This document shows, in pieces, positions 1-64,000 of a stretch of DNA of 64,000 nucleotides. The stretch covers positions 682,001-746,000 of the forward strand of contig NZ_CAAHFG010000002.1 of the NCBI RefSeq assembly GCF_900890425.1, given 5' to 3'. The notes beneath the pieces were generated by a model. The model had not been told where the DNA came from and made no database searches. It worked only from the letters and a program-made list of their open reading frames with translations. Source of the DNA: Pontiella desulfatans (GTDB lineage: Bacteria; Verrucomicrobiota; Kiritimatiellia; Kiritimatiellales; Pontiellaceae). Numbering within the stretch: position 1 is the first letter of the stretch; each line of letters begins with the position of its first letter. Position numbers and translations under genes: made by a program.

Positions 1-363
1 AGCACGGCGCATAGCAGTGAAGCCGGGATGCAGAGCAAGGTGATAACCCGTATGGCTCTTGCCTGGATGGAGGGGAGCGTATTCGTGAAGGTTTTCACGA
101 AAGCCGCCATTGTCGCAGTGTTTAAGCGCGACCCTGACCAAAGGGAAAGAAATGCCAGCCAATCTTTATTCACAAGAGACCTCCCGTTCATATTTCCGGG
201 GTGATCCTGATTTCGAACAGCAACCCGTCTATATGTTACAAAAACGATAATAATATCGGAGGTCTTTTTCAAGCAGGAAGTCGAAGACCGCAAGTGCGTA
301 GCGGCGTGCAAGGCGGAGTGCTGTATCCTGTCGGGTGAAAGACAGGGAAAACTGATCTTGTTC
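1..363. other. Window edge without a confident gene
   Basis: The plus strand is open in frame 1 from the edge to a TGA at 202-204 (67 codons). This could be the 3' end of a gene cut by the window, but I do not recognise the peptide. The rest holds no convincing ORF. A short hairpin, CCTGTC (327-332) pairing with GACAGG (341-346), lies just beyond the stop of the minus-strand lytic transglycosylase gene and might help end its transcript, although no T-tract follows it. Confidence 0.25.
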
Positions 364-1770
364 CTATGGTGCGATGGAGGTGTTGATGGCCGCGTCGTAG
401 GCGATATAGCGGCTCATGATCTTGCGGACGTAGCCAATGATTTCCTCGCTGCGGCAGTAGCCATACTTTGCGCGTTTGGAATAGTAGGGCTCGGAGAGCA
501 GCGCGTAGGCATGGTCGACGTTGTCCGTCCAGACGTTTGGATCCTTGCCAAGCTGCTTCGCGAGCTTGCGGGCATCGATCAGGTGGCCGTAGCCCCCGTT
601 GTACGAGGCGAGGGCAAAGCAGGTGGTGTTGACGGTATCAACCTCGTCCGGAACGCGCCGGTACTGCTTTTTCAGATAGTAGGTTCCGCCGCGGATGTTG
701 TCGTCTGGATCGAACGGATTCTTCACGCCGACCTCCTTGGCGGTGGCCGGCATCAGCTGCATCAGGCCCTGTGCACCCGACCATGAAACGGCGTCCTCCC
801 GGAAGCTGCTTTCCTGGAACATTTGCGAGCAGATCAGTGTCCACGGGAATTCGTAGGTCGCCGCATGCTTTTTCACCAGGTCGTCGTAGGGCGAGATTTG
901 TCCGGGCTCCATCGTGTTGAACTTGTCGTCGAGCGTGGTATTGCGCGATAGGTTGAAATAGCGGTTGTAGATGGTGTTGAAGGTTGACCCGCCCAGCTCT
1001 TTTTCGAAATACGCATCGACAGCGGCGCGCAGCTGGGGCTGGTTGTCGCGGACTACCCATCCATAGGTACGGGGACGGTTGAGCTTCAGAATGGGTTTGA
1101 GCCGTTCGCCCAGGCGGACGCTCTGGTTCAGTAGAGTGCGGTCCGCACAGGTCAGGTCGAATTCGCCGCTGGCGACCTTGTCGAGGATCTCGAAGGTCTC
1201 CATGCTTTCGGGGACGAGCTTTATCTTGAATCTTACCTTGCTCTGGTCCTGCAGGTTGACCAGCGATTCATAGTAGGAGCTCGATGCGCGAACATAGATC
1301 GAGCGCCCCTTTAGATCCTCGACGCTCTTGATGGAACGGTCGTCGGCGCGCCCGACAATGTCTTCGTAGAATTCGCCGTAGTAGTGGCAGAATTGAAGAT
1401 CGCTTTTTCTCTCAAAGCGTTCCTTGGTGATGGTGACGGTTGCGGCAATCATGTCGGCCCGTCCGTCGCGCAAATACTGGCCCATGTCGCTCCAGTTGTC
1501 TGGAACGATGACGAGCACTTCGAGCCCATGCTTTTTGGCGAAGTGCTGGGCCAGTTCGTATTCAAAGCCCATCAGTTGGCCGCGGTGCATGAAATAGCAC
1601 GCCGGGTTGTTGCGTGTCAGCACCCGGATGAACCCGCGCTCCTTAAGCGCTTCGAGGTCGAGTTGAACACCTTTCTTGTTCGCTTCCTCCAGTCCGCGGG
1701 GAAGGGCTTCGAGGTCGGCATGGGCAGATGCCCCGAGTAGAATAACTGCTGCCATCAGTAGTTTGGTCAT
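364..1770 (-). CDS. mltF: Lytic murein transglycosylase F (MltF-like)
   Basis: 468 aa. An N-terminal signal segment (MTKLLMAAVILLGASAHA) is followed by a periplasmic solute-binding type 3 domain (about residues 47-275) and then a C-terminal SLT lysozyme-like domain. The catalytic Glu is E320 in QMFQESSFREDA, followed by the SLT motif GAQGLMQLMPATA. MltF enzymes cleave the MurNAc-GlcNAc bond of peptidoglycan with formation of anhydro-MurNAc; the binding domain is thought to sense muropeptides. The ATG at 1770 is chosen because it begins the signal peptide and lies 4 nt after the trpD stop; a longer open frame upstream is only trpD shadow. The gene is probably co-transcribed with trpD, an unrelated function. 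Confidence 0.88.
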   Translation of the reverse strand: MTKLLMAAVILLGASAHADLEALPRGLEEANKKGVQLDLEALKERGFIRVLTRNNPACYFMHRGQLMGFEYELAQHFAKKHGLEVLVIVPDNWSDMGQYLRDGRADMIAATVTITKERFERKSDLQFCHYYGEFYEDIVGRADDRSIKSVEDLKGRSIYVRASSSYYESLVNLQDQSKVRFKIKLVPESMETFEILDKVASGEFDLTCADRTLLNQSVRLGERLKPILKLNRPRTYGWVVRDNQPQLRAAVDAYFEKELGGSTFNTIYNRYFNLSRNTTLDDKFNTMEPGQISPYDDLVKKHAATYEFPWTLICSQMFQESSFREDAVSWSGAQGLMQLMPATAKEVGVKNPFDPDDNIRGGTYYLKKQYRRVPDEVDTVNTTCFALASYNGGYGHLIDARKLAKQLGKDPNVWTDNVDHAYALLSEPYYSKRAKYGYCRSEEIIGYVRKIMSRYIAYDAAINTSIAP

Positions 1771-1774
1771 AATC

Positions 1775-2785
1775 TTATCCGTGGGACATTTTGGCCAGCG
1801 ATTCAAGTTTCTGCAAGGCAGCGCCGGAGTCGATCGATTCGGCGGCGAGGGCGAGGCCGTCCTTCGGATTGTCGGCCTTGCCGCCGGCCATGATGGCAAA
1901 GGCGGAGTTGAGCAGGACAATATCGCGCTTCGGCCCCTTTTCGCCTTTGAGCAGGGCATAGGTCAGTTCGGCGTTCTCGGCCGGCTCGCCGCCAGTCAGG
2001 TCGGATGCGGAAGCCGTTTCCAGGCCGAGTCCGGCGGGTTGGACTTCGTAGCTCTCGACCTTGCCGCGGCGGATTTCGGTGACCATGGTTGTCGTGGTTG
2101 TGGTGAACTCGTCGAGACCGTCGTTGCCGTGCACGATGAACTGGTAGTTCATTTCCAGCTGGGCGCAGGCGTCGGAGACGATCGGCACCAGCTCCGGTTT
2201 GAAGACGCCCATGATGCCGTTCTTGACGCCCGCCGGATTGCAGAGCGGGCCGAGAATATTGAAGATGCTCCAGACGCCCAGCTCGCGGCGCGGGCCAACC
2301 ACGTGTTTCATGGCCGGGTGCAGGCCCGGCGCAAACAGGAACGCGATGCCGAGCTCGGCCAGGCACTCCTCCATGCGCTGCGGGGTATACTGTATGTTCA
2401 CGCCCAGTTCTTGCAGGACGTTGGCCGCACCGCACTTGCTCGATACGCCGTAGGAGCCATGCTTGGCGACCGTTACGCCCGCACCGGCAATCACGAAGGC
2501 GGAGGTGGTGGAAATGTTGAAGGTGTGGGCGCCATCGCCGCCGGTGCCGACAATGTCGACCGCGTTGGGATCGTCGCATTTAATCTTGGTGGCATTGGCC
2601 CGCATCACCTCGGCACAGCCCGCAATGGCTTCCGGCGTCTCGCCCGTCAACCGAAGCCCGGTAATGAACGCGCCGATCTGCGCCTCGGTGGCGTTGCCCG
2701 ACATAATGTCGGTCATCGCTCCCGCGGCCTCCGCGCGGCTGAGGGTTTCCTTGCTGACGAGTTTGGCAATGGCTTCTTTGATCAT
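1775..2785 (-). CDS. trpD: Anthranilate phosphoribosyltransferase
   Basis: 336 aa, the usual TrpD length. It joins anthranilate to PRPP, the second step of the tryptophan branch, in the cytoplasm. The glycine-rich PRPP-binding motif is visible (DIVGTGGDGAHTFNIST), followed by KHGSYGVSSKCGAANVLQ and the conserved GPLCNPAG segment. The start at 2785 is supported by GGGAGC a few bases upstream on the minus strand; the longer open frame to 2881 lacks family similarity. No other trp gene is in the window, so the pathway is dispersed or this gene was separated from its operon. Confidence 0.95.
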   Translation of the reverse strand: MIKEAIAKLVSKETLSRAEAAGAMTDIMSGNATEAQIGAFITGLRLTGETPEAIAGCAEVMRANATKIKCDDPNAVDIVGTGGDGAHTFNISTTSAFVIAGAGVTVAKHGSYGVSSKCGAANVLQELGVNIQYTPQRMEECLAELGIAFLFAPGLHPAMKHVVGPRRELGVWSIFNILGPLCNPAGVKNGIMGVFKPELVPIVSDACAQLEMNYQFIVHGNDGLDEFTTTTTTMVTEIRRGKVESYEVQPAGLGLETASASDLTGGEPAENAELTYALLKGEKGPKRDIVLLNSAFAIMAGGKADNPKDGLALAAESIDSGAALQKLESLAKMSHG

Positions 2786-2957
2786 ACTTTGCTCCCGAGT
2801 CTTCAATAATTGAAAAACGATAGTAAACGGGAGATGTGAATGGAAGCCGGAAGCTCCAGTCATTAATCCTGCCCGAAGCAATTGATGAGTGTTCTTTTCC
2901 TGTTATTGAAAGTAAGAGTATGTATGTTTCTTGTTGAGGTGAGTTGGAGAAAGCCAA

Positions 2958-3480
2958 ATGAATGAGCTGAAGCCGATTGAGCCGCTGATCCTTACGCTAC
3001 GAGGACAACGTGTGATTCTCGATGCCGACTTGGCGGGAATCTATGGGGTGGAGACAAAAACGGTTGAATGAACAGGTAAAGCGTAATGCCGACCGTTTTC
3101 CGGAAGATTTCATGTTTCGGCTAAGGGATGACGAAAAAGCAGAGGTGGTCGCAAATTGCGACCACCTCCAAAAACTCAAGTTTTCCCCGCAACTCCCGTA
3201 TGTCTTCACTGAACATGGTGCAATTATGGCCGCATCTATCCTCAACAGCCCAGAGGCGGTGGCGATGAGCGTGTTCGTCGTGCGGGCTTTTGTGCAGATG
3301 CGGGAGCGGTTGACAGCCAACGCGGAAATCCTAAAACGGCTTGCCGAGATCGATACGACCCTGCTGGAACACGACCAGGCGCTACGTACGATCTGGCAAA
3401 ACCTCCAGCCCCTGCTGGAGCCACCGCCCGATCCGCCCAAACGTAAGATCGGTTTCGACTACAAGGGAGATGGGAAGTAA
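2958..3480 (+). pseudogene. ORF6N-domain (phage-type) DNA-binding protein, frameshifted
   Basis: Reading from ATG 2958 (GGAGA upstream) gives the standard ORF6N start, with RGQRVILDADLAGIYGVETK, then hits a stop at about 3070. The +1-shifted frame continues exactly where the family expects it: RLNEQVKRNADRFPEDFMFR through LPYVFTEHGAIMAASIL to the stop at 3480. The break falls in a run of five A (3056-3060); four A would restore one protein of about 173 aa. ORF6N proteins are small phage or island-associated regulators. The gene could be decayed, phase-variable by slippage, or affected by a base-calling error. The downstream fragment has its own ATG at 3022, but that would drop the conserved N-terminus. 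Confidence 0.75.
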
Positions 3481-3486
3481 TGACAC

Positions 3487-3518
3487 AAAAAAAAAGACCG
3501 CCATGTTGGGCGGTCTTT
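3487..3518 (-). terminator. Intrinsic terminator behind the rplT remnant
   Basis: A perfect 10-bp stem, AAAGACCGCC (3493-3502) with GGCGGTCTTT (3509-3518), has a six-base loop and is preceded on the plus strand by nine A (3487-3495), which is a T-tract on the minus strand. It parallels the terminator behind intact rplT at 5475-5505 and sits at the same distance from the rplT-like stop codon. It could also stop transcription from the ORF6N gene on the other strand. Confidence 0.8.
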
Positions 3519-3539
3519 GCAAATAAGCTAGGCGCTTGT

Positions 3540-3640
3540 TTAAGCGATCTTGGCTTTTGCGACTTCAACCACTTTGGCGAAACCTTCGGCATCGTGAATG
3601 GCGATTTCCGAAAGCATCTTGCGGTGCACATAGGCCATGG
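3540..3640 (-). pseudogene. Partial rplT copy with an internal deletion
   Basis: The minus strand reads as the end of ribosomal protein L20: the last 25 codons match intact rplT (5526-5882), ending KVVEVAKAKIA where rplT has [11 protein letters not shown]. The preceding codons jump to the MAYVHRK segment, which lies 42 codons earlier in rplT. The junction is an 8-base direct repeat, CTTGCGGT, present in intact rplT at 5604-5611 and 5730-5737, so a 126-bp in-frame deletion between repeats explains the structure. Similarity ends after CCATGG at 3640. An ATG at 3638 leaves a 32-aa ORF; whether it is made is unknown. Six base differences in the last 85 show that the copy is not recent. Confidence 0.8.
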
Positions 3641-3702
3641 GACGGACTATTTGGGCAATATAATTCCGTCCTGCATCGTTTGCTTAAGATGACCGGAGGT
3701 GA

Positions 3703-4686
3703 ATGATGGCTGTAGCGGTATTGATTCAGAGAATGCTGGCGGTGGTTTTTGCGGGGTTGGTTCTCGCAAGTAAAGGGTTTTCGGTGGTGGGCAGCAATGA
3801 GGTTCTCTATCTTTCATGGCATGCAGAATCGAATGTTGCCTATCAAGTCCAGCACGCGGCTGATTTGGACGATGGCGAGTGGAGTAACGCGGTTGACGTG
3901 GTGGTTGGAGCCGGGAATTCGATAATGACGACGGTGACGAACCAGACCGGTGAGGAGGAGGCTTCTCATGCATATTTCAGGTTGGCCAAAACCTATCCCT
4001 CGGCCGAGGAAGCGGTATTTCAAAACATGCTGACGCCTGTTTATTATAATGCCGTGAGCAACGATGCGTTTCGGGCCGAGGTGGATCGCTTTGTATACTA
4101 CGCCGGCAAGGAGGGTTTTCATCACCCGTTGATGGACGGTACCGGTCAGGTTCCCTCATATACTGTTCCTGGTTGGGGCGAGTTTGGAGCAACCAAACCG
4201 GTTATGGGCACACCGCAGTCGTATCATCCGGCATCGGATCTGCAGGTGGGAGCCAGGGAGGTGGCCGTACAGCTCTTTGCCGCCCATGATGGTGTGGTGG
4301 CGGTTTATCGGGATGCCGATAAATATCGCCACTATCTGGCCATTACGATGGATATCATGGATGCCGACGGTGTGGTTGTTGGAAAGATTTCCACGTTGTA
4401 TGGACATATCGATCTGGATTTGGATGAAGCCGACGGTCTATGGATGGATGGCAAGGCCGTGCAGAAGGGCGAACTGGTTTCCCGAAATCTGTATAGCGGC
4501 ACGATGGGCGGACCGCATCTGCACTTTGAAATCCGCTATTACAGGGCGGATGATGCCGGCGCTGAAGAGTTTTATGGCGGTCCGGCATATTCCGAACCGT
4601 CGGCGGGGCCTTGGCTGTATGGCTATTGGGATCCTCAGATTGGTTATGGCTTTGCGGATCCGGTCAACCACGGGTTTGCGTTTTAG
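3703..4686 (+). CDS. Secreted M23-family metallopeptidase
   Basis: 327 aa, with a hydrophobic signal segment after the start. The N-terminal third carries a motif common in secreted PVC-group proteins (LYLSWHAESNVAYQVQ). The C-terminal half is a LytM/M23 peptidase domain with the full zinc set: H and D in YHPASDLQVG, then LYGHIDL and GGPHLHFEIR. M23 enzymes cut peptide cross-links of peptidoglycan, so a cell-wall or predatory/lytic role is likely. The start has a strong Shine-Dalgarno (GGAGGTG) directly upstream; a second ATG follows immediately. The gene lies with its neighbour between the rplT remnant and intact rplT, which suggests that the pair was inserted there. Confidence 0.85.
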   Translation: MMAVAVLIQRMLAVVFAGLVLASKGFSVVGSNEVLYLSWHAESNVAYQVQHAADLDDGEWSNAVDVVVGAGNSIMTTVTNQTGEEEASHAYFRLAKTYPSAEEAVFQNMLTPVYYNAVSNDAFRAEVDRFVYYAGKEGFHHPLMDGTGQVPSYTVPGWGEFGATKPVMGTPQSYHPASDLQVGAREVAVQLFAAHDGVVAVYRDADKYRHYLAITMDIMDADGVVVGKISTLYGHIDLDLDEADGLWMDGKAVQKGELVSRNLYSGTMGGPHLHFEIRYYRADDAGAEEFYGGPAYSEPSAGPWLYGYWDPQIGYGFADPVNHGFAF

Positions 4687-4770
4687 GGTATTCGAAAACG
4701 ATTTTCCAGAGCTTGGATAAATACCTGGATTATGTGAGCCTTTCGGATATGAATAATCGAAGGGGATCTC

Positions 4771-5469
4771 ATGAGATGGGTTTGTATTACAGTCGTGCTG
4801 TTGTCAGTGGTTCAGGTGTTTGCGTGGGGGCGGCAGAAAGAACGCACGTGGCATGTTAAGGGAAAGCCGGTTCAGGCCACACAGTACGCAGTTAATGGGG
4901 ACAAGGTGCACCTTTACACCGTAGAGGACTGGCCGGAGCCTCGGGTTGTATTTATCAGCGATCTGTCATCCGCGGATCAGGAATACATTAAAGCCGGAGA
5001 GAATGCGGAGGCCGGGCAGGGGGCTCAATCTCCGGTCTGTCCCATGCTGGATATAAACGTGTCGGTGGATGTGGGCAAAAAGACAGACGAGTGGCAGGAG
5101 GTGACACTCCGGACCAACGTGAAGCCTCCGGGAGGCACCTACCGCGAGAAGGTGAATATGAAGATCCTGCTGGTTGGAAAAGAGGCTGGGGCTTCCCATT
5201 ACACGGTCATAGATAGAAAAACGTATCCCTTCCGGCTTCCGACTGCCGAACCGTTAACGCTTGATTTTAAATTTCGTCTTCGAAAAGCAAGAGGGGCGCG
5301 GGCCGTCCCGAAGTATGCCGGTTATCTGGTGGAGGTTTCCGATGATACCGGGAGTCTGGTTGCTTTGGCGGGCTATCCCGCTGCCTTTAAAAAGGATGCG
5401 GGAAAGCTTTCGGCCTTTTCGCGCGGAGATCGCTTTGATCAGCGATTTCAGCCCGTTCCGGAAAAGTAG
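4771..5469 (+). CDS. Secreted protein of unknown function
   Basis: 232 aa with an apparent signal peptide (MRWVCITVVLLSVVQVFA). No family was recognised. The mature part is rich in beta-strand-like alternation (ISVDVGKK-like stretches, WQEVTLRTNVKPPGG), which would suit an immunoglobulin-like or beta-sandwich fold; this is inference from composition only. It lies 84 nt after the M23 peptidase on the same strand and may be its partner. It ends just before the terminator at 5475-5505, which is oriented for rplT on the other strand. Confidence 0.65.
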   Translation: MRWVCITVVLLSVVQVFAWGRQKERTWHVKGKPVQATQYAVNGDKVHLYTVEDWPEPRVVFISDLSSADQEYIKAGENAEAGQGAQSPVCPMLDINVSVDVGKKTDEWQEVTLRTNVKPPGGTYREKVNMKILLVGKEAGASHYTVIDRKTYPFRLPTAEPLTLDFKFRLRKARGARAVPKYAGYLVEVSDDTGSLVALAGYPAAFKKDAGKLSAFSRGDRFDQRFQPVPEK

Positions 5470-5474
5470 GGCAC

Positions 5475-5505
5475 AAAAAAAGAGCGCCCGGTTGGGACGC
5501 TCTTT
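5475..5505 (-). terminator. Intrinsic terminator of rpmI-rplT
   Basis: AAAGAGCG (about 5479-5486) pairs with CGCTCTTT (5498-5505) around a short loop. Seven A on the plus strand (5475-5481) form the T-tract in the minus-strand transcript. It lies 20 nt past the rplT stop codon and faces the secreted-protein gene convergently. Confidence 0.8.
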
Positions 5506-5525
5506 GCAGAAAAGCTTGGGTTTGC

Positions 5526-5882
5526 TTAAGCAATCTTCGCTTTTGCTGTTTCAACCACTTTGGCGAATCCTTCGGCATCGTGAATGGCGATTTCCGAAAG
5601 CATCTTGCGGTTGATGGTGATGCCGGCCTTGTTGCAGCCATCGATGAAGCGGCTGTAGGAAATGCCGTTCATGCGGCAAGCGGCGTTCACGCGAACAATC
5701 CACAGGCGGCGGAAGTTGCGTTTCTTGTGCTTGCGGTGCACATAGGCCATGGCCTGTGCGCGGTCTACGGCTTCGGTAGCCTGGCGGAAAAGCTTGCTAC
5801 GTGCGCCACGGAAACCCTTGGCGAGTTTCAGGCGGTTGTTACGTCTCCGGCGCGAGGCCGGTCCATTGGTTGCTCTTGGCAT
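5526..5882 (-). CDS. rplT: 50S ribosomal protein L20
   Basis: 118 aa, the normal L20 length. It binds 23S rRNA early in large-subunit assembly. The sequence is the classic basic L20 ([57 protein letters not shown]). It follows rpmI by 17 nt on the same strand, the usual L35-L20 pair, but infC is not upstream as it is in many bacteria. Its 3' end and terminator have a decayed partial relative at 3487-3640. Confidence 0.98.
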
Positions 5883-5899
5883 GGTTCAATCTCCAGCAA

Positions 5900-6088
5900 T
5901 TAGATAAACGGGGTAATGCGCTTCATGTCCGACTTATCGACGATGTCCTGACTACGCAGTTTCCGTTTTTGTTTACGATTCTTGTTCGATAGGATGTGGC
6001 TTCCACCCATGTGGTTGCGCTTCAGCTTGCCGGTGCCGGTTTTGCTAAACCGTTTGGCGGCACACTTTTTTGTTTTCATTTTAGGCAT
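5900..6088 (-). CDS. rpmI: 50S ribosomal protein L35
   Basis: 62 aa, highly basic, starting [20 protein letters not shown] and containing the [14 protein letters not shown] core typical of L35. It is first in a two-gene unit with rplT. The 208 bp upstream contain no infC and no other gene; that stretch holds any promoter and leader of this unit. Confidence 0.97.
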
Positions 6089-6296
6089 GGTAACACCTTC
6101 GTTTTTAAAAATTCAGACCTATGCGAGATCGGGGAATCGCGCAAAAGAGGGTTATGTATAGGGAAAGGCCCCTGGCTAGTCCATCCTTTTTTCCGAGAAA
6201 AATGGATTGTTGAATCAAGGGGCAAATGGAAGCCGGATTGCGGCGGGAAGGTTCTTCCCGATAATCCGGTCAATCCTCATTCGAACCGTCCATTCC

Positions 6297-7238
6297 TCAT
6301 ATCCCCATCCCGTGCCCGTGCACCTCGCGGGTGCGGATTATGATTCCTTCTTCCGAGCGGGTCACCAGGCTGCGCGGCGGTGTGCTTTTCATCAGGAACA
6401 CGTTGCCGGCCACGGTGGAACCCTGGCCAATGACGGTGTCGCCCCCGAGAATCGTGCTGTTGGCGTAGACGATCACGTTGTCCTCCACGGTCGGGTGGCG
6501 CTGGATGTGTTTGATGGGGCGGCCGTGCTCGTCGAGCGGGAAGCTTTTCGCGCCGAGGGTCACGCCCTGGTAGAGTTTGACCTGGTTGCCGATGTGGCAG
6601 GTTTCGCCGATGACCACGCCGGTGCCGTGGTCGATGAAGAAGCCTTTGCCGATGGTTGCGCCGGGATGGATGTCGATGCCGGTGAGCGAGTGGGTGTATT
6701 CGCTCATGATGCGCGGGATCAGCGGGATGTCGAGTTTGTAGAGTTCGTGGGCGATGCGGTGCGAGGTGATGGCCACGAGGCCGGGGTAGGCCAGCTTGAC
6801 CTCCGCATAGCTCAGTGCGGCGGGGTCGCCGTTGTAGGCGGCCTTCACGTCCTCGATCAGCATCGTCCGGATTTCCGGGATCTTTTGCAGGAAGGTGTTG
6901 ACCAATTCGGTCGAGGCCAGGAACAGGTTGTCGATCGGCAGGCGCTTTTCGTGCAGGTCGGCGGCGCCCATCCAGCGGAAGGGCAGGGCTTTTTCGATTT
7001 CCTGCTCCAGGATTTCGGAGGTGTTTTTGAGCTGCTTGATGAAAAAGCTCCTGAAGTCCACCGGTTCGGGGATGTGCCGCCCCGGGAAAAGCACGTCCGA
7101 AAGCAGGCGCAGCGCTTCAATCACCTGGTCGATTTCCGGGTGCGACCACAAGGGGCGGTCTGGCAGGTCGTGCTCCTCCTGGGCATAGAGGGGCACCAGG
7201 TTGTTGGCGGTTTCTTCGATCTGTTTGATGGTGTTCAT
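6297..7238 (-). CDS. cysE: Serine O-acetyltransferase (EpsC/CysE type)
   Basis: 313 aa. It makes O-acetylserine from serine and acetyl-CoA for cysteine synthesis. The C-terminal half is a left-handed beta-helix of hexapeptide repeats (TGIDIHPGATIGKGFFIDHG, GVVIGETCHIG, VKLYQGVTLGA) with the catalytic His and Asp of this family in the IDHG and DIHPG turns. The long N-terminal helical region (about 170 aa) is characteristic of the EpsC-type enzymes found in several anaerobes. The C-terminus (REVHGHGMGI) is short and His-rich. The gene diverges from thrC across 120 bp. Confidence 0.93.
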   Translation of the reverse strand: MNTIKQIEETANNLVPLYAQEEHDLPDRPLWSHPEIDQVIEALRLLSDVLFPGRHIPEPVDFRSFFIKQLKNTSEILEQEIEKALPFRWMGAADLHEKRLPIDNLFLASTELVNTFLQKIPEIRTMLIEDVKAAYNGDPAALSYAEVKLAYPGLVAITSHRIAHELYKLDIPLIPRIMSEYTHSLTGIDIHPGATIGKGFFIDHGTGVVIGETCHIGNQVKLYQGVTLGAKSFPLDEHGRPIKHIQRHPTVEDNVIVYANSTILGGDTVIGQGSTVAGNVFLMKSTPPRSLVTRSEEGIIIRTREVHGHGMGI

Positions 7239-7358
7239 CCAGCTTCCTTCGGTTTAATCGCGGATCAAGCTAGCGGCGACCTGCGCTGGAGGCAATTTTA
7301 TTCTTTAATCGGGGGGGCGCATCATTAAATATCCCGCCTCACATTTTCGAGGGTTCTA

Positions 7359-8729
7359 ATGATGAAGTATATCAGCACACGCGGGCAGATGGCCCCCATT
7401 GGATTTCAGGATGCGGTCATGACCGGGCTGGCGCCCGATGGCGGCCTGCTTTTGCCGGAGTCGCTTCCGGACGTCTCGGACCGGCTGGAGGCGTGGTCGA
7501 AGCTTTCCTACACCGAGCTCGCCTTCGAGGTGATCAGCCTCTTCGCCACCGACATTCCGGCGGCCGACCTGAAAAAGCTGATCGACGATTCCTACGCCAC
7601 CTTCAACCATCCCGAGGTGGCGCCTTCCGTCCAGGTGGGCGATTTCGAAATCCTGGAACTCTTCCACGGGCCAACGCTGGCCTTCAAGGATGTTGCCCTC
7701 CAGTTCCTCGGCAACCTCTTTTCCTATATATTGGAAAAGCGCGGCGGCAAGCTGAACATTCTCGGCGCCACCTCCGGCGACACCGGCAGCGCGGCGATCC
7801 ACGGGGTGCGCGGCAAGCCGAACATCAATATTTTCATCATGCATCCGGCCGGGCGCACCAGCCCGCTGCAGGAAAAGCAGATGACCAGCGTACTCGACGC
7901 CAACGTCTTCAACCTCGCGGTCGATGGCACCTTCGACGATTGCCAGAACATCATGAAAACCACCTTTGGCGATGTGGACTTCAAAACCGGGCACTCGCTC
8001 GGCTCCGTCAACTCCGTCAACTGGGCGCGCGTGCTGGCGCAAACCGTCTACTATTTTTATTCCGCGTTCCAGACCGGAGCCAAGAGCGTTCAATTCTCCG
8101 TCCCGACCGGAAACTTCGGCGACATCCTCGCCGGCTACCTGGCTCAGCAGATGGGATTGCCCATCGGCAAGCTGATCCTCGCCACCAACGAAAACGACAT
8201 CCTCTCGCGCTTCTTCAACACCGGCGTCTACGGCATGGCCGATGTGGTTTCCACCATTAGCCCCTCCATGGATATCCAAGTCGCCAGCAATTTCGAACGC
8301 TATCTCTACTTCAAGGTCGGCCAGGATGCCGAAAAGCTTGTTGGCCTGATGAACGATTTCAAGGAAAAGGGTTCGCTCAAGGTCGAGCTGAACGAAAACG
8401 GCGTGGTCGACGACCTCTTTGTGGCCGGGAAGGGCGACACCGCCGCCACGCTCGAAACCATCAAGCGCTACAAGGACGAATACGGCTATGTGCTCGATCC
8501 GCATACCGCCGTCGGCGTGCTGGTTGCCGAAAAGTTCCAGATGGAGGAATCGCCAACCATCTGCCTCGCCACCGCCCATCCGGCCAAATTCACCCAGGCC
8601 ATCATCGATGCCACCGGCGAAGCCGTCCACCATCCGACGCTCGACGCCCTCGCCGACGCCGAAACCCGCTGCGATCCCATCGCCAACGACATCGACGCCG
8701 TGAAGCAGTATTTGGTTGGGCACATATAA
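7359..8729 (+). CDS. thrC: Threonine synthase
   Basis: 456 aa. This is the PLP enzyme that converts O-phosphohomoserine to threonine. Visible landmarks: the N-terminal YISTRGQ, the PLP lysine in GPTLAFKDVALQ, the phosphate-binding ILGATSGDTGSAAIHG, and SVNSVNWARVLAQ. The protein belongs to the shorter bacterial class. There are two adjacent ATGs (7359 and 7362); GAGGG at about 7349 fits the second slightly better. It is followed by a toxin-antitoxin pair with its own promoter, so thrC is probably a separate unit. Confidence 0.95.
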   Translation: MMKYISTRGQMAPIGFQDAVMTGLAPDGGLLLPESLPDVSDRLEAWSKLSYTELAFEVISLFATDIPAADLKKLIDDSYATFNHPEVAPSVQVGDFEILELFHGPTLAFKDVALQFLGNLFSYILEKRGGKLNILGATSGDTGSAAIHGVRGKPNINIFIMHPAGRTSPLQEKQMTSVLDANVFNLAVDGTFDDCQNIMKTTFGDVDFKTGHSLGSVNSVNWARVLAQTVYYFYSAFQTGAKSVQFSVPTGNFGDILAGYLAQQMGLPIGKLILATNENDILSRFFNTGVYGMADVVSTISPSMDIQVASNFERYLYFKVGQDAEKLVGLMNDFKEKGSLKVELNENGVVDDLFVAGKGDTAATLETIKRYKDEYGYVLDPHTAVGVLVAEKFQMEESPTICLATAHPAKFTQAIIDATGEAVHHPTLDALADAETRCDPIANDIDAVKQYLVGHI

Positions 8730-8746
8730 CGACCAGAGCGCATTGC

Positions 8747-8774
8747 TTGACAGGCAGTTGTACAATTGTAAAGT
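8747..8774 (+). promoter_or_regulatory. Predicted promoter and operator of the PIN/Phd pair
   Basis: TTGACA at 8747-8752, a 16-base spacer and TAAAGT at 8769-8774 make a good sigma-70 promoter just upstream of the toxin start at 8782. The spacer contains overlapping dyads (TTGTACAA, ACAATTGT), a plausible operator for autoregulation by the Phd-type antitoxin. The leader would be very short. Confidence 0.55.
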
Positions 8775-8781
8775 GTGAGCC

Positions 8782-9177
8782 ATGAAAAACGTGGTCATCG
8801 ATACTTCGGCGCTCATTGCTGTCATTGCCAATGAGCCTGAGAAGGCAAAACTAATTGGACTGGTCGATGGGTGCTCGTTACTCGCACCCAAGTCGGTCTA
8901 TTGGGAAATCGGCAATGCTTTTTCCGCGATGCTCAAGCGGGGGCGGGTGACATTTGTGCAAGTTGAGAAGGCGTTGAGTGCTTTTCGCTCAATTCCCATA
9001 CGTTTCATGGATGTCGATTTGACGGAAGCTCTGGTGATATCGAATCGGAATGGGATCTATGCTTACGACGCCTATCTTTTAGCATGTGCCATGCGCTATA
9101 AATCCCCGCTGCTTTCTTTGGATAAACAGATGGTGGGCATGGCCCAGGAAATGTGCATCGAGGTAATGGAGGTCTGA
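8782..9177 (+). CDS. PIN-domain ribonuclease toxin (VapC-like)
   Basis: 131 aa. The PIN-fold acidic residues are visible: VVIDTSALIAVI at the N-terminus, E in KSVYWEIGNAF, and D in GIYAYDAYLLACA followed by LLSLDKQM. Such toxins cleave specific RNAs until bound by their antitoxin. The toxin gene comes first and the antitoxin second, separated by a single base, the reverse of the usual vapBC order. The codon use is more AT-rich than the neighbouring thrC and lolC-type genes, consistent with acquisition. Confidence 0.85.
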   Translation: MKNVVIDTSALIAVIANEPEKAKLIGLVDGCSLLAPKSVYWEIGNAFSAMLKRGRVTFVQVEKALSAFRSIPIRFMDVDLTEALVISNRNGIYAYDAYLLACAMRYKSPLLSLDKQMVGMAQEMCIEVMEV

Positions 9178-9178
9178 T

Positions 9179-9406
9179 ATGGAAGTATATACCTATTCAG
9201 AAGCCCGGCAGAACATGGCTGCCTTACTTGACAAAGCGGATCGTGGCGAACGCATCCGTATTCGTCGTAAAGATGGACATCTATTTGAGCTCCAAGCTGT
9301 AAAAGAAACAAGTTCCCCTCTTGATGTCGAGGGTGTGGACTTGGAGATAACCACTGATGAAATTGTTGGTTTCGTGCGTGAAAGCCGTAACCGGTATGGA
9401 GCATAA
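9179..9406 (+). CDS. Phd/YefM-type antitoxin
   Basis: 75 aa. The N-terminal half has the Phd/YefM DNA-binding pattern (YSEARQNMAALLDKADRGER, then IRIRRKDGHLFEL). The acidic C-terminal tail (DVEGVDLEITTDEI) would wrap the toxin. It starts 1 nt after the PIN toxin stop, and its own stop codon TAA is followed without any gap by the ATG of the LolC/E-type gene. Translation of that permease may therefore be coupled to the antitoxin. Confidence 0.8.
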   Translation: MEVYTYSEARQNMAALLDKADRGERIRIRRKDGHLFELQAVKETSSPLDVEGVDLEITTDEIVGFVRESRNRYGA

Positions 9407-10636
9407 ATGAAATTACCTTTCTCCCTATTCCTCGCATTCAAATACCTCAAGCCCAAGCGGACGTTTATCTCGACCGTAACGGTGATCTCGATGCTCGGTG
9501 TGACCATTGGTGTGGCGGTGCTGATTGTGGTGCTGTCGGTGATGACCGGCTTCGACGAGGTTTGGCGCGACAAGATCCTGGGCTTCAACGCCCATATCAG
9601 CGTTGTCCAGCAGGGCGGGATTGTCCGCGATCCCGCAATGGTGCTGGAAAAGGCGGCGCAGGTTGAGGGGGTCAAAGGGGTTGCCCCGAGCCTGGAAGGG
9701 CTGGTGCTGATCCAGATCGACGACCGGGTGCATACGCCGATTCTCAAGGGCGTTGACCCCGAATATGAAAAGAATGTCAGCCGGGTGCCCGGCAGTATGG
9801 TTGCCGGCGAATTCGCGGTGGAGGACGATCAGATCGTGGTTGGCTCCGACCTCGCCAACCGCCTGGACATTTGGGTGGGCGACAAGCTTACGGTCTATTC
9901 CCCGAAAAGCTTCATTGCCGAAGATGAAATCCGATTGCCCGAGGAACTCACCGTCGCCGGCGTCTTCCACGTTGGGATGTATGAATACGACGTTGGCTTT
10001 GCCTTCACCTCGCTCGAGACAGCCCGCTCGCTCTACGACGTCGATCGCGGCGTCCATTCCGTGCAGGTGATGCTCGACGATCCGATGATGGCGGCGGTGG
10101 CCGCCAGGAACATCCATGAAACCCTGGGCATGGGGTTCTATCCCAAAACCTGGATGGAGATGCATAGCCAGATCTTCGCCGCCCTCCACGTGGAAAAAAA
10201 CATGATGTTTTTCCTGCTGGCCTTCGTGGCGCTCGTCGCGGCCTTCAGCATCACCAACACCCTCATTACGCTCACCGTCCAAAAGACGCGCGAGATCGGC
10301 CTGCTCAAGTCGCTCGGCTTCGGCAACGGCGGCATTACGGGCATCTTTTTCTGGATGGGGTTGATCCAGGGCTTGGTCGGAAACGCGCTGGGGGTTGGCC
10401 TGGCCATGCTCGTCTTGAAATACCGCAACGAGCTGCTGATGTTCATGTCGAGCGAGTTCAACCTCGAGCTCCTTCCGCCCGAGCTCTACCAGCTCAGCAA
10501 GCTGCCCGCCCACACGACGGGCTCCGATGTGCTCATCGTCTGCAGCCTGGTCATGGTGTTCTGCACCCTCGCCGGCCTCGTGCCCGCCATGCGCGCCGCC
10601 AAGATGGAACCGGTCGATGCCCTCCGCTACGAATAG
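9407..10636 (+). CDS. LolC/LolE-type ABC transporter permease
   Basis: 409 aa, the usual LolC/E size, with one N-terminal TM segment (TVISMLGVTIGVAVLIVVLS), a large periplasmic domain and three C-terminal TM segments. Motifs include the N-terminal FLAFKYLKPKRTFIS and the FtsX/MacB-type QKTREIGLLKSLGF before the second TM. In Gram-negatives LolCDE moves lipoproteins to the outer membrane. No LolD ATPase gene is next to it here, so the ATPase must be elsewhere. The gene starts directly after the antitoxin stop. Confidence 0.88.
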   Translation: MKLPFSLFLAFKYLKPKRTFISTVTVISMLGVTIGVAVLIVVLSVMTGFDEVWRDKILGFNAHISVVQQGGIVRDPAMVLEKAAQVEGVKGVAPSLEGLVLIQIDDRVHTPILKGVDPEYEKNVSRVPGSMVAGEFAVEDDQIVVGSDLANRLDIWVGDKLTVYSPKSFIAEDEIRLPEELTVAGVFHVGMYEYDVGFAFTSLETARSLYDVDRGVHSVQVMLDDPMMAAVAARNIHETLGMGFYPKTWMEMHSQIFAALHVEKNMMFFLLAFVALVAAFSITNTLITLTVQKTREIGLLKSLGFGNGGITGIFFWMGLIQGLVGNALGVGLAMLVLKYRNELLMFMSSEFNLELLPPELYQLSKLPAHTTGSDVLIVCSLVMVFCTLAGLVPAMRAAKMEPVDALRYE

Positions 10637-10665
10637 GCCCCCGCGCACCCCCGCGCCAGCGGCAG

Positions 10666-10709
10666 GTATATCATCCAACCACCACGATCGTGGTGGTTGG
10701 ATGATATAC
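10666..10709. repeat. 44-bp perfect palindrome, copy 1
   Basis: Each half is 22 bases, GTATATCATCCAACCACC followed by ACGA, and the dyad centre is GATC. There is no mismatch and no loop. It begins 29 bp after the LolC/E-type gene and lies 66 bp upstream of the start at 10776. No T-run follows, so it is not an ordinary intrinsic terminator. An identical copy is at 36271-36314. Confidence 0.95.
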
Positions 10710-10775
10710 TTCCCGGTTCCCGGACGGTGCTTGTTCGTTGACATGCCCCCATGCCGCAACCATTATGGCGCTTAA

Positions 10776-12095
10776 ATGGCCGGTCGCTTCATCATCCCAG
10801 TTCAGTTGCTGCTTTTCGTGGTATTGGTTGCCGCGGGACGCGCCTTTGCGCAGATCGATGGCGATCCGTTGTATGTGAACAAGGTGGAGACGAACGGGGC
10901 ATCGTTCTATGCGTGGCGCCCGTTCTATTCGAGCACGGTCGAGGATGCGGAGCGGTGGCGCAAGGATTATGTCTGGCCCATCTACACCCGGAAAGGCTTC
11001 AAGGAGGAAACCTATAGCCGAACGCTCTTCTTCGGGTTCTCGACCGATTTCGGCGACGAGGAAACCGGGCGCGACCGCAACTGGATTATTCCGATCTGGT
11101 TCAGTGGCACCTCGGCGGAGGGCGATGACTATCTGGCGGTCTTCCCCTTTGGCGGAACCATCCATGAATTCCTGGGGCGCGATTCGGTTTCGTTCGTGCT
11201 CTTCCCCATCTACTACCAGAGCCAAATCAACGATCTGCAAACCAAGACCTATATTTGGCCGCTGATTTCCAGAACCACGGGCGAAGGGGTGGATCGGCGG
11301 AGCTTTATTCCGTTCTATGCCAGCAACGAGCTGGAGGGGGAGTTTGTTAAGAAATACTACCTCTGGCCGATCCTGAGCACGGTCGAATACACCAACGAGC
11401 GCAATCCCGGCGGCGGATTCATCCTGGTTCCCATCTATGGGCGCATCAAGACGGAGAGGGCCGACAACCATTGGCTGGTGCCGCCGTTCTTCCGCTACAT
11501 GTCGAGCGAGCCGCAGTGGATCGTGCATGCGCCCTGGCCCTTCATCCAGCTGGCCGATGGCGAAATGCACAAGCGCATATTCTGGCCGTTCTACGGAAAG
11601 AAGAGCCTGGGAACGCAGACCAAGCAGTATTGGCTGTGGCCGTTGGTCTGGAACAACAAGACCGACTATGCCCGGCACGAACAGCATCGGAAACGCCTGG
11701 TTCCCTTTGTGCACTACCAGGCCGATGTCGTCACGAAGCCGACCAAGGGGTATGAGGTGGGCGATGCCGTCTCCCGCTATTGGAAGATCTGGCCGCTCAT
11801 GAGTTGGGAGCGCAACCTTGAGCGATCGCGGTTCCGCACGCTCGATCTTTGGCCCATGCGCAACACACCGGGCATCGAACGCAACTGGGCGCCGTGGTGG
11901 ACGCTCTACCGTCGCATGGATGTCGAGGGCGAGGTGGGGCACCATCTGCTTTGGGGCCTCTACCGGCAGACGCACGGGGAGGACGTGTTCGAATGGAGCT
12001 TGCTGAAAGGTTTTGCCGGATATAAAAAGAGCGGGAACAACAGTCGCTACCGCTTTCTCTTCATGTGGTTCGGCGACGGGGAGACGCAGCCATAG
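10776..12095 (+). CDS. Exported protein with repeated WP motifs, first gene of the MCE operon
   Basis: 439 aa. After a signal peptide (residues about 1-25, ending AGRAFAQ) the chain is built of short aromatic repeats, at least eight with Trp-Pro followed by a hydrophobic residue (VWPIYTRKG, IWPLISRTTG, LWPILSTVEY, FWPFYGKKS, LWPLVWNNK, IWPLMSWERN). Regular spacing of aromatic strands suggests a beta-barrel or repeated beta-sheet structure in the envelope. I cannot assign a known family. It overlaps mlaE by 31 nt, so the two are translationally linked, and an envelope partner role in lipid transport is a reasonable inference. Confidence 0.7.
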   Translation: MAGRFIIPVQLLLFVVLVAAGRAFAQIDGDPLYVNKVETNGASFYAWRPFYSSTVEDAERWRKDYVWPIYTRKGFKEETYSRTLFFGFSTDFGDEETGRDRNWIIPIWFSGTSAEGDDYLAVFPFGGTIHEFLGRDSVSFVLFPIYYQSQINDLQTKTYIWPLISRTTGEGVDRRSFIPFYASNELEGEFVKKYYLWPILSTVEYTNERNPGGGFILVPIYGRIKTERADNHWLVPPFFRYMSSEPQWIVHAPWPFIQLADGEMHKRIFWPFYGKKSLGTQTKQYWLWPLVWNNKTDYARHEQHRKRLVPFVHYQADVVTKPTKGYEVGDAVSRYWKIWPLMSWERNLERSRFRTLDLWPMRNTPGIERNWAPWWTLYRRMDVEGEVGHHLLWGLYRQTHGEDVFEWSLLKGFAGYKKSGNNSRYRFLFMWFGDGETQP

Positions 12096-12904
12096 CCAGT
12101 TTTGTCACAAACTACATGCAGTACCCGGTGCGTTCGGCGCAACGGCTCGGCGCGCTGGTGCTGCAGCTCCTGCACGACACGGGGCACGGCATGTTCATGC
12201 TGTTCGAGGCCTTCTGGTTCATGCAGTTCGCCTTCGGCAAGCGCAGCCGCTACGAGACCGCCACACAGCTCTACATTACCGGAATCAAGAGTCTGGCCGT
12301 CATCTCGGTTGTGGCGCTGTTCACCGGAATGATCCTGGCGCTGCAGACCGGCCTGGAGTTGCGGCGCTACGGGCAGGAGGTCTATATCGGGTCGGCCGTG
12401 GCGGTGTCGATGATCCGCGAGATGGGGCCGTTCATGACCGGCCTGATCATTGCCGCCAGCGTCGGCTCGGCCATCGCCGCGCAGCTGGGCACCATGAGCG
12501 TTTCCGAAGAGATCTCCGCGCTGGAGGTGATGAGCATCAACCCCAACCGTTTCCTGGTCATGCCGCGGCTGGTCGCGCTGACGGTCATGATGCCGATCCT
12601 GACCGTCTACACCAACATCCTGGGCATCCTCGGCGGAGCGGTGGTCGGGGCCACCCAGCTGGGGGTGTCGTTCGATGCCTATGTTGGCAACGCCACCGAG
12701 TTCGCCACCAACAAGGATCTCTATGTGGGCCTGTTCAAGGCGCTGCTGTTCGGCATCATCATCACCACGGTCTCTTGCCACCAGGGCTTCATGACGACCG
12801 AGGGCGCGGTGGGCGTGGGCAAGGCCACGCGGCGTTCCGTAATTATTTCGTTTCTGGTCATTCTGGTGGTGGGCTACATGGTGACAAGGTTGTTCTACAT
12901 ATGA
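12065..12904 (+). CDS. mlaE: MlaE-type ABC transporter permease
   Basis: 279 aa. Integral inner-membrane permease of the MCE/Mla phospholipid transporter. Family signatures are present: ALFTGMILALQTGLELRRYG, SMIREMGPFMTGLIIAASVG, and EISALEVMSINPNRFLVMPR, with five to six hydrophobic segments. It overlaps the upstream gene by 31 nt and shares ATGA with mlaF. The start at 12065 is the ORF-defining ATG; an internal ATG at 12116 is possible. Confidence 0.92.
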   Translation: MVRRRGDAAIASFVTNYMQYPVRSAQRLGALVLQLLHDTGHGMFMLFEAFWFMQFAFGKRSRYETATQLYITGIKSLAVISVVALFTGMILALQTGLELRRYGQEVYIGSAVAVSMIREMGPFMTGLIIAASVGSAIAAQLGTMSVSEEISALEVMSINPNRFLVMPRLVALTVMMPILTVYTNILGILGGAVVGATQLGVSFDAYVGNATEFATNKDLYVGLFKALLFGIIITTVSCHQGFMTTEGAVGVGKATRRSVIISFLVILVVGYMVTRLFYI

Positions 12905-13665
12905 TCCGGTTTGAACAGGTAACCAAGGTGCTCGGCAAAAAGACCGTGCTCGACGGCATCGACTTCCAGGTCGGCGAAGGGGAAACCTTTGTGATTGTCG
13001 GGCTTTCCGGGGCGGGGAAGAGCGTTACCCTCAAGCACATGATCCAGCTGATGCGCCCGGACTCGGGCCGCATTCTCATCGATGGCGAGGAGCTCGGCAA
13101 CTTGAGCCGCTCCGGACTGCAGCGGGTTCGGGCAAAGTTCGGCGTGCTCTTCCAGGGGGCGGCCTTGCTCCAATGGATGAGCGTGCGCGACAATGTGGCC
13201 CTGCCGCTGCGCGAGCACACCAAGTTGCCGGACGAGGAGATCATTCGGCGCGTCGATGAAAAACTGGCGATGCTCAACCTCGACGATGCCGGCGACAAAT
13301 TTCCCTCCGATATCTCGGGCGGCATGCAGAAGCGCGCCGGGCTGGCTCGCGCGATCATCATGAATCCGCAGATCGTGCTCTACGACGAACCCACCTCGGG
13401 GCTCGACCCGGTGACCTCGCGACGAATCGACGATTTAATCGTGAACATGCGCGAGCAACTCGGTATAACGAGTGTTGTTGTGACCCACGACCTGCATAGT
13501 GCGCTGGCCATCGGTTCGCGCATCATGATGCTGCACGAAGGCCGCATTGTGGAGAATGCAACGCCCGAGGGCTTCATTAGATCAAAAGACCCCACGGTGC
13601 AGAGCTTCCTGGAGTCGCAATACATTACGAAAAAAGGTAAATGGGAAGGCATGGGCCATGAATAA
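12901..13665 (+). CDS. mlaF: MlaF-type ABC transporter ATPase
   Basis: 254 aa. Walker A is GLSGAGKSVTLKHM, the signature is ISGGMQKRAGLARAI and Walker B is IVLYDEPTSGLDP. It powers the MCE lipid transporter with MlaE. The start at 12901 overlaps the mlaE stop (ATGA); a long in-frame extension upstream is mlaE read in the wrong frame. The end overlaps the mlaD start by 8 nt. Confidence 0.95.
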   Translation: MIRFEQVTKVLGKKTVLDGIDFQVGEGETFVIVGLSGAGKSVTLKHMIQLMRPDSGRILIDGEELGNLSRSGLQRVRAKFGVLFQGAALLQWMSVRDNVALPLREHTKLPDEEIIRRVDEKLAMLNLDDAGDKFPSDISGGMQKRAGLARAIIMNPQIVLYDEPTSGLDPVTSRRIDDLIVNMREQLGITSVVVTHDLHSALAIGSRIMMLHEGRIVENATPEGFIRSKDPTVQSFLESQYITKKGKWEGMGHE

Positions 13666-14587
13666 ATTCAGGCGCGAAATCACCATCGAAATCCTGGTTG
13701 GGCTTTTCATGTTCACCGTGCTGATTGCCTTGGGCATTTTCACGATCGTGCTCAGCCGGGAAAACCTGCTCAAGGATGCCCATAAATATGAATTCGTCTT
13801 CAGCGAAGTCAGCGGCCTGCGCGAGGGCGACAATGTCTACCTGCGCGGCATGAATATTGGCCGGGTGAAGCAGACCCAGCTGGAAAACAGCCGGGTGCAT
13901 GTGTTTGTTACCCTCGATGTTCCGATCACGCTGCGCCATGGCTACAAGATCGATGTGGTCGATGCCTCCATGCTCGGCGGCAAATACCTGAAAATCTATG
14001 AAGGCCCCGAGGATGCGCCGGTGCTCGGCGATAATGTAACCATCCTCGGTTCGAAACCCGTCGACATGATCCAGGAGCTCGGTGCGGCCGTGAGTGGACT
14101 CCAGGAGATCATCGATGCGGTCGGGGAAGGGAAAGGCACGCTCGGCAAGCTGCTGCACGACGATACGATATACAACAACATGGCCGTCGTTAGCGAGGAT
14201 CTTAAATCCATGGTGGCCCGCCTGGAAAGTGGCGAAGGCACCGTGGGCAAGCTGATGACGGATGACGGTCTCTATAACGATGCCAGCGTGCTCATGGCCA
14301 ACCTGCGCGGCATCAGCGACCGACTGGCCGCAGGCGAGGGAACGCTCGGCAAGCTGATGAGCGAAGACGACGCCCTCTATGAGGATCTGGGCGCCACCAT
14401 GGTTTCCGTTCGCAACATCGCCCAAAGCATCGATTCCGGCGAAGGTACGCTCGGCAGGCTGGTGCGCGATGCAAAGCTCTACGACGAAGCCGCTTTGCTG
14501 GTCGAGGATGTGCGGGCGGCGGTGGACGACCTGCGCGAGGCATCGCCAATCACATCCTTCGGCAGCGTCATTTTCGGGGCATTCTAA
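13658..14587 (+). CDS. mlaD: MCE-domain substrate-binding protein (MlaD-like)
   Basis: 309 aa. An N-terminal TM anchor (EILVGLFMFTVLIALGIFTI) is followed by one MCE domain (VSGLREGDNVYLRGMNIGRV, DASMLGGKYLKI). The C-terminal half holds four copies of a repeat, roughly GEGTLGKLxxDDxLY: EGKGTLGKLLHDDTIY, GEGTVGKLMTDDGLY, GEGTLGKLMSEDDALY and GEGTLGRLVRDAKLY. MCE proteins form rings that carry lipids across the periplasm; the repeats probably make a helical needle or tether. E. coli MlaD (about 183 aa) lacks them. Confidence 0.9.
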   Translation: MNKFRREITIEILVGLFMFTVLIALGIFTIVLSRENLLKDAHKYEFVFSEVSGLREGDNVYLRGMNIGRVKQTQLENSRVHVFVTLDVPITLRHGYKIDVVDASMLGGKYLKIYEGPEDAPVLGDNVTILGSKPVDMIQELGAAVSGLQEIIDAVGEGKGTLGKLLHDDTIYNNMAVVSEDLKSMVARLESGEGTVGKLMTDDGLYNDASVLMANLRGISDRLAAGEGTLGKLMSEDDALYEDLGATMVSVRNIAQSIDSGEGTLGRLVRDAKLYDEAALLVEDVRAAVDDLREASPITSFGSVIFGAF

Positions 14588-14599
14588 ACGGGGGCGGGT

Positions 14600-15373
14600 A
14601 TGGCGGAGCAAGCCACGGGGAAAAACGAAGTGCAATGCCCGCATTGTGGACACTTCGTTGGCCCGGCATCCCGTTGCTCCAACTGCGGCATGCGCCTCGA
14701 AAAGCGAATGGGGCTGAAGGTGCTGCGGCTTTCCGCCGTGGTCGTTGCCTTCGGCGGTTTATGCCTGCTCCACCTCTATGCCCGGAGCCGGGAGCTGCCC
14801 GTGGTCAGGATCGCCGAAATCTCACCCGTCATGAATTTCGCCAACGTGCGGATCGCGGGAACCCTGGAATCCGGTGCCCGCAAATTGCGAAGCGGTTCGG
14901 TGCTCTATGTTGTTGATGATGGAACTGGAACCATTGCGGTTTTCGCCGACTCGGCTTCGGAGGGCGGCAGCCTGCCTCCCGGCGGAAGCCGGGTGGAGGT
15001 CTCCGGCAACCTGAGCGTGGGGGCCGGAAACGAAATCCGCATGCGGGCCCATCGGGTGGACGTGGTGGCCCCGGGCGCGGTGAATGGGGAAGGGGAGGCC
15101 TCGCTTTCTAGCATCGCGGCAGCGCGCAAGGGCGAGCGCGTTACGGTTTGCGGCCGCGTTTCAAAAGTTTGGCGGCCGGACAGGGGATCGAAGGCCCCGC
15201 ACAAGATCGTGCTTGCCGATGGGGGCGGTACGCTGGAGGTTGTCCATTGGTTGGAAGAGCCGCCCATCATTGTGGCGGGCGACAGGGTCAAGGTGTCGGG
15301 CACGGTGGGCGTCTACAAGGACAAGGTGCAACTCAAGGTTTGGGAGACCGGCGATGTCGTGTCGCTGGAATAG
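14600..15373 (+). CDS. Zinc-ribbon, single-TM, OB-fold protein
   Basis: 257 aa. A cytoplasmic zinc ribbon (C13-C16 and C26-C29: CPHCGHFVGPASRCSNC) precedes one TM helix (about residues 41-61). Two consecutive OB-fold-like domains follow (VRIAGTLESGARKLRSG with VLYVVDDGTGTIAVF; then RVTVCGRVSKVW with GDRVKVSGTVGVYKDKVQL). By topology the OB domains are periplasmic. It starts 12 nt after mlaD and ends 3 nt before the TctA-like permease. Its partner is probably one of these, but no function is established for this combination. Confidence 0.7.
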   Translation: MAEQATGKNEVQCPHCGHFVGPASRCSNCGMRLEKRMGLKVLRLSAVVVAFGGLCLLHLYARSRELPVVRIAEISPVMNFANVRIAGTLESGARKLRSGSVLYVVDDGTGTIAVFADSASEGGSLPPGGSRVEVSGNLSVGAGNEIRMRAHRVDVVAPGAVNGEGEASLSSIAAARKGERVTVCGRVSKVWRPDRGSKAPHKIVLADGGGTLEVVHWLEEPPIIVAGDRVKVSGTVGVYKDKVQLKVWETGDVVSLE

Positions 15374-15376
15374 GCG

Positions 15377-16708
15377 ATGATGCTATTGCCCGCCATCCTC
15401 TCCGTGCTGTCCGGCACACTGGTCGCGTGCATTGTCGCGATCCTTCCGGGATTGCATGTCTACAATGTCATGGGATTGGCGATGGTGCTGCTTTATCGGG
15501 CGCAGGATGCCGGGATGTCCATAGGCGGCGAGTTGGTGATTCCTTTCATGGTCGGGCTCGTTTGCGGGTGGTCGATGCTCAACACCATTCCCTCCGTGCT
15601 GTTGGGGGCGCCGGACGAGAGCGCGATCTTCACGGTGCTCCCGGGGCAAAAATATCTGATGGGCGGCCGCGGCTACGAGGGCGTCATGATCATTGGCGTG
15701 GGAGGCTTGGCCGGCATCGGATTGCTCTTGCTGGTCGTCGGTCCGCTGGCGCCCCGGATCCTTCCGGTTGCGCAGTATGTCCTGATGCCGCACATGCACT
15801 GGATCCTGTGGGTGATCATCACCTTCATTCTCATGACCGAGTGGCCCAAGGGCGGCAACCTCGGGGTTGCGGGATGGCGCAAGTTTTTCGATGCCTGGAA
15901 AGGGCTGGCGGCTGGGCTGTTAACCTTTTTCCTGTCGGGCTGGCTGGGCTTTATACTGCTCTACCGATCCCCGGTCTCGCCCGATGCCGCGTTCCAGAAC
16001 ATCATGCCGGCCTTCGTGGGGTTGTTTGCCGTTCCATGGTGTTTACTCAACATGATCAGCGGGGTGCAGGTGCCTGGGCAACGAATTTCCAAATCCTTCG
16101 GAATCAATGGCGACGTCATTTTGCGGAGTGCCGCCGCCGGTGGGCTGGGGGGCGGTTTTGCCGCGTTTTTCCCGGTCGTCACCGGTGGGGTTGGCGGTTT
16201 GTTGGCGGGGCATGCCACCGCCCAGCGCGATGAACGCGTCTTCATGATGAGCCAGGGCGTCTCGAAGATGGTTTATTATACGGGCGCGCTGCTGCTCTTC
16301 TTCGCTCCCGGCCTGAACCTGACCCGGGGCGGAGGGGCGTGGATTATCAAAGGATTCTACGAACCCGTGGGGTGGGGCGACTATTTCCTTGCGCTCGGGT
16401 GCATCGCCATCTCCGGCGCGGTCTCGTTCCTGCTTCTTTCGCCGTTGTCCCGTTTCACCTTGTGGCTGATGGGGAGGATCGATTATCGCACCATCTCCGG
16501 TGCCGCACTGCTCATTATTCTTCTGATGGTCTACCTGGTGACGGGCTGGGCCGGAATCTTCATCATGCTGGTCGGGACCGGCATTGGCCTGATCCCCGTG
16601 CTGTTCGGCTCGCGACGGCTCAACGGCCTCGGCATCCTTCTCCTGCCCATCGCCTGCAACATGTCCGGCTTCGGTCCAACCGTCGCCGCCTGGTTCGGGT
16701 TGCTCTAG
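15377..16708 (+). CDS. TctA-like multi-pass permease (COG1784 type)
   Basis: 443 aa, with ten or more hydrophobic segments. N-terminal motifs (ILPGLHVYNVMGLAM, LGAPDESAIFTVLPGQ, MGGRGYEGVMI) resemble the TctA/COG1784 permease family best known from archaea. No TctB or TctC partner is present. It is the last gene of the MCE operon. Its TAG stop (16706-16708) now consists of the TA duplicated by the IS630 insertion plus the first G of the element; removing the element also leaves TAG, so the protein end is unchanged. Confidence 0.75.
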   Translation: MMLLPAILSVLSGTLVACIVAILPGLHVYNVMGLAMVLLYRAQDAGMSIGGELVIPFMVGLVCGWSMLNTIPSVLLGAPDESAIFTVLPGQKYLMGGRGYEGVMIIGVGGLAGIGLLLLVVGPLAPRILPVAQYVLMPHMHWILWVIITFILMTEWPKGGNLGVAGWRKFFDAWKGLAAGLLTFFLSGWLGFILLYRSPVSPDAAFQNIMPAFVGLFAVPWCLLNMISGVQVPGQRISKSFGINGDVILRSAAAGGLGGGFAAFFPVVTGGVGGLLAGHATAQRDERVFMMSQGVSKMVYYTGALLLFFAPGLNLTRGGGAWIIKGFYEPVGWGDYFLALGCIAISGAVSFLLLSPLSRFTLWLMGRIDYRTISGAALLIILLMVYLVTGWAGIFIMLVGTGIGLIPVLFGSRRLNGLGILLLPIACNMSGFGPTVAAWFGLL

Positions 16709-16732
16709 AGCATTTTAAATAATTCTATAGCC
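16708..16732 (+). repeat. IS630 left terminal inverted repeat
   Basis: It begins GAGCATTTTAAAT and ends CTATAGCC. It matches 19 of 25 bases of the right end read on the opposite strand and is preceded by the TA target duplicate. Confidence 0.85.
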
Positions 16733-16763
16733 ATTAGATGAGTCATTGTGTAGAGTTCTTTGC

Positions 16764-17153
16764 ATGAGCACTCTATCACTGGATCTACGCCAGAGAATTC
16801 TGGCCACCTACGATGCCGGAGAAGGAACCCGGCAGGACATTGCTGACCGATACAAGGTATCGCTTGGTATGGTAAAGAAGCTCCTCTCGCAACGGAAGCG
16901 AACCGGCGATATCGCCCCGCTTCACAGCCATTCAGGAAGAAAACCCTACTTCACCCAAGAGCACCGGAAGCAGATGAAAACGCTGATTGATCGGCAACCT
17001 GATATCACGTTGTGGGAGATCCGAGAGCAACTGGAGCTCGATTGCACGCTGCCTGCCATTCACTATGTACTCAAGGACATGGGGATGAGCTTTAAAAAAA
17101 ACGCTTCACGCCAGCGAGCAAGGGCGCGAAGACGTGAAACTCGCACGGGCTGA
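16764..17153 (+). CDS. IS630 transposase, frame A (N-terminal part)
   Basis: 129 aa. Helix-turn-helix DNA-binding half: LSLDLRQRILATYDAGEGTR, IADRYKVSLGMVKKLL, then a linker and a second HTH (WEIREQLELDCTLPAIHYVL). The start is ATG 16764. Frame A carries KKN past a run of eight A (17094-17101) and ends soon after in an unrelated Arg-rich tail, which is expected when a +1 shift at the A-run is needed to make the full transposase. Confidence 0.88.
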   Translation: MSTLSLDLRQRILATYDAGEGTRQDIADRYKVSLGMVKKLLSQRKRTGDIAPLHSHSGRKPYFTQEHRKQMKTLIDRQPDITLWEIREQLELDCTLPAIHYVLKDMGMSFKKNASRQRARARRRETRTG

Positions 17154-17700
17154 GTGGATGGCCATGCAAGGGCAACTTGACATTGCTCGGTTGGTCTTTA
17201 TTGATGAGGCTGGAGCCAAGACCAATATGACTCGGCTGTACGGACGCTCGCCGAAAAATGAGCGGGCTTACGATCACGCCCCGCATGGCCATTGGTGTAC
17301 CACCACCATGATCTCCTCCATTCGTTTCAACGGAGAAACAGCCTGCATGGCGATTGATGCCGCCACAAGCGGCGATGTATTCCGTGCCTATGTCGAACAG
17401 GTTCTAGCTCCGACTCTTCGAGTGGGCGATATCGTTGTGCTTGATAACCTCTCGGCTCATAAGGACAAGGCTTCGTTACAGTTGATCGAAGAAGCTGGGG
17501 CAGAGGTTTGGTTCCTTCCGCCCTACAGTCCTGATCTCAATCCCATCGAAAAGATGTGGAGCAAAGTAAAGCAATTGCTTCGCGGGGAAAAAGCGCGCTC
17601 CCTGGAATCTCTGTTTGATGCGATCGGCGCTGCCTTAGGGTGCGTTAGTGCGGCGGATGCTCAAGGTTGGTTTGCCTCATGCGGCTACAGTTTAAATTAA
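17134..17700 (+). CDS. IS630 transposase, frame B (DDE catalytic part)
   Basis: 188 aa as an open frame; the family reading actually enters this frame at the A8 run (17094-17101), giving KKTLHASEQGREDVKLARAE. The DDE catalytic triad is visible: D in LVFIDEAGAKTNM, D in IVVLDNLSAHKD and E in PDLNPIEKMWSKVK. This suggests programmed frameshifting or transcriptional slippage, as in other IS630 members. The copy looks intact and potentially active. Confidence 0.9.
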   Translation: MKLARAEWMAMQGQLDIARLVFIDEAGAKTNMTRLYGRSPKNERAYDHAPHGHWCTTTMISSIRFNGETACMAIDAATSGDVFRAYVEQVLAPTLRVGDIVVLDNLSAHKDKASLQLIEEAGAEVWFLPPYSPDLNPIEKMWSKVKQLLRGEKARSLESLFDAIGAALGCVSAADAQGWFASCGYSLN

Positions 17701-17707
17701 ATTGCTC
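17683..17707 (-). repeat. IS630 right terminal inverted repeat
   Basis: On the minus strand it begins GAGCAATTTAATTTAAA and ends CTGTAGCC, the counterpart of the left end. Its last plus-strand base (C17707) forms part of the stop codon of the neighbouring minus-strand gene. Confidence 0.85.
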
Positions 17708-18327
17708 TAGAACCCGGCACCGACTCCGATGCTGAAGAAGGGTTCCCAGTCGTCGTAGGGGGATTTGTCGCTCTGGAGCACATCGAACAGGATCTGTGCA
17801 TTCAGCCAGCTGCGTTCACTGAGCGGTTGAATGTATCCCCCGCCGGCAAACAGGAACGGCACCCATTCCCGTTCCGAGCTGCCGTCCGTATAGAACAGCT
17901 CATAGTTGTATGTTGCGGGTTCGAGTTGCACATAGAATTTCGGGTTGATCTGATGCCTTGCAAAAATACTGCCCCCGTAATTGCTGGTTGTATGGCTCGT
18001 GGCATACCGGTCATCCTTAATGTAGTCATAGCGGACCTTGATTCCTGTTGAGAGCTTGGGGGTCAGCCGATAACCGAGCATAGGTTCTATTCCGATAACC
18101 GTATAGCTTCCGATGGACAGGTTGATATACCCCCCAAAGAAGAGGTTGTCCCGAATGCTCGATTGGGGTTTTGTGGCGAGTGGCTTTTTGTTTGCAGCAT
18201 CCGTTTCTTCGCGCACGGGCGGTCTGTTTTCTCCGTCGGTGTCCGAGGAATCATCGGTGTCTCCGGCAAAAACGTGCAGCCCGCCGGCCATAAACAACCC
18301 GAGTAATACGCGACCTATCTGTTTCAT
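17707..18327 (-). CDS. Small outer-membrane beta-barrel protein
   Basis: 206 aa. A signal peptide (MKQIGRVLLGLFMAGGLHVFA) is followed by an acidic, low-complexity linker (about residues 22-55). The barrel region then has alternating strands (YINLSIGSYTVIGIEPMLGY, TGIKVRYDYIKDD, YVQLEPATYNYELFY) and ends in GVGAGF with a terminal Phe, the usual BAM recognition residue. The ligand is unknown. The stop codon (CTA on plus, 17707-17709) uses one base of the IS630 element and the duplicated TA. Confidence 0.75.
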   Translation of the reverse strand: MKQIGRVLLGLFMAGGLHVFAGDTDDSSDTDGENRPPVREETDAANKKPLATKPQSSIRDNLFFGGYINLSIGSYTVIGIEPMLGYRLTPKLSTGIKVRYDYIKDDRYATSHTTSNYGGSIFARHQINPKFYVQLEPATYNYELFYTDGSSEREWVPFLFAGGGYIQPLSERSWLNAQILFDVLQSDKSPYDDWEPFFSIGVGAGF

Positions 18328-18578
18328 TGTATCTGCTCTCCAATTTGTTTTTACATGGCGCCAAATCGATCAGTGAAGCGAAGGAAGAAATACCATCTTT
18401 TAAAACGGCAGTAGACAACTATTACCTTCCAAAATTGACCTGCCGTATTGCGGGGTGCTTTTTTGTTCATGCCCGAATGCCTCTGCGCTAAAGTGCCTGT
18501 ATCCGTGGCGCTCGGATAGGGACGCAAACGGGAGGCTTGCATTACGTTTGAGTGAAACCGGCACACAGGGAATTTTTA

Positions 18579-19619
18579 ATGAGCATGAACAAAACAACAA
18601 CCGATACGGCTGCCCATAGACAGCCCATGAAGATCATCAAGCGGTCTGAAATGGCGAATTGTTACACTATGGCGGAGGCGATAGACGGAATGTCGCGCGC
18701 GTTCGCCAGCCTGTCATCCGGCGAGTGCGAAGTCCCGCACCGGTACATCGTGAATACGTCGGACGACGCGATGACCTTGTTGTCGAAACCCGTGTTTGTG
18801 ACTAATCAGGACAAGTTCTGTGTTAAGATCCTGACCCAAAAAAACACCTATGCCGTTCCGGGCATTCCAACCATTCTGGGCGTTGTCCTGCTGATGGATG
18901 CCGTGACCGGCGAAATTCTCGCAATGATGGATGGGGACTTCATCACCGCCATCCGCACGGGGGCGGCCAGCGGGCTCGCCACGAAATACCTGGCGCGGGA
19001 GGATTCCCGTACCTTGGCGGTCTTTGGGTGCGGAGGCCAGGGAAGAACCCAGCTCGAAGCCGTGGATGCCGTGCGCGATATTGAAAAGATCTGGGTTTTT
19101 GACCCATCCCGGGAGCACGCCGAAAGGTTCGTTGAGGATATGAGCCGTAAAACCAAGGCAAGCATTGAGATTGGCCAAGATCTGTCGGTGCTGAAAGAGG
19201 TGGACATCATCTGCACCGCGACCAACGCGCAACGCCCTCTTTTTTATAAGGAACACCTAAAGAAGGGAACGCACATCAATGCCATTGGCTCCTTCCGGCC
19301 CGAAATGCAGGAACTGGATCCGGCCATCATCCACTCGTCCCGGTCCTATTTCGACGACATGGAGGACTGTCTTAACGAAAGCGGCGATTATTTGAAGGCC
19401 ATCGGTAACGCCGGGCATTCCTCCGAGGATTCCAGCGAATGGCTCGCCGGCGAGATCGGCGCATGTGTTCTTGGAAGGATCGGGGGGCGGATCAATCCCG
19501 ACGAGACCACCATTTTCAAAAGCGTGGGAACCGCGATCCAGGATTTTGTCGTGGCGGAGGAAATCTATGGGAAATCCAAAGCGGACGGTTTCGGGACGGA
19601 GATCCGGCTGAACGAATAG
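18579..19619 (+). CDS. Ornithine cyclodeaminase / mu-crystallin family protein
   Basis: 346 aa from ATG 18579 (GTG 18552 and ATG 18585 are alternatives; CAGGGA sits about 9 nt before 18579). The fold is an NAD(P)-dependent oxidoreductase: Rossmann motif LAVFGCGGQGRTQLEAV, substrate-side motif DGDFITAIRTGAASGLATKY, and CTATNAQRPLF with GTHINAIGSFRPEMQELD. The family includes ornithine cyclodeaminase, alanine dehydrogenase and ketimine reductases, and the sequence alone does not settle the substrate. It stands alone with about 250 bp of non-coding DNA upstream. Confidence 0.85.
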   Translation: MSMNKTTTDTAAHRQPMKIIKRSEMANCYTMAEAIDGMSRAFASLSSGECEVPHRYIVNTSDDAMTLLSKPVFVTNQDKFCVKILTQKNTYAVPGIPTILGVVLLMDAVTGEILAMMDGDFITAIRTGAASGLATKYLAREDSRTLAVFGCGGQGRTQLEAVDAVRDIEKIWVFDPSREHAERFVEDMSRKTKASIEIGQDLSVLKEVDIICTATNAQRPLFYKEHLKKGTHINAIGSFRPEMQELDPAIIHSSRSYFDDMEDCLNESGDYLKAIGNAGHSSEDSSEWLAGEIGACVLGRIGGRINPDETTIFKSVGTAIQDFVVAEEIYGKSKADGFGTEIRLNE

Positions 19620-19665
19620 CCTGTTTTGGTGCCGCAGTTGGTTCTGATCCTGCTACATTGATTCC

Positions 19666-20649
19666 ATGGAAATGATCCACGAATCCATTTCAATCCTGGG
19701 CGCATTCGCTCCCTTTGCCTGCATCGCCCTATTCCTGCTGGCCAGCCTGCTGGTCGTATGGCGGCTTGAGGTTTTGTCGGGCCAGGGCGTGGAGGGCACC
19801 GTGCTTGGAACGATTTTCATGCCGTTCTGCTCCGGCATGGGCAATCTGGTGTTTGCGATCGTGCTGGCCCGGAACCATGGAAGTGGCGACGACGTGCTCG
19901 TCAACTGCCTGTTCAACAACATCACCAACCTGACGCTGTTGATCGGCTTGCCCGTGCTGATCTGGAGCATGGCGAGCATTCCGCGCAAAAAGAGCCAGGC
20001 GGCATTGCGCGAGCACAAGGTCGGTAGGCTATCGCTGGCGCTCAACCTGGTGGCGGCCCTGTTTTTCTCGCTCTTTGTTTGGTTGCTTGCGATCGATGGA
20101 ACGCTTTCCAGAATGGATGGTTTCGTTCTGCTGGCCCTGTTTGTTTTTTGGCAGTGCTTCCATGTCTACGACGTGAAAAAGACCAACCTGCTCACGAAAA
20201 AGCGCTATCCGGCAACGCTGGTGTTCGACGTGGTTTTGCTGCTGGCGGGGGCGTTCGGGGTTTTCATCAGCACCGACTGGCTGGTGCAATGGTTCCAGAC
20301 GCTCGATAGCAAGCTGGTTCCTGCCCACGTGCTAGGCTGGGCAAGCGGCGTGCTCATGGTGTTGCCGAATGCGCTGTTGGCCTTCTACTACGGAGCCAAG
20401 GACCGCATGGACGTCGTCTATACTTCGCAATCCGGCGATGCGCACATTTGCATCCCCCTTTGCATCGGTATTTTTGCGGCGTTCCGGGCCATTCCTTCCT
20501 CGGCCTTCCTGCAGCAATCCCTGCTGATCCTGATGGGGCTATGTGCCGTGCACCTGGTTTTCGTGGTGCTGCTCGGACGCTTGCCCCGAATCTTCGCGGC
20601 CCTCTTCCTGGCCGCCTTCGGCTATTTCCTATGGGCGGGATTGAGGTAG
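19666..20649 (+). CDS. CaCA-like (sodium/calcium exchanger fold) membrane protein
   Basis: 327 aa, about ten TM segments in two inverted halves. Each half has a weak version of the alpha-repeat: FCSGMGNLVFAIVLAR with NCLFNNITNLTLLIGL in the first, GWASGVLMVLPNALLAFYYG in the second. In canonical exchangers these loops carry acidic residues (GxSxPE) that bind the cation; here they are mostly replaced (MGN, LPN). The transported ion may differ, so I call the fold rather than the substrate. Confidence 0.6.
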   Translation: MEMIHESISILGAFAPFACIALFLLASLLVVWRLEVLSGQGVEGTVLGTIFMPFCSGMGNLVFAIVLARNHGSGDDVLVNCLFNNITNLTLLIGLPVLIWSMASIPRKKSQAALREHKVGRLSLALNLVAALFFSLFVWLLAIDGTLSRMDGFVLLALFVFWQCFHVYDVKKTNLLTKKRYPATLVFDVVLLLAGAFGVFISTDWLVQWFQTLDSKLVPAHVLGWASGVLMVLPNALLAFYYGAKDRMDVVYTSQSGDAHICIPLCIGIFAAFRAIPSSAFLQQSLLILMGLCAVHLVFVVLLGRLPRIFAALFLAAFGYFLWAGLR

Positions 20650-20659
20650 CGAGGCTTGC

Positions 20660-21079
20660 TCACGCCTGTAGCGGATCGGCGATGAACGCTTCGAGCAGCT
20701 CGCTGAAGTGGATCTGGGCGGAGGTCCACCGGGGGTTGCTGGTGATTTCCCCGGTACTCTTCCCCGTGTTGTTGAAAAGCACGAGCAGGTCGGTTCCAAC
20801 GCACATGTGGGCATCGAAGCCGGAGCCATAGCCCTCGTGCGAAAAGGCAAAATCGCCAACGGGAATGCGGTTGGGGTCGAGCGTGTCGCGCAAGGCGGCG
20901 ATGTCGGTGCTGAAATCGGCGAGAAACTCGTCTTTCCGGTTTCCGCCATATTCAATCAGCTTCCAGCCGTTCACGCTCTTTTCCACAATGGCCCATTCAT
21001 CGAACACCGGTTCGCCAATGGCGCGTTCCAGGTTGAGCAGGGCGGTGTCGATACGGTCGGTGGCGGCAGCTAGGTTCAT
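20660..21079 (-). CDS. Hypothetical cytoplasmic protein
   Basis: 139 aa, no signal peptide or TM segment, acidic overall. GAGGA lies just upstream of the ATG at 21079. The chain has a helical N-terminus (RIDTALLNLERAIGEPVFDE) and a mixed C-terminal part (HEGYGSGFDAHMCVGTDLLV). I do not recognise the family. It ends 11 nt from the convergent CaCA-like gene. Confidence 0.6.
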   Translation of the reverse strand: MNLAAATDRIDTALLNLERAIGEPVFDEWAIVEKSVNGWKLIEYGGNRKDEFLADFSTDIAALRDTLDPNRIPVGDFAFSHEGYGSGFDAHMCVGTDLLVLFNNTGKSTGEITSNPRWTSAQIHFSELLEAFIADPLQA

Positions 21080-21277
21080 GGTAAATCCTCGGAAGTTATT
21101 TGCCGTTTACCATAATGGATTCGGAGGAGGGGGCAATAAAACAACGGTCGTGATGAAAAAAAACAGCGCACGGGAAAAGAGGAGGAGAAACCCATGCACT
21201 GCCTTGAAACTGTTGCAAGCTTCACACACGAAACGAACGCCTCCACCGGTTGTGGACACGCCCTCCACTCTTTTTCC

Positions 21278-21317
21278 CCGGACGGAAAAAGTGACGGCCG
21301 TCAGTTTTTCCGTCCGG
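21278..21317. repeat. 40-nt nested palindrome
   Basis: CCGGACGGAAAAA (21278-21290) pairs perfectly with TTTTTCCGTCCGG (21305-21317); the centre TGACGGCCGTCA is itself a palindrome, and only one G:G position on each side breaks the dyad. It lies about 45 bp beyond the stop of the minus-strand kinase-like gene. It could be that gene's terminator or a protein-binding or cruciform site. The surrounding 282 bp (21080-21361) hold no supported gene. Confidence 0.75.
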
Positions 21318-21361
21318 CATGTGGCTTCATGGTTTCGGCCGGTGGCCGGATGGAGTGGCGG

Positions 21362-23608
21362 TTAGGCTTTTTTGCCGCGGCTGAGGATGGGGAGGAAGAC
21401 CAGGCGCGGGCAGATGAAGACGGCGACCAGTGCGATGGAGAGGCCGACGATGCCTTTGGTGGTTTCGGCCTGGGCCAGCGCCGGGGCAATGATGCCGATG
21501 CCGAGGAGCATCCAGAGGGTTAGAAGGCCGCGCATGTGGCGCCCCATGATCTGGGGGATGTTGAAGAAGAGGTCGAACACCCAGTGTTCGAGCAGGGCGC
21601 CGTGCTCCCCGAAGACCGGGATGATGTGTACGACGGAGGTGGCGCGGCGGCTGACGAGGAAGCGCGCGAGGTGCGGGTAGGTGGTGGTCATTTGCAACGG
21701 GAAGGCGAGATAGCCGATATATTTGACGAACGAGAGCGGTGCGGCCACGAGGTAGTCGCGCCAGTTGCGCTCGCGGATCATTAGATAAACCACGTAGAAG
21801 CCTCGGCACAGGGAGCCGGGGGAGATGGGGGTGACTTGGAAGAGGGCAACGATGCCGGCGAAGGCCAGCGATGCGTCGGATTTGTCGCCCGTCTTGTGGA
21901 AGACATAGGCCGCGACGAAAGCGCCGGTGATGACGCTGAAGATCTGGGTGACGGGAATGGTGCAGAAGTGGACTGCCATGCTTTTGAGGTATTTGACGAT
22001 GTAAGGTTCCTTGATGATGGAGACGATATGGTCGTGCTCCTCCCTGGTGAGCATGCCGTCGGCCTCGCCCTCGGCAACCTGGTCGAGGAACCACTTTTCG
22101 CGGAACGCTTCATCCTTGGCGAAGTCATAGATGAATTTGAAGAAGGCCACGAATCCGTTCCATGCGATAACCGGCCGGATGCAGAGGCGGTGAAGGCCGA
22201 TGGGCAGGAAGCCGACCGTGAAGCGCTCGAGGAAAAAGAGTCCGGGGTTATCTGCGAGCTTGCGGGTGCGCGTTTCGTCGGTGCGTCCGGCGCGGTGCCA
22301 GCCGATGAGGTCGTGCGCGGCGCGAGCCTTGAGAGCGGCCTTGAAATAGGCCGGTTTGGTGAAAATGCCAAGCATATGCTTGCGGAAGCTGCGGCTGCCC
22401 CAGCGCTGCCGGATCATCTTGCCGAGCAGCGGAACCGCGCCCAGCAGGTGGAAGAACGAGAACGTTAGGCCTCCTTTGCGCAGCGTTTCGGCAAAATCGT
22501 CATCGACGAGGTCGTCGGCCAGATAGCCTTCGACGAGGCCGTTGATCACATCCTGCCGCAACTCCTTGTCGAAGGTGGGGCGCAGGCCGTGGTGGGTGAT
22601 GTCCCAAAGCGACCGGCGATAGGCGCGATCCTGCACCTTGAGTTCGTCGATCATGGGTTGGACATCGGTAAACACCTCGGGATGGTCGGCCACATAGGCC
22701 TCCATCTTGGAGAGGTCGCAACGGTCGAACTGGACGAGGGCTCCGCGTTTCAGCCCGTTGAGGATGAGTTTGAAGTCGCCGGGGCTCATGGGCAGCCAGG
22801 GGAGCAGGGCGAGGCCGGCGCGGAAGTCGATGGCGCAGAGGCCGCCGTCCGCGGTGTCGGTTCGCTTCATGCAGTTGGGCTGGCTTTTCATGGTCGACCA
22901 TTCGTACTGCCGGGCAAACTCGGGGGCCCCCATGGCGTGCATCAGTTCAACCATGTCGCGCATGAAGCGGCGTTTGTCGACATACTCAGGGCTACCGGTC
23001 GCTTCCAGCGGGACATTTTTCCAGTCGAAGCGGCGGGAGATGTCTTCGTCGGCCTCGAGGTGCCACATGCGGCCTTCGACCCATTCGGTGATCTCGCCAT
23101 AGGCATTGAGGTTGGAATCCCAGAAGGAGGCATAGGCATCCTTCACGGCGGTTTCGCGGCCAAATTTGACGAGTCCGGCGCGGCGAACCAGCTTTTGCCA
23201 GAGCAACCCGGCGCGGCAGGCGCCATGGTTCACCTGCGAGCTGAACGGCCCTTGGAAGGCGAGCCAATAGGTGGTGTTGCGGAACCAGCGCGAAAAGCCG
23301 CTGGGGGGGATGACGATCTTTACGGCGTAGAGGTTGCCTTTTTCCAGCCCGGGAATGAACGTGCCTGCGGGAAGCTCAAGCCCCGTAAGTTTGCAGCGGT
23401 AGACCTGGCCGGCAAAACCGCCGCCGAGGAATTTATCGACCGTCAGCTCGGCTTTGCCGGAAATGGCAGGGAAGACCCCCGTGATGTCGATGGGCAGGAC
23501 GGTGCCTTTTTCATAGCGCACCGGGCGATGCTTGATGAGCAGTTGCGGATCGCCTGCGGCTTTTCCCAGTTCGTTGCAAAGTTCGGATGAATAGTCTTTT
23601 TTCGCCAT
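21362..23608 (-). CDS. Protein kinase-like membrane protein
   Basis: 748 aa from ATG 23608 (GGGGA upstream). The N-terminal 280 residues look like a divergent protein kinase or UbiB/ABC1 fold: a glycine-rich loop (LGGGFAGQVYRCKL, about 61-74), the VAIK-like lysine K97 in NLYAVKIVI, a possible catalytic-loop Asn in KSQPNCMKRT, and AIDFRAG (D261) in the DFG position. The second half is hydrophobic with several TM segments (about residues 540-748). A kinase-like head fused to a C-terminal multi-TM domain is unusual; membrane lipid or quinone phosphorylation or signalling are guesses. It stands alone with no partner gene adjacent. Confidence 0.6.
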   Translation of the reverse strand: MAKKDYSSELCNELGKAAGDPQLLIKHRPVRYEKGTVLPIDITGVFPAISGKAELTVDKFLGGGFAGQVYRCKLTGLELPAGTFIPGLEKGNLYAVKIVIPPSGFSRWFRNTTYWLAFQGPFSSQVNHGACRAGLLWQKLVRRAGLVKFGRETAVKDAYASFWDSNLNAYGEITEWVEGRMWHLEADEDISRRFDWKNVPLEATGSPEYVDKRRFMRDMVELMHAMGAPEFARQYEWSTMKSQPNCMKRTDTADGGLCAIDFRAGLALLPWLPMSPGDFKLILNGLKRGALVQFDRCDLSKMEAYVADHPEVFTDVQPMIDELKVQDRAYRRSLWDITHHGLRPTFDKELRQDVINGLVEGYLADDLVDDDFAETLRKGGLTFSFFHLLGAVPLLGKMIRQRWGSRSFRKHMLGIFTKPAYFKAALKARAAHDLIGWHRAGRTDETRTRKLADNPGLFFLERFTVGFLPIGLHRLCIRPVIAWNGFVAFFKFIYDFAKDEAFREKWFLDQVAEGEADGMLTREEHDHIVSIIKEPYIVKYLKSMAVHFCTIPVTQIFSVITGAFVAAYVFHKTGDKSDASLAFAGIVALFQVTPISPGSLCRGFYVVYLMIRERNWRDYLVAAPLSFVKYIGYLAFPLQMTTTYPHLARFLVSRRATSVVHIIPVFGEHGALLEHWVFDLFFNIPQIMGRHMRGLLTLWMLLGIGIIAPALAQAETTKGIVGLSIALVAVFICPRLVFLPILSRGKKA

Positions 23609-23836
23609 GTGTTCCCCGTTGAAAATGCAAAACAGCCGGAACCATGCCAAACCCCGCTTCCAATAACAAACCCTATGGAAGTTAAAAGGTGGCGGGGTTC
23701 CCTTGGCGGCCATCGGGGAGCGGATGTGTGTTTCCAAGTGTTTCGCTTCAGGTTGTTTAACCTTATTGGGACTTGCCACAAACAATGCTTTCTATAATGG
23801 TTCTAAGTATCCGTCGATGCATTGGAGCTGTTATTT

Positions 23837-25783
23837 ATGGAAAATATTGGAGCAACTTGTTTTGCGATAGCCGTTGCCAGCCTGTGCTGCGTAGGCGAAA
23901 TCATGGCTTCAGCCACGACGGCTCCTGTCTTTATCACCGGTACATCCAGCAACGACACGCTGTATGGAACGGCGGGAAACGACTGCATCGATGGCCTTGA
24001 AGGCGGCGATGTGATGATCGGGCTTGGGGGGGATGATTACTACTACGTTGATCACGAGCAGGATACCGTGGTTGAAAATCCGGACGAAGGTTTCGATACC
24101 GTTGAGTTGAAGTTTTGTTTCTGGACGAACATGAACGGCTGGCTGAATTCGGAGATCTATTCCATACCCACGAATGTGGAAAAGGTGGTCATGGGGCAGG
24201 ATGCGTTCGACGTGGTTGAGTTTGCATCCAACACGCTCGCGCATGTGTATGGCGATCCGATCGATTGGCGCGACCGACTGGACGATAATCAGTTCGATAA
24301 TGCCAGCAATTTGGTGAACACCTGCACGATGGCCTCAATCGCCAATGTGATGACCATGCTCGGTGAAGTGATCACGGAAGAAGAGGTGATTGCATACATG
24401 TACGCCAATGATTTGGTGGGGAACCGCGCCCGGGGGGATACGGATCCTGCCAATGTGGCCGTTGCGCTTGAAAGTGGATATGGTTGCGAGGTCTCGCTGT
24501 TAACGAATCGCCCGATGCCGGAAGTGGCGGAATACCTTGAAAGCGGGAAGGCCATCATCCTGGGGGTGGATTACGGCGTTGTGAATGTAAATGCGTCTCC
24601 CCGGGGCTATGACGACCACGCGATCACCCTCACCGGTGTGGCCTACAACGAAATGACCGGTGAACTCGAGGGATTCTATTATTGCGACAGCGGCGACGAA
24701 ACCAATCCATCCGGAGCGTCCTTCATGTCGACCAGCCTCTACCACGAGGCGCACGGACAGTATGTGCCTGACGGGAATTATCCGGGGGCCCAGATCGTCG
24801 TGGTGGACTTCCCCTTGAAGATCCAACGCGACAGTTTCCGGGTGGAAGGCTCCGTCGGCGGCAGTCCTGCAATCATTGGCAACAGCGGCGACAACGTGAT
24901 CTGGACAACGGATGGCAATGATTATGCCGAGGGCGGCAAGGGAAACGATGTGTTCCACGACGAGACCGGAGGCAACGATGTGTTCCTTCCCGGCGAAGGC
25001 AACGATGTTGTCCATAGTTTTTCCGGTGCCGATAGTTTTGTCTTTTCGGAAGGCGGCGGTATCGATGAGGTCATCGATACAGATGCCGATCTTGACGAAC
25101 TGGTATTCGATGCGAGCGTCGACAAGGCTGGCATGGTTCTGGGACTGGATGGCAGCGATCTATGGGTGGCCTATGGCAGTAATGATCGGGTTCGGGTGTC
25201 CGGTTATGACAATGGGTATGGTTTCTCGATTCGTATGGCGGATGGCACAGCACTTGAGCCTTCCGCCTTATCGAACCTGGTTGCACAAATGGAAGCCTAT
25301 TGTGGAACCAACGGCATCGATTTTTCCGACCCTGCGGCGGTGCAGGCCGACTCCAACCTCGTTGCCATGATACAGGGCGGTTGGCGGCAGGATACGAATG
25401 CAATCAACTACCAGGCATGGATTGCCATGCACGCCGTGGGGCACGCATCGAGCGGCTATGCGCAGGCGCCGGCGGGCGATGGCGTGGGAAACCTCCTCAA
25501 ATATGCCGCCGGTTTTTCGCCCTTCGTTCCGGTCGCGGCCAGCAACCTCTTCACGTTTGCCGGCGATTCCTCCACCGGGCGCTTCAAAATGGTCTACGCC
25601 CAATCCAGGCGCGCCAACGCTTCCCTGGTGCCGGAATGGTCGGCCTCGCTCACCAACGGTTGGCAAGCGGGAGGCATTCAGACCATCATTCTCAACGAAA
25701 CCTCGACGAATGAGTTGCGGGAAGCGTCCGTCCCGTTGGGGCAGACGGGCTTCATGCGCCTTCGCGCCGTGCTGGAGGAATAG
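23837..25783 (+). CDS. Secreted RTX protein with an embedded C39-like cysteine peptidase domain
   Basis: 648 aa from ATG 23837 (GGAG nine bases upstream; a TATAAT box at 23793-23798). After the signal region come RTX calcium-binding nonapeptides (GTAGNDCIDGLEGGD, GLGGDDYYYVD). A papain/C39-like domain follows with C163 in NTCTMASIANVM, H261 in YDDHAITLTGV and D284 in YYCDSGDE. Then come a second RTX block (GNSGDNVIWTTDGNDYAEGG, TGGNDVFLPGEGNDVV) and a C-terminal PVC-type domain (GVGNLLKYAAGFSP). The order suggests a calcium-dependent exported protease or self-processing protein. No type I secretion genes are in the window. Confidence 0.75.
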   Translation: MENIGATCFAIAVASLCCVGEIMASATTAPVFITGTSSNDTLYGTAGNDCIDGLEGGDVMIGLGGDDYYYVDHEQDTVVENPDEGFDTVELKFCFWTNMNGWLNSEIYSIPTNVEKVVMGQDAFDVVEFASNTLAHVYGDPIDWRDRLDDNQFDNASNLVNTCTMASIANVMTMLGEVITEEEVIAYMYANDLVGNRARGDTDPANVAVALESGYGCEVSLLTNRPMPEVAEYLESGKAIILGVDYGVVNVNASPRGYDDHAITLTGVAYNEMTGELEGFYYCDSGDETNPSGASFMSTSLYHEAHGQYVPDGNYPGAQIVVVDFPLKIQRDSFRVEGSVGGSPAIIGNSGDNVIWTTDGNDYAEGGKGNDVFHDETGGNDVFLPGEGNDVVHSFSGADSFVFSEGGGIDEVIDTDADLDELVFDASVDKAGMVLGLDGSDLWVAYGSNDRVRVSGYDNGYGFSIRMADGTALEPSALSNLVAQMEAYCGTNGIDFSDPAAVQADSNLVAMIQGGWRQDTNAINYQAWIAMHAVGHASSGYAQAPAGDGVGNLLKYAAGFSPFVPVAASNLFTFAGDSSTGRFKMVYAQSRRANASLVPEWSASLTNGWQAGGIQTIILNETSTNELREASVPLGQTGFMRLRAVLEE

Positions 25784-25852
25784 GTCCGTCCTGCCTGAAT
25801 GCATGCCGATTTCGCTTGAATTGAGGGTCGGCCTTGCACATATTCCACCGAT

Positions 25853-25975
25853 CTTCAGGGCAGGGTGAAATTCCCGACCGGCGGTGACAGTCCGCGAGTT
25901 GGTCCGATGTTCGGAACAACAGGATGCAGTGGAATTCTGCGACCGACAGTATAGTCTGGATGAGAGAAGATTGTG
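25853..25975 (+). ncRNA. FMN riboswitch (RFN element)
   Basis: The conserved RFN core is readable: CAGGGTGAAATTCCCGACC, GGCGGT, AGTCCGCGAG, then GATGCAGTGGAATTCTGCGACCG broken by variable bases, and the closing ACAGTATAGTCTGGATGAGAG. It lies directly upstream of ribBA with an intrinsic terminator between. FMN binding should favour the terminator and shut down the riboflavin genes. Confidence 0.95.
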
Positions 25976-25998
25976 CATTGCCATAGGTCTGCGATTTG

Positions 25999-26029
25999 CC
26001 CTGAAGACGTGCGGTCTTCAGGGTTTTTT
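25999..26029 (+). terminator. Riboswitch-controlled terminator before ribBA
   Basis: A perfect 10-bp stem, CCCTGAAGAC (25999-26008) with GTCTTCAGGG (26014-26023), is followed by six T (26024-26029). This is the expression platform of the FMN riboswitch. The upstream arm resembles TCTTCAGGGC at the 5' end of the aptamer (25852-25861), so an antiterminator pairing is plausible. Confidence 0.9.
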
Positions 26030-26047
26030 GATTTACAGGAGCAAATT

Positions 26048-27250
26048 ATGAGCAATGAGATTTTCGATCCCATCGAGGACGTGGCCAAGGCATTGGCCCG
26101 TGGAGAAATCGTCCTGGTGACGGATGATGAAGATCGGGAGAACGAAGGCGATCTAATCTGTGCGGCCGAGCTTTGTACGCCGGAGATGGTTAATTTCATG
26201 ATCACCCATGCCCGCGGATTGGTGTGCATGCCCATCACCCGCGAACGCGCGGCCCACTTGGGGCTTTCCCGCATGAATGTTTCGCACGAAGGCGATATGT
26301 TCCAGACCGCATTCACCATTTCGGTCGATGCCGTCGGCTGCACGACGGGGATCAGCGCCCACGAGCGCTCGATGACCATCCGGGCCATCGTGGATGAACA
26401 AACCCAGGCCGAAGACCTGCTCTGCCCCGGGCACATCTTCCCCCTCATCGCCATGTCCGGCGGTGTGCTGGACCGGGCTGGGCATACGGAAGTGACGGTC
26501 GATCTAATGAAGATTGCCGGGTTGAAACCCGCCGGCGTGATTTGCGAAATCACCAACGACGACGGCACCATGGCCCGATTGCCGGAGCTGGTCGAATTCG
26601 CGAAAAAGCATCAGCTGAAGATGACTTCGGTCGCCGAGGTGACCAAATACCGCTACACCCATGAAAAACTGGTCAAGATGGAGCGGGAAATCAATATGCC
26701 GACCGATGCCGGCGACTTCCGCCTGAAGCTCTATAGCTCCAAGGTCGACAACAAGGACCACCTTGCCTTGGTCTGTGGCGATGCCGGCTCCGGCAAGACC
26801 CCGCTGGTGCGGGTGCACAGCGAATGCCTCACCGGCGACGTGTTCCATTCCATGCGGTGCGACTGCGGCGCGCAGCTGCATACCGCCATGCACGCCATCC
26901 AGGAGCACGGCTACGGCGCCATCGTCTACATGCGCCAGGAGGGCCGCGGTATTGGCCTCGCCAAGAAGCTGCACGCCTACGAGCTGCAGGAAAAAGGCAT
27001 GGACACCGTCGAGGCCAACGAACACCTCGGGTTCGATGCCGACCTGCGCGACTATGGCGTCGGCGCGCAAATCCTCTCCGACCTGGGCATGACGACGATC
27101 AACTTGCTCACCAACAATCCGGCAAAGATCGCCGGACTCGACAAATACGGTGTTTCCGTCGGGGAGCGTGTTCCTTTGGCGCTCATGCCAGGGAAGCACA
27201 ACGATTTCTACCTCGCAACCAAGCGCGACAAGCTCGGGCACATGCTTTAA
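26048..27250 (+). CDS. ribBA: Bifunctional DHBP synthase / GTP cyclohydrolase II
   Basis: 400 aa. The N-terminal RibB half turns ribulose 5-phosphate into the four-carbon precursor (motif TDDEDRENEGDLICAAE). The C-terminal RibA half opens GTP (RVHSECLTGDVFHSMRCDCG zinc cysteines; YMRQEGRGIGLAKKLHAYEL). Both halves look complete. ATG 26048 has AGGAG seven bases upstream. It is controlled by the FMN riboswitch and precedes ribH by 11 nt. Confidence 0.97.
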   Translation: MSNEIFDPIEDVAKALARGEIVLVTDDEDRENEGDLICAAELCTPEMVNFMITHARGLVCMPITRERAAHLGLSRMNVSHEGDMFQTAFTISVDAVGCTTGISAHERSMTIRAIVDEQTQAEDLLCPGHIFPLIAMSGGVLDRAGHTEVTVDLMKIAGLKPAGVICEITNDDGTMARLPELVEFAKKHQLKMTSVAEVTKYRYTHEKLVKMEREINMPTDAGDFRLKLYSSKVDNKDHLALVCGDAGSGKTPLVRVHSECLTGDVFHSMRCDCGAQLHTAMHAIQEHGYGAIVYMRQEGRGIGLAKKLHAYELQEKGMDTVEANEHLGFDADLRDYGVGAQILSDLGMTTINLLTNNPAKIAGLDKYGVSVGERVPLALMPGKHNDFYLATKRDKLGHML

Positions 27251-27261
27251 AGGAAACGATC

Positions 27262-27771
27262 ATGGGAAAAGGCATTTCAAAATCAATTGATCCAATTGGC
27301 GGCATTGGCGCCCGCCAGGTGCTAGGCAACCTCGATGCCTCTGGCCTGCGGTTCGGCATCGTGGTGGCGCGCTTCAACGACCAGCTGACCGACGAGCTGG
27401 CGCGCAGTGCCTACCAGTGCCTCGAAAAGAACGGCGCCAAGCGCGAAACCATCGATGTGGTTCGGGTTCCGGGAGCCTACGAGATTCCGGTCGTTGCCGA
27501 AAAGATGGCCGCAAGCAAGCGCTACGACGCCTTGATTGTTTTGGGCGTCGTCGTCGAAGGCGAAACGCAGCATGCGCAGATGATCATCGATACCACCGGG
27601 CAGAGCATTCTCGACATGGCCTGCAAGCACCAGATTCCGGTCATCAACGAAATTGTCGGCGTCCGCACTTGGGCGCAGGCCGAGGCCCGTTGCCTGGGCG
27701 GCGAAAACACCCGCGGCTGGTACGCCGCCGAAGCGGCCATTGAAACCGCACGTGTCTATAAGCAGTTGTGA
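27262..27771 (+). CDS. ribH: 6,7-dimethyl-8-ribityllumazine synthase
   Basis: 169 aa. It condenses DHBP with the ribitylaminouracil, the penultimate riboflavin step. Motifs: FGIVVARFNDQLTDEL, VPGAYEIPVVAEKM and LGVVVEGETQHAQMI (family usually G-x-V-I-R-G-E-T). The start at 27262 has AAAGGAAACG upstream; the longer open frame is ribBA shadow. Confidence 0.95.
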   Translation: MGKGISKSIDPIGGIGARQVLGNLDASGLRFGIVVARFNDQLTDELARSAYQCLEKNGAKRETIDVVRVPGAYEIPVVAEKMAASKRYDALIVLGVVVEGETQHAQMIIDTTGQSILDMACKHQIPVINEIVGVRTWAQAEARCLGGENTRGWYAAEAAIETARVYKQL

Positions 27772-27837
27772 CGGAGCTTGACACGTGACTACTGTGACTA
27801 CATTGTTCCGCCTGTAGATCAATCAAGGAAGGTTCCC

Positions 27838-28065
27838 ATGCAGGTTGCAGTTAGAGAGGCAAAAGCGAAGCTCAGTAAGTTTGGTGATATGGCCCATGAT
27901 GGCGAGGTGGTGGTTGTTTGTAAGAACGGCGAGCCTTGGTTCGATTTGGTTCCGCATGCCAAAACGAAAAGAAAGACAACGCCATTGAGCGGGGTGAAGC
28001 CCTTGATTCCGGAATCAATCGCAATCGAACCACTTTCCGATGAGGATTTGCCCGGATGGAGCTGA
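27838..28065 (+). CDS. Phd-type antitoxin
   Basis: 75 aa. The N-terminus has the short Phd pattern MQVAVREAKAKLSKFGDMA, then EVVVVCKNGEPWFDLVPHA, with an acidic toxin-binding tail (EPLSDEDLPGWS). ATG 27838 has AAGGAAGG upstream. A TTGACA at 27778-27783 and the direct repeat GTGACTAC at about 27784-27801 just before it are candidates for promoter and operator. The next gene overlaps by 10 nt. Confidence 0.82.
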   Translation: MQVAVREAKAKLSKFGDMAHDGEVVVVCKNGEPWFDLVPHAKTKRKTTPLSGVKPLIPESIAIEPLSDEDLPGWS

Positions 28066-28448
28066 TTCTTGATACATGTGGTTTTCTCTCATTGGTCGGT
28101 TTGGCGGAACGGGAACTAAGCGAGGTTGCCCGGCAATCGTTGGAAGAGGCTGAGACTGTCTATGCAATGTCATGCTCTCTGTTCGAAATCGCAATCAAAC
28201 ACAAGAAAGGTAACATTGGGATTCAACCGTTTGAAAGCGCCATGGTGCTTTGGGAAACGGCGATCAAGGAATACTGTTTGACCGAGCTGCCGGTCTCGGG
28301 GAAAGCTTTTTTCGAGTCAACCCAGCTATCCGATCATCATGCTGATGCGTTTGACCGGATTATCATCGCGGAATCCCTGGGCCGCGATATCCCAATTGTT
28401 ACGTACGATTCCGTCTTCAGCCACTACGGGGTGGAGACCATCAATTAA
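28056..28448 (+). CDS. PIN-domain toxin
   Basis: 130 aa. The PIN acidic pattern is visible: LILDTCGFLSLVG, E in CSLFEIAIKHKKGN, D in HHADAFDRIIIAES, and IVTYDSVFSHYG at the end. It overlaps the antitoxin stop. With the antitoxin it forms a complete module dropped between ribH and nusB; both genes are lower in GC than the surrounding rib genes, consistent with acquisition. The RNA target cannot be told from the sequence. Confidence 0.85.
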   Translation: MELILDTCGFLSLVGLAERELSEVARQSLEEAETVYAMSCSLFEIAIKHKKGNIGIQPFESAMVLWETAIKEYCLTELPVSGKAFFESTQLSDHHADAFDRIIIAESLGRDIPIVTYDSVFSHYGVETIN

Positions 28449-28458
28449 ATGAGGATTT

Positions 28459-28914
28459 ATGAAGAAAAAACTTAACGGACGCCGCCAGACCCGCGAATGG
28501 ATCATGCAGTTCCTGTTTCAGCTGGATTTCAACCCGGAGCCGATCGATATCGCGCTGCAGGATTTCTGGGAGGAAAAGGAGCCGAGCGAAAAGGAAAAAA
28601 GCTATGCCGAGGAAATCATCAAGGGCGTGGTGCAACGCAAGGCTGAGCTCGACGAACGCCTTTCCGTATATGCCAAGCGCTGGAATTCCGACCGCATGGG
28701 CGCGGTCGACCGTACCGTAATGCGCGTCGCCCTGTTTGAAATGCTCCATCGCGAGGATGTTCCGCCGATCGTATCGATCAACGAGGCCGTCCACTTTGCC
28801 AAGGACTTCAGCAGTTTCCAATCGGGCCGCTTTGTGAACGGCGTGCTCGACCGCATCCGGAAGGATATCGACCGTCCGGCCCGCACCACCTACAAGCCGC
28901 GGGGGAGCGAATAA
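28459..28914 (+). CDS. nusB: Transcription antitermination factor NusB
   Basis: 151 aa, all-helical. Motifs: RRQTREWIMQFLFQLDF at the N-terminus, MGAVDRTVMRVALFEML, and VSINEAVHFAKDFSS with FVNGVLDRI. NusB binds boxA RNA with S10 and helps read through rRNA operons. It is often linked to ribH, as here, although a toxin-antitoxin module now sits between them. Its stop overlaps the ftsY start by one base. Confidence 0.93.
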   Translation: MKKKLNGRRQTREWIMQFLFQLDFNPEPIDIALQDFWEEKEPSEKEKSYAEEIIKGVVQRKAELDERLSVYAKRWNSDRMGAVDRTVMRVALFEMLHREDVPPIVSINEAVHFAKDFSSFQSGRFVNGVLDRIRKDIDRPARTTYKPRGSE

Positions 28915-29810
28915 TGGCGGGTTGGCTCGGGGCGCTTAAAAAGACCCGCTCCATCATCGGCAAGGTATTCTCCGCCAAGACCAACATCGAAGAGATGGAG
29001 GTCGAGGAGATCGAGGAAATCCTGCTCCGTTCCGATGTGCCGGCGCGCCTGACGATGGAGATCGTCGATGAGCTCGAATATCCCACCCGCAAGGCCTCCC
29101 GCCGTGAGCGCCTGACCGCTATGCTGCTGAAGGAGCTGGGCGAAGCCAAAACCTTCGTGTGGCAAGCCGAGCCCAAGCCGCACGTCATCATGCTGCTCGG
29201 GGTCAACGGATCCGGCAAAACGACCACCGCCGCCAAGCTGGCCAAGCGGGCGCAGGGGCAGGGGCTCAAGCCGATGCTCTGCGGTTCCGACACGTTCCGC
29301 GCCGCCGGTTCCTCCCAGCTCAAGCTCTGGAGCGAAAAGGTCGGTTGCGATTTCGTCGGCGGCGAAATGGGGCACGATGCCGCAGGGGTTGCCTTCAACG
29401 CGGTCGATTCCGCCCTCGAAAAAAACTGCGACGTGGTGCTGGTCGATACCGCCGGGCGCATGCACACCAAGACGCCGCTGATGGACGAGCTACCCAAGAT
29501 GTGCCGATCCATGAACAAGCGGCTCGAAGGTTCGCCGCACGATGTCTGGATGGTGCTCGACGCCTCCCTCGGCCAAAACGCCATCATCCAGGCCAAGCAA
29601 TTCAACGAAGTCGTGCCGCTCACCGGCATCGTCGTCACCAAGCTCGACGGTTCCTCCAAGGCCGGCTTTCTCTTTTCCGTGCGCACCGAACTCAACGTGC
29701 CGATCCTCTTCACCGGCCTCGGCGAAGGCGAAGGCGACCTCGTTCCGTTCGATGCGGTAGCGTTTGTGGACGCGCTGTTTGGCGATACCGGAGATCCCGA
29801 AAGCGAATAG
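28914..29810 (+). CDS. ftsY: Signal recognition particle receptor FtsY
   Basis: 298 aa, a short FtsY with little acidic A domain. The N-terminal helical domain is followed by the G domain: G1 LLGVNGSGKTTTAAKLAKRA, DTFRAAGSSQL, G3 VLVDTAGRMHTK and G4 VVTKLDGSSKAGF. It docks SRP-ribosome complexes at the membrane. It starts inside the nusB stop codon. Four bases after its stop begins the first arm of the inverted repeat that encloses the GxxExxY gene. Confidence 0.95.
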   Translation: MAGWLGALKKTRSIIGKVFSAKTNIEEMEVEEIEEILLRSDVPARLTMEIVDELEYPTRKASRRERLTAMLLKELGEAKTFVWQAEPKPHVIMLLGVNGSGKTTTAAKLAKRAQGQGLKPMLCGSDTFRAAGSSQLKLWSEKVGCDFVGGEMGHDAAGVAFNAVDSALEKNCDVVLVDTAGRMHTKTPLMDELPKMCRSMNKRLEGSPHDVWMVLDASLGQNAIIQAKQFNEVVPLTGIVVTKLDGSSKAGFLFSVRTELNVPILFTGLGEGEGDLVPFDAVAFVDALFGDTGDPESE

Positions 29811-29813
29811 TTT

Positions 29814-30256
29814 AACCACGAAGATAGGAAGGGCACGAAGGAGGATAATCGGAATGAAATTTGATGACCTGTCAAACAAGGTGATTGGTTGTGCTCTGAA
29901 AGTTCATAAGGAACTTGGTCCGGGATTACTGGAATCCGCGTATGAGCAGTGTCTTTGTTATGAATTGTCAAAAGCCGGAATCGGGTTTGAGCGCCAAAAA
30001 GAGCTGCCTGTTCAATATCAGGATGTCAAGATAGATTGCGGTTATCGAATAGATCTATTAATTGAAGGTGCTCTGATCATCGAGTTGAAAAGTGTAGAAG
30101 AGTTGCAGAGAATCCATGAAGCGCAACTTCTGACCTATATGAAACTTTCAAAAATCGGAACAGGGCTGCTGATTAACTTTAATTCTATTTTATTGCGTGA
30201 TGGCATCAGAAGATTAGTTCTCTAGGAGCACTTCGTGTTCTTCCAATCTTCGTGGT
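29814..30256 (+). mobile_element. Putative GxxExxY-carrying element with inverted-repeat ends
   Basis: The arms are 29814-29840 (AACCACGAAGATAGGAAG, then GGCACGAAG) and 30231-30256, which on the minus strand reads ACCACGAAGATTGGAAG, then AACACGAAG. Over 26 bases they agree at 23. They enclose one small gene and nothing else. The outer CCACGAAG motif is shared with three solo hairpins in this window (31914, 53284, 54779). Mobility is inference; no target duplication was established. Confidence 0.5.
29854..30225 (+). CDS. GxxExxY protein (PD-(D/E)XK nuclease superfamily)
   Basis: 123 aa. The name-giving motif is GPGLLESAY (G24, E27, Y30). The nuclease-like signature follows: D67 in GYRIDLLIEG, then E77-L-K79 in ALIIELKSVE, and the later HEAQLLTYMKLSKIG. 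The family is widespread in environmental bacteria; the biochemical role is not established. ATG 29854 has GGAGG about 9 nt upstream, inside the end of the left inverted-repeat arm. It is AT-richer than ftsY and ribD and separates them. Confidence 0.9.
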   Translation: MKFDDLSNKVIGCALKVHKELGPGLLESAYEQCLCYELSKAGIGFERQKELPVQYQDVKIDCGYRIDLLIEGALIIELKSVEELQRIHEAQLLTYMKLSKIGTGLLINFNSILLRDGIRRLVL

Positions 30257-30265
30257 GAATCAAAT

Positions 30266-31276
30266 ATGACTTCTGACGAAACATTCATGATGCGGGCGAT
30301 CGAGCTGGCGAAGATGGGCGAGGGGCTGACCCGCCCGAATCCGCCGGTGGGTGCCGTGCTCGTACTTGAAGGCCATATCGTCGCCGAAGGTTGGCACCGC
30401 AAGGCCGGTGAAGACCATGCCGAACGCGATTGCATCGGTAAGCTTCCGCCGATGCCCGTCAATCTGAGCAGCGCCACCCTTTACGTCACGTTGGAGCCGT
30501 GCTCCACCCACGGGCGCACACCTCCCTGCACGGACATCATTCTGGAAAAGGGGATTGGTCGTGTGGTGGTTTCCGTCGTCGATCTGAATCCGGCGCACGC
30601 CGGTCGCGGACTGAAAATTCTCGAAGAGGCCGGTGTTGAGGTGGTTTCCGGTGTTTGCGAAGCCGAAGGCCGCGAACTGGTCGCCCCGTTCGAAAAATTC
30701 ATCACCTCCGGCATGCCCTACGTCACGCTCAAGCTGGCATCCACCCTTGACGGAAAGATTGCGGACAGCGAAGGCAACTCCAAATGGATCACCGGCGCCG
30801 AAGCCCGCGAGCGGGTGCAGGCCATGCGCCGACGTGCCGACGCCATCATGGTCGGGGCCGGGACGGTGCGCGCCGACAACCCTTCGCTGCTGCCACGCCC
30901 GTCCGAGGGCCGGGAACCGTTCCGGGTGGTTATTGGCACAACTATTCCCGCCGATTGCAAGGTGCTGACCGACGGGGCCGCAGGGCGGACATTTGTGCGC
31001 TACGGCGCGTTGGTCGGCGTTCTGAAGGAATTGGCGGAAGAACACAGCGTAATGCATGTGCTGTGCGAGGGCGGCGGCAAGCTGGCCGCGCGGTTGATCG
31101 AAGACGGACTGGTGGACGAGTTTGTCTTTTTCATCGCCCCGAAACTGATGGGCGCCGACGGCCTGCCGAACTTTGCCCAAACCGGCGGGCTGATCGCTGG
31201 TGTGAAAGAATTGAAGTTCCATTCGGTGGAACAGGTGGGTGAAGACATCCTTATTAAAGCGAAAATGGAGAAGTAG
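30266..31276 (+). CDS. ribD: Bifunctional deaminase / reductase RibD
   Basis: 336 aa. The N-terminal deaminase has the zinc set (H in GEDHAERD, cysteines in EPCSTHGRTPPC), with TRPNPPVGAVLV before it. The C-terminal reductase has YVTLKLASTLDGKIADSEGN, MVGAGTVRADNPSL and HVLCEGGGKLAARLI. It catalyses steps 2 and 3 of the GTP branch. It is about 25-30 aa shorter than typical, mostly within the reductase domain. It starts 10 nt after the right arm of the GxxExxY element and precedes ribE by 2 nt. Confidence 0.94.
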   Translation: MTSDETFMMRAIELAKMGEGLTRPNPPVGAVLVLEGHIVAEGWHRKAGEDHAERDCIGKLPPMPVNLSSATLYVTLEPCSTHGRTPPCTDIILEKGIGRVVVSVVDLNPAHAGRGLKILEEAGVEVVSGVCEAEGRELVAPFEKFITSGMPYVTLKLASTLDGKIADSEGNSKWITGAEARERVQAMRRRADAIMVGAGTVRADNPSLLPRPSEGREPFRVVIGTTIPADCKVLTDGAAGRTFVRYGALVGVLKELAEEHSVMHVLCEGGGKLAARLIEDGLVDEFVFFIAPKLMGADGLPNFAQTGGLIAGVKELKFHSVEQVGEDILIKAKMEK

Positions 31277-31278
31277 TT

Positions 31279-31905
31279 ATGTTTACAGGCATTGTTCAGC
31301 GACTCGGAAATATCATTGATATCAAGATGGAAGGCACGGCGGGGCGCATCACGATGGTGCCGAACCGCCCGTTCGACCGCCCGGTCGGGCTGGGCGACAG
31401 CATCGCCGTGAACGGCACCTGCCTGACGGTGGCCGCCATGGACGGCAACAAGCTGATGTTCGATGTGCTCGGCGAAACGTTCGCCAAAACCAACCTCGGC
31501 GAAAAAACGCCGGGCGACGAGGTCAACCTCGAGCTGGCGCTGGCGCTGGGCGACACGCTCGGCGGGCACATTGTGACCGGGCACGTCGACAACACGGGCA
31601 CCGTTGCCGCCGTTGAAGAGGTCGGGCGCGACAAGAAGTTCACGATCGAGTGCTCCAAAGATATGCTGATGCTGATGGTCTACAAAGGTTCCATCGCCAT
31701 CGACGGTATCTCGCTGACGGTCGCCGAGCTGACCGATAACGGCTTCATCGTCCACATCATCCCGCACACGTTGCAGGAGACCGACATGTCCGACTTCGCG
31801 GTCGGCACCAAGGTCAACCTCGAGGCCGACATTCTCGGCAAGCACGTGCAGCGCATCCTCGAATTCGGCGGAGGCCAGGACTACCGCCTGAATTTGAACG
31901 GTTAA
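31279..31905 (+). CDS. ribE: Riboflavin synthase alpha chain
   Basis: 208 aa, two tandem lumazine-binding barrels: MFTGIVQRLGNI with GDSIAVNGTCLTVAAM in the first, and LGGHIVTGHVDNTGTV with GSIAIDGISLTVAEL in the second. It dismutates two lumazine molecules to riboflavin. GGAGAAG precedes the start. Nine bases after the stop begins a solo CCACGG hairpin. Confidence 0.96.
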   Translation: MFTGIVQRLGNIIDIKMEGTAGRITMVPNRPFDRPVGLGDSIAVNGTCLTVAAMDGNKLMFDVLGETFAKTNLGEKTPGDEVNLELALALGDTLGGHIVTGHVDNTGTVAAVEEVGRDKKFTIECSKDMLMLMVYKGSIAIDGISLTVAELTDNGFIVHIIPHTLQETDMSDFAVGTKVNLEADILGKHVQRILEFGGGQDYRLNLNG

Positions 31906-31913
31906 GGCGACAA

Positions 31914-31980
31914 CCACGGAATACACTGAATACACGGAAGTTTGTTGGTGCAGGTTCTGTGTATTCAGTGTATTCCGTGG
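31914..31980. repeat. Solo inverted repeat of the CCACG family
   Basis: Arms of 22 bases, 31914-31935 (CCACGGAATACACTGAAT, then ACAC) and 31959-31980, are perfect reverse complements, with a 23-base spacer. No gene lies inside. It could terminate ribE transcription in either direction, but no T-tract follows. Confidence 0.9.
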
Positions 31981-32005
31981 TCTGGAATGATGCGGAAACA
32001 ATTTA

Positions 32006-32386
32006 ATGAAACCGAAGGTCATTAAAACCGAAGAAGAATACGACGAAGCCCAGTCCCGCATTGAGGTGTTGATGGGGATGGAGAAGACGCCAGAGGTGGT
32101 GGCTGAGCTTGAGCTATTTGCGACCCTGGTAGAGGTGTCTGAGGATAGGGTATACCCGATGCCTGCACCGGATCCCATTGCGGCGATCCGCTTCCGCATG
32201 GAGCAACAGGCGTTGAAACAAAAGGACTTGATCCCGTATGTCGGTAGCAAGAGCAAGGTTTCGGAAGTGCTTTCAGGTAAGCGTTCGTTGAGCATTTCCA
32301 TGATACGGAAAATACATGAAGGGTTGGGCATCCCGGTGGAAGTGCTGCTTGGGCAGGGTTCCGAACCGGAGGCGCTGGTTGCATAA
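32006..32386 (+). CDS. HigA-type HTH antitoxin, orphan
   Basis: 126 aa. The N-terminal part (IKTEEEYDEAQSRIEVLM) and C-terminal XRE-like HTH (MEQQALKQKDLIPYVGSKSK, VSEVLSGKRSLSISMIRK) match the COG5499/HigA antitoxin family. The partner HigB toxin normally precedes it, but the 100 bp upstream contain only the solo hairpin at 31914-31980 and ribE. Either the toxin was lost or the protein works as a lone regulator. Confidence 0.82.
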   Translation: MKPKVIKTEEEYDEAQSRIEVLMGMEKTPEVVAELELFATLVEVSEDRVYPMPAPDPIAAIRFRMEQQALKQKDLIPYVGSKSKVSEVLSGKRSLSISMIRKIHEGLGIPVEVLLGQGSEPEALVA

Positions 32387-32418
32387 GAAACGCTAAACTA
32401 TGGCGCCGAGAGGGACTG

Positions 32419-33156
32419 ATGTTAATACGAAGACCATTGTTGATTGCCTTTGCCCTTGCGGTGTCTTCCGGTGCAATCGCCGCTAAGCGCGAGAAGCAAA
32501 TATTCCTCGTGATCGACGATGCGGGGTTGGCCTTGCATGAAACGCAGCAGTTCCTCGACATCCCGGTGCCGATGACGATTGCGGTGCTGCCGCACCAGAA
32601 GCAGACCAAGGAGGTCTGCAAGGCGATTTCCAAGGACCGGAAAAAGGAGATTATCCTGCACCAGCCGATGGAGGCCTACAATGCGTCGAAGAATCCCGGC
32701 GTCGGGGCGATCTACAACGGGACGAAGCCTGCCGACGTCCGGAAGATCCTGGACTCGAACCTAGAATCCGTCCGTGGTGCGGTGGGGGTCAACAACCACA
32801 TGGGTTCGCGCGTGACCGAAAACCGGGAGGTCATGTCGGAGGTGCTGGGGTATTGCAAGCGGCAGGGCTTGTTCTTTCTCGACAGCAAGACCGCCTACAA
32901 TTCCCAGGTGCCATACCTTGCCCCCAAGCATGGCATGCACGTTGAATCGCGCCATATCTTCCTCGATATCCAGAAAGACCGCGACTATGTCCGCCGCATG
33001 TGGGGCAGCGCCGTTGGGCATGCCAAGGAACACGGTTATGTGGTGGTGATCGGGCACATTTGGTGTGCCGAAACGGCATCCGCGATCCGCGACAGTTTCG
33101 AAACCCTCCAGAACCAAGGCTATACCTTCCATAAGCTTTCGGAGCTATACGAATGA
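32419..33156 (+). CDS. Divergent polysaccharide deacetylase family protein
   Basis: 245 aa with a signal peptide (LLIAFALAVSSGAIAA). It resembles the YibQ/divergent polysaccharide deacetylase family (PF04748): IFLVIDDAGLALHETQQFLD, PVPMTIAVLPHQ, EIILHQPMEAYN and GAVGVNNHMGSRVTENREVM. It is predicted to be periplasmic. GAGAGGGAC precedes the ATG. The end overlaps the SDR start (ATGA), so the two are co-translated. Confidence 0.85.
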   Translation: MLIRRPLLIAFALAVSSGAIAAKREKQIFLVIDDAGLALHETQQFLDIPVPMTIAVLPHQKQTKEVCKAISKDRKKEIILHQPMEAYNASKNPGVGAIYNGTKPADVRKILDSNLESVRGAVGVNNHMGSRVTENREVMSEVLGYCKRQGLFFLDSKTAYNSQVPYLAPKHGMHVESRHIFLDIQKDRDYVRRMWGSAVGHAKEHGYVVVIGHIWCAETASAIRDSFETLQNQGYTFHKLSELYE

Positions 33157-34016
33157 AGGTTCCGCCGGTCGCTGACAAGTCGGTGCTCATCACCGGGTGC
33201 TCGTCCGGCATCGGGCGGGCTGCGGCGGAAATGCTGCGTTCCAAGGGCTGGAAGGTTTTCCCGACGGCCCGCAAGTCGGCCGACCTGGAATCGCTGCGGC
33301 AGGCCGGGTTCGAGGTGGTTGAGTTGGATGTTTCCTCCAGTGCCTCGATTGCCGACGCCGTCGATAAGGTGATGGACGCAAACGGCGGCCGGTTGGGTGC
33401 GGTGGTCAACAATGCCGGATTCGGCATGCCGGGTGCGATCCAGGATCTGACGCGCGATGCCATGCGCCAGCAGTTCGAAGTGAATGTCTTCGGGTTGCAG
33501 GAGCTGACCAACGGGCTGATACCGCTCTTCCGGAAGCAGGGCTACGGGCGGATCGTGAATGTTAGCTCCGTGGTCGGACGGCTCGCGCTCCCGTTCATGG
33601 GCATCTATTCCGCCTCCAAGTTTGCGCTCGAAGCCATTAGCGATGCGCAGCGGGTCGAGCTGTCTCCGGATTCAATCTCGGTCTCCTTGGTCGAGCCGGG
33701 CCCCATCCGTACAAGGTTTTCGACCAACTGCGCGGGGCAGGGAGAGGAGAGGCTCGATACGGGGGCCTCCAAGTTTGGCGCCGCCTACAAGCAGTATTTC
33801 GAAAAGCGCCGAAACGGCGGCATGTCCGAAGACCGCTTCCGCCTTCCTCCCGAAGCGGTCGCGAAAAAAATTCTCCATGCCTTGGAGTCGCCGCGCCCGA
33901 AGATTCGCTACAAGGTGACCCTTCCGGCCTACCTGGGGGATCTGGCGGCGCGTTTTGTGCCCGCCCGCTGGATCGACCGCATGATGATCGACCATGTGAA
34001 AAAGCGCTTTGGTTAG
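33153..34016 (+). CDS. Short-chain dehydrogenase/reductase
   Basis: 287 aa, classical SDR: cofactor motif LITGCSSGIGRAAAEML, NNAGFGMPGA, catalytic Ser in IVNVSSVVGRLALP and YSASK in GIYSASKFALEAIS, with the VEPGPIRTRF loop. Many members of this subgroup act on retinol-, steroid- or lipid-like alcohols, but the substrate cannot be read from the sequence. It is coupled by ATGA overlap to the deacetylase gene. Confidence 0.88.
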   Translation: MKVPPVADKSVLITGCSSGIGRAAAEMLRSKGWKVFPTARKSADLESLRQAGFEVVELDVSSSASIADAVDKVMDANGGRLGAVVNNAGFGMPGAIQDLTRDAMRQQFEVNVFGLQELTNGLIPLFRKQGYGRIVNVSSVVGRLALPFMGIYSASKFALEAISDAQRVELSPDSISVSLVEPGPIRTRFSTNCAGQGEERLDTGASKFGAAYKQYFEKRRNGGMSEDRFRLPPEAVAKKILHALESPRPKIRYKVTLPAYLGDLAARFVPARWIDRMMIDHVKKRFG

Positions 34017-34063
34017 CCGCCCGCCCTGCCTATAGTGTGTTCGGTTCAATGGAGGAACATGTA

Positions 34064-34612
34064 ATGAGACGCGCGTTTTTTTTGGGTTGGGCTTCGATCG
34101 CATGGCTGGCGGGCTGTTCATCGGTTTCGGTGGTGCGCGACTACGATGCATCCTTCGATTTTTCCAGCCTGCAAACCTTTGCCTGGCAGCATGCCGACCA
34201 ACCCCGCACCGGGAATCCCCGGACTGACAACGACTTGATCGACGAGCGGGTGCGCGATGCCGTGAACGCCGAACTGACGGCCAAGGGTTTTCGATTGGTT
34301 GATCGGGCCGCGGCCGATTTCCTGTTGGCCTACTTCATCGAATACCGGCAGCGCATCGGGGGCAGTTCCGTGAGTTTCGGGATCGGCGGCGGAAGCTATG
34401 GCCGCTACGGCGGTGCGTCCTATGGCACCAACGTTTCCGACTATGAGGAGGGCGCCCTGACCATCGACATCATCAACCCCGCCGACGAAAAGAACTATTG
34501 GCGCGGGGTTGGCCGCCGTACGACCTACGACCGCGGCAATCCGGAAAAAACCACCAAGGTCGTGAATGCGGCGGTTGCCGACATCCTGAAAAAGTTCCCG
34601 CCCGGGAAGTAG
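34064..34612 (+). CDS. DUF4136-type lipoprotein
   Basis: 182 aa from ATG 34064 with GGAGG eight bases upstream. The lipobox is WLAGCSS. The mature part begins VVRDYDASFDFSSLQTFAW, the typical DUF4136 start, followed by ADFLLAYFIEYRQ, a Gly/Tyr-rich loop (GIGGGSYGRYGG) and ALTIDIINPADEKNYWRGVG. The family is envelope-located and uncharacterised. It converges on the TPR gene; a short GC-rich hairpin (34628-34645) lies between. Confidence 0.85.
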   Translation: MRRAFFLGWASIAWLAGCSSVSVVRDYDASFDFSSLQTFAWQHADQPRTGNPRTDNDLIDERVRDAVNAELTAKGFRLVDRAAADFLLAYFIEYRQRIGGSSVSFGIGGGSYGRYGGASYGTNVSDYEEGALTIDIINPADEKNYWRGVGRRTTYDRGNPEKTTKVVNAAVADILKKFPPGK

Positions 34613-34654
34613 AGCGGTGGTGGTCTTGCGCGGGCTCGGCCGCGCGCCGCGTCG

Positions 34655-35794
34655 TTATCGTTTTCGGTTGTCGGCGATATAGTTGAGCATTTGCTCCCCG
34701 CGCGCCGGGTCCACCTTGGCGAGTTCCTTCGCCTCGCGCTCGGCATCGTTCCACTGCCGCTGCTGGAAATAGGAATAGGAGAGCATGTAGCGCGCATCGG
34801 CATATTTGGGATCCACCTTCAGCGCATTGATGTAGGCCACGGAAGCCTCGCTGTACTTTTTCAGGCTGAAGAGCGCATACCCCAGGTTGTAGTGGGCAAA
34901 CTTCTGGTTCGGATCGGCCTTGATCGCCAGCTCGAACTCGCCGATGGCCGAGTTGAATTTCTGGGCGGTCAGCAACTTCGAGCCTGCGTCCATGTGGCGC
35001 TTGGCGGCCGCGGCATCGGTTTTGGGGGCTGTTGGGGTGCTTTGTCCGCTCAAGCGGGCAATCGCCTGGTTGGCGGCATCCGCGTGAGTTCCCATCGAAC
35101 CGGCTTTTCTAATATACTGGCGGTACCAGTTCAGGGCTTCACTGTGGTTGTTGAGCTTTTGTTCATGAATGACGCCGAGGTTGTAGGCCGCCGGGGCATA
35201 GTCGGGGTAGGCCGAAACCACCTGCTTGAGTCGTTGGACGGCGGTATCGCTGTGGTGTTGGAGTTCGGCAAGCGCAAGGGCATTCTGTCCGGCCGGACTC
35301 TGGGGGTTGGCTTTAACGGCCGCGGTTATGGCCCGCGATGCTCCCGCCCAATCCTGTTTCTGGGCGGAAACCAGGCCCAGCATCGCCAAGGCAACCTGGT
35401 TTTTCGAATCCCCACCGAGCACATTGTTCAAGGCAACCTCGGCTTCGTCGAACCGGCCGGCATGGAACAGGGCAACGCCGAGGTTCAGGTTGGCGCCCGT
35501 CAGCGATTCGGCCAGGATGCACGATTCGTTGAACGCGTGCGCCGCTTCCTCGGTCTTGCCGAGCTCCCACAGAATCAGGCCAAGCTGGTTCCATGCAATG
35601 GATTTCTTCTCGTTGCCGGTCGTTTTACGAATGGCCTTTTCCAGTAGCCCCTGGGCTTTCACCAGCTCGCCGGATTCCCAGGCCGCCAGGGCCTTGTTGT
35701 ATTCCTTTTCGCCCGCCCGTTCGCCGCAACCAATGAACATCAACAGCGCCACCGTCAGGCAGCCTGCCACTAAAACCGATTTTTTATTCTTCAT
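34655..35794 (-). CDS. TPR-repeat lipoprotein
   Basis: 379 aa. The signal peptide ends in a lipobox (LLMFIGCGE). The body consists of tetratricopeptide repeats (AWNQLGLILWELGKTEEAAH, NLNLGVALFHAGRFDEAEVA, AAYNLGVIHEQKLNNHSEAL, HYNLGYALFSLKKYSEASVA and RYMLSYSYFQQRQWNDAERE), with an Ala-rich linker around residue 260. Such proteins scaffold envelope complexes. Its start overlaps the yjbQ stop by ATGA. Confidence 0.88.
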   Translation of the reverse strand: MKNKKSVLVAGCLTVALLMFIGCGERAGEKEYNKALAAWESGELVKAQGLLEKAIRKTTGNEKKSIAWNQLGLILWELGKTEEAAHAFNESCILAESLTGANLNLGVALFHAGRFDEAEVALNNVLGGDSKNQVALAMLGLVSAQKQDWAGASRAITAAVKANPQSPAGQNALALAELQHHSDTAVQRLKQVVSAYPDYAPAAYNLGVIHEQKLNNHSEALNWYRQYIRKAGSMGTHADAANQAIARLSGQSTPTAPKTDAAAAKRHMDAGSKLLTAQKFNSAIGEFELAIKADPNQKFAHYNLGYALFSLKKYSEASVAYINALKVDPKYADARYMLSYSYFQQRQWNDAEREAKELAKVDPARGEQMLNYIADNRKR

Positions 35795-36189
35795 TGCCCG
35801 GAAATTCCTTTAACCCACACCTCTCGGGTGCGCGGTCCGTCAAATTCGCAAAAATAGAGGCTCTGCCAGGTGCCGAGCTGCAGTTTTCCCCCGCTAACAA
35901 TCACTTGCACCGATGAACCCATCAGGCTCGCCTTAACATGCGCCGCCGTGTTGCCCTCGAAATGGCTATAGCCACCGCTCCAGGGCGCCATCCGGTCGAG
36001 CACCAGATCCATATCGGCCGTCACATCGGGGTCGGCATTCTCGTTAATCGTAATCCCCGCCGTCGTGTGCGGAATGAAAACCGTAACAACGCCATCGATA
36101 AGTCCCGCCCCGGAAACAGCTTGCGCCACCTGCTGGTCGATCTTCACAAAGTCCGTCCTGGAACTCGTCTGTACGCTGAATTTTTTCAT
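35791..36189 (-). CDS. yjbQ: YjbQ family protein (UPF0047)
   Basis: 132 aa, the normal family length. Motifs: DGVVTVFIPHTTAGITINEN, GYSHFEGNTAAHVKASLMG and LQLGTWQSLYFCEFDGPRTR. The family binds a metal through conserved His residues and has been linked to weak thiamin-phosphate synthase activity, but its role is not settled. The start at 36189 is chosen by family; a longer open frame runs up to the second palindrome. It is first in a unit with the TPR gene. Confidence 0.92.
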   Translation of the reverse strand: MKKFSVQTSSRTDFVKIDQQVAQAVSGAGLIDGVVTVFIPHTTAGITINENADPDVTADMDLVLDRMAPWSGGYSHFEGNTAAHVKASLMGSSVQVIVSGGKLQLGTWQSLYFCEFDGPRTREVWVKGISGQ

Positions 36190-36270
36190 GAGCTGACACC
36201 ATATCCGAACCCCCGATATTTTGAAGCGGAAAGTTCCCGCCCACCGAAAAAAAGAGATCCCGGCCCGAAA

Positions 36271-36314
36271 GTATATCATCCAACCACCACGATCGTGGTG
36301 GTTGGATGATATAC
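36271..36314. repeat. 44-bp perfect palindrome, copy 2
   Basis: Identical over all 44 bases to 10666-10709, with the dyad centre GATC. It lies between divergent yjbQ and the CNNM gene, 82 bp from the first start and 86 bp from the second. In this position it cannot be the terminator of either neighbour. Confidence 0.95.
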
Positions 36315-36399
36315 CTAGAGGGGTTGAATGGGCGTTTTAAAACTTGGAGGCTTTCATTTGTGTGGGTTCGGGAGTTAAATCCGACGATTCATAACAAGG

Positions 36400-37683
36400 T
36401 TGATTGAGTTGGATATACTTGCAGACCAAATTTTTTCGTTGGCCATCATGGCCGTGTTGCTGTGTTGTTCGGCGTTTTTCTCCGGTACGGAGACCGCGTT
36501 GTTTTCGCTGAGCCGTGAGCAGGTCAAGGAGCTGCGGGCCCATGGGCACCAGGTTGAGCGGCTGCTGGCCTTGCTGTCGGACAATCCCGCCGGGTTGTTG
36601 ATCGCCATCCTGTTCGGTAACCTGGTGGTGAACATTCTCTTTTTCAGCATGAGTGCGGTGCTGTCGCTTGAAATCGGAACCCGCTATGGCGACTGGTGGC
36701 AGGCGGTGGTGGGGATCGTGGTGCTGCTGGTGGTGATCCTTGCGGGCGAGATCCTGCCCAAGGCCATTGGCATCTCCTTCCCGGAGCGGGCCGTACGGCT
36801 GAGCTCGGTGCCGTTGATGGGCTGGTTCCATTTTATGGGTCCGGTGCGGCGCGTGCTGGAGGCGATCACCCGCAAAATGGAACCTTCCACCCAGCACGAT
36901 GAAAAGCTCAATGCCGACGAACTCAAGATGCTGATCGATGCCACCCACCACGATCCCACCTTCGGGAAGCAGGAAAAAGCGATTGTGGAGGATATTGTCA
37001 ACCTGCCCGAAATCCGCGTGCGCGAGCTGATGGTTCCCCGGGTCGAGCAGCTTTTCCGTCGCGCCGATGCGCCGTCGGGCGAGGCCTTGGCGGAGGCGGC
37101 GGAGCAGGAAGTTGATCTGATTCCGATCTATGAGGAGGACGAGGACAACATTGTGGGTGTGGTCGAGGTGCGAGATCTTTTTGTGAACACCGATCCCAGC
37201 CGTTCCCTGGTCTATTTTTCCAACCCGGTTGCCTTTGTTCCGGAGACCAAACGTGCGGATGAAATGCTGCGCGAGTTCCTGGCGGGGGGGCACCGGATGG
37301 TGTGCGTGGTGAATGAATATGGCGGGCTGGCCGGAACCGTTTGCATGGAAGACCTGCTGGAGGAGGTCGTCGGGGAATTCGATGTGCTGGATGTGCCCGC
37401 CATTGAGCAGCTGGGCGTGGCAACCTACCGATTGCCGGGCAATCTCGGCATTCGCGAGTGGCGCAGCCTGTTTGTTGGGTTTTTGCCGGACGAGGCCATG
37501 CGCGACCTCGCTCTCGATACGGTGAGCGGACTGGTGGTTTCCCTGCTCAAGCGGATGCCTGCGGCAGGCGATGTGGCGCGGCTCGGCAACCTGCGCTTCA
37601 CGGTCGAGCAAGTGCGCTCGCGCCGGATCGAGACGGTTCTCCTTGAGCTGGTTCCGGAGGAGAACGGGGGGACGGCCCAATGA
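36400..37683 (+). CDS. CNNM/CorC-type membrane protein with CBS domains, paralogue 1
   Basis: 427 aa, starting at TTG 36400 (TTG 36409 fits the AAGG spacing better; no ATG is suitable). The DUF21/CNNM TM domain (CSAFFSGTETALFSLSREQV, ILAGEILPKAIGISFPERA) is followed by a CBS pair (VRELMVPRVEQLF, GVVEVRDLFVN, MVCVVNEYGGLAGTVCMEDL) and a C-terminal CorC/HlyC domain (TYRLPGNLGIREW). The family handles Mg2+ or related divalent cations. It overlaps paralogue 2 by ATGA. Confidence 0.9.
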   Translation: MIELDILADQIFSLAIMAVLLCCSAFFSGTETALFSLSREQVKELRAHGHQVERLLALLSDNPAGLLIAILFGNLVVNILFFSMSAVLSLEIGTRYGDWWQAVVGIVVLLVVILAGEILPKAIGISFPERAVRLSSVPLMGWFHFMGPVRRVLEAITRKMEPSTQHDEKLNADELKMLIDATHHDPTFGKQEKAIVEDIVNLPEIRVRELMVPRVEQLFRRADAPSGEALAEAAEQEVDLIPIYEEDEDNIVGVVEVRDLFVNTDPSRSLVYFSNPVAFVPETKRADEMLREFLAGGHRMVCVVNEYGGLAGTVCMEDLLEEVVGEFDVLDVPAIEQLGVATYRLPGNLGIREWRSLFVGFLPDEAMRDLALDTVSGLVVSLLKRMPAAGDVARLGNLRFTVEQVRSRRIETVLLELVPEENGGTAQ

Positions 37684-38669
37684 CTGACGCCTTGATTATC
37701 ATTGTGGCGGGTTTTCTTTTTTCGGCACTGTTTTCCGGCATTGAAACCGGAAGCTATATGCTGAACCGCATCCGCCTGCGCAAGTATGAGCGCGAGCAAC
37801 GGCCCTCGGCGCGGATGCTGGCTTCGGTGCTGCGCTATCCCTATATTTTCATCTACACCGTGCTCATTGGAAACAATGTCGCGGTCTACATGGTGTCGAA
37901 ATCCGTGACCGACCTCTATCTGGCGACGGGGCTGGACGCAGGCCATATGTTGCTGGGCTTCATCCCCTGGAATGCCGAGACCGCCGCCACGCTGACCCTG
38001 ATGCTGCCGCTGTTCCTGCTGGCCGAGGTGGGCCCCAAGAACCTGTTTCACAAGAAGGCCGACGTGCTGATGTACCGGTTCGCCCCGCTCATGCAGTTGC
38101 TGGTTTGGCTTTTGTGGCCGATTACCTGGTTGCTCAAGCAGTTGTTCAAGATGTTGACCCACGGAAGCTCCAGCTCTGCCGGGCGCGAGCTGCACCGCCT
38201 TTCACCGGATGCGCTGCGCGAATATTTCTCCACCGGGGAAAAGGAGGGCGTCATCTCCTCCGACCAAAACCGCATGATGGACAACGTTTCCTCCATGCAC
38301 GAGGTGCCCATCCGCACGCTGATGACCCCGTTCCGGAAGGTGCCCACCCTGCCGGACACGGCGACGGTTTCCGATTTTAAGCAGCTCGTTGCCCAGCGGG
38401 AGACCGGCTATGCCATTCTCATGCACAAGCATACCGTCGTCGGGTTCGTTTCGCTCTTTACCGTGGTGAACCGCAAGCTCGACGATGCGGCTCCGCTGAA
38501 GCCGTATGCCGGGAGCGTGCTCAAGTTGCAGGAGAGCCACAACCTCAAGTCCGCTTTCTACCGCCTGCGCCGCAACCCGCGCCACAGCGCCGTCATCACC
38601 GATGCCCTGCACCATCCCGTCGGCTTTATCCAGTTGGAGGACATCGCCCGCTACATCGCGAAGAAATAG
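37680..38669 (+). CDS. CNNM-type membrane protein with CBS domains, paralogue 2
   Basis: 329 aa, a shorter relative of the upstream protein. The CNNM domain is visible (FSALFSGIETGSYMLNRIRL, LFLLAEVGPKNLFHKKADVL), followed by a CBS pair (IRTLMTPFRKVPTLPDTATV, AILMHKHTVVGFVSLFTVV, HSAVITDALHHPVGFIQLED) and no C-terminal CorC domain. Tandem translationally coupled genes suggest a heterodimer; that is inference. Confidence 0.88.
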   Translation: MTDALIIIVAGFLFSALFSGIETGSYMLNRIRLRKYEREQRPSARMLASVLRYPYIFIYTVLIGNNVAVYMVSKSVTDLYLATGLDAGHMLLGFIPWNAETAATLTLMLPLFLLAEVGPKNLFHKKADVLMYRFAPLMQLLVWLLWPITWLLKQLFKMLTHGSSSSAGRELHRLSPDALREYFSTGEKEGVISSDQNRMMDNVSSMHEVPIRTLMTPFRKVPTLPDTATVSDFKQLVAQRETGYAILMHKHTVVGFVSLFTVVNRKLDDAAPLKPYAGSVLKLQESHNLKSAFYRLRRNPRHSAVITDALHHPVGFIQLEDIARYIAKK

Positions 38670-38678
38670 ACCGAAGCG

Positions 38679-39446
38679 TCATGGTTGCGATAGGTTTTCA
38701 ATGGGCAACCATTCGAGGACGCGTTGGATGGAGGCGTCCCAGTAGTCCCATTTGTGGTCGGCGGCGGATTCCTCGTAGGTGAGGCGGAGGCCCTTTTCCG
38801 CCGCGAGATCGCGGAAGGTGAGGGAGTCCTGGTAGAGGAAATCCTCGGTGCCGCAGCAGGCATAGAATTTGGTGTCGGGAATCCCGTCCAGGTTTTTGAG
38901 TTGGTGGATCAGGTCGTTTCCTGAGCCGGGAATGTTTTGCATGGCGCCGAACACGGCCTGGAAGGTGCGCCGCCGGCAGTCGTCCCATTCGTCGTTGATA
39001 TGCGAGGCGAGGTCGAGCGCACCGGAGAGCGAGGCGGCGGCCGCGTATTGGCCAGGGCAGTTGAGGGCGAGCTTGAAGGCCCCGTACCCGCCCATCGAAA
39101 TGCCGGCCACGAAGGTTTTTTTCGGATCGTCGGACACCTTGAACCAGCGCTTGACCAGCATGGGGAGCTCTTCCGAAAAGAATTCCCAATAGTTGGAGCC
39201 ATGGTGCATGTCGCAGTAGAAACTCTTGTAGGCGTCCGGCATGACGATGGCGAGGTTGTAGCGGTTGGCATAGCGCTCGATCGAGGTGCGCCGGCACCAG
39301 ATGGTGTTGTCGTCGGACAAACCGTGCAGCAGGTAGAGCACGGCGGGCGGCTCCTTCCAGGCTTCCGGATGTTCCGGCAGGATCAGGTTGGCGCCGAGCG
39401 AAAGCCCGAGCACCTGCGAGTCGAAGTTGGTTTCCAGTAAGGCCAT
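38679..39446 (-). CDS. Alpha/beta-hydrolase esterase (PF00756 family)
   Basis: 255 aa without a signal peptide. The catalytic set is visible: Ser in FVAGISMGGYGAFKLAL, Asp in ACCGTEDFLY and His in ESAADHKWDYWD. An early LYLLHGLSDDNTIWCRRTSI fits the family, which includes S-formylglutathione hydrolase and acetyl-xylan or feruloyl esterases. The substrate is open; given the polysaccharide-related genes around, sugar deacylation is possible. It converges on the CNNM genes with a 9-nt gap. Confidence 0.88.
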   Translation of the reverse strand: MALLETNFDSQVLGLSLGANLILPEHPEAWKEPPAVLYLLHGLSDDNTIWCRRTSIERYANRYNLAIVMPDAYKSFYCDMHHGSNYWEFFSEELPMLVKRWFKVSDDPKKTFVAGISMGGYGAFKLALNCPGQYAAAASLSGALDLASHINDEWDDCRRRTFQAVFGAMQNIPGSGNDLIHQLKNLDGIPDTKFYACCGTEDFLYQDSLTFRDLAAEKGLRLTYEESAADHKWDYWDASIQRVLEWLPIENLSQP

Positions 39447-39484
39447 GGGTTGTTTGCGGTTTCTATGTTAAGGTTTCGCGTTTC

Positions 39485-40489
39485 CTACAGCGTTTGTTCC
39501 CCTGCGTCCGATTGGCGGATGGCCACCAGCGTGTCCCCAAGGTTCAGTTTGGTTTGGGGGCCGGGGTCGAACGCGGTGGTGCCATCGCGGTGCTTAACGG
39601 CAATCACCATCGAACCCAGCGTCTGGCGGACGCGTGCTTCGGACAACGTTTTGCCGAGCATGTCGCTATCTTCTTCGATGGAGTGCTCGAATACCTGGAG
39701 GGCGATGCTCTTGTCGGTCGTCACCAGCTCGATCAGGTCGACCACCGAGGGGCGGGTGAGCAACTGGGCAATCTGGTTGGCGCCGGTCGAGATGGGCGAA
39801 ACGACGCGGTGCGCCCCGGCCTTGCGGAATTTGCGGGAGTTGTCGGGGTCGTGCACGCGGGCGATCACGCGCAGGTTGCGGCACAGTCCACTGGCGGTCA
39901 GGGTCAGGAAAAGGTTTTCGGCATCGGAGTCGAGCGCGGCCACGAGCGCATCGGCCTCGCAGATCTGGGCCGCCTCGAGCGTCTCCTCCTCGGTGGCGTC
40001 GCCGGGAATGTGCGGGATCCCCAGTTCCAGCATGCGCTTGACCACCTCCTCGTTTTCCTCGATGACGACGAAAGGCTTGTTGGCCGCCTGCAGCTCGGCG
40101 ACGACGCGCATGCCGGTGCGGCCGTAGCCGCAGATGATGGCATGTTGTTTCATTTGGGCGATTTTCTTCATCATGGTTCTTCTCCCGAAAACGTTGGTGA
40201 TGCTGCGCTGGAACATGAATTCGGCCAGGCGGGTCAGGCAATAGGCCATCACGCCGACTCCGCCGAAGATCAATAGCGAGGTGAACAGCCGACCGGCGTC
40301 CGATAGGGGGTGGACTTCCATGATGCCAACGGTTGAGACGGTTATGACCGTCATGTAGAAACTGTCGAGCCAATTCCATCCCTCGATCATCCGGTAGCCC
40401 ATGGTGCCGAAGAACAAGACCAGGGCAATGCCAATGATCCCTTTGCGGAGACCGGAAGCGAGTTGCTCATTGATAACTTGGAACCTCAT
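39485..40489 (-). CDS. Potassium channel-like protein with TrkA-N/TrkA-C domains
   Basis: 334 aa. Two TM segments flank a pore helix (WNWLDSFYMTVITVSTVGIM). The selectivity filter reads T53-V-G-I-M-E58 instead of TVGYGD, so ion preference may differ. The cytosolic RCK part has a Rossmann motif (AIICGYGRTGMRVVAELQAA) and, at the end, a TrkA-C domain (LGSMVIAVKHRDGTTAFDPG). Ligand-gated K+ flux is the family role. Confidence 0.88.
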   Translation of the reverse strand: MRFQVINEQLASGLRKGIIGIALVLFFGTMGYRMIEGWNWLDSFYMTVITVSTVGIMEVHPLSDAGRLFTSLLIFGGVGVMAYCLTRLAEFMFQRSITNVFGRRTMMKKIAQMKQHAIICGYGRTGMRVVAELQAANKPFVVIEENEEVVKRMLELGIPHIPGDATEEETLEAAQICEADALVAALDSDAENLFLTLTASGLCRNLRVIARVHDPDNSRKFRKAGAHRVVSPISTGANQIAQLLTRPSVVDLIELVTTDKSIALQVFEHSIEEDSDMLGKTLSEARVRQTLGSMVIAVKHRDGTTAFDPGPQTKLNLGDTLVAIRQSDAGEQTL

Positions 40490-40563
40490 GTGCGCCAGTA
40501 AAACGGATTGAATCGGCTCTTTCCAAACCTAAATGCTTTTTAGTAGCTTGTCTGCGAGGTTTT

Positions 40564-41541
40564 ATGCATCCATTTACCAGAAAGCTGTTTCTCTACCACG
40601 TTGTCCTTCTTGCAGGATGCAGTAGTACGAAAAACGCAGAAGCCAAGTCGCCCACGGGCACGGTTTCGCTCCATTATGTCGCACGTTTGTATACGATGCG
40701 CATTTCGATGTCCGGCAAGAACGTGGTGTTGAAAAACAAATACAACACCGTCGAAATCGAGACCAACAGCCGCCGCGCGTGGATCAACGGCATCATGGTT
40801 TGGCTGCACCACCCCTGCCGTCAATACGGCAAGGAGTGGGCCATCCGCGAGGTCGATTTCAAGCAGGGGATCGACTGCATCATGCGTTCCTATGCCTATC
40901 TGGACAAACGCACGCCGAAGATGGTGGTGCTCGACCCCGGCCACGGGGGCAGCGATCCCGGCGCAACCGGAAGCCGGAAAAAGATCGACGAAAAGCAAGT
41001 TGTGCTTTCGATTGCCATGCGGGTCAAGGCGCATCTCGAAGCCAAGAAGATCCTGGTTCGCATGACGCGCTCGTCCGACACCTATCCCTCGCTTCCGGCC
41101 CGGACCGACCATGCCTACAAGGTCGGCGCCGACCTTTTCGTGAGTATCCATTGCAACGCGGCCGGCGATTCCTCCGCCAGCGGGGTCGAAACCTTTGTGA
41201 TGACCGTTGCCGGGGCCGATTCGAGCAACCATTACGGCCAGCCCGGCGACAAGTTCGAGATGAAAAACAACCGGTTCGATGCCGCCAATGCGGTACTCGG
41301 CTTCTCCGTGCATGGCAATCTCGTCAAGCATACCAAGCGTTCCGACCGCGGTCTGCGGCGCGCCCGGTTGGCGGTGCTCAAGAATGCGCCGTGCCCGGCC
41401 GCGCTGGTGGAATGCGGTTTTCTTTCGAATCCCGACGAGGAGGCCCTGCTGGCTTCGAGCAACTATCGCGAGGCCGCCGCACGCGGAATCTCCAGCGGCA
41501 TCCTCGGCTACTTCACGCTCGTCAAACGGGCGCGGAAATAG
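40564..41541 (+). CDS. N-acetylmuramoyl-L-alanine amidase, lipoprotein
   Basis: 325 aa. The signal peptide ends in a lipobox (VVLLAGCSS). An AMIN or copper-amine-oxidase-like N-terminal domain (about 35-115, GKNVVLKNKYNTVEIET) precedes the amidase_3 domain. Zinc ligands and catalytic Glu are visible: H in VVLDPGHGGSDPGA, E in IDEKQVVLSIAMRV, H in LFVSIHCNAAGD, E in AALVECGFLSNPDEE. It removes stem peptides from MurNAc, probably from the periplasmic side of the outer membrane. Confidence 0.92.
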   Translation: MHPFTRKLFLYHVVLLAGCSSTKNAEAKSPTGTVSLHYVARLYTMRISMSGKNVVLKNKYNTVEIETNSRRAWINGIMVWLHHPCRQYGKEWAIREVDFKQGIDCIMRSYAYLDKRTPKMVVLDPGHGGSDPGATGSRKKIDEKQVVLSIAMRVKAHLEAKKILVRMTRSSDTYPSLPARTDHAYKVGADLFVSIHCNAAGDSSASGVETFVMTVAGADSSNHYGQPGDKFEMKNNRFDAANAVLGFSVHGNLVKHTKRSDRGLRRARLAVLKNAPCPAALVECGFLSNPDEEALLASSNYREAAARGISSGILGYFTLVKRARK

Positions 41542-41587
41542 GTTTTTGCCCGTTCAGGCTTGCAACCGTTCCCCGTTCGGGTAGCGT

Positions 41588-41680
41588 GCAACCTTGTTCG
41601 CTAGGGGAGTCGGCGGTGCCGACTGAGATTCCAACCCTTGGAACCTGTGCGGGTTATGCCGCGAAGGGAAGCGAGGTTGC
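41588..41680 (+). ncRNA. TPP riboswitch (THI element)
   Basis: The THI-box core is readable: CTAGGGGAGTCGGC, GCCGACTGAGATTCCAA, then CCCTTGGAACCTGTGCGGGT with TATGCCGCGAAGGGAAGC. The outer stem is GCAACCT with AGGTTGC. It sits about 60 bp upstream of thiC, so thiamine pyrophosphate should repress thiC. Confidence 0.95.
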
Positions 41681-41719
41681 CCTCCTTCATGTTTCCGTTT
41701 GCGAACAATTAACGATTAA

Positions 41720-43351
<1,632 letters not shown>

Positions 43352-43432
43352 GGTTCGTCGGCATCCGATCGTCGATCTTCCTGAGTGCCGCCGGAGTCCC
43401 GCTTCAAGCCTCGGTCGCCTTGTTGCGTTCGC

Positions 43433-43460
43433 TTGACTCGCATTTCGATATGCTTATAGT
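43433..43460 (+). promoter_or_regulatory. Predicted pgk promoter
   Basis: TTGACT (43433-43438), a 16-base spacer and TATAGT (43455-43460). The leader to pgk at 43604 is about 135 nt and contains three short hairpins: GCCGC/GCGGC (43484-43499), CGGTTATCGG/CCGATAACCG (43499-43547), and GGAGCTG/CAGCTCC at about 43568-43586 just before AAAGGAG. Whether these act in regulation is unknown. Confidence 0.6.
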
Positions 43461-43603
43461 CAACGGCTTATTTTGAAGGACGGGCCGCTTTTGCGCGGCG
43501 GTTATCGGTTCCGAGTTATGGGTTATCAGGCTATTCCCCGATAACCGACAGCTAACAACTAAAAACCGGAGCTGCACTGCAGCTCCTCTAAAGGAGTTAA
43601 TTC

Positions 43604-44803
43604 ATGAATAAAATGACGATCCAAGACCTGGATGTTCAGGGCAAGCGTGTGCTGATGCGCGTTGATTTCAATGTGCCGGTGAAAGATGGCGTGGTTGGCG
43701 ACGACACCCGTATCGTCGCGGCTCTGCCTTCCATTAATTATGTGCTGGAAAACGGCGGTTCGCTCATCCTGATGAGCCACTGCGGACGTCCGAAAGGCGA
43801 AAAGAACATGGAGTTCACCCTCAAGCCGGCGGCCGACCGCCTGGCCGAGCTGGTTGACGCCAAGGTTACGCTTGCCCCCGACGTGATCGGCGACGAAGTC
43901 AAAGCCCTGGTTGAAGCGTTGCCGGCCGGCGAAATCCTCGTGCTCGAAAACGTTCGCTTCTACAAGGAGGAAGAGGGCAAGGGTTGCACGGCCGAAGAGC
44001 AGGAGGCTTTTGCCAAGGAGCTCGCTTCCTACGGCGACGTTTATGTTTCCGACGCCTTCGGCACGGCGCACCGCGCGCATGCCTCCATGGCCGTCGTCAC
44101 CAAATACATCGACCAGTGCGCCGCCGGGTTCCTGCTCTCCAAGGAAATCGAATATCTCGGCAAAACCCTCGAAGCCCCGGAAAAGCCGTTCGTGGCCATT
44201 ATTGGCGGCGCCAAGATTTCCGGCAAGATCGATGTGGTCATCAACCTGATGGACAAGTGCGACAAGATTCTCATCGGCGGCGGCATGGCCTACACGTTCT
44301 ACAAGGCGATGGGCAAGCAAATCGGTGGATCGCTGGTGGAAGACGATAAGGTCGAGCTCGCGGCGCAGATCCTCAAGCAGGCCGAAGAGAAGGGGGTTGA
44401 ACTGCTCCTTCCGATCGATAACACGGTGGCCGACGCGTTCTCCGCCGAGGCCAACGTCAAGGTGGTCGGCGACTCGATCGAAGACGGCTGGATGGCCCTG
44501 GACATCGGCCCGAAAACCATCGAGCTCTACTGCGATGCCGTTGCCAATGCCAAGACCGTGGTTTGGAACGGCCCGATGGGCTGCTTCGAAATGGCGCCGT
44601 TCGCGGCGGGAACCTTCTCCGTTTGCGAAGCCGTTGCGAAGTCCGACAGCATCAGCATCATCGGTGGTGGCGACAGCGTTGCCGCGGTCAACCTGTCCGG
44701 CGTTGCGGATCAGATGAGCCACGTTTCCACCGGCGGTGGCGCTTCCCTCGAATTCATGGAAGGCAAGCAGCTCCCCGGCATCGTTGCCCTGACCGATAAA
44801 TAA
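43604..44803 (+). CDS. pgk: Phosphoglycerate kinase
   Basis: 399 aa, the standard length. It makes ATP and 3-phosphoglycerate in glycolysis. Motifs: GKRVLMRVDFNVPVKDGVVG, LMSHCGRPKGEKN, ADRLAELVDAKV, LENVRFYKEEEG, VSDAFGTAHRAHASM, AIIGGAKISGKIDVV and the C-terminal SIIGGGDSVAAVNL with STGGGASLEFMEGK. ATG 43604 has AAAGGAG upstream. Promoter and terminator on both sides make it a single-gene unit. Confidence 0.98.
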   Translation: MNKMTIQDLDVQGKRVLMRVDFNVPVKDGVVGDDTRIVAALPSINYVLENGGSLILMSHCGRPKGEKNMEFTLKPAADRLAELVDAKVTLAPDVIGDEVKALVEALPAGEILVLENVRFYKEEEGKGCTAEEQEAFAKELASYGDVYVSDAFGTAHRAHASMAVVTKYIDQCAAGFLLSKEIEYLGKTLEAPEKPFVAIIGGAKISGKIDVVINLMDKCDKILIGGGMAYTFYKAMGKQIGGSLVEDDKVELAAQILKQAEEKGVELLLPIDNTVADAFSAEANVKVVGDSIEDGWMALDIGPKTIELYCDAVANAKTVVWNGPMGCFEMAPFAAGTFSVCEAVAKSDSISIIGGGDSVAAVNLSGVADQMSHVSTGGGASLEFMEGKQLPGIVALTDK

Positions 44804-44824
44804 CCGGTCCTTGCAACGGCAATA

Positions 44825-44863
44825 AAAAATGCGCCATCCCCGAGGGGAGGCGCATTTTTTTTT
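44825..44863. terminator. Bidirectional terminator between pgk and the lipoprotein gene
   Basis: AAAAATGCGCC (44825-44835) pairs with GGCGCATTTTT (44849-44859), with a T-run to 44863 for pgk and an A-run on the left that serves the convergent minus-strand gene ending at 44878. Confidence 0.88.
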
Positions 44864-44877
44864 GGGGGCGTTTCCGT

Positions 44878-45327
44878 TTATATCCGTTCGATAACAAACG
44901 TTCCTGAATAGGCGTCAGGAGGGAATTGCGATAGGGTCGAATAGTCAAAGGTTCCGGCAATGCTGGTGCTCGCGCCGTTTACCGTGGCAATCATCGCGTA
45001 TTCTTCGTCGTTAGCTGTGAGGGTAATGTCGAGGAACGAGCCGGCGAACAGGAGATAGATTTCGAAGTTTCCGCTGCGGTAGTTGGCGCCATTCTCGAAT
45101 TCGGAGGAGTTTTGCCATGGGAGCTCAAGCTCGATGGGATCTTGGACGGTTCCCGATTCGGTAGTAAAAGTGAGGCGCCATGCATAGGTAGGGACTGTTG
45201 ACTCCTCTCCACCACCGTTATCGCCATCGTCGTCGCCGCATCCAATAAGCAATAGGGCGCTGCAGGCGGTTGCCGCGGCCAGAACGCCCCGACGGGCCAA
45301 ATTTTTCCATTCAAATTCCGTTTTCAT
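44878..45327 (-). CDS. Small lipoprotein of unknown function
   Basis: 149 aa from ATG 45327 (GGAG upstream). The N-terminus RRGVLAAATACSALLLIGCG has a lipobox with the cysteine followed by an Asp/Gly-rich linker (DDDGDNGGGEES). Asp after the lipid Cys would signal inner-membrane retention in E. coli, but the rule may not apply here. The mature domain looks like a small beta-sandwich (AWRLTFTTESGTVQDPIELE, EIYLLFAGSFLDITLTANDE). No family was recognised. Confidence 0.65.
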   Translation of the reverse strand: MKTEFEWKNLARRGVLAAATACSALLLIGCGDDDGDNGGGEESTVPTYAWRLTFTTESGTVQDPIELELPWQNSSEFENGANYRSGNFEIYLLFAGSFLDITLTANDEEYAMIATVNGASTSIAGTFDYSTLSQFPPDAYSGTFVIERI

Positions 45328-45534
45328 ATTTTTTTCTCCATCCACCGGGGTGTCCCCTGGATTCTTTTCAAACAAATAAGGCAGTCATACTAGCCATGAT
45401 TCGGGGTAAAGCAATGCACTTTTGCGCGGAGTTTTGGCTTTGCACCATCAAGACCGTATAGACCGGCCTGCCTGGGTTTCGTTCAAAATGCGTGGGATGC
45501 CGGATCTTGGTCGATCCCTTCCTTGCCTTTCATG

Positions 45535-45567
45535 AAAAAAGCCCGCACTCCGGGGAGGGCGGGCTTT
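45535..45567 (-). terminator. Terminator of the autotransporter gene
   Basis: AAAAAAGCCCGC with GCGGGCTTT around a loop of about 12 bases; the six A on the plus strand are the minus-strand T-tract. It lies 22 nt after the autotransporter stop. The 261 bp between the two genes (45328-45588) hold no other feature. Confidence 0.85.
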
Positions 45568-45588
45568 CTGCAATCCAGTAGGGGGGGA

Positions 45589-48500
45589 TTAGAAGCGGTA
45601 GGTAACTTTTCCGCTGATGATGTTTTCCTGATAGTCTTTCGAGAAGAGGCCGTCGTAGTCGATTTCGAACTTGGTGTTCTGGTATTTCCAGTTCCACACG
45701 TCGAAGCCGAGGCCGAGGCGCATCAGGTCTTCTTCGCGCGAGCGAACGCCGAGCGTGACCGGGGTGCCATAGATGGTGGCATCGAAATCCTCTTGGTCGG
45801 CATTGAACTCGTGCAGCCAGTGGGCGCGGACTTCGGGAATGAAGGCCAGCCCCTGGTTCAGCCAATCCAACTGATGGAAGGTGGAGAGGTTTACACCGAG
45901 GGAGGAGAGGGCGGACCAGGAACCATAGGCTTCGTAGGTTGCCTCGTCCTGGGTGTTGCCGTCGGCGTCTTCGTACTGGTAGATCGCACCCGAACGCTTG
46001 AACTCTTCCTGGCCATACATTGAGGTGAGCAGGGAGGCTTCCGGGGTGAGGGAAATCTTTTCAGCAATGTCGAAGGTCATGCCGCCGCCAACATAGGCGC
46101 TAAACAGTCCCGAGTTGAAGGTGGGGGTCCCGTCGGTAAGGATGCCGGAGATGCTGCTGCTTTCCTCGGTTTTGGACGATCCCAGCGTCAGGGCCATGTC
46201 GACGTAGAAAGATTCGCCACCGACGGTGGAGTAGATCGAGCCGTGGAAGTTCTTGACGTCGGCGTTGTAGGACTCCGCATCGATATCCGAGCGGGAATAG
46301 CCGCCGGCAAAACCGAGCAACAGGTTGCCGAAGTTTTTATCGATGCCGATCACCGTGCCGAACGTGGCCATTTCGTAGGCGGAGAAGTTCTCGGAGGCAT
46401 CGCGGTCGCCTTTGGATCCATAGGCGCGAATCCAACCCTGCCAGGTGCGCTGGTCGTCGGTCTTCGGGCCGGCCACGCCAGTGGGCTGGGCCGGGGAGGT
46501 GAACTTGGGCGTGGTGGAGGCGAATCCGTTCATGGAGCGGAATTCGGTGTTGCGCGCCGCAATTTGGTGGTTCATCTGCTGCGCGTTCTGGAACGCCGCT
46601 TCGGTCGCATCCGGAATCTGGGCAATCGAGTAGCGAATGGCCGTGGAGCCGGTATCGGCACCCAGGGCATTCAGGGCATAGAAGTCGGTGTTTGCCAAAT
46701 TCGTGATGGCATTGTCGATTTTGCCGATAATGACGCTGAGCTCTTCCAGTTCGCTGCCAACGGATTTGTAGCCATATTCAACCACGAGGCCGTTGTTGGT
46801 TTTTGCCGCCGTGGTTTGGGTCAGCCAGCCAAAGTCGGTGGAGACATACTGTTGGAGATCGTTGGTGGAAGCCAGTACGTTTCCGGTGGAGATTTGCACG
46901 TCGCCCATGTATTCGGCGGCGATGCCGGTGGCCTGGATCTTAGCGGTCGTGTTGGAGAGCACCAGGTTGCCGGTCAGCGATCCGCCTTGGAGGGTGGAAA
47001 CGCCGTTGGTGTCGAAGACGGGAACCATGCGCATGTAGATCCGGGAGTTGTCGCCCATTTCGATGTTGCCCGCAGTGGACTCGACCGTTCCGTATCCGGC
47101 ATCCAGCACGGTGCCGTCGGTCAGGTAGGCGCCCTGGCCGAACCTCAGGATGCTGTTGGTGTTGCCCAGCACAAAGGAGGATCCGGCCTCGGTGATCACC
47201 TGGAAGTCATTGAACTGCATGGTGCCTTCCACGATCGATACGTCGGTGAAGAACTTGGCTTCCTCGGCCGCGTCGAGGTCAACGATCACCGTACCGGCGG
47301 TCTGCTCGAACGAACCGGTGTAGGTGGCGTTGGTGGAAATCTTCATCGTGGTGGTCTGGCTGCCGACCGAGTAGATGTCGCCGCCAATGGAGCCCCCCAG
47401 GATGTTCAGGGCTTTGGAAGTGGTGTCGTTGGAGACATAGATGTCGCCGTTAATGATGGTGGGTGCCGTGTTGGTGACCTCGTTGATGGTTACGTTGGCT
47501 TCTTCGGCCACCAGGCCATAGTTGCCCGCTTGGGTTTCGCCATTGGCGCGCCCGCCTTTGCCGCCGGTGAATTCGCCACCGTTGATGGTGAGGCTGCCTG
47601 CATTGACATAGACGCCGGCACCGCCGAAGGCTTCGGCAGTCCCGCCACTGGTTGCGAACCCGCCGTTGCCGCCTTTGAACGTGCCGCTGTTGATGACCAC
47701 CGTGGAGCTTCGGGCGGAAAGGCCATGGCCGCCGACCGCTCCGGCATAGCCGTTGGTGGCCGCCACCGACGCGGAGCCGCCAGCGGAGCCGGTGGCCGTG
47801 AGTTCGTCGATGGTGATGCTGGTAACACTCTCGAGGCGGACACCCGCTCCGCCGTGGGCAATGGCGGTTCCGTTGTCGTCCGTGGGGAGGATTTCGATCG
47901 GGTATTCGTTGATTTCGAGGTCGTAGTAGCCGCCTGGGATGATGCTGGCCGTGGAAGAGATTCCGGCCCGGGCAATGGCGTTCGACAGGGTGGTGGTGCC
48001 CGTGCTGACGAGGATCAACCCCTCGCCGCCAACCGCGTTGGCGAGGCCGTCCGGACCGCCGACCGTGACTTGGGCGGCACCGCCGCCAAGAAAGGTGGCG
48101 TTTTCAATGGTGGTGCCTCCGGAAACGCCGTACAGGACTGCGCCGCGTCCGCCGCGCCCGTTGCCGTAGCCGCTGACGGTGTCATAGTTGGTGAATTCGA
48201 TGGAACGCGTGCCGCTCTCCACCACGCTACCTTTGAAGTCGCCGGCAAGGTATGCGCCGCCGGCCTTGATATCCTGGGCATAGAGGCCGTCGCCGCCGGA
48301 AAAGTCAGCACTGCCGTTGTAGTTGCCCCCCCCGGAGTTGACGGTGGAACCGGAAAACGGGGAGCCTGCAATCAGGTCGTTGGCATCGCCGGAAATATTG
48401 TTGACGATCAGGCCACTCTGAAGCATCGCAATGGCTATGCCGCTAGGGGCCGCCTTAAAGCTGTCGGTCTCGGAGGATTCGGCATCGCCGATGCCGCCGA

Positions 48501-49101
48501 GGAACGAGGCGCTCTGGATGTTGATCAGGCCTCCCTTGGTAACGAGCATTCCGGAAAAGTTTTGACCGCCCTGGTAGATGCCTTCCAGGAAGTTCCAATG
48601 GGTGCTGATTTGCCGGTCGGGCCAATCTGTATAACTGTCCAGCTGCCAAATGGTCACCGCGTTGTCGGCCGTGCGCTGCCGGGAGTTGGAGCGGTCGATC
48701 TTCTTGCCGGTCATCTTGACGGTGGGTGTGAGCGTGTTGTCGATGACGATGGTGGCACCGCCGTAGCCATCTTTGCCGCTCACTTCGGCAAAGCGACCGT
48801 CCACATCGTGGTAGAGCTGGACGAGGACATCGCCGGTTTCCCCTTTCATGAAGGAGGCCTCGCCGGAGCTGGAGGTAAAGTTTTCCGGCCATTGAATGGT
48901 GCGGGCCCATGCTTCGCCAATCGCTTTGCCATAGGAGAAAGCCTCGCTATTCTGCTGACTGGTTCCGCGGTTGGCGCGATAGTTGCCGGCGCCTCCGTTA
49001 TAGGCATTGCCACTGTCAACAGCCATCCACTCGGACTCTGCCTGGCCCAAGGCCCCCTGCACCAACAAAACGGCGGAAATTCCCAATATAAGTTGTTTCA
49101 T
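45589..49101 (-). CDS. Autotransporter (type Va secretion) adhesin-like protein
   Basis: 1170 aa. A signal peptide (MKQLILGISAVLLVQGALGQ) leads into a long beta-helical passenger (about residues 20-870) rich in Gly/Ser/Thr/Asn with short recurring motifs (SGTFKGGNGGFATSGG, INGGEFTGGKGGRANGET). The C-terminal 290 residues form the autotransporter barrel (TWQGWIRAYGSKGDRDASEN onward) and end GKVTYRF with the terminal Phe. It is probably displayed on the surface or released. No cleavage motif or enzymatic domain was recognised. A long opposite-strand open frame here is a compositional shadow. Confidence 0.88.
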   Translation of the reverse strand: MKQLILGISAVLLVQGALGQAESEWMAVDSGNAYNGGAGNYRANRGTSQQNSEAFSYGKAIGEAWARTIQWPENFTSSSGEASFMKGETGDVLVQLYHDVDGRFAEVSGKDGYGGATIVIDNTLTPTVKMTGKKIDRSNSRQRTADNAVTIWQLDSYTDWPDRQISTHWNFLEGIYQGGQNFSGMLVTKGGLINIQSASFLGGIGDAESSETDSFKAAPSGIAIAMLQSGLIVNNISGDANDLIAGSPFSGSTVNSGGGNYNGSADFSGGDGLYAQDIKAGGAYLAGDFKGSVVESGTRSIEFTNYDTVSGYGNGRGGRGAVLYGVSGGTTIENATFLGGGAAQVTVGGPDGLANAVGGEGLILVSTGTTTLSNAIARAGISSTASIIPGGYYDLEINEYPIEILPTDDNGTAIAHGGAGVRLESVTSITIDELTATGSAGGSASVAATNGYAGAVGGHGLSARSSTVVINSGTFKGGNGGFATSGGTAEAFGGAGVYVNAGSLTINGGEFTGGKGGRANGETQAGNYGLVAEEANVTINEVTNTAPTIINGDIYVSNDTTSKALNILGGSIGGDIYSVGSQTTTMKISTNATYTGSFEQTAGTVIVDLDAAEEAKFFTDVSIVEGTMQFNDFQVITEAGSSFVLGNTNSILRFGQGAYLTDGTVLDAGYGTVESTAGNIEMGDNSRIYMRMVPVFDTNGVSTLQGGSLTGNLVLSNTTAKIQATGIAAEYMGDVQISTGNVLASTNDLQQYVSTDFGWLTQTTAAKTNNGLVVEYGYKSVGSELEELSVIIGKIDNAITNLANTDFYALNALGADTGSTAIRYSIAQIPDATEAAFQNAQQMNHQIAARNTEFRSMNGFASTTPKFTSPAQPTGVAGPKTDDQRTWQGWIRAYGSKGDRDASENFSAYEMATFGTVIGIDKNFGNLLLGFAGGYSRSDIDAESYNADVKNFHGSIYSTVGGESFYVDMALTLGSSKTEESSSISGILTDGTPTFNSGLFSAYVGGGMTFDIAEKISLTPEASLLTSMYGQEEFKRSGAIYQYEDADGNTQDEATYEAYGSWSALSSLGVNLSTFHQLDWLNQGLAFIPEVRAHWLHEFNADQEDFDATIYGTPVTLGVRSREEDLMRLGLGFDVWNWKYQNTKFEIDYDGLFSKDYQENIISGKVTYRF

Positions 49102-49420
49102 CTGTTATCCCCTCGGTAGTTGTCTCGAAACTCTTCTTACAAAAAGATGGTACAATGTACCCGCGACCCACCCATCGATCAATCCATTTCGGCTACAAAA
49201 TAGCGATGAGAAGCAGGGGGCATCGGCGGTTTCGCCGCTGGGCCTGTGGCGCAAATTGGCTCGCCTGCCTGCTTGTCAAGCCAAGGGCCAGTCGCTACAT
49301 TCTGCGCTTCCTAAATTACGTATAACGTACTTCGTATTGCGTATTGCTTGTTGAGACGGGATGTCGGTGCGGCATGGAAGTGAAATACGCAATACGTAGT
49401 ACGCAATAGAAGGGCGAACC
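49102..49420. other. Intergenic region with inverted repeat upstream of ileS
   Basis: Separates divergent autotransporter and ileS genes. It contains a small dyad GGTACAATGTACC (49149-49161) near the autotransporter and a larger inverted repeat close to ileS: GTACTTCGTATTGCGTATT (49327-49345) against 49384-49402, 18 of 19 bases pairing, with a 38-base spacer. The arms are built from the repeated word CGTATTG. No ORF, tRNA or T-box was seen. Confidence 0.6.
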
Positions 49421-52400
49421 ATGTTCAAGGAAATTTCCAGTAAAGTAAGCTTCCCGCAGATGGAAGAGGATGTGATCCAGCTCTGGAAGGAGCAGGATAC
49501 CTTCAAGAAATCGTTGGAACTCCGGGAAAACGCCAAGGAATTCGTTTTTTACGACGGCCCGCCGTTCGCCACCGGCCTGCCGCACTATGGCCATTTGCTC
49601 GCCGGCACGATCAAGGACATCATCCCGCGCTACCAGGCGATGCGCGGCCACTATGTTTCGCGCCGGTTTGGCTGGGATTGCCACGGCCTGCCGATCGAGG
49701 CGCTGGCGCAGGAGGCGCTCGGCCTTGCGGGCGCGCCCGCCATCAAGGAAGCCGGGGTGGGCGTTTTCAACGAGCAGTGCCGATCGATGGTCACCAAATA
49801 TGTGGAGGAGTGGGAGAAAACCGTCACGCGCATGGGGCGCTGGGTCGATTTCGAGAACGACTACAAGACCATGGACACCCCGTTCATGGAGACGATTTGG
49901 TGGGTCTTCTCGCAATTGTGGGAACAGGGGCGCATCTACAAGGCGCACCGCATCATGCCCTATAGCTGGAAGCTCAACACGCCGCTTTCCAATTTCGAGG
50001 CGGGCCGCAACTACCAGGACGTGCAGGATCCGGCCATCACGGTCCGCGTCCGCCTGCTGGATTTCGAGTTCGAGCACGCCAGCGCGCTGATCTGGACGAC
50101 CACCCCCTGGACGCTGCCCGGCAACCTGGCCATCTGCGCCGGGCCGGACATCGACTATGTGGCCATCAAGGACAAGGAAACCCACGAGGTGTTCGTGCTG
50201 GCGCAGGCGCGCCTTTCGGCCTACTACAAGAAGGAGGAGGAGTATGAAATCCTCAAATCCTATAAGGGGTCGGAACTCAAGGGGCTCGAATATGAGCCGA
50301 TCTTCGACTTTTTCGCCGACAACGAAAACTCCTTCCGGGTGCTCAACGACGACTTTGTTTCGACCGGGGACGGCACCGGCATCGTCCACATGGCGCCGGC
50401 CTACGGCGAGGACGACTACCGCGTCTGCCGCGAAGCCGGCATCCCGCTGGTCGACCCGCTCGACGACGACTGCGTCTTCACCGCCCAGGTGCCGGACTAT
50501 GCCGGGCAGTTCTGCAAGGAGGCCGACAAGGCGATCATCAAGGCGCTCAAGCATGGCGGCAAGTTGATCCACCAAAGCACGATCCAGCACAGCTATCCCT
50601 TCTGCGAACGCACCGACACGCCGCTGATCTACCGCGCCATCGATGCCTGGTATGTGCGGGTGGAGGATCTGCGCGAACGCATGCTCAAGAACAACGAGGG
50701 CGTGCACTGGACGCCGGACTATGTGGGCGAAAAACGCTTTGCCAATTGGCTGGCCGATGCCAAGGACTGGAACATCAGCCGCAACCGGTTCTGGGGATCG
50801 TGCATCCCGGTGTGGGTCAACGTCGAGAACAAGGACGACATGATCTGCATCTCGTCCATCGCGCAGTTGGAGGAATTGTCGGGCCGGAAGGTGGACGACC
50901 TGCATAAGCACCATGTGGATGAAATCCTCATCGAAAAGGACGGAAAAACCTACAAGCGCACGCCGGAAGTGCTCGACTGCTGGTTCGAGTCCGGGTCGAT
51001 GCCGTACGCCCAGAACCACTATCCCTTTGAAAACAAGGCGCATTTCGAGGCCAACTTCCCGGCCGATTTCATTGCCGAGGGGCTCGACCAGACCCGCGGA
51101 TGGTTCTACACGCTGATGGTGCTTTCCACCGCGCTGTTCGACAAGCCGGCCTTCAAGAACGTGGTTGTCAACGGGATGGTGCTGGCCGAGGACGGGCTCA
51201 AGATGAGCAAGCGCCTCAAGAACTATCCCGACCCCATCCACGTGATCAACCAATATGGGGCCGATGCGCTGCGCCTCTATATGATCTATTCGCCGGTCGT
51301 CCGCGCCGAGTCGCTGCGGCTTTCGGAGGATGGCGTCAAGAATGCGCTGCGCCACCTGATCCTGCCCTGGTGGAACGCCTACAGCTTCTTCATCACCTAT
51401 GCCAACATCGATGGCTGGACGCCGGAGCAGTCCGTGCCGGAGCGCGACAACCTGATGGACCGCTGGATCCAGAGCTCGCTGGCGCGCCTGGAGCAGCAGG
51501 TGACCGAAGCCATGGATGCCTACGACCTGCAGGCCGCCGTCCGCCCGTTCGTGCAGTTTATCGAAGACCTGACCAACTGGTATATCCGCCGCTCGCGCCG
51601 CCGTTTCTGGAAGACGGAGGACGACACCGACAAGGTTCAGGCCTATTCCACACTCTACGACGTGCTGCTCGGCCTCTCCAAGATTGCCGCGCCCTTCACG
51701 CCCTTCATCTCCGAAACGATCTATCAGAATTTGAAGGTGGAAAGCATGCCGGAATCGGTGCATCTGTGCGACTTCCCCACGGCGGCCGACGCCAAGCGCG
51801 ACGAGGTGCTCGAAGGCCAGATGGCCCTGGTGATGAACGCGGTGGAGCAGGGCCGTACCCTGCGCGCCGAATACAAGCTCAAGAATCGCCAGCCGCTCGC
51901 CAGAATGCACGTCGTGTGCGAAGATTCAGCCCTGCTCGCCAACATCCAGGAGCTCGAAAGCCTGATTGCCGACGAGCTGAATGTGCGCAACGTCGATTTT
52001 GGCACCGATTCCTCCAAGCTCGCCACCACCCAGGCCAAGCCCAACTTCAAGCAGCTCGGCCCCAAGCTCGGGCCGCTGATGAAAAAGGCCGTTCCGCTGA
52101 TCAATAGCCTGACGGACGCGCAGATTGCATCCCTCTCCGCCGGAGAAACCGTTGCGGTCGAACTGGATGGGAAAACGATCGAGCTGACGGCCGACGACAT
52201 CGAAATCGTACGCAATCCGAAGGAGGGCATGGCCGTGAGTGCCGAGGGGTCCCTCGTGGTGGGGCTCGATACGCAGCTCAACGACGATCTCGTCTCGGAA
52301 GGGTTGGCGCGCGAATTCGTCAACAAGGTACAAAACTTGCGTAAGGAAATGGATCTGGAGATCACCCAGCGGATCAAGGTCCGGTTCAGCTCCGATGAAG

Positions 52401-52549
52401 AGGTCGTGGCCGCGGTTTCCGCGCACCGGGACTATATCGGAAACGAGACGCTGGCGCTCTCCTGCGAATCCGCCGTTGTGGAAGGCGAAAAAAACATGGA
52501 ACTGGATTTGAACGGACACGCCTGCCATGTGTCCATAACGACCGCTTGA
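49421..52549 (+). CDS. ileS: Isoleucyl-tRNA synthetase
   Basis: 1042 aa. Class I signature HIGH appears as HYGH in FATGLPHYGHLLAGTIKDI; KMSKS appears as LKMSKRLKNYPDP. The editing domain is visible (SALIWTTTPWTLPGN, VSTGDGTGIVHMAPAYGEDD). The length and FYDGPPFATG start place it with the larger, eukaryote/archaea-like IleS2 class, often associated with mupirocin resistance; that phenotype is inference. The protein lacks the C-terminal zinc-cysteine cluster of IleS1. AGGGCG precedes the ATG. Confidence 0.96.
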   Translation: MFKEISSKVSFPQMEEDVIQLWKEQDTFKKSLELRENAKEFVFYDGPPFATGLPHYGHLLAGTIKDIIPRYQAMRGHYVSRRFGWDCHGLPIEALAQEALGLAGAPAIKEAGVGVFNEQCRSMVTKYVEEWEKTVTRMGRWVDFENDYKTMDTPFMETIWWVFSQLWEQGRIYKAHRIMPYSWKLNTPLSNFEAGRNYQDVQDPAITVRVRLLDFEFEHASALIWTTTPWTLPGNLAICAGPDIDYVAIKDKETHEVFVLAQARLSAYYKKEEEYEILKSYKGSELKGLEYEPIFDFFADNENSFRVLNDDFVSTGDGTGIVHMAPAYGEDDYRVCREAGIPLVDPLDDDCVFTAQVPDYAGQFCKEADKAIIKALKHGGKLIHQSTIQHSYPFCERTDTPLIYRAIDAWYVRVEDLRERMLKNNEGVHWTPDYVGEKRFANWLADAKDWNISRNRFWGSCIPVWVNVENKDDMICISSIAQLEELSGRKVDDLHKHHVDEILIEKDGKTYKRTPEVLDCWFESGSMPYAQNHYPFENKAHFEANFPADFIAEGLDQTRGWFYTLMVLSTALFDKPAFKNVVVNGMVLAEDGLKMSKRLKNYPDPIHVINQYGADALRLYMIYSPVVRAESLRLSEDGVKNALRHLILPWWNAYSFFITYANIDGWTPEQSVPERDNLMDRWIQSSLARLEQQVTEAMDAYDLQAAVRPFVQFIEDLTNWYIRRSRRRFWKTEDDTDKVQAYSTLYDVLLGLSKIAAPFTPFISETIYQNLKVESMPESVHLCDFPTAADAKRDEVLEGQMALVMNAVEQGRTLRAEYKLKNRQPLARMHVVCEDSALLANIQELESLIADELNVRNVDFGTDSSKLATTQAKPNFKQLGPKLGPLMKKAVPLINSLTDAQIASLSAGETVAVELDGKTIELTADDIEIVRNPKEGMAVSAEGSLVVGLDTQLNDDLVSEGLAREFVNKVQNLRKEMDLEITQRIKVRFSSDEEVVAAVSAHRDYIGNETLALSCESAVVEGEKNMELDLNGHACHVSITTA

Positions 52550-52659
52550 AGGAATTGAAACGAAGGAAGGTTGGATTATGGGAACCATGCAGCCGTGGAT
52601 ACGCAAGGTATGCGAAAAACCTGTGTTCCAACCAACCGGAAATCCAATCCATATGCGGG

Positions 52660-52688
52660 TTGACACTGCATGGGTCAGATGATAAATA
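52660..52688 (+). promoter_or_regulatory. Predicted promoter of the DksA-like gene
   Basis: TTGACA (52660-52665), a 17-base spacer and TAAATA (52683-52688), 54 nt upstream of ATG 52742. The 192 bp between ileS and this gene hold no other supported feature. Confidence 0.65.
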
Positions 52689-52741
52689 CCCAACCCTTTA
52701 TTCGGGTTCGGAACTGAATTTTGACTGGAGAAATCTCGAAA

Positions 52742-53260
52742 ATGCCTACGAAAAAGACTGCAAAGAAAGCGCCTGCCAAGAAAAAGGCCGCTGCCAAGAA
52801 AATAACCGATACCGCTCCGGTTGCCATGAGTAGTGGCGGACCGCTTTCCGGCAAGATCGCGAAAAACAAGCACTTTACGGCCAAGCAGCTCAAAGAGCAG
52901 CTCCGCCGCCTGCTGGAGCTTCGCGAGCGGGTCACCGGTGAAATTATTTCCATCAACCGCGACTCCCTCAGCCAGAACGACCGCGACCCGTCCCTCTCCG
53001 ACCAGGGGACCGACACCTTCGACCGCGAGTTCGCCCTCAACCAGCTTTCCAACGAACAGGACGTGCTCTTCGAAATCGACGAAGCCATCCGCCGTCTTGA
53101 ACGAGGTAGCTACGGCATCTGCGAAATGACCGAAGTGCCGATCAATATCGAGCGGCTCGAAGCGCTGCCCTACGTGCGCTATTCCATCAAGGCGCAGTCG
53201 GAAATCGAAAAGGGGCACACCACCTACCGCCCGTTCGGTTCCACCATGCACGGCATGTAG
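52742..53260 (+). CDS. DksA/TraR-family protein without the zinc cysteines
   Basis: 172 aa. A Lys/Ala-rich N-terminal tail (PTKKTAKKAPAKKKAAAKK) precedes the coiled-coil region (FTAKQLKEQLRRLLELRERV) and the DksA-type C-terminus (DEAIRRLERGSYGICEMTEV, ERLEALPYVRYSIKAQSEIE). Of the four zinc cysteines usually found, only the first (GIC) remains; the others read T, S and A. DksA proteins enter the RNA polymerase secondary channel. The acidic tip of the coiled coil (SDQGTDTFD) is retained. ATG 52742 is preferred over TTG 52721. Confidence 0.85.
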   Translation: MPTKKTAKKAPAKKKAAAKKITDTAPVAMSSGGPLSGKIAKNKHFTAKQLKEQLRRLLELRERVTGEIISINRDSLSQNDRDPSLSDQGTDTFDREFALNQLSNEQDVLFEIDEAIRRLERGSYGICEMTEVPINIERLEALPYVRYSIKAQSEIEKGHTTYRPFGSTMHGM

Positions 53261-53283
53261 CCGAGGCGGCTTTGGACTGTTAA

Positions 53284-53360
53284 TGGCCACGAAGAGGCAC
53301 AAGAGGCACAAAGAATCCTGTGGCAAGGGTCTTCGTGCCTCTTGTGCTTTTTTGTGGCCA
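53284..53360. repeat. Solo inverted repeat of the CCACG family
   Basis: Arms of 30 bases, 53284-53313 (TGGCCACGAAGAGGCACAAG, then AGGCACAAAG) and 53331-53360, match at 26 of 30 positions; three of the four differences are G-U pairs in a plus-strand transcript. The spacer is 17 bases and holds no gene. It lies 24 nt after the DksA-like stop. Confidence 0.88.
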
Positions 53361-53383
53361 TGCCCTAGGGGGGAGGAAGCGAA

Positions 53384-53875
53384 ATGCTGGGTTTACTGAT
53401 TGGGTTGGCCATTCTGTTTCTGGACCAGCTGACCAAGCAGGCGATACGTGCGAATCTCGTCTACGGCCAAAGAATTCCCGTCATTGAGGGTTTCTTCAAC
53501 ATTGTCTATGTCCGCAACGACGGTGCGGCGTGGAATATTCTTAGTGGCCACGGAATCATCCTGATCCTGATCTCCGCCGCGGTTTTGGTGCTGCTGTTGG
53601 TCTACCGCCGCCATTTTCTCCAGGAGCATCTGCTCTCGCACCGGATCCTGCTCGGCCTGATGATCGGCGGCATTGCCGGAAACCTGATCGACCGCATCCG
53701 CTTCGGCTGGGTGACCGACTTCCTCGATTTCCATTTCTGGTCCTACAACTATCCGTCCTTCAATGTGGCCGACTCGGCCATCTGCATCGCGGTCGTCCTC
53801 TACATCGCCATGAACTTCCTGGAAGAGAAAAGAAAGAAAAAGGCGGAAGCGGACGGGGAGCGGGCGGATGGCTAG
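53384..53875 (+). CDS. lspA: Lipoprotein signal peptidase (signal peptidase II)
   Basis: 163 aa, four TM segments. The catalytic aspartates are in AGNLIDRIRFGWVTDFLDF and FNVADSAICIAVVL; VRNDGAAWNIL replaces the usual NxGAAF motif. It cuts prolipoproteins after lipid attachment, matching the many lipoproteins in the window. It overlaps miaA by 8 nt. Confidence 0.95.
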   Translation: MLGLLIGLAILFLDQLTKQAIRANLVYGQRIPVIEGFFNIVYVRNDGAAWNILSGHGIILILISAAVLVLLLVYRRHFLQEHLLSHRILLGLMIGGIAGNLIDRIRFGWVTDFLDFHFWSYNYPSFNVADSAICIAVVLYIAMNFLEEKRKKKAEADGERADG

Positions 53876-54779
53876 CGCTTTTTTCCTCGTTGGAACAACC
53901 GCTTCCGGGAAGAGCGCGGTGGCGCAACACATCGCAGAGCACACAGGCCATCTGATTGTTTCCGCCGACTCGATGAACCTCTACCGGGGCATGGATATCG
54001 GCACCGCGAAGCCCTCGTTGGCCGAGCGCGCCAAGGCCGACTATGCCGGCTTCGACCTGGCCGAACCGACCGAAAAGTTCAATGTTTCCGCCTATCTCGA
54101 CGCCGTTCGTCCCGCCTTCGAATCCGGGCGCGAAATCATTGTGGCCGGCGGCACCGGGCTCTACGTCAAGTGCCTCACCGAAGGCTTCGACGATGTTCCG
54201 CCGGAAGTGCCCGCCCTGCGCGCCGAGCTCGAAGCTCTCGATTACCCTGCCCTTGAAAAACGGGCGAAGGAAGAGGCCCCGGCCTTGTATCAAGATTTAA
54301 CCGAGGACGACCGGCAAAACCCCCGCCGCCTCATCCGCATCATTGAACGTACCGCAGGCGTCTCGCCTGCCCCGCAGAACAGATCCTGGAACACCAAGCC
54401 CAAGCCCACCATCGTTGGCCTCCACGTTGAGCGCGAAGTTCTCCTGCGGCGCATCGAACGGCGCGTCGAACAAATGTACGGCGCCGGCCTGCTCGAGGAA
54501 GCCCGCGAGTTGATCAAGCTCGACCTCTCCCAAACCGCCCTGCAGGCCATTGGTTATGCCGAAGCCTTTGGCGTTCTCAACCAGGCAATGACCTTGGAGC
54601 AGGCCAAGGAAAGAACCATCATCCGAACCCGCCAGCTCGCCAAGCGCCAAATGACCTGGTTCCGCAACCAGCTCCATGTGGAATGGGTCGGTACGGCGGA
54701 TTATCCAACAACCGAAAAACTCGCCGAAGCCGTTTCGGATGCGTGGAAAAAACACGGTGCAACGCCTGTGGAGATATGA
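53868..54779 (+). CDS. miaA: tRNA dimethylallyltransferase
   Basis: 303 aa. P-loop FFLVGTTASGKSAVAQHIAE, then VSADSMNLYRGMDIGTAKPS, AGGTGLYVKCLTEGFDD and the C-terminal RTRQLAKRQMTWFRNQLHVE. It prenylates A37 of UNN-reading tRNAs. The stop codon TGA is immediately followed by the first arm of a CCACGAAA hairpin. Confidence 0.96.
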   Translation: MASAFFLVGTTASGKSAVAQHIAEHTGHLIVSADSMNLYRGMDIGTAKPSLAERAKADYAGFDLAEPTEKFNVSAYLDAVRPAFESGREIIVAGGTGLYVKCLTEGFDDVPPEVPALRAELEALDYPALEKRAKEEAPALYQDLTEDDRQNPRRLIRIIERTAGVSPAPQNRSWNTKPKPTIVGLHVEREVLLRRIERRVEQMYGAGLLEEARELIKLDLSQTALQAIGYAEAFGVLNQAMTLEQAKERTIIRTRQLAKRQMTWFRNQLHVEWVGTADYPTTEKLAEAVSDAWKKHGATPVEI

Positions 54780-54853
54780 ACCACGAAATACACTAAACAC
54801 ACGAAAACAGTTCCATCCGTGAGCCTTTCGTGTATTTAGTGTGTTTCGTGGTT
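54779..54853. repeat. Solo inverted repeat of the CCACG family
   Basis: Arms of 28 bases, 54779-54806 (AACCACGAAATACACTAAAC, then ACACGAAA) and 54826-54853, match at 26 of 28 positions. The spacer is 19 bases with no gene. The first arm begins in the last base of the miaA stop codon and the second ends 10 nt before the hflX ATG. Confidence 0.9.
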
Positions 54854-54863
54854 GGGAATAAAC

Positions 54864-56162
54864 ATGCCTGAGCTTTTAGAAACACAAAATAACGAAACCG
54901 AAACGGTTTTACTCATTGGCGTCGTCCTGCGCGGCGAGGAGGAGTGGAAGGTCAAGGACACGATGGACGAGCTGGCGCAGCTTGCGGAGAGCGCCGGTGC
55001 CGTTGTGGCCGGACGTTTCCTGGTGCGCCAGCAAAAGATCAAGGCCGGGCATTACATCGGCACCGGCAAGGCGGAGGAGATCTCCGACTGGATCAAGGAG
55101 AACCGCGTTTCGATGGTGGTGTTCGACGACGATCTCACACCGGCGCAAGGCCGCAACCTCCAGAATGTTTTTGAAACGCGCGTGCTCGACCGCACGCAGC
55201 TCATTCTCGATATCTTCGCGCAACGCGCCCAGACCAAGGAGGGCTGCCTTCAGGTTGAACTCGCGCAGCACCAGTATCTGCTGCCGCGCCTGCGCAACAT
55301 GTGGACCCACCTTGAGCGCCAGAAGGGCGGAATCGGCCTGCGCGGGCCCGGCGAAACCCAGCTCGAAATGGACCGCCGCCGTCTGCAGGATCTGGTGCGC
55401 ACCCTCAAGCGCGACCTCGAACTCGTGCGAACGCGCCGTACCGAACAGCGGCGGGGCCGCCGTCGCCATGGATGGGCGCTGGTCTCCATTGTCGGCTACA
55501 CCAATGCCGGCAAGTCCACCTTGCTCAACCGCCTTTCCGGCGCGGACATCTATACCGAAAACCAGCTCTTCGCCACCCTCGATCCGACGACCCGCCAAGT
55601 GGAGCTCCCGAACCACGAACCGATGCTGATGACCGATACGGTGGGCTTCATCCAAAAACTGCCGCACCATCTCGTCGATTCATTCAAGGCGACGCTGGAA
55701 GAGGTGGTGGAAGCCGATCTGCTCGTTCATGTAATCGATGCCTCGCACCCGCAAGTCGAAACGCAGATCGAGGCCGTCCACAAGGTGCTCGACGAAATCG
55801 GCGGCCTTGAAAAGCCGATGCTCTATGTCTTCAACAAGATCGACGACGAGAAAGGGCGCAATGCCGCCAAACGGCTCGCGCGGCAATTCCAGAAGTCGGT
55901 CTGCGTCTCCGCGCAGACCGGGGAAAATATCGATGCCTTGTTCGACGAGCTGGCCGACTGCCTCAAGGGCCGCAAGGTGGAGCTGAAGCTTTCCGTCCCG
56001 CTCAGCGAGGGAAAGCTACTCTCGGTCCTCCAGAAAAACGCCTCCATTCTCGAGCAGGAATACGAAGGCGACCGAGCCGACCTCCTCGTTCGTGTCTCCC
56101 CCCAGCTCGCTGCGCAGTGCCGACCTTTTTCAACGGAAGAAGAGCCAGAAAACGAATGGTAA
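54864..56162 (+). CDS. hflX: GTPase HflX
   Basis: 432 aa from ATG 54864. The N-terminal HflX domain (GRFLVRQQKIKAGHYIGTGK, VFDDDLTPAQGRNLQNVFET) is followed by RLRNMWTHLERQKGGIGLRG and the G domain: G1 VGYTNAGKSTLLNRLSG, G3 LMTDTVGFIQKLPHHLV, G4 VFNKIDDEKG. HflX splits stalled or hibernating ribosomes. miaA is upstream, as in many bacteria, though hfq is missing and a hairpin separates the two. Confidence 0.94.
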   Translation: MPELLETQNNETETVLLIGVVLRGEEEWKVKDTMDELAQLAESAGAVVAGRFLVRQQKIKAGHYIGTGKAEEISDWIKENRVSMVVFDDDLTPAQGRNLQNVFETRVLDRTQLILDIFAQRAQTKEGCLQVELAQHQYLLPRLRNMWTHLERQKGGIGLRGPGETQLEMDRRRLQDLVRTLKRDLELVRTRRTEQRRGRRRHGWALVSIVGYTNAGKSTLLNRLSGADIYTENQLFATLDPTTRQVELPNHEPMLMTDTVGFIQKLPHHLVDSFKATLEEVVEADLLVHVIDASHPQVETQIEAVHKVLDEIGGLEKPMLYVFNKIDDEKGRNAAKRLARQFQKSVCVSAQTGENIDALFDELADCLKGRKVELKLSVPLSEGKLLSVLQKNASILEQEYEGDRADLLVRVSPQLAAQCRPFSTEEEPENEW

Positions 56163-56174
56163 AAGGGGGGGGGG

Positions 56175-57707
56175 ATGAAGAAGAACGTCTATTCTGCTCT
56201 GATGTCGTTGGTTCTCTGCGGTACGGCTGCGTTTGCTAAACCGGAGTTTGTGGGCTACGAAGCCTTTGGGGCGATTGGGGATGGGGAGGCAGACGATCTT
56301 CCGGCCATTTGCAAGGCGCACGAGTATGCCAACGAACACGCCTTGCCGGTCCGTTCGAATCCGAAGGCAACCTATCATCTGGGCCGCAGGGCGTTGACCG
56401 CCGTGATTTCCACCGACACCGACTGGAGCACCTCCCGTTTCGTGATCGATGACCGGGATGTTGAAAACCACCAAAAGTCGCTCTTCGAAGTCCGCTCCAG
56501 GCTGCAACCGGAGAAGCTGCGGATCGACCGGTTGACGCGCGATCAAAAGCAGCTCGGGGCCTATCCTTCCCGCGACTGCTTTGTGATGGTGGAAAACAGG
56601 AACAGACGGCGATATATTCGAAGGGGCCTGAACCAGAATAGCGGAAGCCCCCAACACGACTGCTTCATCCTGCGCAAGGACGGATCGATTGCTTCTCCCA
56701 TCGACTGGGACTATGAGACCATCACCAAAGTGGTTGCCCGGCCGATCGATAAAGCAACGCTGAGCTTGCGGGGCGGCGTTTTCGCAACCATTGCAAACCG
56801 CATGGAACAAAAGCAGGGGTATAACTACTGGTCGCGCAATATCGTGGTTTCACGCTCCAACACGGTGGTGGAAAACCTGAAGCATTATGTGAAAGGGGAG
56901 ACCGAGGTCGGCCATCCTTATTCCGGTTTCATCAACGTCCGGGATTGCGCCGACATAACGCTGCGGAATTGTTTCGCCACGGGGCACAAAACCTACAAGA
57001 CCATTGGTGCGGCCGGGAAGCCGGTGAGCATGGGGTCGTATGATTATAGCATGAACAATGTGGTGAACCTGCGGCTGATCGGGTGCCGCATGGAGGGCAT
57101 CCTGGATCGGAGCCGCTGGGGGGTCATTGGTTCCAACTTTTGTAAGAACATACTCGTGCAGGATTGCGAGCTCTCCCGCATGGATGTCCACCAAGGGGTT
57201 TCGGGAACCTACACGATTCGGGGCTCTACGCTGGGATATGCGGGGCTCAACGCCATTGGGCGAGGGTTGCTGACGGTGGAGGACTCAACACTCTACGGCA
57301 ATAACCTGATTCATTTCCGAAGCGACTACGGCAGCACGTGGGAGGGCGATGTGCTGATCAGGAAGTGCCGTTGGGTTCCGGGTGGAGGCGCAACCATGAC
57401 CCCGTATATGATCGGGGTTCAAAATGATGGTATGCACGATTTCGGCTACCCCTGTTTCATGCCGCGCCACATCACCATTGAAAACCTGATGGTGGAGGAT
57501 GGTCATGCCCCGGATGGCTATGACGGCATGTATGTGTTTGCCAACCCTGATGCAATCGGCAAAAAGCACGGTGCCGAACGACCTTTTCCATATCGGCTGA
57601 CTGAAACGGTATCGATTCGCGGGCTCCAAACCGCCAGCGGGAAAAGGCCGAAGATATCGACGAACCAGGCGCTTAGGAACAGCGTGTTGCTAAGGGAAAA
57701 GAACTGA
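56175..57707 (+). CDS. Secreted parallel beta-helix protein (pectate-lyase superfamily)
   Basis: 510 aa with a signal peptide (MKKNVYSALMSLVLCGTAAFA). The opening YEAFGAIGDGEADDLPAICK is the PF12708-type pectate-lyase start, followed by repeated helix rungs (SRNIVVSRSNTVVENLKHYV, SGFINVRDCADITLRNCFAT, NILVQDCELSRMDVHQGV). A glycan-cleaving or glycan-binding role fits, but no catalytic residues are assigned. The ribosome-binding region is a run of nine G (56166-56174) touching the ATG. It converges on the sulfatase operon. Confidence 0.75.
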   Translation: MKKNVYSALMSLVLCGTAAFAKPEFVGYEAFGAIGDGEADDLPAICKAHEYANEHALPVRSNPKATYHLGRRALTAVISTDTDWSTSRFVIDDRDVENHQKSLFEVRSRLQPEKLRIDRLTRDQKQLGAYPSRDCFVMVENRNRRRYIRRGLNQNSGSPQHDCFILRKDGSIASPIDWDYETITKVVARPIDKATLSLRGGVFATIANRMEQKQGYNYWSRNIVVSRSNTVVENLKHYVKGETEVGHPYSGFINVRDCADITLRNCFATGHKTYKTIGAAGKPVSMGSYDYSMNNVVNLRLIGCRMEGILDRSRWGVIGSNFCKNILVQDCELSRMDVHQGVSGTYTIRGSTLGYAGLNAIGRGLLTVEDSTLYGNNLIHFRSDYGSTWEGDVLIRKCRWVPGGGATMTPYMIGVQNDGMHDFGYPCFMPRHITIENLMVEDGHAPDGYDGMYVFANPDAIGKKHGAERPFPYRLTETVSIRGLQTASGKRPKISTNQALRNSVLLREKN

Positions 57708-57744
57708 CCTGGGCGCCCAACCCCGGCGGCTGTCTGCGTTGGGG

Positions 57745-59187
57745 TCAACGGGTTTTCTTGCCGCCGTTCCCTCGGCCTTTGCGGTTGCTGGATGATGGGG
57801 CATAGTCCGGATTCGGTTCCGTAGGCACCGGGGCGTGGATGGCCTTGCGCCAGGCTTGAAGCTTTTGATGCAGCTCGTCGGCCACCTTTATTTTCTCCCG
57901 GGCCAGGTTGCTGGTTTCTCCGGGATCGTCCTTGAGGTTGAACAACTCCACTCGACCGTCCTCGAAATATTCGATCAACTTATAGTCGCCTAGGCGGATG
58001 GCCCCGCACGGGCTGGTCTTTCCGAGATAGCAGGGGAAGTGCCAGTAGAGGGCATCGCGCTTCAAGGTGCCCGTGCCCCGCAGCAAATGAACCAGGCTTT
58101 CTCCATCGACGATGTGCTTCTTCGGAGGGGCCGCTCCCGCAAGTTCGAGCAGGGTGGGGTAGAAGTCGAAGCTCATCACCGGGGTGGTGCACACCTGCGC
58201 AAGTGTGCTTCCGGGCATTCGAACGGCGAGCGGAACGCGGATTCCGCCTTCGGAGAGTTGCCCTTTTCCGCCCTTGAGCGGGGCGTTGGTTCCTTGTTTC
58301 TGCCCGAGGTCGCCGCCGTTGTCGGAGAAGAAGAAAACGACGGTGTTTTCCAGCAACCGGTTTTTCTCCAGCGCAGCGAATAGGCGCCCGACGTTCTGGT
58401 CGACCGCCTCGACGGTGGCGGCATATTCCACCAGGTCGCCGCGCGGGTTGTTGCCTTTATTTTTATATTTCGCCACCAGTTCGGGCTTGGGTTGATAGGG
58501 GCGGTGCACGGCGTGGTAGGCTTGGTAGAGCAGGAACGGACGGCCCTTGTTTTTTTCGATGAACTCGATGCCCTTGTCGGTCAGCCGGTCGGTCACATAT
58601 TCTTCGCCTTCGAAATAGTTCAGCGCCGGGCCGCCGGAATTGCGGCTGTCGGAACCCTCCATCTGATGCTGGAAGCCCAGTTGCTTGGGTTCGATGGCAT
58701 AGTCGAATCCCTTGGCCAACGGCATGCTTTCCGGCTCGCGGCTGCGGCCGAGGTTCCACATGCCGACGCAGGCGCTGGTGTAACCCGCGGTTTTCAGTGC
58801 TTCGGCGATCGTCACCGAGTCCGCCGGGAGGCGTTGCGTGTTCTCGATCGGGATGAGCTTGTTGCGGGTGTCGCCGCGCTTGGATTCGCCGACGGTGTAG
58901 ACGCCGTGGCGCGGCGTGTATTGCCCGGTCAGGATGCATGCGCGGGTGGGGGCGCAGTTGGGTGCGTTGCAGTAGGCGTTGGTGAAGACCACCCCCTCCT
59001 TTGCGATGCGGTCGATGTTCGGCGTTTCAATGAATTCGTTGCCCATGAATCCAACGTCGCCCCAGCCCAGGTCGTCGATCAGGATAAAGACAACGTTGGG
59101 TTTAGGCGCTGGCCGAATGCCGAAGGCCGATTGCCGGTTGATTAGCGTGGATGCGGCGGTAAATGCGATGAATGCCCTGCGGTTCAT
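57745..59187 (-). CDS. Sulfatase (type I, Cys formylglycine)
   Basis: 480 aa from ATG 59187. A hydrophobic N-terminus (FIAFTAASTLI) suggests export. The formylglycine site is C78 in CAPTRACILTG; metal residues are in FILIDDLGWGDVGF and FFFSDNGGDLG; the substrate lysine is in LKGGKGQLSEGGIRVP. The otherwise strongly conserved GKWHLG reads GMWNLG (M143, N145), losing the usual Lys and His of the sulfate pocket. The C-terminal tail is Arg/Lys/Gly-rich. It is the last gene of the four-gene operon. Its sulfated substrate, probably a polysaccharide, is unknown. Confidence 0.88.
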   Translation of the reverse strand: MNRRAFIAFTAASTLINRQSAFGIRPAPKPNVVFILIDDLGWGDVGFMGNEFIETPNIDRIAKEGVVFTNAYCNAPNCAPTRACILTGQYTPRHGVYTVGESKRGDTRNKLIPIENTQRLPADSVTIAEALKTAGYTSACVGMWNLGRSREPESMPLAKGFDYAIEPKQLGFQHQMEGSDSRNSGGPALNYFEGEEYVTDRLTDKGIEFIEKNKGRPFLLYQAYHAVHRPYQPKPELVAKYKNKGNNPRGDLVEYAATVEAVDQNVGRLFAALEKNRLLENTVVFFFSDNGGDLGQKQGTNAPLKGGKGQLSEGGIRVPLAVRMPGSTLAQVCTTPVMSFDFYPTLLELAGAAPPKKHIVDGESLVHLLRGTGTLKRDALYWHFPCYLGKTSPCGAIRLGDYKLIEYFEDGRVELFNLKDDPGETSNLAREKIKVADELHQKLQAWRKAIHAPVPTEPNPDYAPSSSNRKGRGNGGKKTR

Positions 59188-60287
59188 TTTCTTCCTTTCT
59201 GTCCACGGTTGAAGCCATAGGTGTTCGAACCCCGGTCTTCGGCTTTGAAGCGGATGGTGTATTCCTGCGTCAGGGCCATGCACAGGTCGGGGGTGCAGCC
59301 GAAGTAGTGTAGCTCCAGCCCGATGTCGCCGGGCGTTTTGTCCGCTTTAATGTCCACCCAGAATTGGCGGGGCAGGGTGTCGGAATCGCCTTCGCCTTTT
59401 TTAGCGGTTGCCGAGGCAGGAGTGGCCTCGACGCCTTTGGGCAACCCCAGTTCATATTTCATCGGCGGCGCCAGGTTGTTCCAGTGGGCGCCGTGGATCG
59501 GATCGGGATAGAATCCGAGGAAAAGACGACCGGTGCCGGTCTTGAGCAGCTCGGGCGTGGCCTCTGCGCGTAGCTTCACATAGTAGGTTTCTTCCGGCTT
59601 GGCCGGGATGATCGAAAGAGTGGAGAGTCCGTCGGGACGCGCAACGCCGAGTTGGGAGTCTTCGTTGATGGCCTTGGATTGCTTCTCCACCTGCGGCAGC
59701 TCCAGATCGGTGGTTTGGGTGGGTTTGGCAACGGGGCCGACCGCTTTGGCGAGCGCGGCGCGCAGCCCATCCGCATCCATTTTCGGGGCCGCCCAGATCA
59801 GGGTTCCGTCCGGGGAAACCAAATAGATCGAGTTGGAGCCCGAGCGTAGGCCGATGCGAATGGAATCGTCGATGGTGTCGGCGATCCACGGAGCTTTGGT
59901 GCCCAGTTTATGGCGGGCTTCTTCGAGCTGAAGCAGACGTTCCTGCAGGTTTTGCGCCTGTAGGTATCCGTTGAGTTCGGGATGGCGGAGGCTTTTGTAG
60001 AAGTAGAAAAACTGAACGCCTTTGGGGGCATAGTCCGCATAGGCCGCCTCGACCCCGGGATAGCTTCGGTGGAATTCCGGGCAGGTCAGGCACCCGGCTT
60101 TCAGGACCGTGTATTTCCCTTTGCACAGCGCGCGCAACTTCACGGGGGTTCCTTCGGCGGTATATGCATTCAAATCGGGAAGGGGGCCGCTGCCGAGAAC
60201 ACCACCTTTGGGCACAGAGCCGGAGCGTTGGGCTCCGGCTGAGAGGGCCATGCTTCCAATGACGATCCATAGAACACGACTCTTCAT
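59184..60287 (-). CDS. Secreted thioredoxin-fold, deiodinase-like protein
   Basis: 367 aa with a signal peptide (VLWIVIGSMALSAGA). The N-terminal half resembles the iodothyronine deiodinase-like/peroxiredoxin branch of the thioredoxin fold: VLKAGCLTCPEFHRSYPGVE (C66-x-x-C69), GVQFFYFYKSLRHPELNGYL, then WIADTIDDSIRIGLRSGSNS and IYLVSPDGTLI. The C-terminal half (about 230-350) is a separate, beta-rich domain. Iodine chemistry is not implied; a redox role is more likely. Both ends overlap neighbours by ATGA. Confidence 0.7.
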   Translation of the reverse strand: MKSRVLWIVIGSMALSAGAQRSGSVPKGGVLGSGPLPDLNAYTAEGTPVKLRALCKGKYTVLKAGCLTCPEFHRSYPGVEAAYADYAPKGVQFFYFYKSLRHPELNGYLQAQNLQERLLQLEEARHKLGTKAPWIADTIDDSIRIGLRSGSNSIYLVSPDGTLIWAAPKMDADGLRAALAKAVGPVAKPTQTTDLELPQVEKQSKAINEDSQLGVARPDGLSTLSIIPAKPEETYYVKLRAEATPELLKTGTGRLFLGFYPDPIHGAHWNNLAPPMKYELGLPKGVEATPASATAKKGEGDSDTLPRQFWVDIKADKTPGDIGLELHYFGCTPDLCMALTQEYTIRFKAEDRGSNTYGFNRGQKGRK

Positions 60288-62062
60288 TTCCGGCCACCTT
60301 TACCCTTCGGGGCCTTGTCCATTTCTTCCTTGGAGATCGAGCCGCTTTTGTCCGTATCGGTTTCATCGAACTTACGTTTTGTTTTGGTCTCGTCGAAGTC
60401 GCCCCCGCGCCGTTCCTTTTCGCTGGCGGCGAACTCTTCGAACGAAACCAAGCCGTCGGTATTGGCGTCCATCTGGGCGAAGCGATCGGCGTTGCCAGAG
60501 CGTGCGGGCTGGTTTTGAATTGCTTGGTTCTGCCTAACGGAGCTGGAAGCTCCGTCTACGTTGCCGGGCTGCGGGAATTTTTCATCCGCCGGATTGCGCC
60601 GGGCGGGACGCTGTACGACATCGGAGATCAGGCCTTTCGGGGTGAGGTCCTTGCCTTTCAGCGCGGGGTGGTCGGCGGCATAGCGGTAGCAACGGAAAAC
60701 GGAGTTGGCCATGGGGACCATGTCGCCGATGGTTTTGAGTACACCGAACTCCTTGGTGATGGGATTGATGTATTCCCACACCAGCTCGCATTGCGGGGTC
60801 ACTTCGAAAAAGTGGCCTTCGGTGTCGGAGCAGATGAGGGTGTTGCCGTTGGGCAGGCGCTGGCAGCCCGCACCGATATGGCTGAAGAAGCCCTGGTTCG
60901 ATTTGGAGCCATAGAGCCAAACAATTTGCCTGGAGAGGTTGCGGGGCGTCTTGTGCATGTCGGGATGGTAGGACTGGCGGACATAGCCCGCATCCGGCGG
61001 GTTGACATAGCGTCCGTTTTTCATGCCATCGATTTCATAGATGTACGACTGGGCAGTCTGCTCGAACAGGTATTGCCCATTGTTGAAGACCAGAAAATTT
61101 CCGGCGCCCGGAAGCCCGGCGTCGATCCACTGCACGTCGTGCGCGCCGCCGATCTGCTTGTGGCCGGAGGAGCCCTTCGTCCAGTTTTCGTTGACGCTGG
61201 GCGGGTCGCCCTGTTCGTAGCGCGCGGGATCGCCGAAGCGGTAGAGGAAGTCGCCCTTCGGGCCCTTGGCCTCTTCGGTGGTGGTGTTGTGGTCGATCAC
61301 ATAGAACTCGCCCTGCACGGAGTTGATCACCACCTGGTCGAGCTCGGGGTTGTAGTCCATCGAGTTGCAGTGCAGCCAGTCGCCGCGCATGCCTTTGCCG
61401 GGCAGGTTCATGTTGAGCCGGTGCGGAGCATCGGCGATGTTTTCGACATGGTTCGGCTTGTCGGGATCCATATCCTGTACGAGGTGGTCGAAGAAGCACC
61501 ATTCCCAAACCACGTTGCCGGCCATGTCGACTTCCACAATGGCATCGACCATCGTTTTGCCGCCTTTGGCCAGCCGCCCGCCGCGGTTTCCTTCGCCACC
61601 TTCCGACGGCGCCTTTGCGGGATCGACGCCGATGGCCAGCGCCATTTCGCGGGTGATGGTCTTTCCGGAGATATAGAGCGTGGTCGGTGCGTTCAGCCGT
61701 TTGTTGAAGATGCGTACGAAGTCGTGGTGGGGCGCATGGTTGGGCCGCGTCTCCTCATACGTCCAAACCACATTGCCGTCCCAGTCCAGCTCCTGGAACC
61801 CCTTGAACGAACTGGGATCGTCCTGCATGGCGTCGAGCAGGTTCCCGTTTTCGAGGAAGCGCGGGTTGGTGCCGATGCGCCACTCCTTCACCAGCCGGCC
61901 TTCCATGTCGATCAGATAGCTCTTGCCATGCGCCGCGAACAGGGTGTAGCCGTTGAAGGCCTTTTCCGGGTTCCAGTACAGCAGCTCCGTCGGGCCCTGC
62001 AGCGATTCATAGGCGAAGGTGGTGGATGCAATCAAGCTCAGTGCGATGAGTTGCCGTTTCAT
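60284..62062 (-). CDS. Arylsulfotransferase-like protein with C-terminal EF-hands (ASST-2)
   Basis: 592 aa, signal peptide MKRQLIALSLIASTTFA. A six-bladed propeller-type ASST domain covers about residues 30-480 (GYTLFAAHGKSYLIDMEGRL, FQELDWDGNVVWTYEE, HCNSMDYNPELDQVVINSVQ, RLPNGNTLICSDTEGHFFEV). The C-terminus has two EF-hand loops (DANTDGLVSFEEF and DTDKSGSISKEEM). ASST enzymes move sulfate from phenolic esters without PAPS. It is joined by ATGA overlaps to a paralogue upstream and to the thioredoxin-fold gene downstream. Confidence 0.8.
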   Translation of the reverse strand: MKRQLIALSLIASTTFAYESLQGPTELLYWNPEKAFNGYTLFAAHGKSYLIDMEGRLVKEWRIGTNPRFLENGNLLDAMQDDPSSFKGFQELDWDGNVVWTYEETRPNHAPHHDFVRIFNKRLNAPTTLYISGKTITREMALAIGVDPAKAPSEGGEGNRGGRLAKGGKTMVDAIVEVDMAGNVVWEWCFFDHLVQDMDPDKPNHVENIADAPHRLNMNLPGKGMRGDWLHCNSMDYNPELDQVVINSVQGEFYVIDHNTTTEEAKGPKGDFLYRFGDPARYEQGDPPSVNENWTKGSSGHKQIGGAHDVQWIDAGLPGAGNFLVFNNGQYLFEQTAQSYIYEIDGMKNGRYVNPPDAGYVRQSYHPDMHKTPRNLSRQIVWLYGSKSNQGFFSHIGAGCQRLPNGNTLICSDTEGHFFEVTPQCELVWEYINPITKEFGVLKTIGDMVPMANSVFRCYRYAADHPALKGKDLTPKGLISDVVQRPARRNPADEKFPQPGNVDGASSSVRQNQAIQNQPARSGNADRFAQMDANTDGLVSFEEFAASEKERRGGDFDETKTKRKFDETDTDKSGSISKEEMDKAPKGKGGRK

Positions 62063-63522
62063 TTCCGGGCTCCTTTCTTTCCGCCTCGATCTCCGCCGCG
62101 TTTGCCTTCGCCGGGCTTCATGTCGGCGTGTTCGCGGTCGGCGCGGCGTTCGGGCGAGACCGGATTCTCGAGGTTCTCGACGAGGGTATAGTTCGGTTTC
62201 ATGTTGCGGCCTTTGAAGGCGGGGTGGTTGGCCGGGTAGCGGTGGATTTTAAAGACGGCGTTCTGCGCATGGTAGCGGTGGTCGAGCGGGACGGTTTCGC
62301 CCTGTTTCAGTACGCGGCTGGTGACGGGGTTGACGTATTCCCATACGGTTTCCCCTTTGGGTGTCACCTCGAACAACGTGCCGTGGACCCCCGCGCAGAT
62401 GAGCGTGTTCCCGTTGGGCAAACGCTGCGCGCCGGAGATTTCCTGCGAGAAGAAGGTTTTCGGGTCGGGATCGGTATAGCTCCACACCATCTTCGTTTCG
62501 CCTTTTTTAGAGATTGCCAGTTCATCCACGCTGGTGTGTCCGCGCCCGAGCCCGTTGTTGAAAACAAGGATGTTCCCGGCGCCCGGGCAGCCTGCCGGAA
62601 TCCACTGGGAATCGTGCTGCTGGAAGAGGGTTTGCTTTCCATCTTGCCGATGGGTGGAGGGATTGCCCCAGCGGTATAGCAAGTCGCCCTTCGTCCCCCT
62701 GGCCTCCTCGGTCGAGATGCCGTGGTCGATGATCCAGATTTCGGAGTTGCCGCGGCAGCTGATCACGATCCGGTCGAGCTCGGCGTTGTAGTCGATCGAG
62801 TTGAAATGGTTCCAGAACGCCTTGGCGCGGCGGCCGGAGCCGTTCGGGTCGATCTTGCCGGGGTTCGCGGCCACGTCGCCATAGTTGTCTTTGGTTTTAT
62901 CAAAGTCCTGAATCAGATGATCCCAGACATGCCACTGCCAGACAATTTTCCCCGACTTCGGCCCCGTCTTTTGAATCTCGACGATATAGTCGGGGAAGAG
63001 CTTGCTGTCCTTCAGCGCGTTCTTATCGAACCCCGCCTGAACCGCTTCCTCCATCGACTTGTGCTCCACCACCATCGCGAGGATGTTGCCGTTGGGCATT
63101 GGGGCAATATCGTGGTGCATCAGGTTTTGATCGTCCGAGAGCCAATATTCCCAAACGAGGTTTCCGTCCCAGTCGTACTCCTCCAGCCGGCCGCCTTCGC
63201 CTCCGCCGATGAACGCCTTGTTCTTCGTCAGGCAGCAGCGGAGCATGTTGCCGTTTTCCAAGAGGTAGACCGACTGCCCCGGTTCATATTGGCTTTCCCA
63301 CTCGTTCACGATCATCCCGTTGTTGTCCATCAGGTAGGTCTTCGTGAAATGCTTCGGCGCAAAGAGGGTATAGCCCGGAAACGCCTTGTCCGTATGCTTG
63401 ATCAAGCCAAGCTGCCGCTTCGTTTCGCCAAACGATTCCTCCGGCGAGCGGTGCGGCTGACGTTCCGCGGCCATGGTGGATAGCGCGGCCAACAGTGAAA
63501 GTCCAATCCATCTAGTGTTCAT
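62059..63522 (-). CDS. Arylsulfotransferase-like protein (ASST-1)
   Basis: 487 aa from ATG 63522 (AAGGAG seven bases upstream). A signal peptide precedes the ASST-like domain: GYTLFAPKHFTKTYLMDNNG, LEEYDWDGNLVWEYWLSD, MHHDIAPMPNGNILAMVVEH, HFNSIDYNAELDRIVISCRG and RLPNGNTLICAGVHGTLFEV. It is a paralogue of the next gene but ends in a basic low-complexity tail (GKRGGDRGGKKGARK) instead of EF-hands. It heads the four-gene operon. Confidence 0.8.
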   Translation of the reverse strand: MNTRWIGLSLLAALSTMAAERQPHRSPEESFGETKRQLGLIKHTDKAFPGYTLFAPKHFTKTYLMDNNGMIVNEWESQYEPGQSVYLLENGNMLRCCLTKNKAFIGGGEGGRLEEYDWDGNLVWEYWLSDDQNLMHHDIAPMPNGNILAMVVEHKSMEEAVQAGFDKNALKDSKLFPDYIVEIQKTGPKSGKIVWQWHVWDHLIQDFDKTKDNYGDVAANPGKIDPNGSGRRAKAFWNHFNSIDYNAELDRIVISCRGNSEIWIIDHGISTEEARGTKGDLLYRWGNPSTHRQDGKQTLFQQHDSQWIPAGCPGAGNILVFNNGLGRGHTSVDELAISKKGETKMVWSYTDPDPKTFFSQEISGAQRLPNGNTLICAGVHGTLFEVTPKGETVWEYVNPVTSRVLKQGETVPLDHRYHAQNAVFKIHRYPANHPAFKGRNMKPNYTLVENLENPVSPERRADREHADMKPGEGKRGGDRGGKKGARK

Positions 63523-63672
63523 TCCATGCTCCTTGTTGAGGTGGTGAACATAACGATGGACGATGCGAAAACCCAAGGGGTGTTGCATTACGGTTTGGTA
63601 ATGAAATGGAGCTGGAGCGTGCTCGCCGAGCGCGACGTTCCAAAGCTTGGCAGGTGTGCCGTGCGTATGTGC

Positions 63673-63693
63673 GGACGGCTGGGACAGCCGTCC
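63673..63693 (-). terminator. Hairpin at the end of the partial minus-strand gene
   Basis: GGACGGCTG (63673-63681) pairs with CAGCCGTCC (63685-63693) with a three-base loop. It directly follows the stop codon of the gene entering from the window edge. There is no clear T-tract, so it may be a repeated sequence rather than a terminator. Confidence 0.5.
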
Positions 63694-64000
63694 CTACCCA
63701 GGGCGGTTCATGGCCAGCAGTGTGACGCTGATGGTGATGGCCAGCTCGTCGAGCTGCATCACTGCGGCTTTGGCTTCGGGGCCGGACCGCCAGAAGATGG
63801 GGGTCATTTGGATCAGGTCGGCAATCTGCTCCCGGCTGAGCACAGTCCCGTAGGCCAGTTGCTCCCGCTGGGTTTCGATGAAGTACGGGGCGCACTTGGC
63901 GGCGGCTTCATCGGCCTTTTCCTTGAAGTCGCCGGAGCTGAACTGCAGCTGTTGCCGAAGTTCGGCCAGGTGATTGGGGCCCGGCACGCCGATCAACAGG
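63694..64000 (-). CDS. Partial gene, C-terminal part of an unknown protein
   Basis: The frame is open to the window edge (102 codons) and has no ATG start, so it probably continues beyond. The visible part is helical (HLAELRQQLQFSSGDFKEKA, QMTPIFWRSGPEAKAAVMQL) and has no recognised motif. It lies 171 bp upstream of the sulfation operon on the same strand. Confidence 0.5.
   Translation of the reverse strand, partial: LLIGVPGPNHLAELRQQLQFSSGDFKEKADEAAAKCAPYFIETQREQLAYGTVLSREQIADLIQMTPIFWRSGPEAKAAVMQLDELAITISVTLLAMNRPG

Follow-up and report, generated by a model that had tools for sequence, protein, structure and literature searches.

A widespread membrane protein family with a kinase-like head as a candidate replacement for the undecaprenyl-diphosphate phosphatase UppP/BacA

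Cell-wall building cannot do without recycling of the lipid carrier C55-P, the step blocked by bacitracin. In Escherichia coli, BacA is described as the main phosphatase of undecaprenyl diphosphate (C55-PP), and the joint loss of bacA, pgpB and ybjG as lethal (PMC4790310, PMC6748449). Two unrelated classes of enzymes, BacA and PAP2, are described for the C55-PP step, as is LpxT, which transfers phosphate from C55-PP to an acceptor (PMC4790310); the PAP2 enzymes are reported to be able to cover the UppP activity (PMC6748449, PMC4790310).

The gene discussed here, for which we use the working name X, encodes a 748-aa product and is the minus-strand open reading frame 23608..21362 of the window, i.e. 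of the whole analysed stretch of 64,000 nucleotides of the Pontiella desulfatans genome. In the reading of this frame, the ATG is located at 23608 and the stop codon at 21362-21364, on the minus strand. A GGGGA stretch whose first base is nine bases upstream of the ATG supports the start, as do the relatives, whose own starts mostly have the form M(A/G)K..YS. The parts of the gene are listed below in window coordinates, the invariant positions being counted over an alignment of 51 members (the window protein and 50 of the 80 relatives kept for analysis).

21362..23608, minus strand: whole gene X, 748 aa and stop; kinase-like head and membrane core, start conserved in relatives
22709..23533, minus strand: kinase-like head, residues 26-300; supported by a model and a structural match, 50/275 positions invariant
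23399..23425, minus strand: glycine loop GGGFAGQVY, residues 62-70; GGG[FY]AGQVY in 51/51
23318..23320, minus strand: VAIK-type lysine K97; invariant, 51/51
22874..22894, minus strand: catalytic-loop position TMKSQPN, residues 239-245; HRD Asp replaced, Asn kept
22820..22828, minus strand: DFG-like DFR, residues 261-263; D261, F262 and R263 invariant, 51/51
22139..22708, minus strand: helical linker, residues 301-490; internal repeat by hhalign, 7/190 positions invariant
21530..22138, minus strand: membrane core, residues 491-693; hydrophobic segments, common to the compact paralogues, 36/203 positions invariant
21800..21829, minus strand: PISPGSLCRG motif, residues 594-603; candidate phosphate-handling loop
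21365..21529, minus strand: variable C-terminal membrane tail, residues 694-748; 0/55 positions invariant

The sequence-only reading of this DNA had described a head followed by a membrane part. This order stands, with the refinement that the linker (301-490) separates the head (26-300) from the core (491-693). Comparison of X with five close relatives gave dN/dS values of 0.08-0.21, and both the head and the core are under strong constraint.

In the window, X is divergent from an RTX/C39-type protein gene and a riboflavin operon, a neighbourhood which by itself would suggest no function. The divergent neighbour (23822-25783, plus strand) encodes 653 aa, with calcium-binding repeats of the RTX type and a peptidase domain resembling C39. 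An FMN riboswitch (25847-25975, plus strand, 113.4 bits) lies directly upstream of the ribBA-like gene, the identity of which rests on an orthologous locus, and a TPP riboswitch was found at 41593-41686 (plus strand, 58.3 bits). Two overlapping frames at 16746-17700 (plus strand) jointly read as a transposase, which we take to belong to the IS630-type family.

As to the affiliation of X, neither Pfam nor NCBIfam nor PHROGs contained a matching family at E up to 1, and the search of PDB sequences gave no match by phmmer and four chance-level matches by profile, in agreement with the initial statement that no named family has this layout. A weak and single match to a PADLOC methyltransferase (E 0.027) was taken as chance. 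When the 51 aligned members were compared with Pfam, 16 weakly matching families, scattered and including no kinase, were retrieved. No relative was found in the viral contigs, phages and plasmids searched, and no description of the family in the literature searched, as judged by titles and abstract openings. Matches to X are present in 21 of 58 related genomes and in 15 of 387 genomes sampled across the phylum (the window's own genome being counted in both), while among 280 candidate stretches of GTDB contigs 219 relatives were recognized, 80 of which were kept for analysis. One of these (L092), containing a masked stretch, was left out of the alignments and is present with masked letters in the set of 81 proteins used below. 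According to the record titles, some of which may reflect misbinning, the 80 relatives include members of Kiritimatiellota, Lentisphaerota, Verrucomicrobiota, Planctomycetota, Desulfobacterales, Aminicenantes, Cloacimonadota, Latescibacterota, Zixibacteria, Acidobacteria, Armatimonadetes and Pseudomonadota. In terms of sequence similarity, X belongs to a large family, spread over many phyla and without a name in the libraries searched. Each of nine genomes searched has one copy of X; a full-length copy is present in the cultured Pontiella sulfatireligans F21 (L037). A very distant relative (L030, 1396-3522, minus strand) shows 20% identity, a glycine loop and IDLESG, and has no Pfam match. In other phyla the operon partners of X include DHH-like, SixA-like, enoyl-CoA hydratase, polysaccharide deacetylase and riboflavin genes; outside Planctomycetota these partners are lineage-specific and have no common theme.

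Within Planctomycetota, a number of X genes are linked to PgpA. The 80 X loci contain 14 separate PgpA genes, and a six-frame search yielded 19 PgpA-bearing loci, all from Planctomycetota; in the loci from outside this phylum the same search found no PgpA near X, and in the genome of the window PgpA is located about 430 kb from X on the same contig. Among 198 Phycisphaerae-class genomes, 47 have a match to X and 170 have PgpA, including all 47. Of the 48 X copies, 34 have PgpA no more than 3 kb away, 12 have it on another contig and 2 have it at a greater distance. In the 34 close pairs, PgpA precedes X in the same direction in 21 and follows it in convergent orientation in 11, and the other 2 are fusions. 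Each of these fusions, which come from two genomes, is one uninterrupted frame (878 and 862 aa), with a PgpA domain (PF04608, E 1.8e-33 and 3.9e-28) at the place of the C-terminal tail of X. In the tree of X (from which L234 of G457, represented by an antisense frame, was left out) separate deep branches carry the two fusions, L108, the clade with convergent PgpA and the clade with upstream PgpA. One genome (G612) has two X copies on different contigs, each with its own PgpA upstream, and these may be either linked duplicates or a trace of mixed strains.

PgpA adjacency in three geometries together with the two fusions, as well as the presence of PgpA in every X genome of this class, could mean that X acts with PgpA in phosphatidylglycerol synthesis, in which case the mutual exclusion of X and BacA, described below, would be a by-product of the lineage history of one locus. 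This explanation, which we favoured at first, was put back because PgpA accompanies BacA where X is absent. A PgpA frame of about 460 aa is present in several X-lacking genomes; a one-frame PgpA-BacA/UppP fusion of 458-465 aa was read in three loci (L269, L270 and L271), and equal open-frame lengths indicate such a fusion in 11 of the 198 genomes. PgpA therefore looks like the constant neighbour, linked to BacA where X is missing. Considering also that proximity of X to PgpA was seen only in Planctomycetota loci, we regard a role of X in phosphatidylglycerol synthesis as quite unlikely.

The distribution of BacA (PF02673) in the same class is almost complementary to that of X. BacA is present in 149 of the 198 genomes and missing from 49; X without BacA was found in 46 genomes, BacA alone in 148, neither in three, and BacA together with a weak partial match to X in one. 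This sole exception (G613) has a match restricted to residues 485-677 (E 1.9e-9), resembling the short relatives described below, so that full-length X and BacA occur together in 0 of the 198 genomes. With the genomes treated as unrelated, Fisher's test gives p of about 1e-40 for this exclusion; the genomes share kinship, and the independent swaps between X and BacA are fewer than the counts. As for the three genomes with neither gene (G441, G569 and G578), they either are incomplete or use another C55-PP phosphatase. In Phycisphaerae, X mostly adjoins PgpA or is fused to it, i.e. is found at the place held elsewhere by UppP. At one locus (L072), PgpA runs in frame into the first BacA motif and stops, and X starts 9 bases later; this stub is the only truncated BacA found in the loci scanned.

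The membrane core is the common denominator of the family, since three compact relatives (L028, L029 and L031; 475, 492 and 467 aa) keep the core motifs PxSPGS and GYMAFPLQM while their kinase-like head is degraded. Its invariant or nearly invariant polar motifs are H547..T550..P552..T554-Q555, Q591..PISPGSxxRG, GYLxFPxQM and PxFGExGALxEH; Q591, P594, S596, P597, G598, S599, R602 and G603 are invariant in the 51 sequences. Within the linker, residues of about 338-410 align with 408-492 as a repeat (hhalign P 2.2e-7). The model of residues 296-748 found no PDB match by Foldseek at E up to 0.001 (the best being 0.81), and its best Z, 7.9, was to a designed helical protein; such an absence of a match is not a proof of a new fold.

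X and BacA share the genomic place beside PgpA and, in Phycisphaerae, the excluding phyletic pattern; besides, both have a Q-x5-PG spacing before a Ser/Arg-containing loop, and this Gln-to-PG spacing of the X loop is suggestive of a resemblance to BacA at the level of sequence. X differs in having the added kinase-like head and a loop of the form PISPGSxxRG, rather than PGxSRSxxT, and neither X nor any of the 51 members matches PF02673. The core might be a diverged BacA, and profiles were compared with this in mind. Comparison of the core with a BacA profile, built from the 17 of 22 BacA loci that passed a motif filter, gave an hhalign P of 0.025, the best of the 7 profiles compared and not significant. 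With hmmsearch --max, 7 of the 81 proteins fell below 0.01, against 3 of 81 when reversed, while each of two shuffled sets gave 0 of 81.

Being present where BacA is missing, located at the place of BacA and having a conserved core with an invariant Ser/Arg loop, X is a strong candidate for a BacA replacement. We therefore propose, tentatively and giving it slightly less than an even chance, that X may be a membrane enzyme, from a family not yet named, replacing the undecaprenyl-diphosphate phosphatase UppP/BacA. For the X of the window the argument is its full-length homology to the members from Planctomycetota, with which it shares 44-50% identity. The membrane core would convert C55-PP to the carrier C55-P, and this chemistry could be accomplished by the invariant PISPGSxxRG loop and the nearby invariant Gln, His and Glu residues. 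The head would bind Mg-ATP or ADP and either gate the core or take part in phosphate transfer.

The properties of the head are as follows. GGGFAGQVY (62-70), K97 and AIDFRAG (259-265) occur in X in that order, as the sequence-only reading had noticed, and a loose pattern for the three motifs in order was found in only 2 of 20,000 shuffles of the protein. These motifs are conserved in the relatives: GGG[FY]AGQVY and TxKSQPN are present in 51 of the 51 aligned members, and a DF(R/G)(A/P)G-like motif in 50, with G62, G64, G67, K97, N245 and D261 being invariant. At position 240, the place of the HRD aspartate if the register to HRDLKPEN is set by spacing, the 51 sequences have Cys (24), Met (13), Leu (9) or Trp (5), and at the presumed helix-C position, where Glu is usual, 50 of them have Gln (Q138 in X). 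The AlphaFold model (pLDDT 84.9, pTM 0.80), compared with PDB by VIA-align, matched best the kinase HIPK2 (7ncf) over residues 28-299 with Z 10.2 (rmsd 3.4, 164 residues aligned), followed near Z 9 by GSK3-beta, YabT and alpha-kinases; the best E of Foldseek was 2.7e-4. The head is thus predicted to have a protein-kinase-like bilobal fold, which bears out the kinase-like head suggested from the motifs, and, judging from model and alignment together, it appears to be a kinase fold devoid of the HRD aspartate with its putative nucleotide- and metal-binding residues kept. The original interpretation of the motifs itself stands; it did not include the loss of the HRD aspartate, the spread of the family, the link to PgpA or the exclusion of UppP.

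Profile comparison of the head by hhalign gave P of 0.005 with ABC1/UbiB, 0.024 with Pkinase and 0.29 with APH, against 0.08-0.67 for nine unrelated families and 1e-9 to 5e-6 for the kinase families compared among themselves (the profiles were built from 20 of 21 ABC1, 18 of 23 Pkinase and 23 of 24 APH proteins; two further loci had no ORF). UbiB/ABC1 is thus the nearest known kinase family to the head, at a score that is not significant. No Pfam kinase family, PF00069 included, matches any of the 51 members at E up to 1, and a loop of any HxD...N form, which would bear the HRD aspartate, occurs in 0 of 51, against 18 of 23 Pkinase controls with HRDxKxxN; X was accordingly rejected as a Ser/Thr kinase of PF00069. 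Both UbiB/COQ8 and X combine a kinase-like fold with a membrane part and have the aspartate of DF(G/R), and hhalign aligns the GQVY following the nucleotide loop and the lysine strand. However, KxGQ before the nucleotide loop is found in 0 of 51 members (17 of 21 ABC1 controls carry KxGQ anywhere), the catalytic loop HxDxHPxN in 0 of 51 (20 of 21 controls), and the nucleotide loop is the glycine-rich GGG[FY]AGQVY in 51 of 51 instead of the A-rich loop of UbiB. For the latter a loose pattern is a weak test, matching 2 of 51 X members elsewhere and only 6 of 21 ABC1 controls. The membrane core of X is, moreover, large and conserved, and there is no Pfam match. With all three hallmarks failing, membership of X in UbiB/ABC1 (PF03109) was rejected, so that of the initial suggestion of a kinase or UbiB-like fold only the former part is upheld.

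The ATP and Mg ligands kept in the head, together with UbiB/ABC1 as the best-scoring, albeit not significant, kinase family, leave some room for X to handle the carrier lipid without being a phosphatase, namely as an ATP-binding regulator, a UbiB/COQ8-like lipid extractor or an undecaprenol kinase. C55-PP would then be dephosphorylated by PAP2 enzymes, for which coverage of the UppP activity was mentioned above. Such a role, which we consider rather unlikely, leaves unexplained both the exclusion of BacA and the location of X at the BacA site, and fits poorly with the absence of the UbiB hallmarks.

As for SelO, its catalytic loop reads HGVMNTDNM in SelO sequences, and it is not known to carry a membrane core like that of X. 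SelO is described as having a hydrophobic residue at the HRD Asp, with the Asn and Asp kept (PMC3281104), and X likewise has a non-acidic residue at this position and keeps the Asn and the DFG-type Asp. X is about as far from the named kinase families as SelO is, given the similarly weak profile scores (P 0.03-0.21 for SelO against ABC1, Pkinase and APH). The two, however, share no profile similarity (P 0.39 over the kinase region), and X was rejected as a member of SelO (PF02696) by profile. The common signature would be consistent with a head that is active through unusual catalysis, as a kinase or AMP transferase whose protein or lipid target has nothing to do with C55-PP, as turned out to be the case for the activity of SelO itself; apart from the lack of profile similarity, such an activity does not account for the link to BacA and PgpA, and we find it very unlikely. 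Bacterial transmembrane pseudokinases, such as the EssB/YukC, mycobacterial MviN and ActPs families, are also membrane proteins with a kinase-like domain lacking catalytic motifs; they are described as belonging to the Ser/Thr kinase group, several of them without nucleotide-binding motifs (PMC12599244). In contrast to them, X keeps the nucleotide-binding motifs and matches no Pkinase model.

Returning to X as a replacement of UppP/BacA, we also considered a particular version of it, a nucleotide-coupled C55-PP phosphotransferase, in which the head would pass the phosphate to ADP (C55-PP + ADP -> C55-P + ATP) or to another acceptor. The loss of the HRD aspartate along with the invariance of the ATP and metal ligands would be understandable in this case, since transfer to a phosphate as the acceptor does not depend on a general base. 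Although we hold such coupling to be highly improbable, if it is true, the C55-PP bond would not be wasted, and X would represent a new class of carrier-lipid recycling beside BacA and PAP2.

If X does replace UppP/BacA, it would be a third class of C55-PP enzymes, with a kinase-shaped nucleotide-binding head, distributed in many uncultured sediment phyla. Carrier recycling in these organisms could then be coupled to cellular energy status, and a large unnamed family would be assigned a function.
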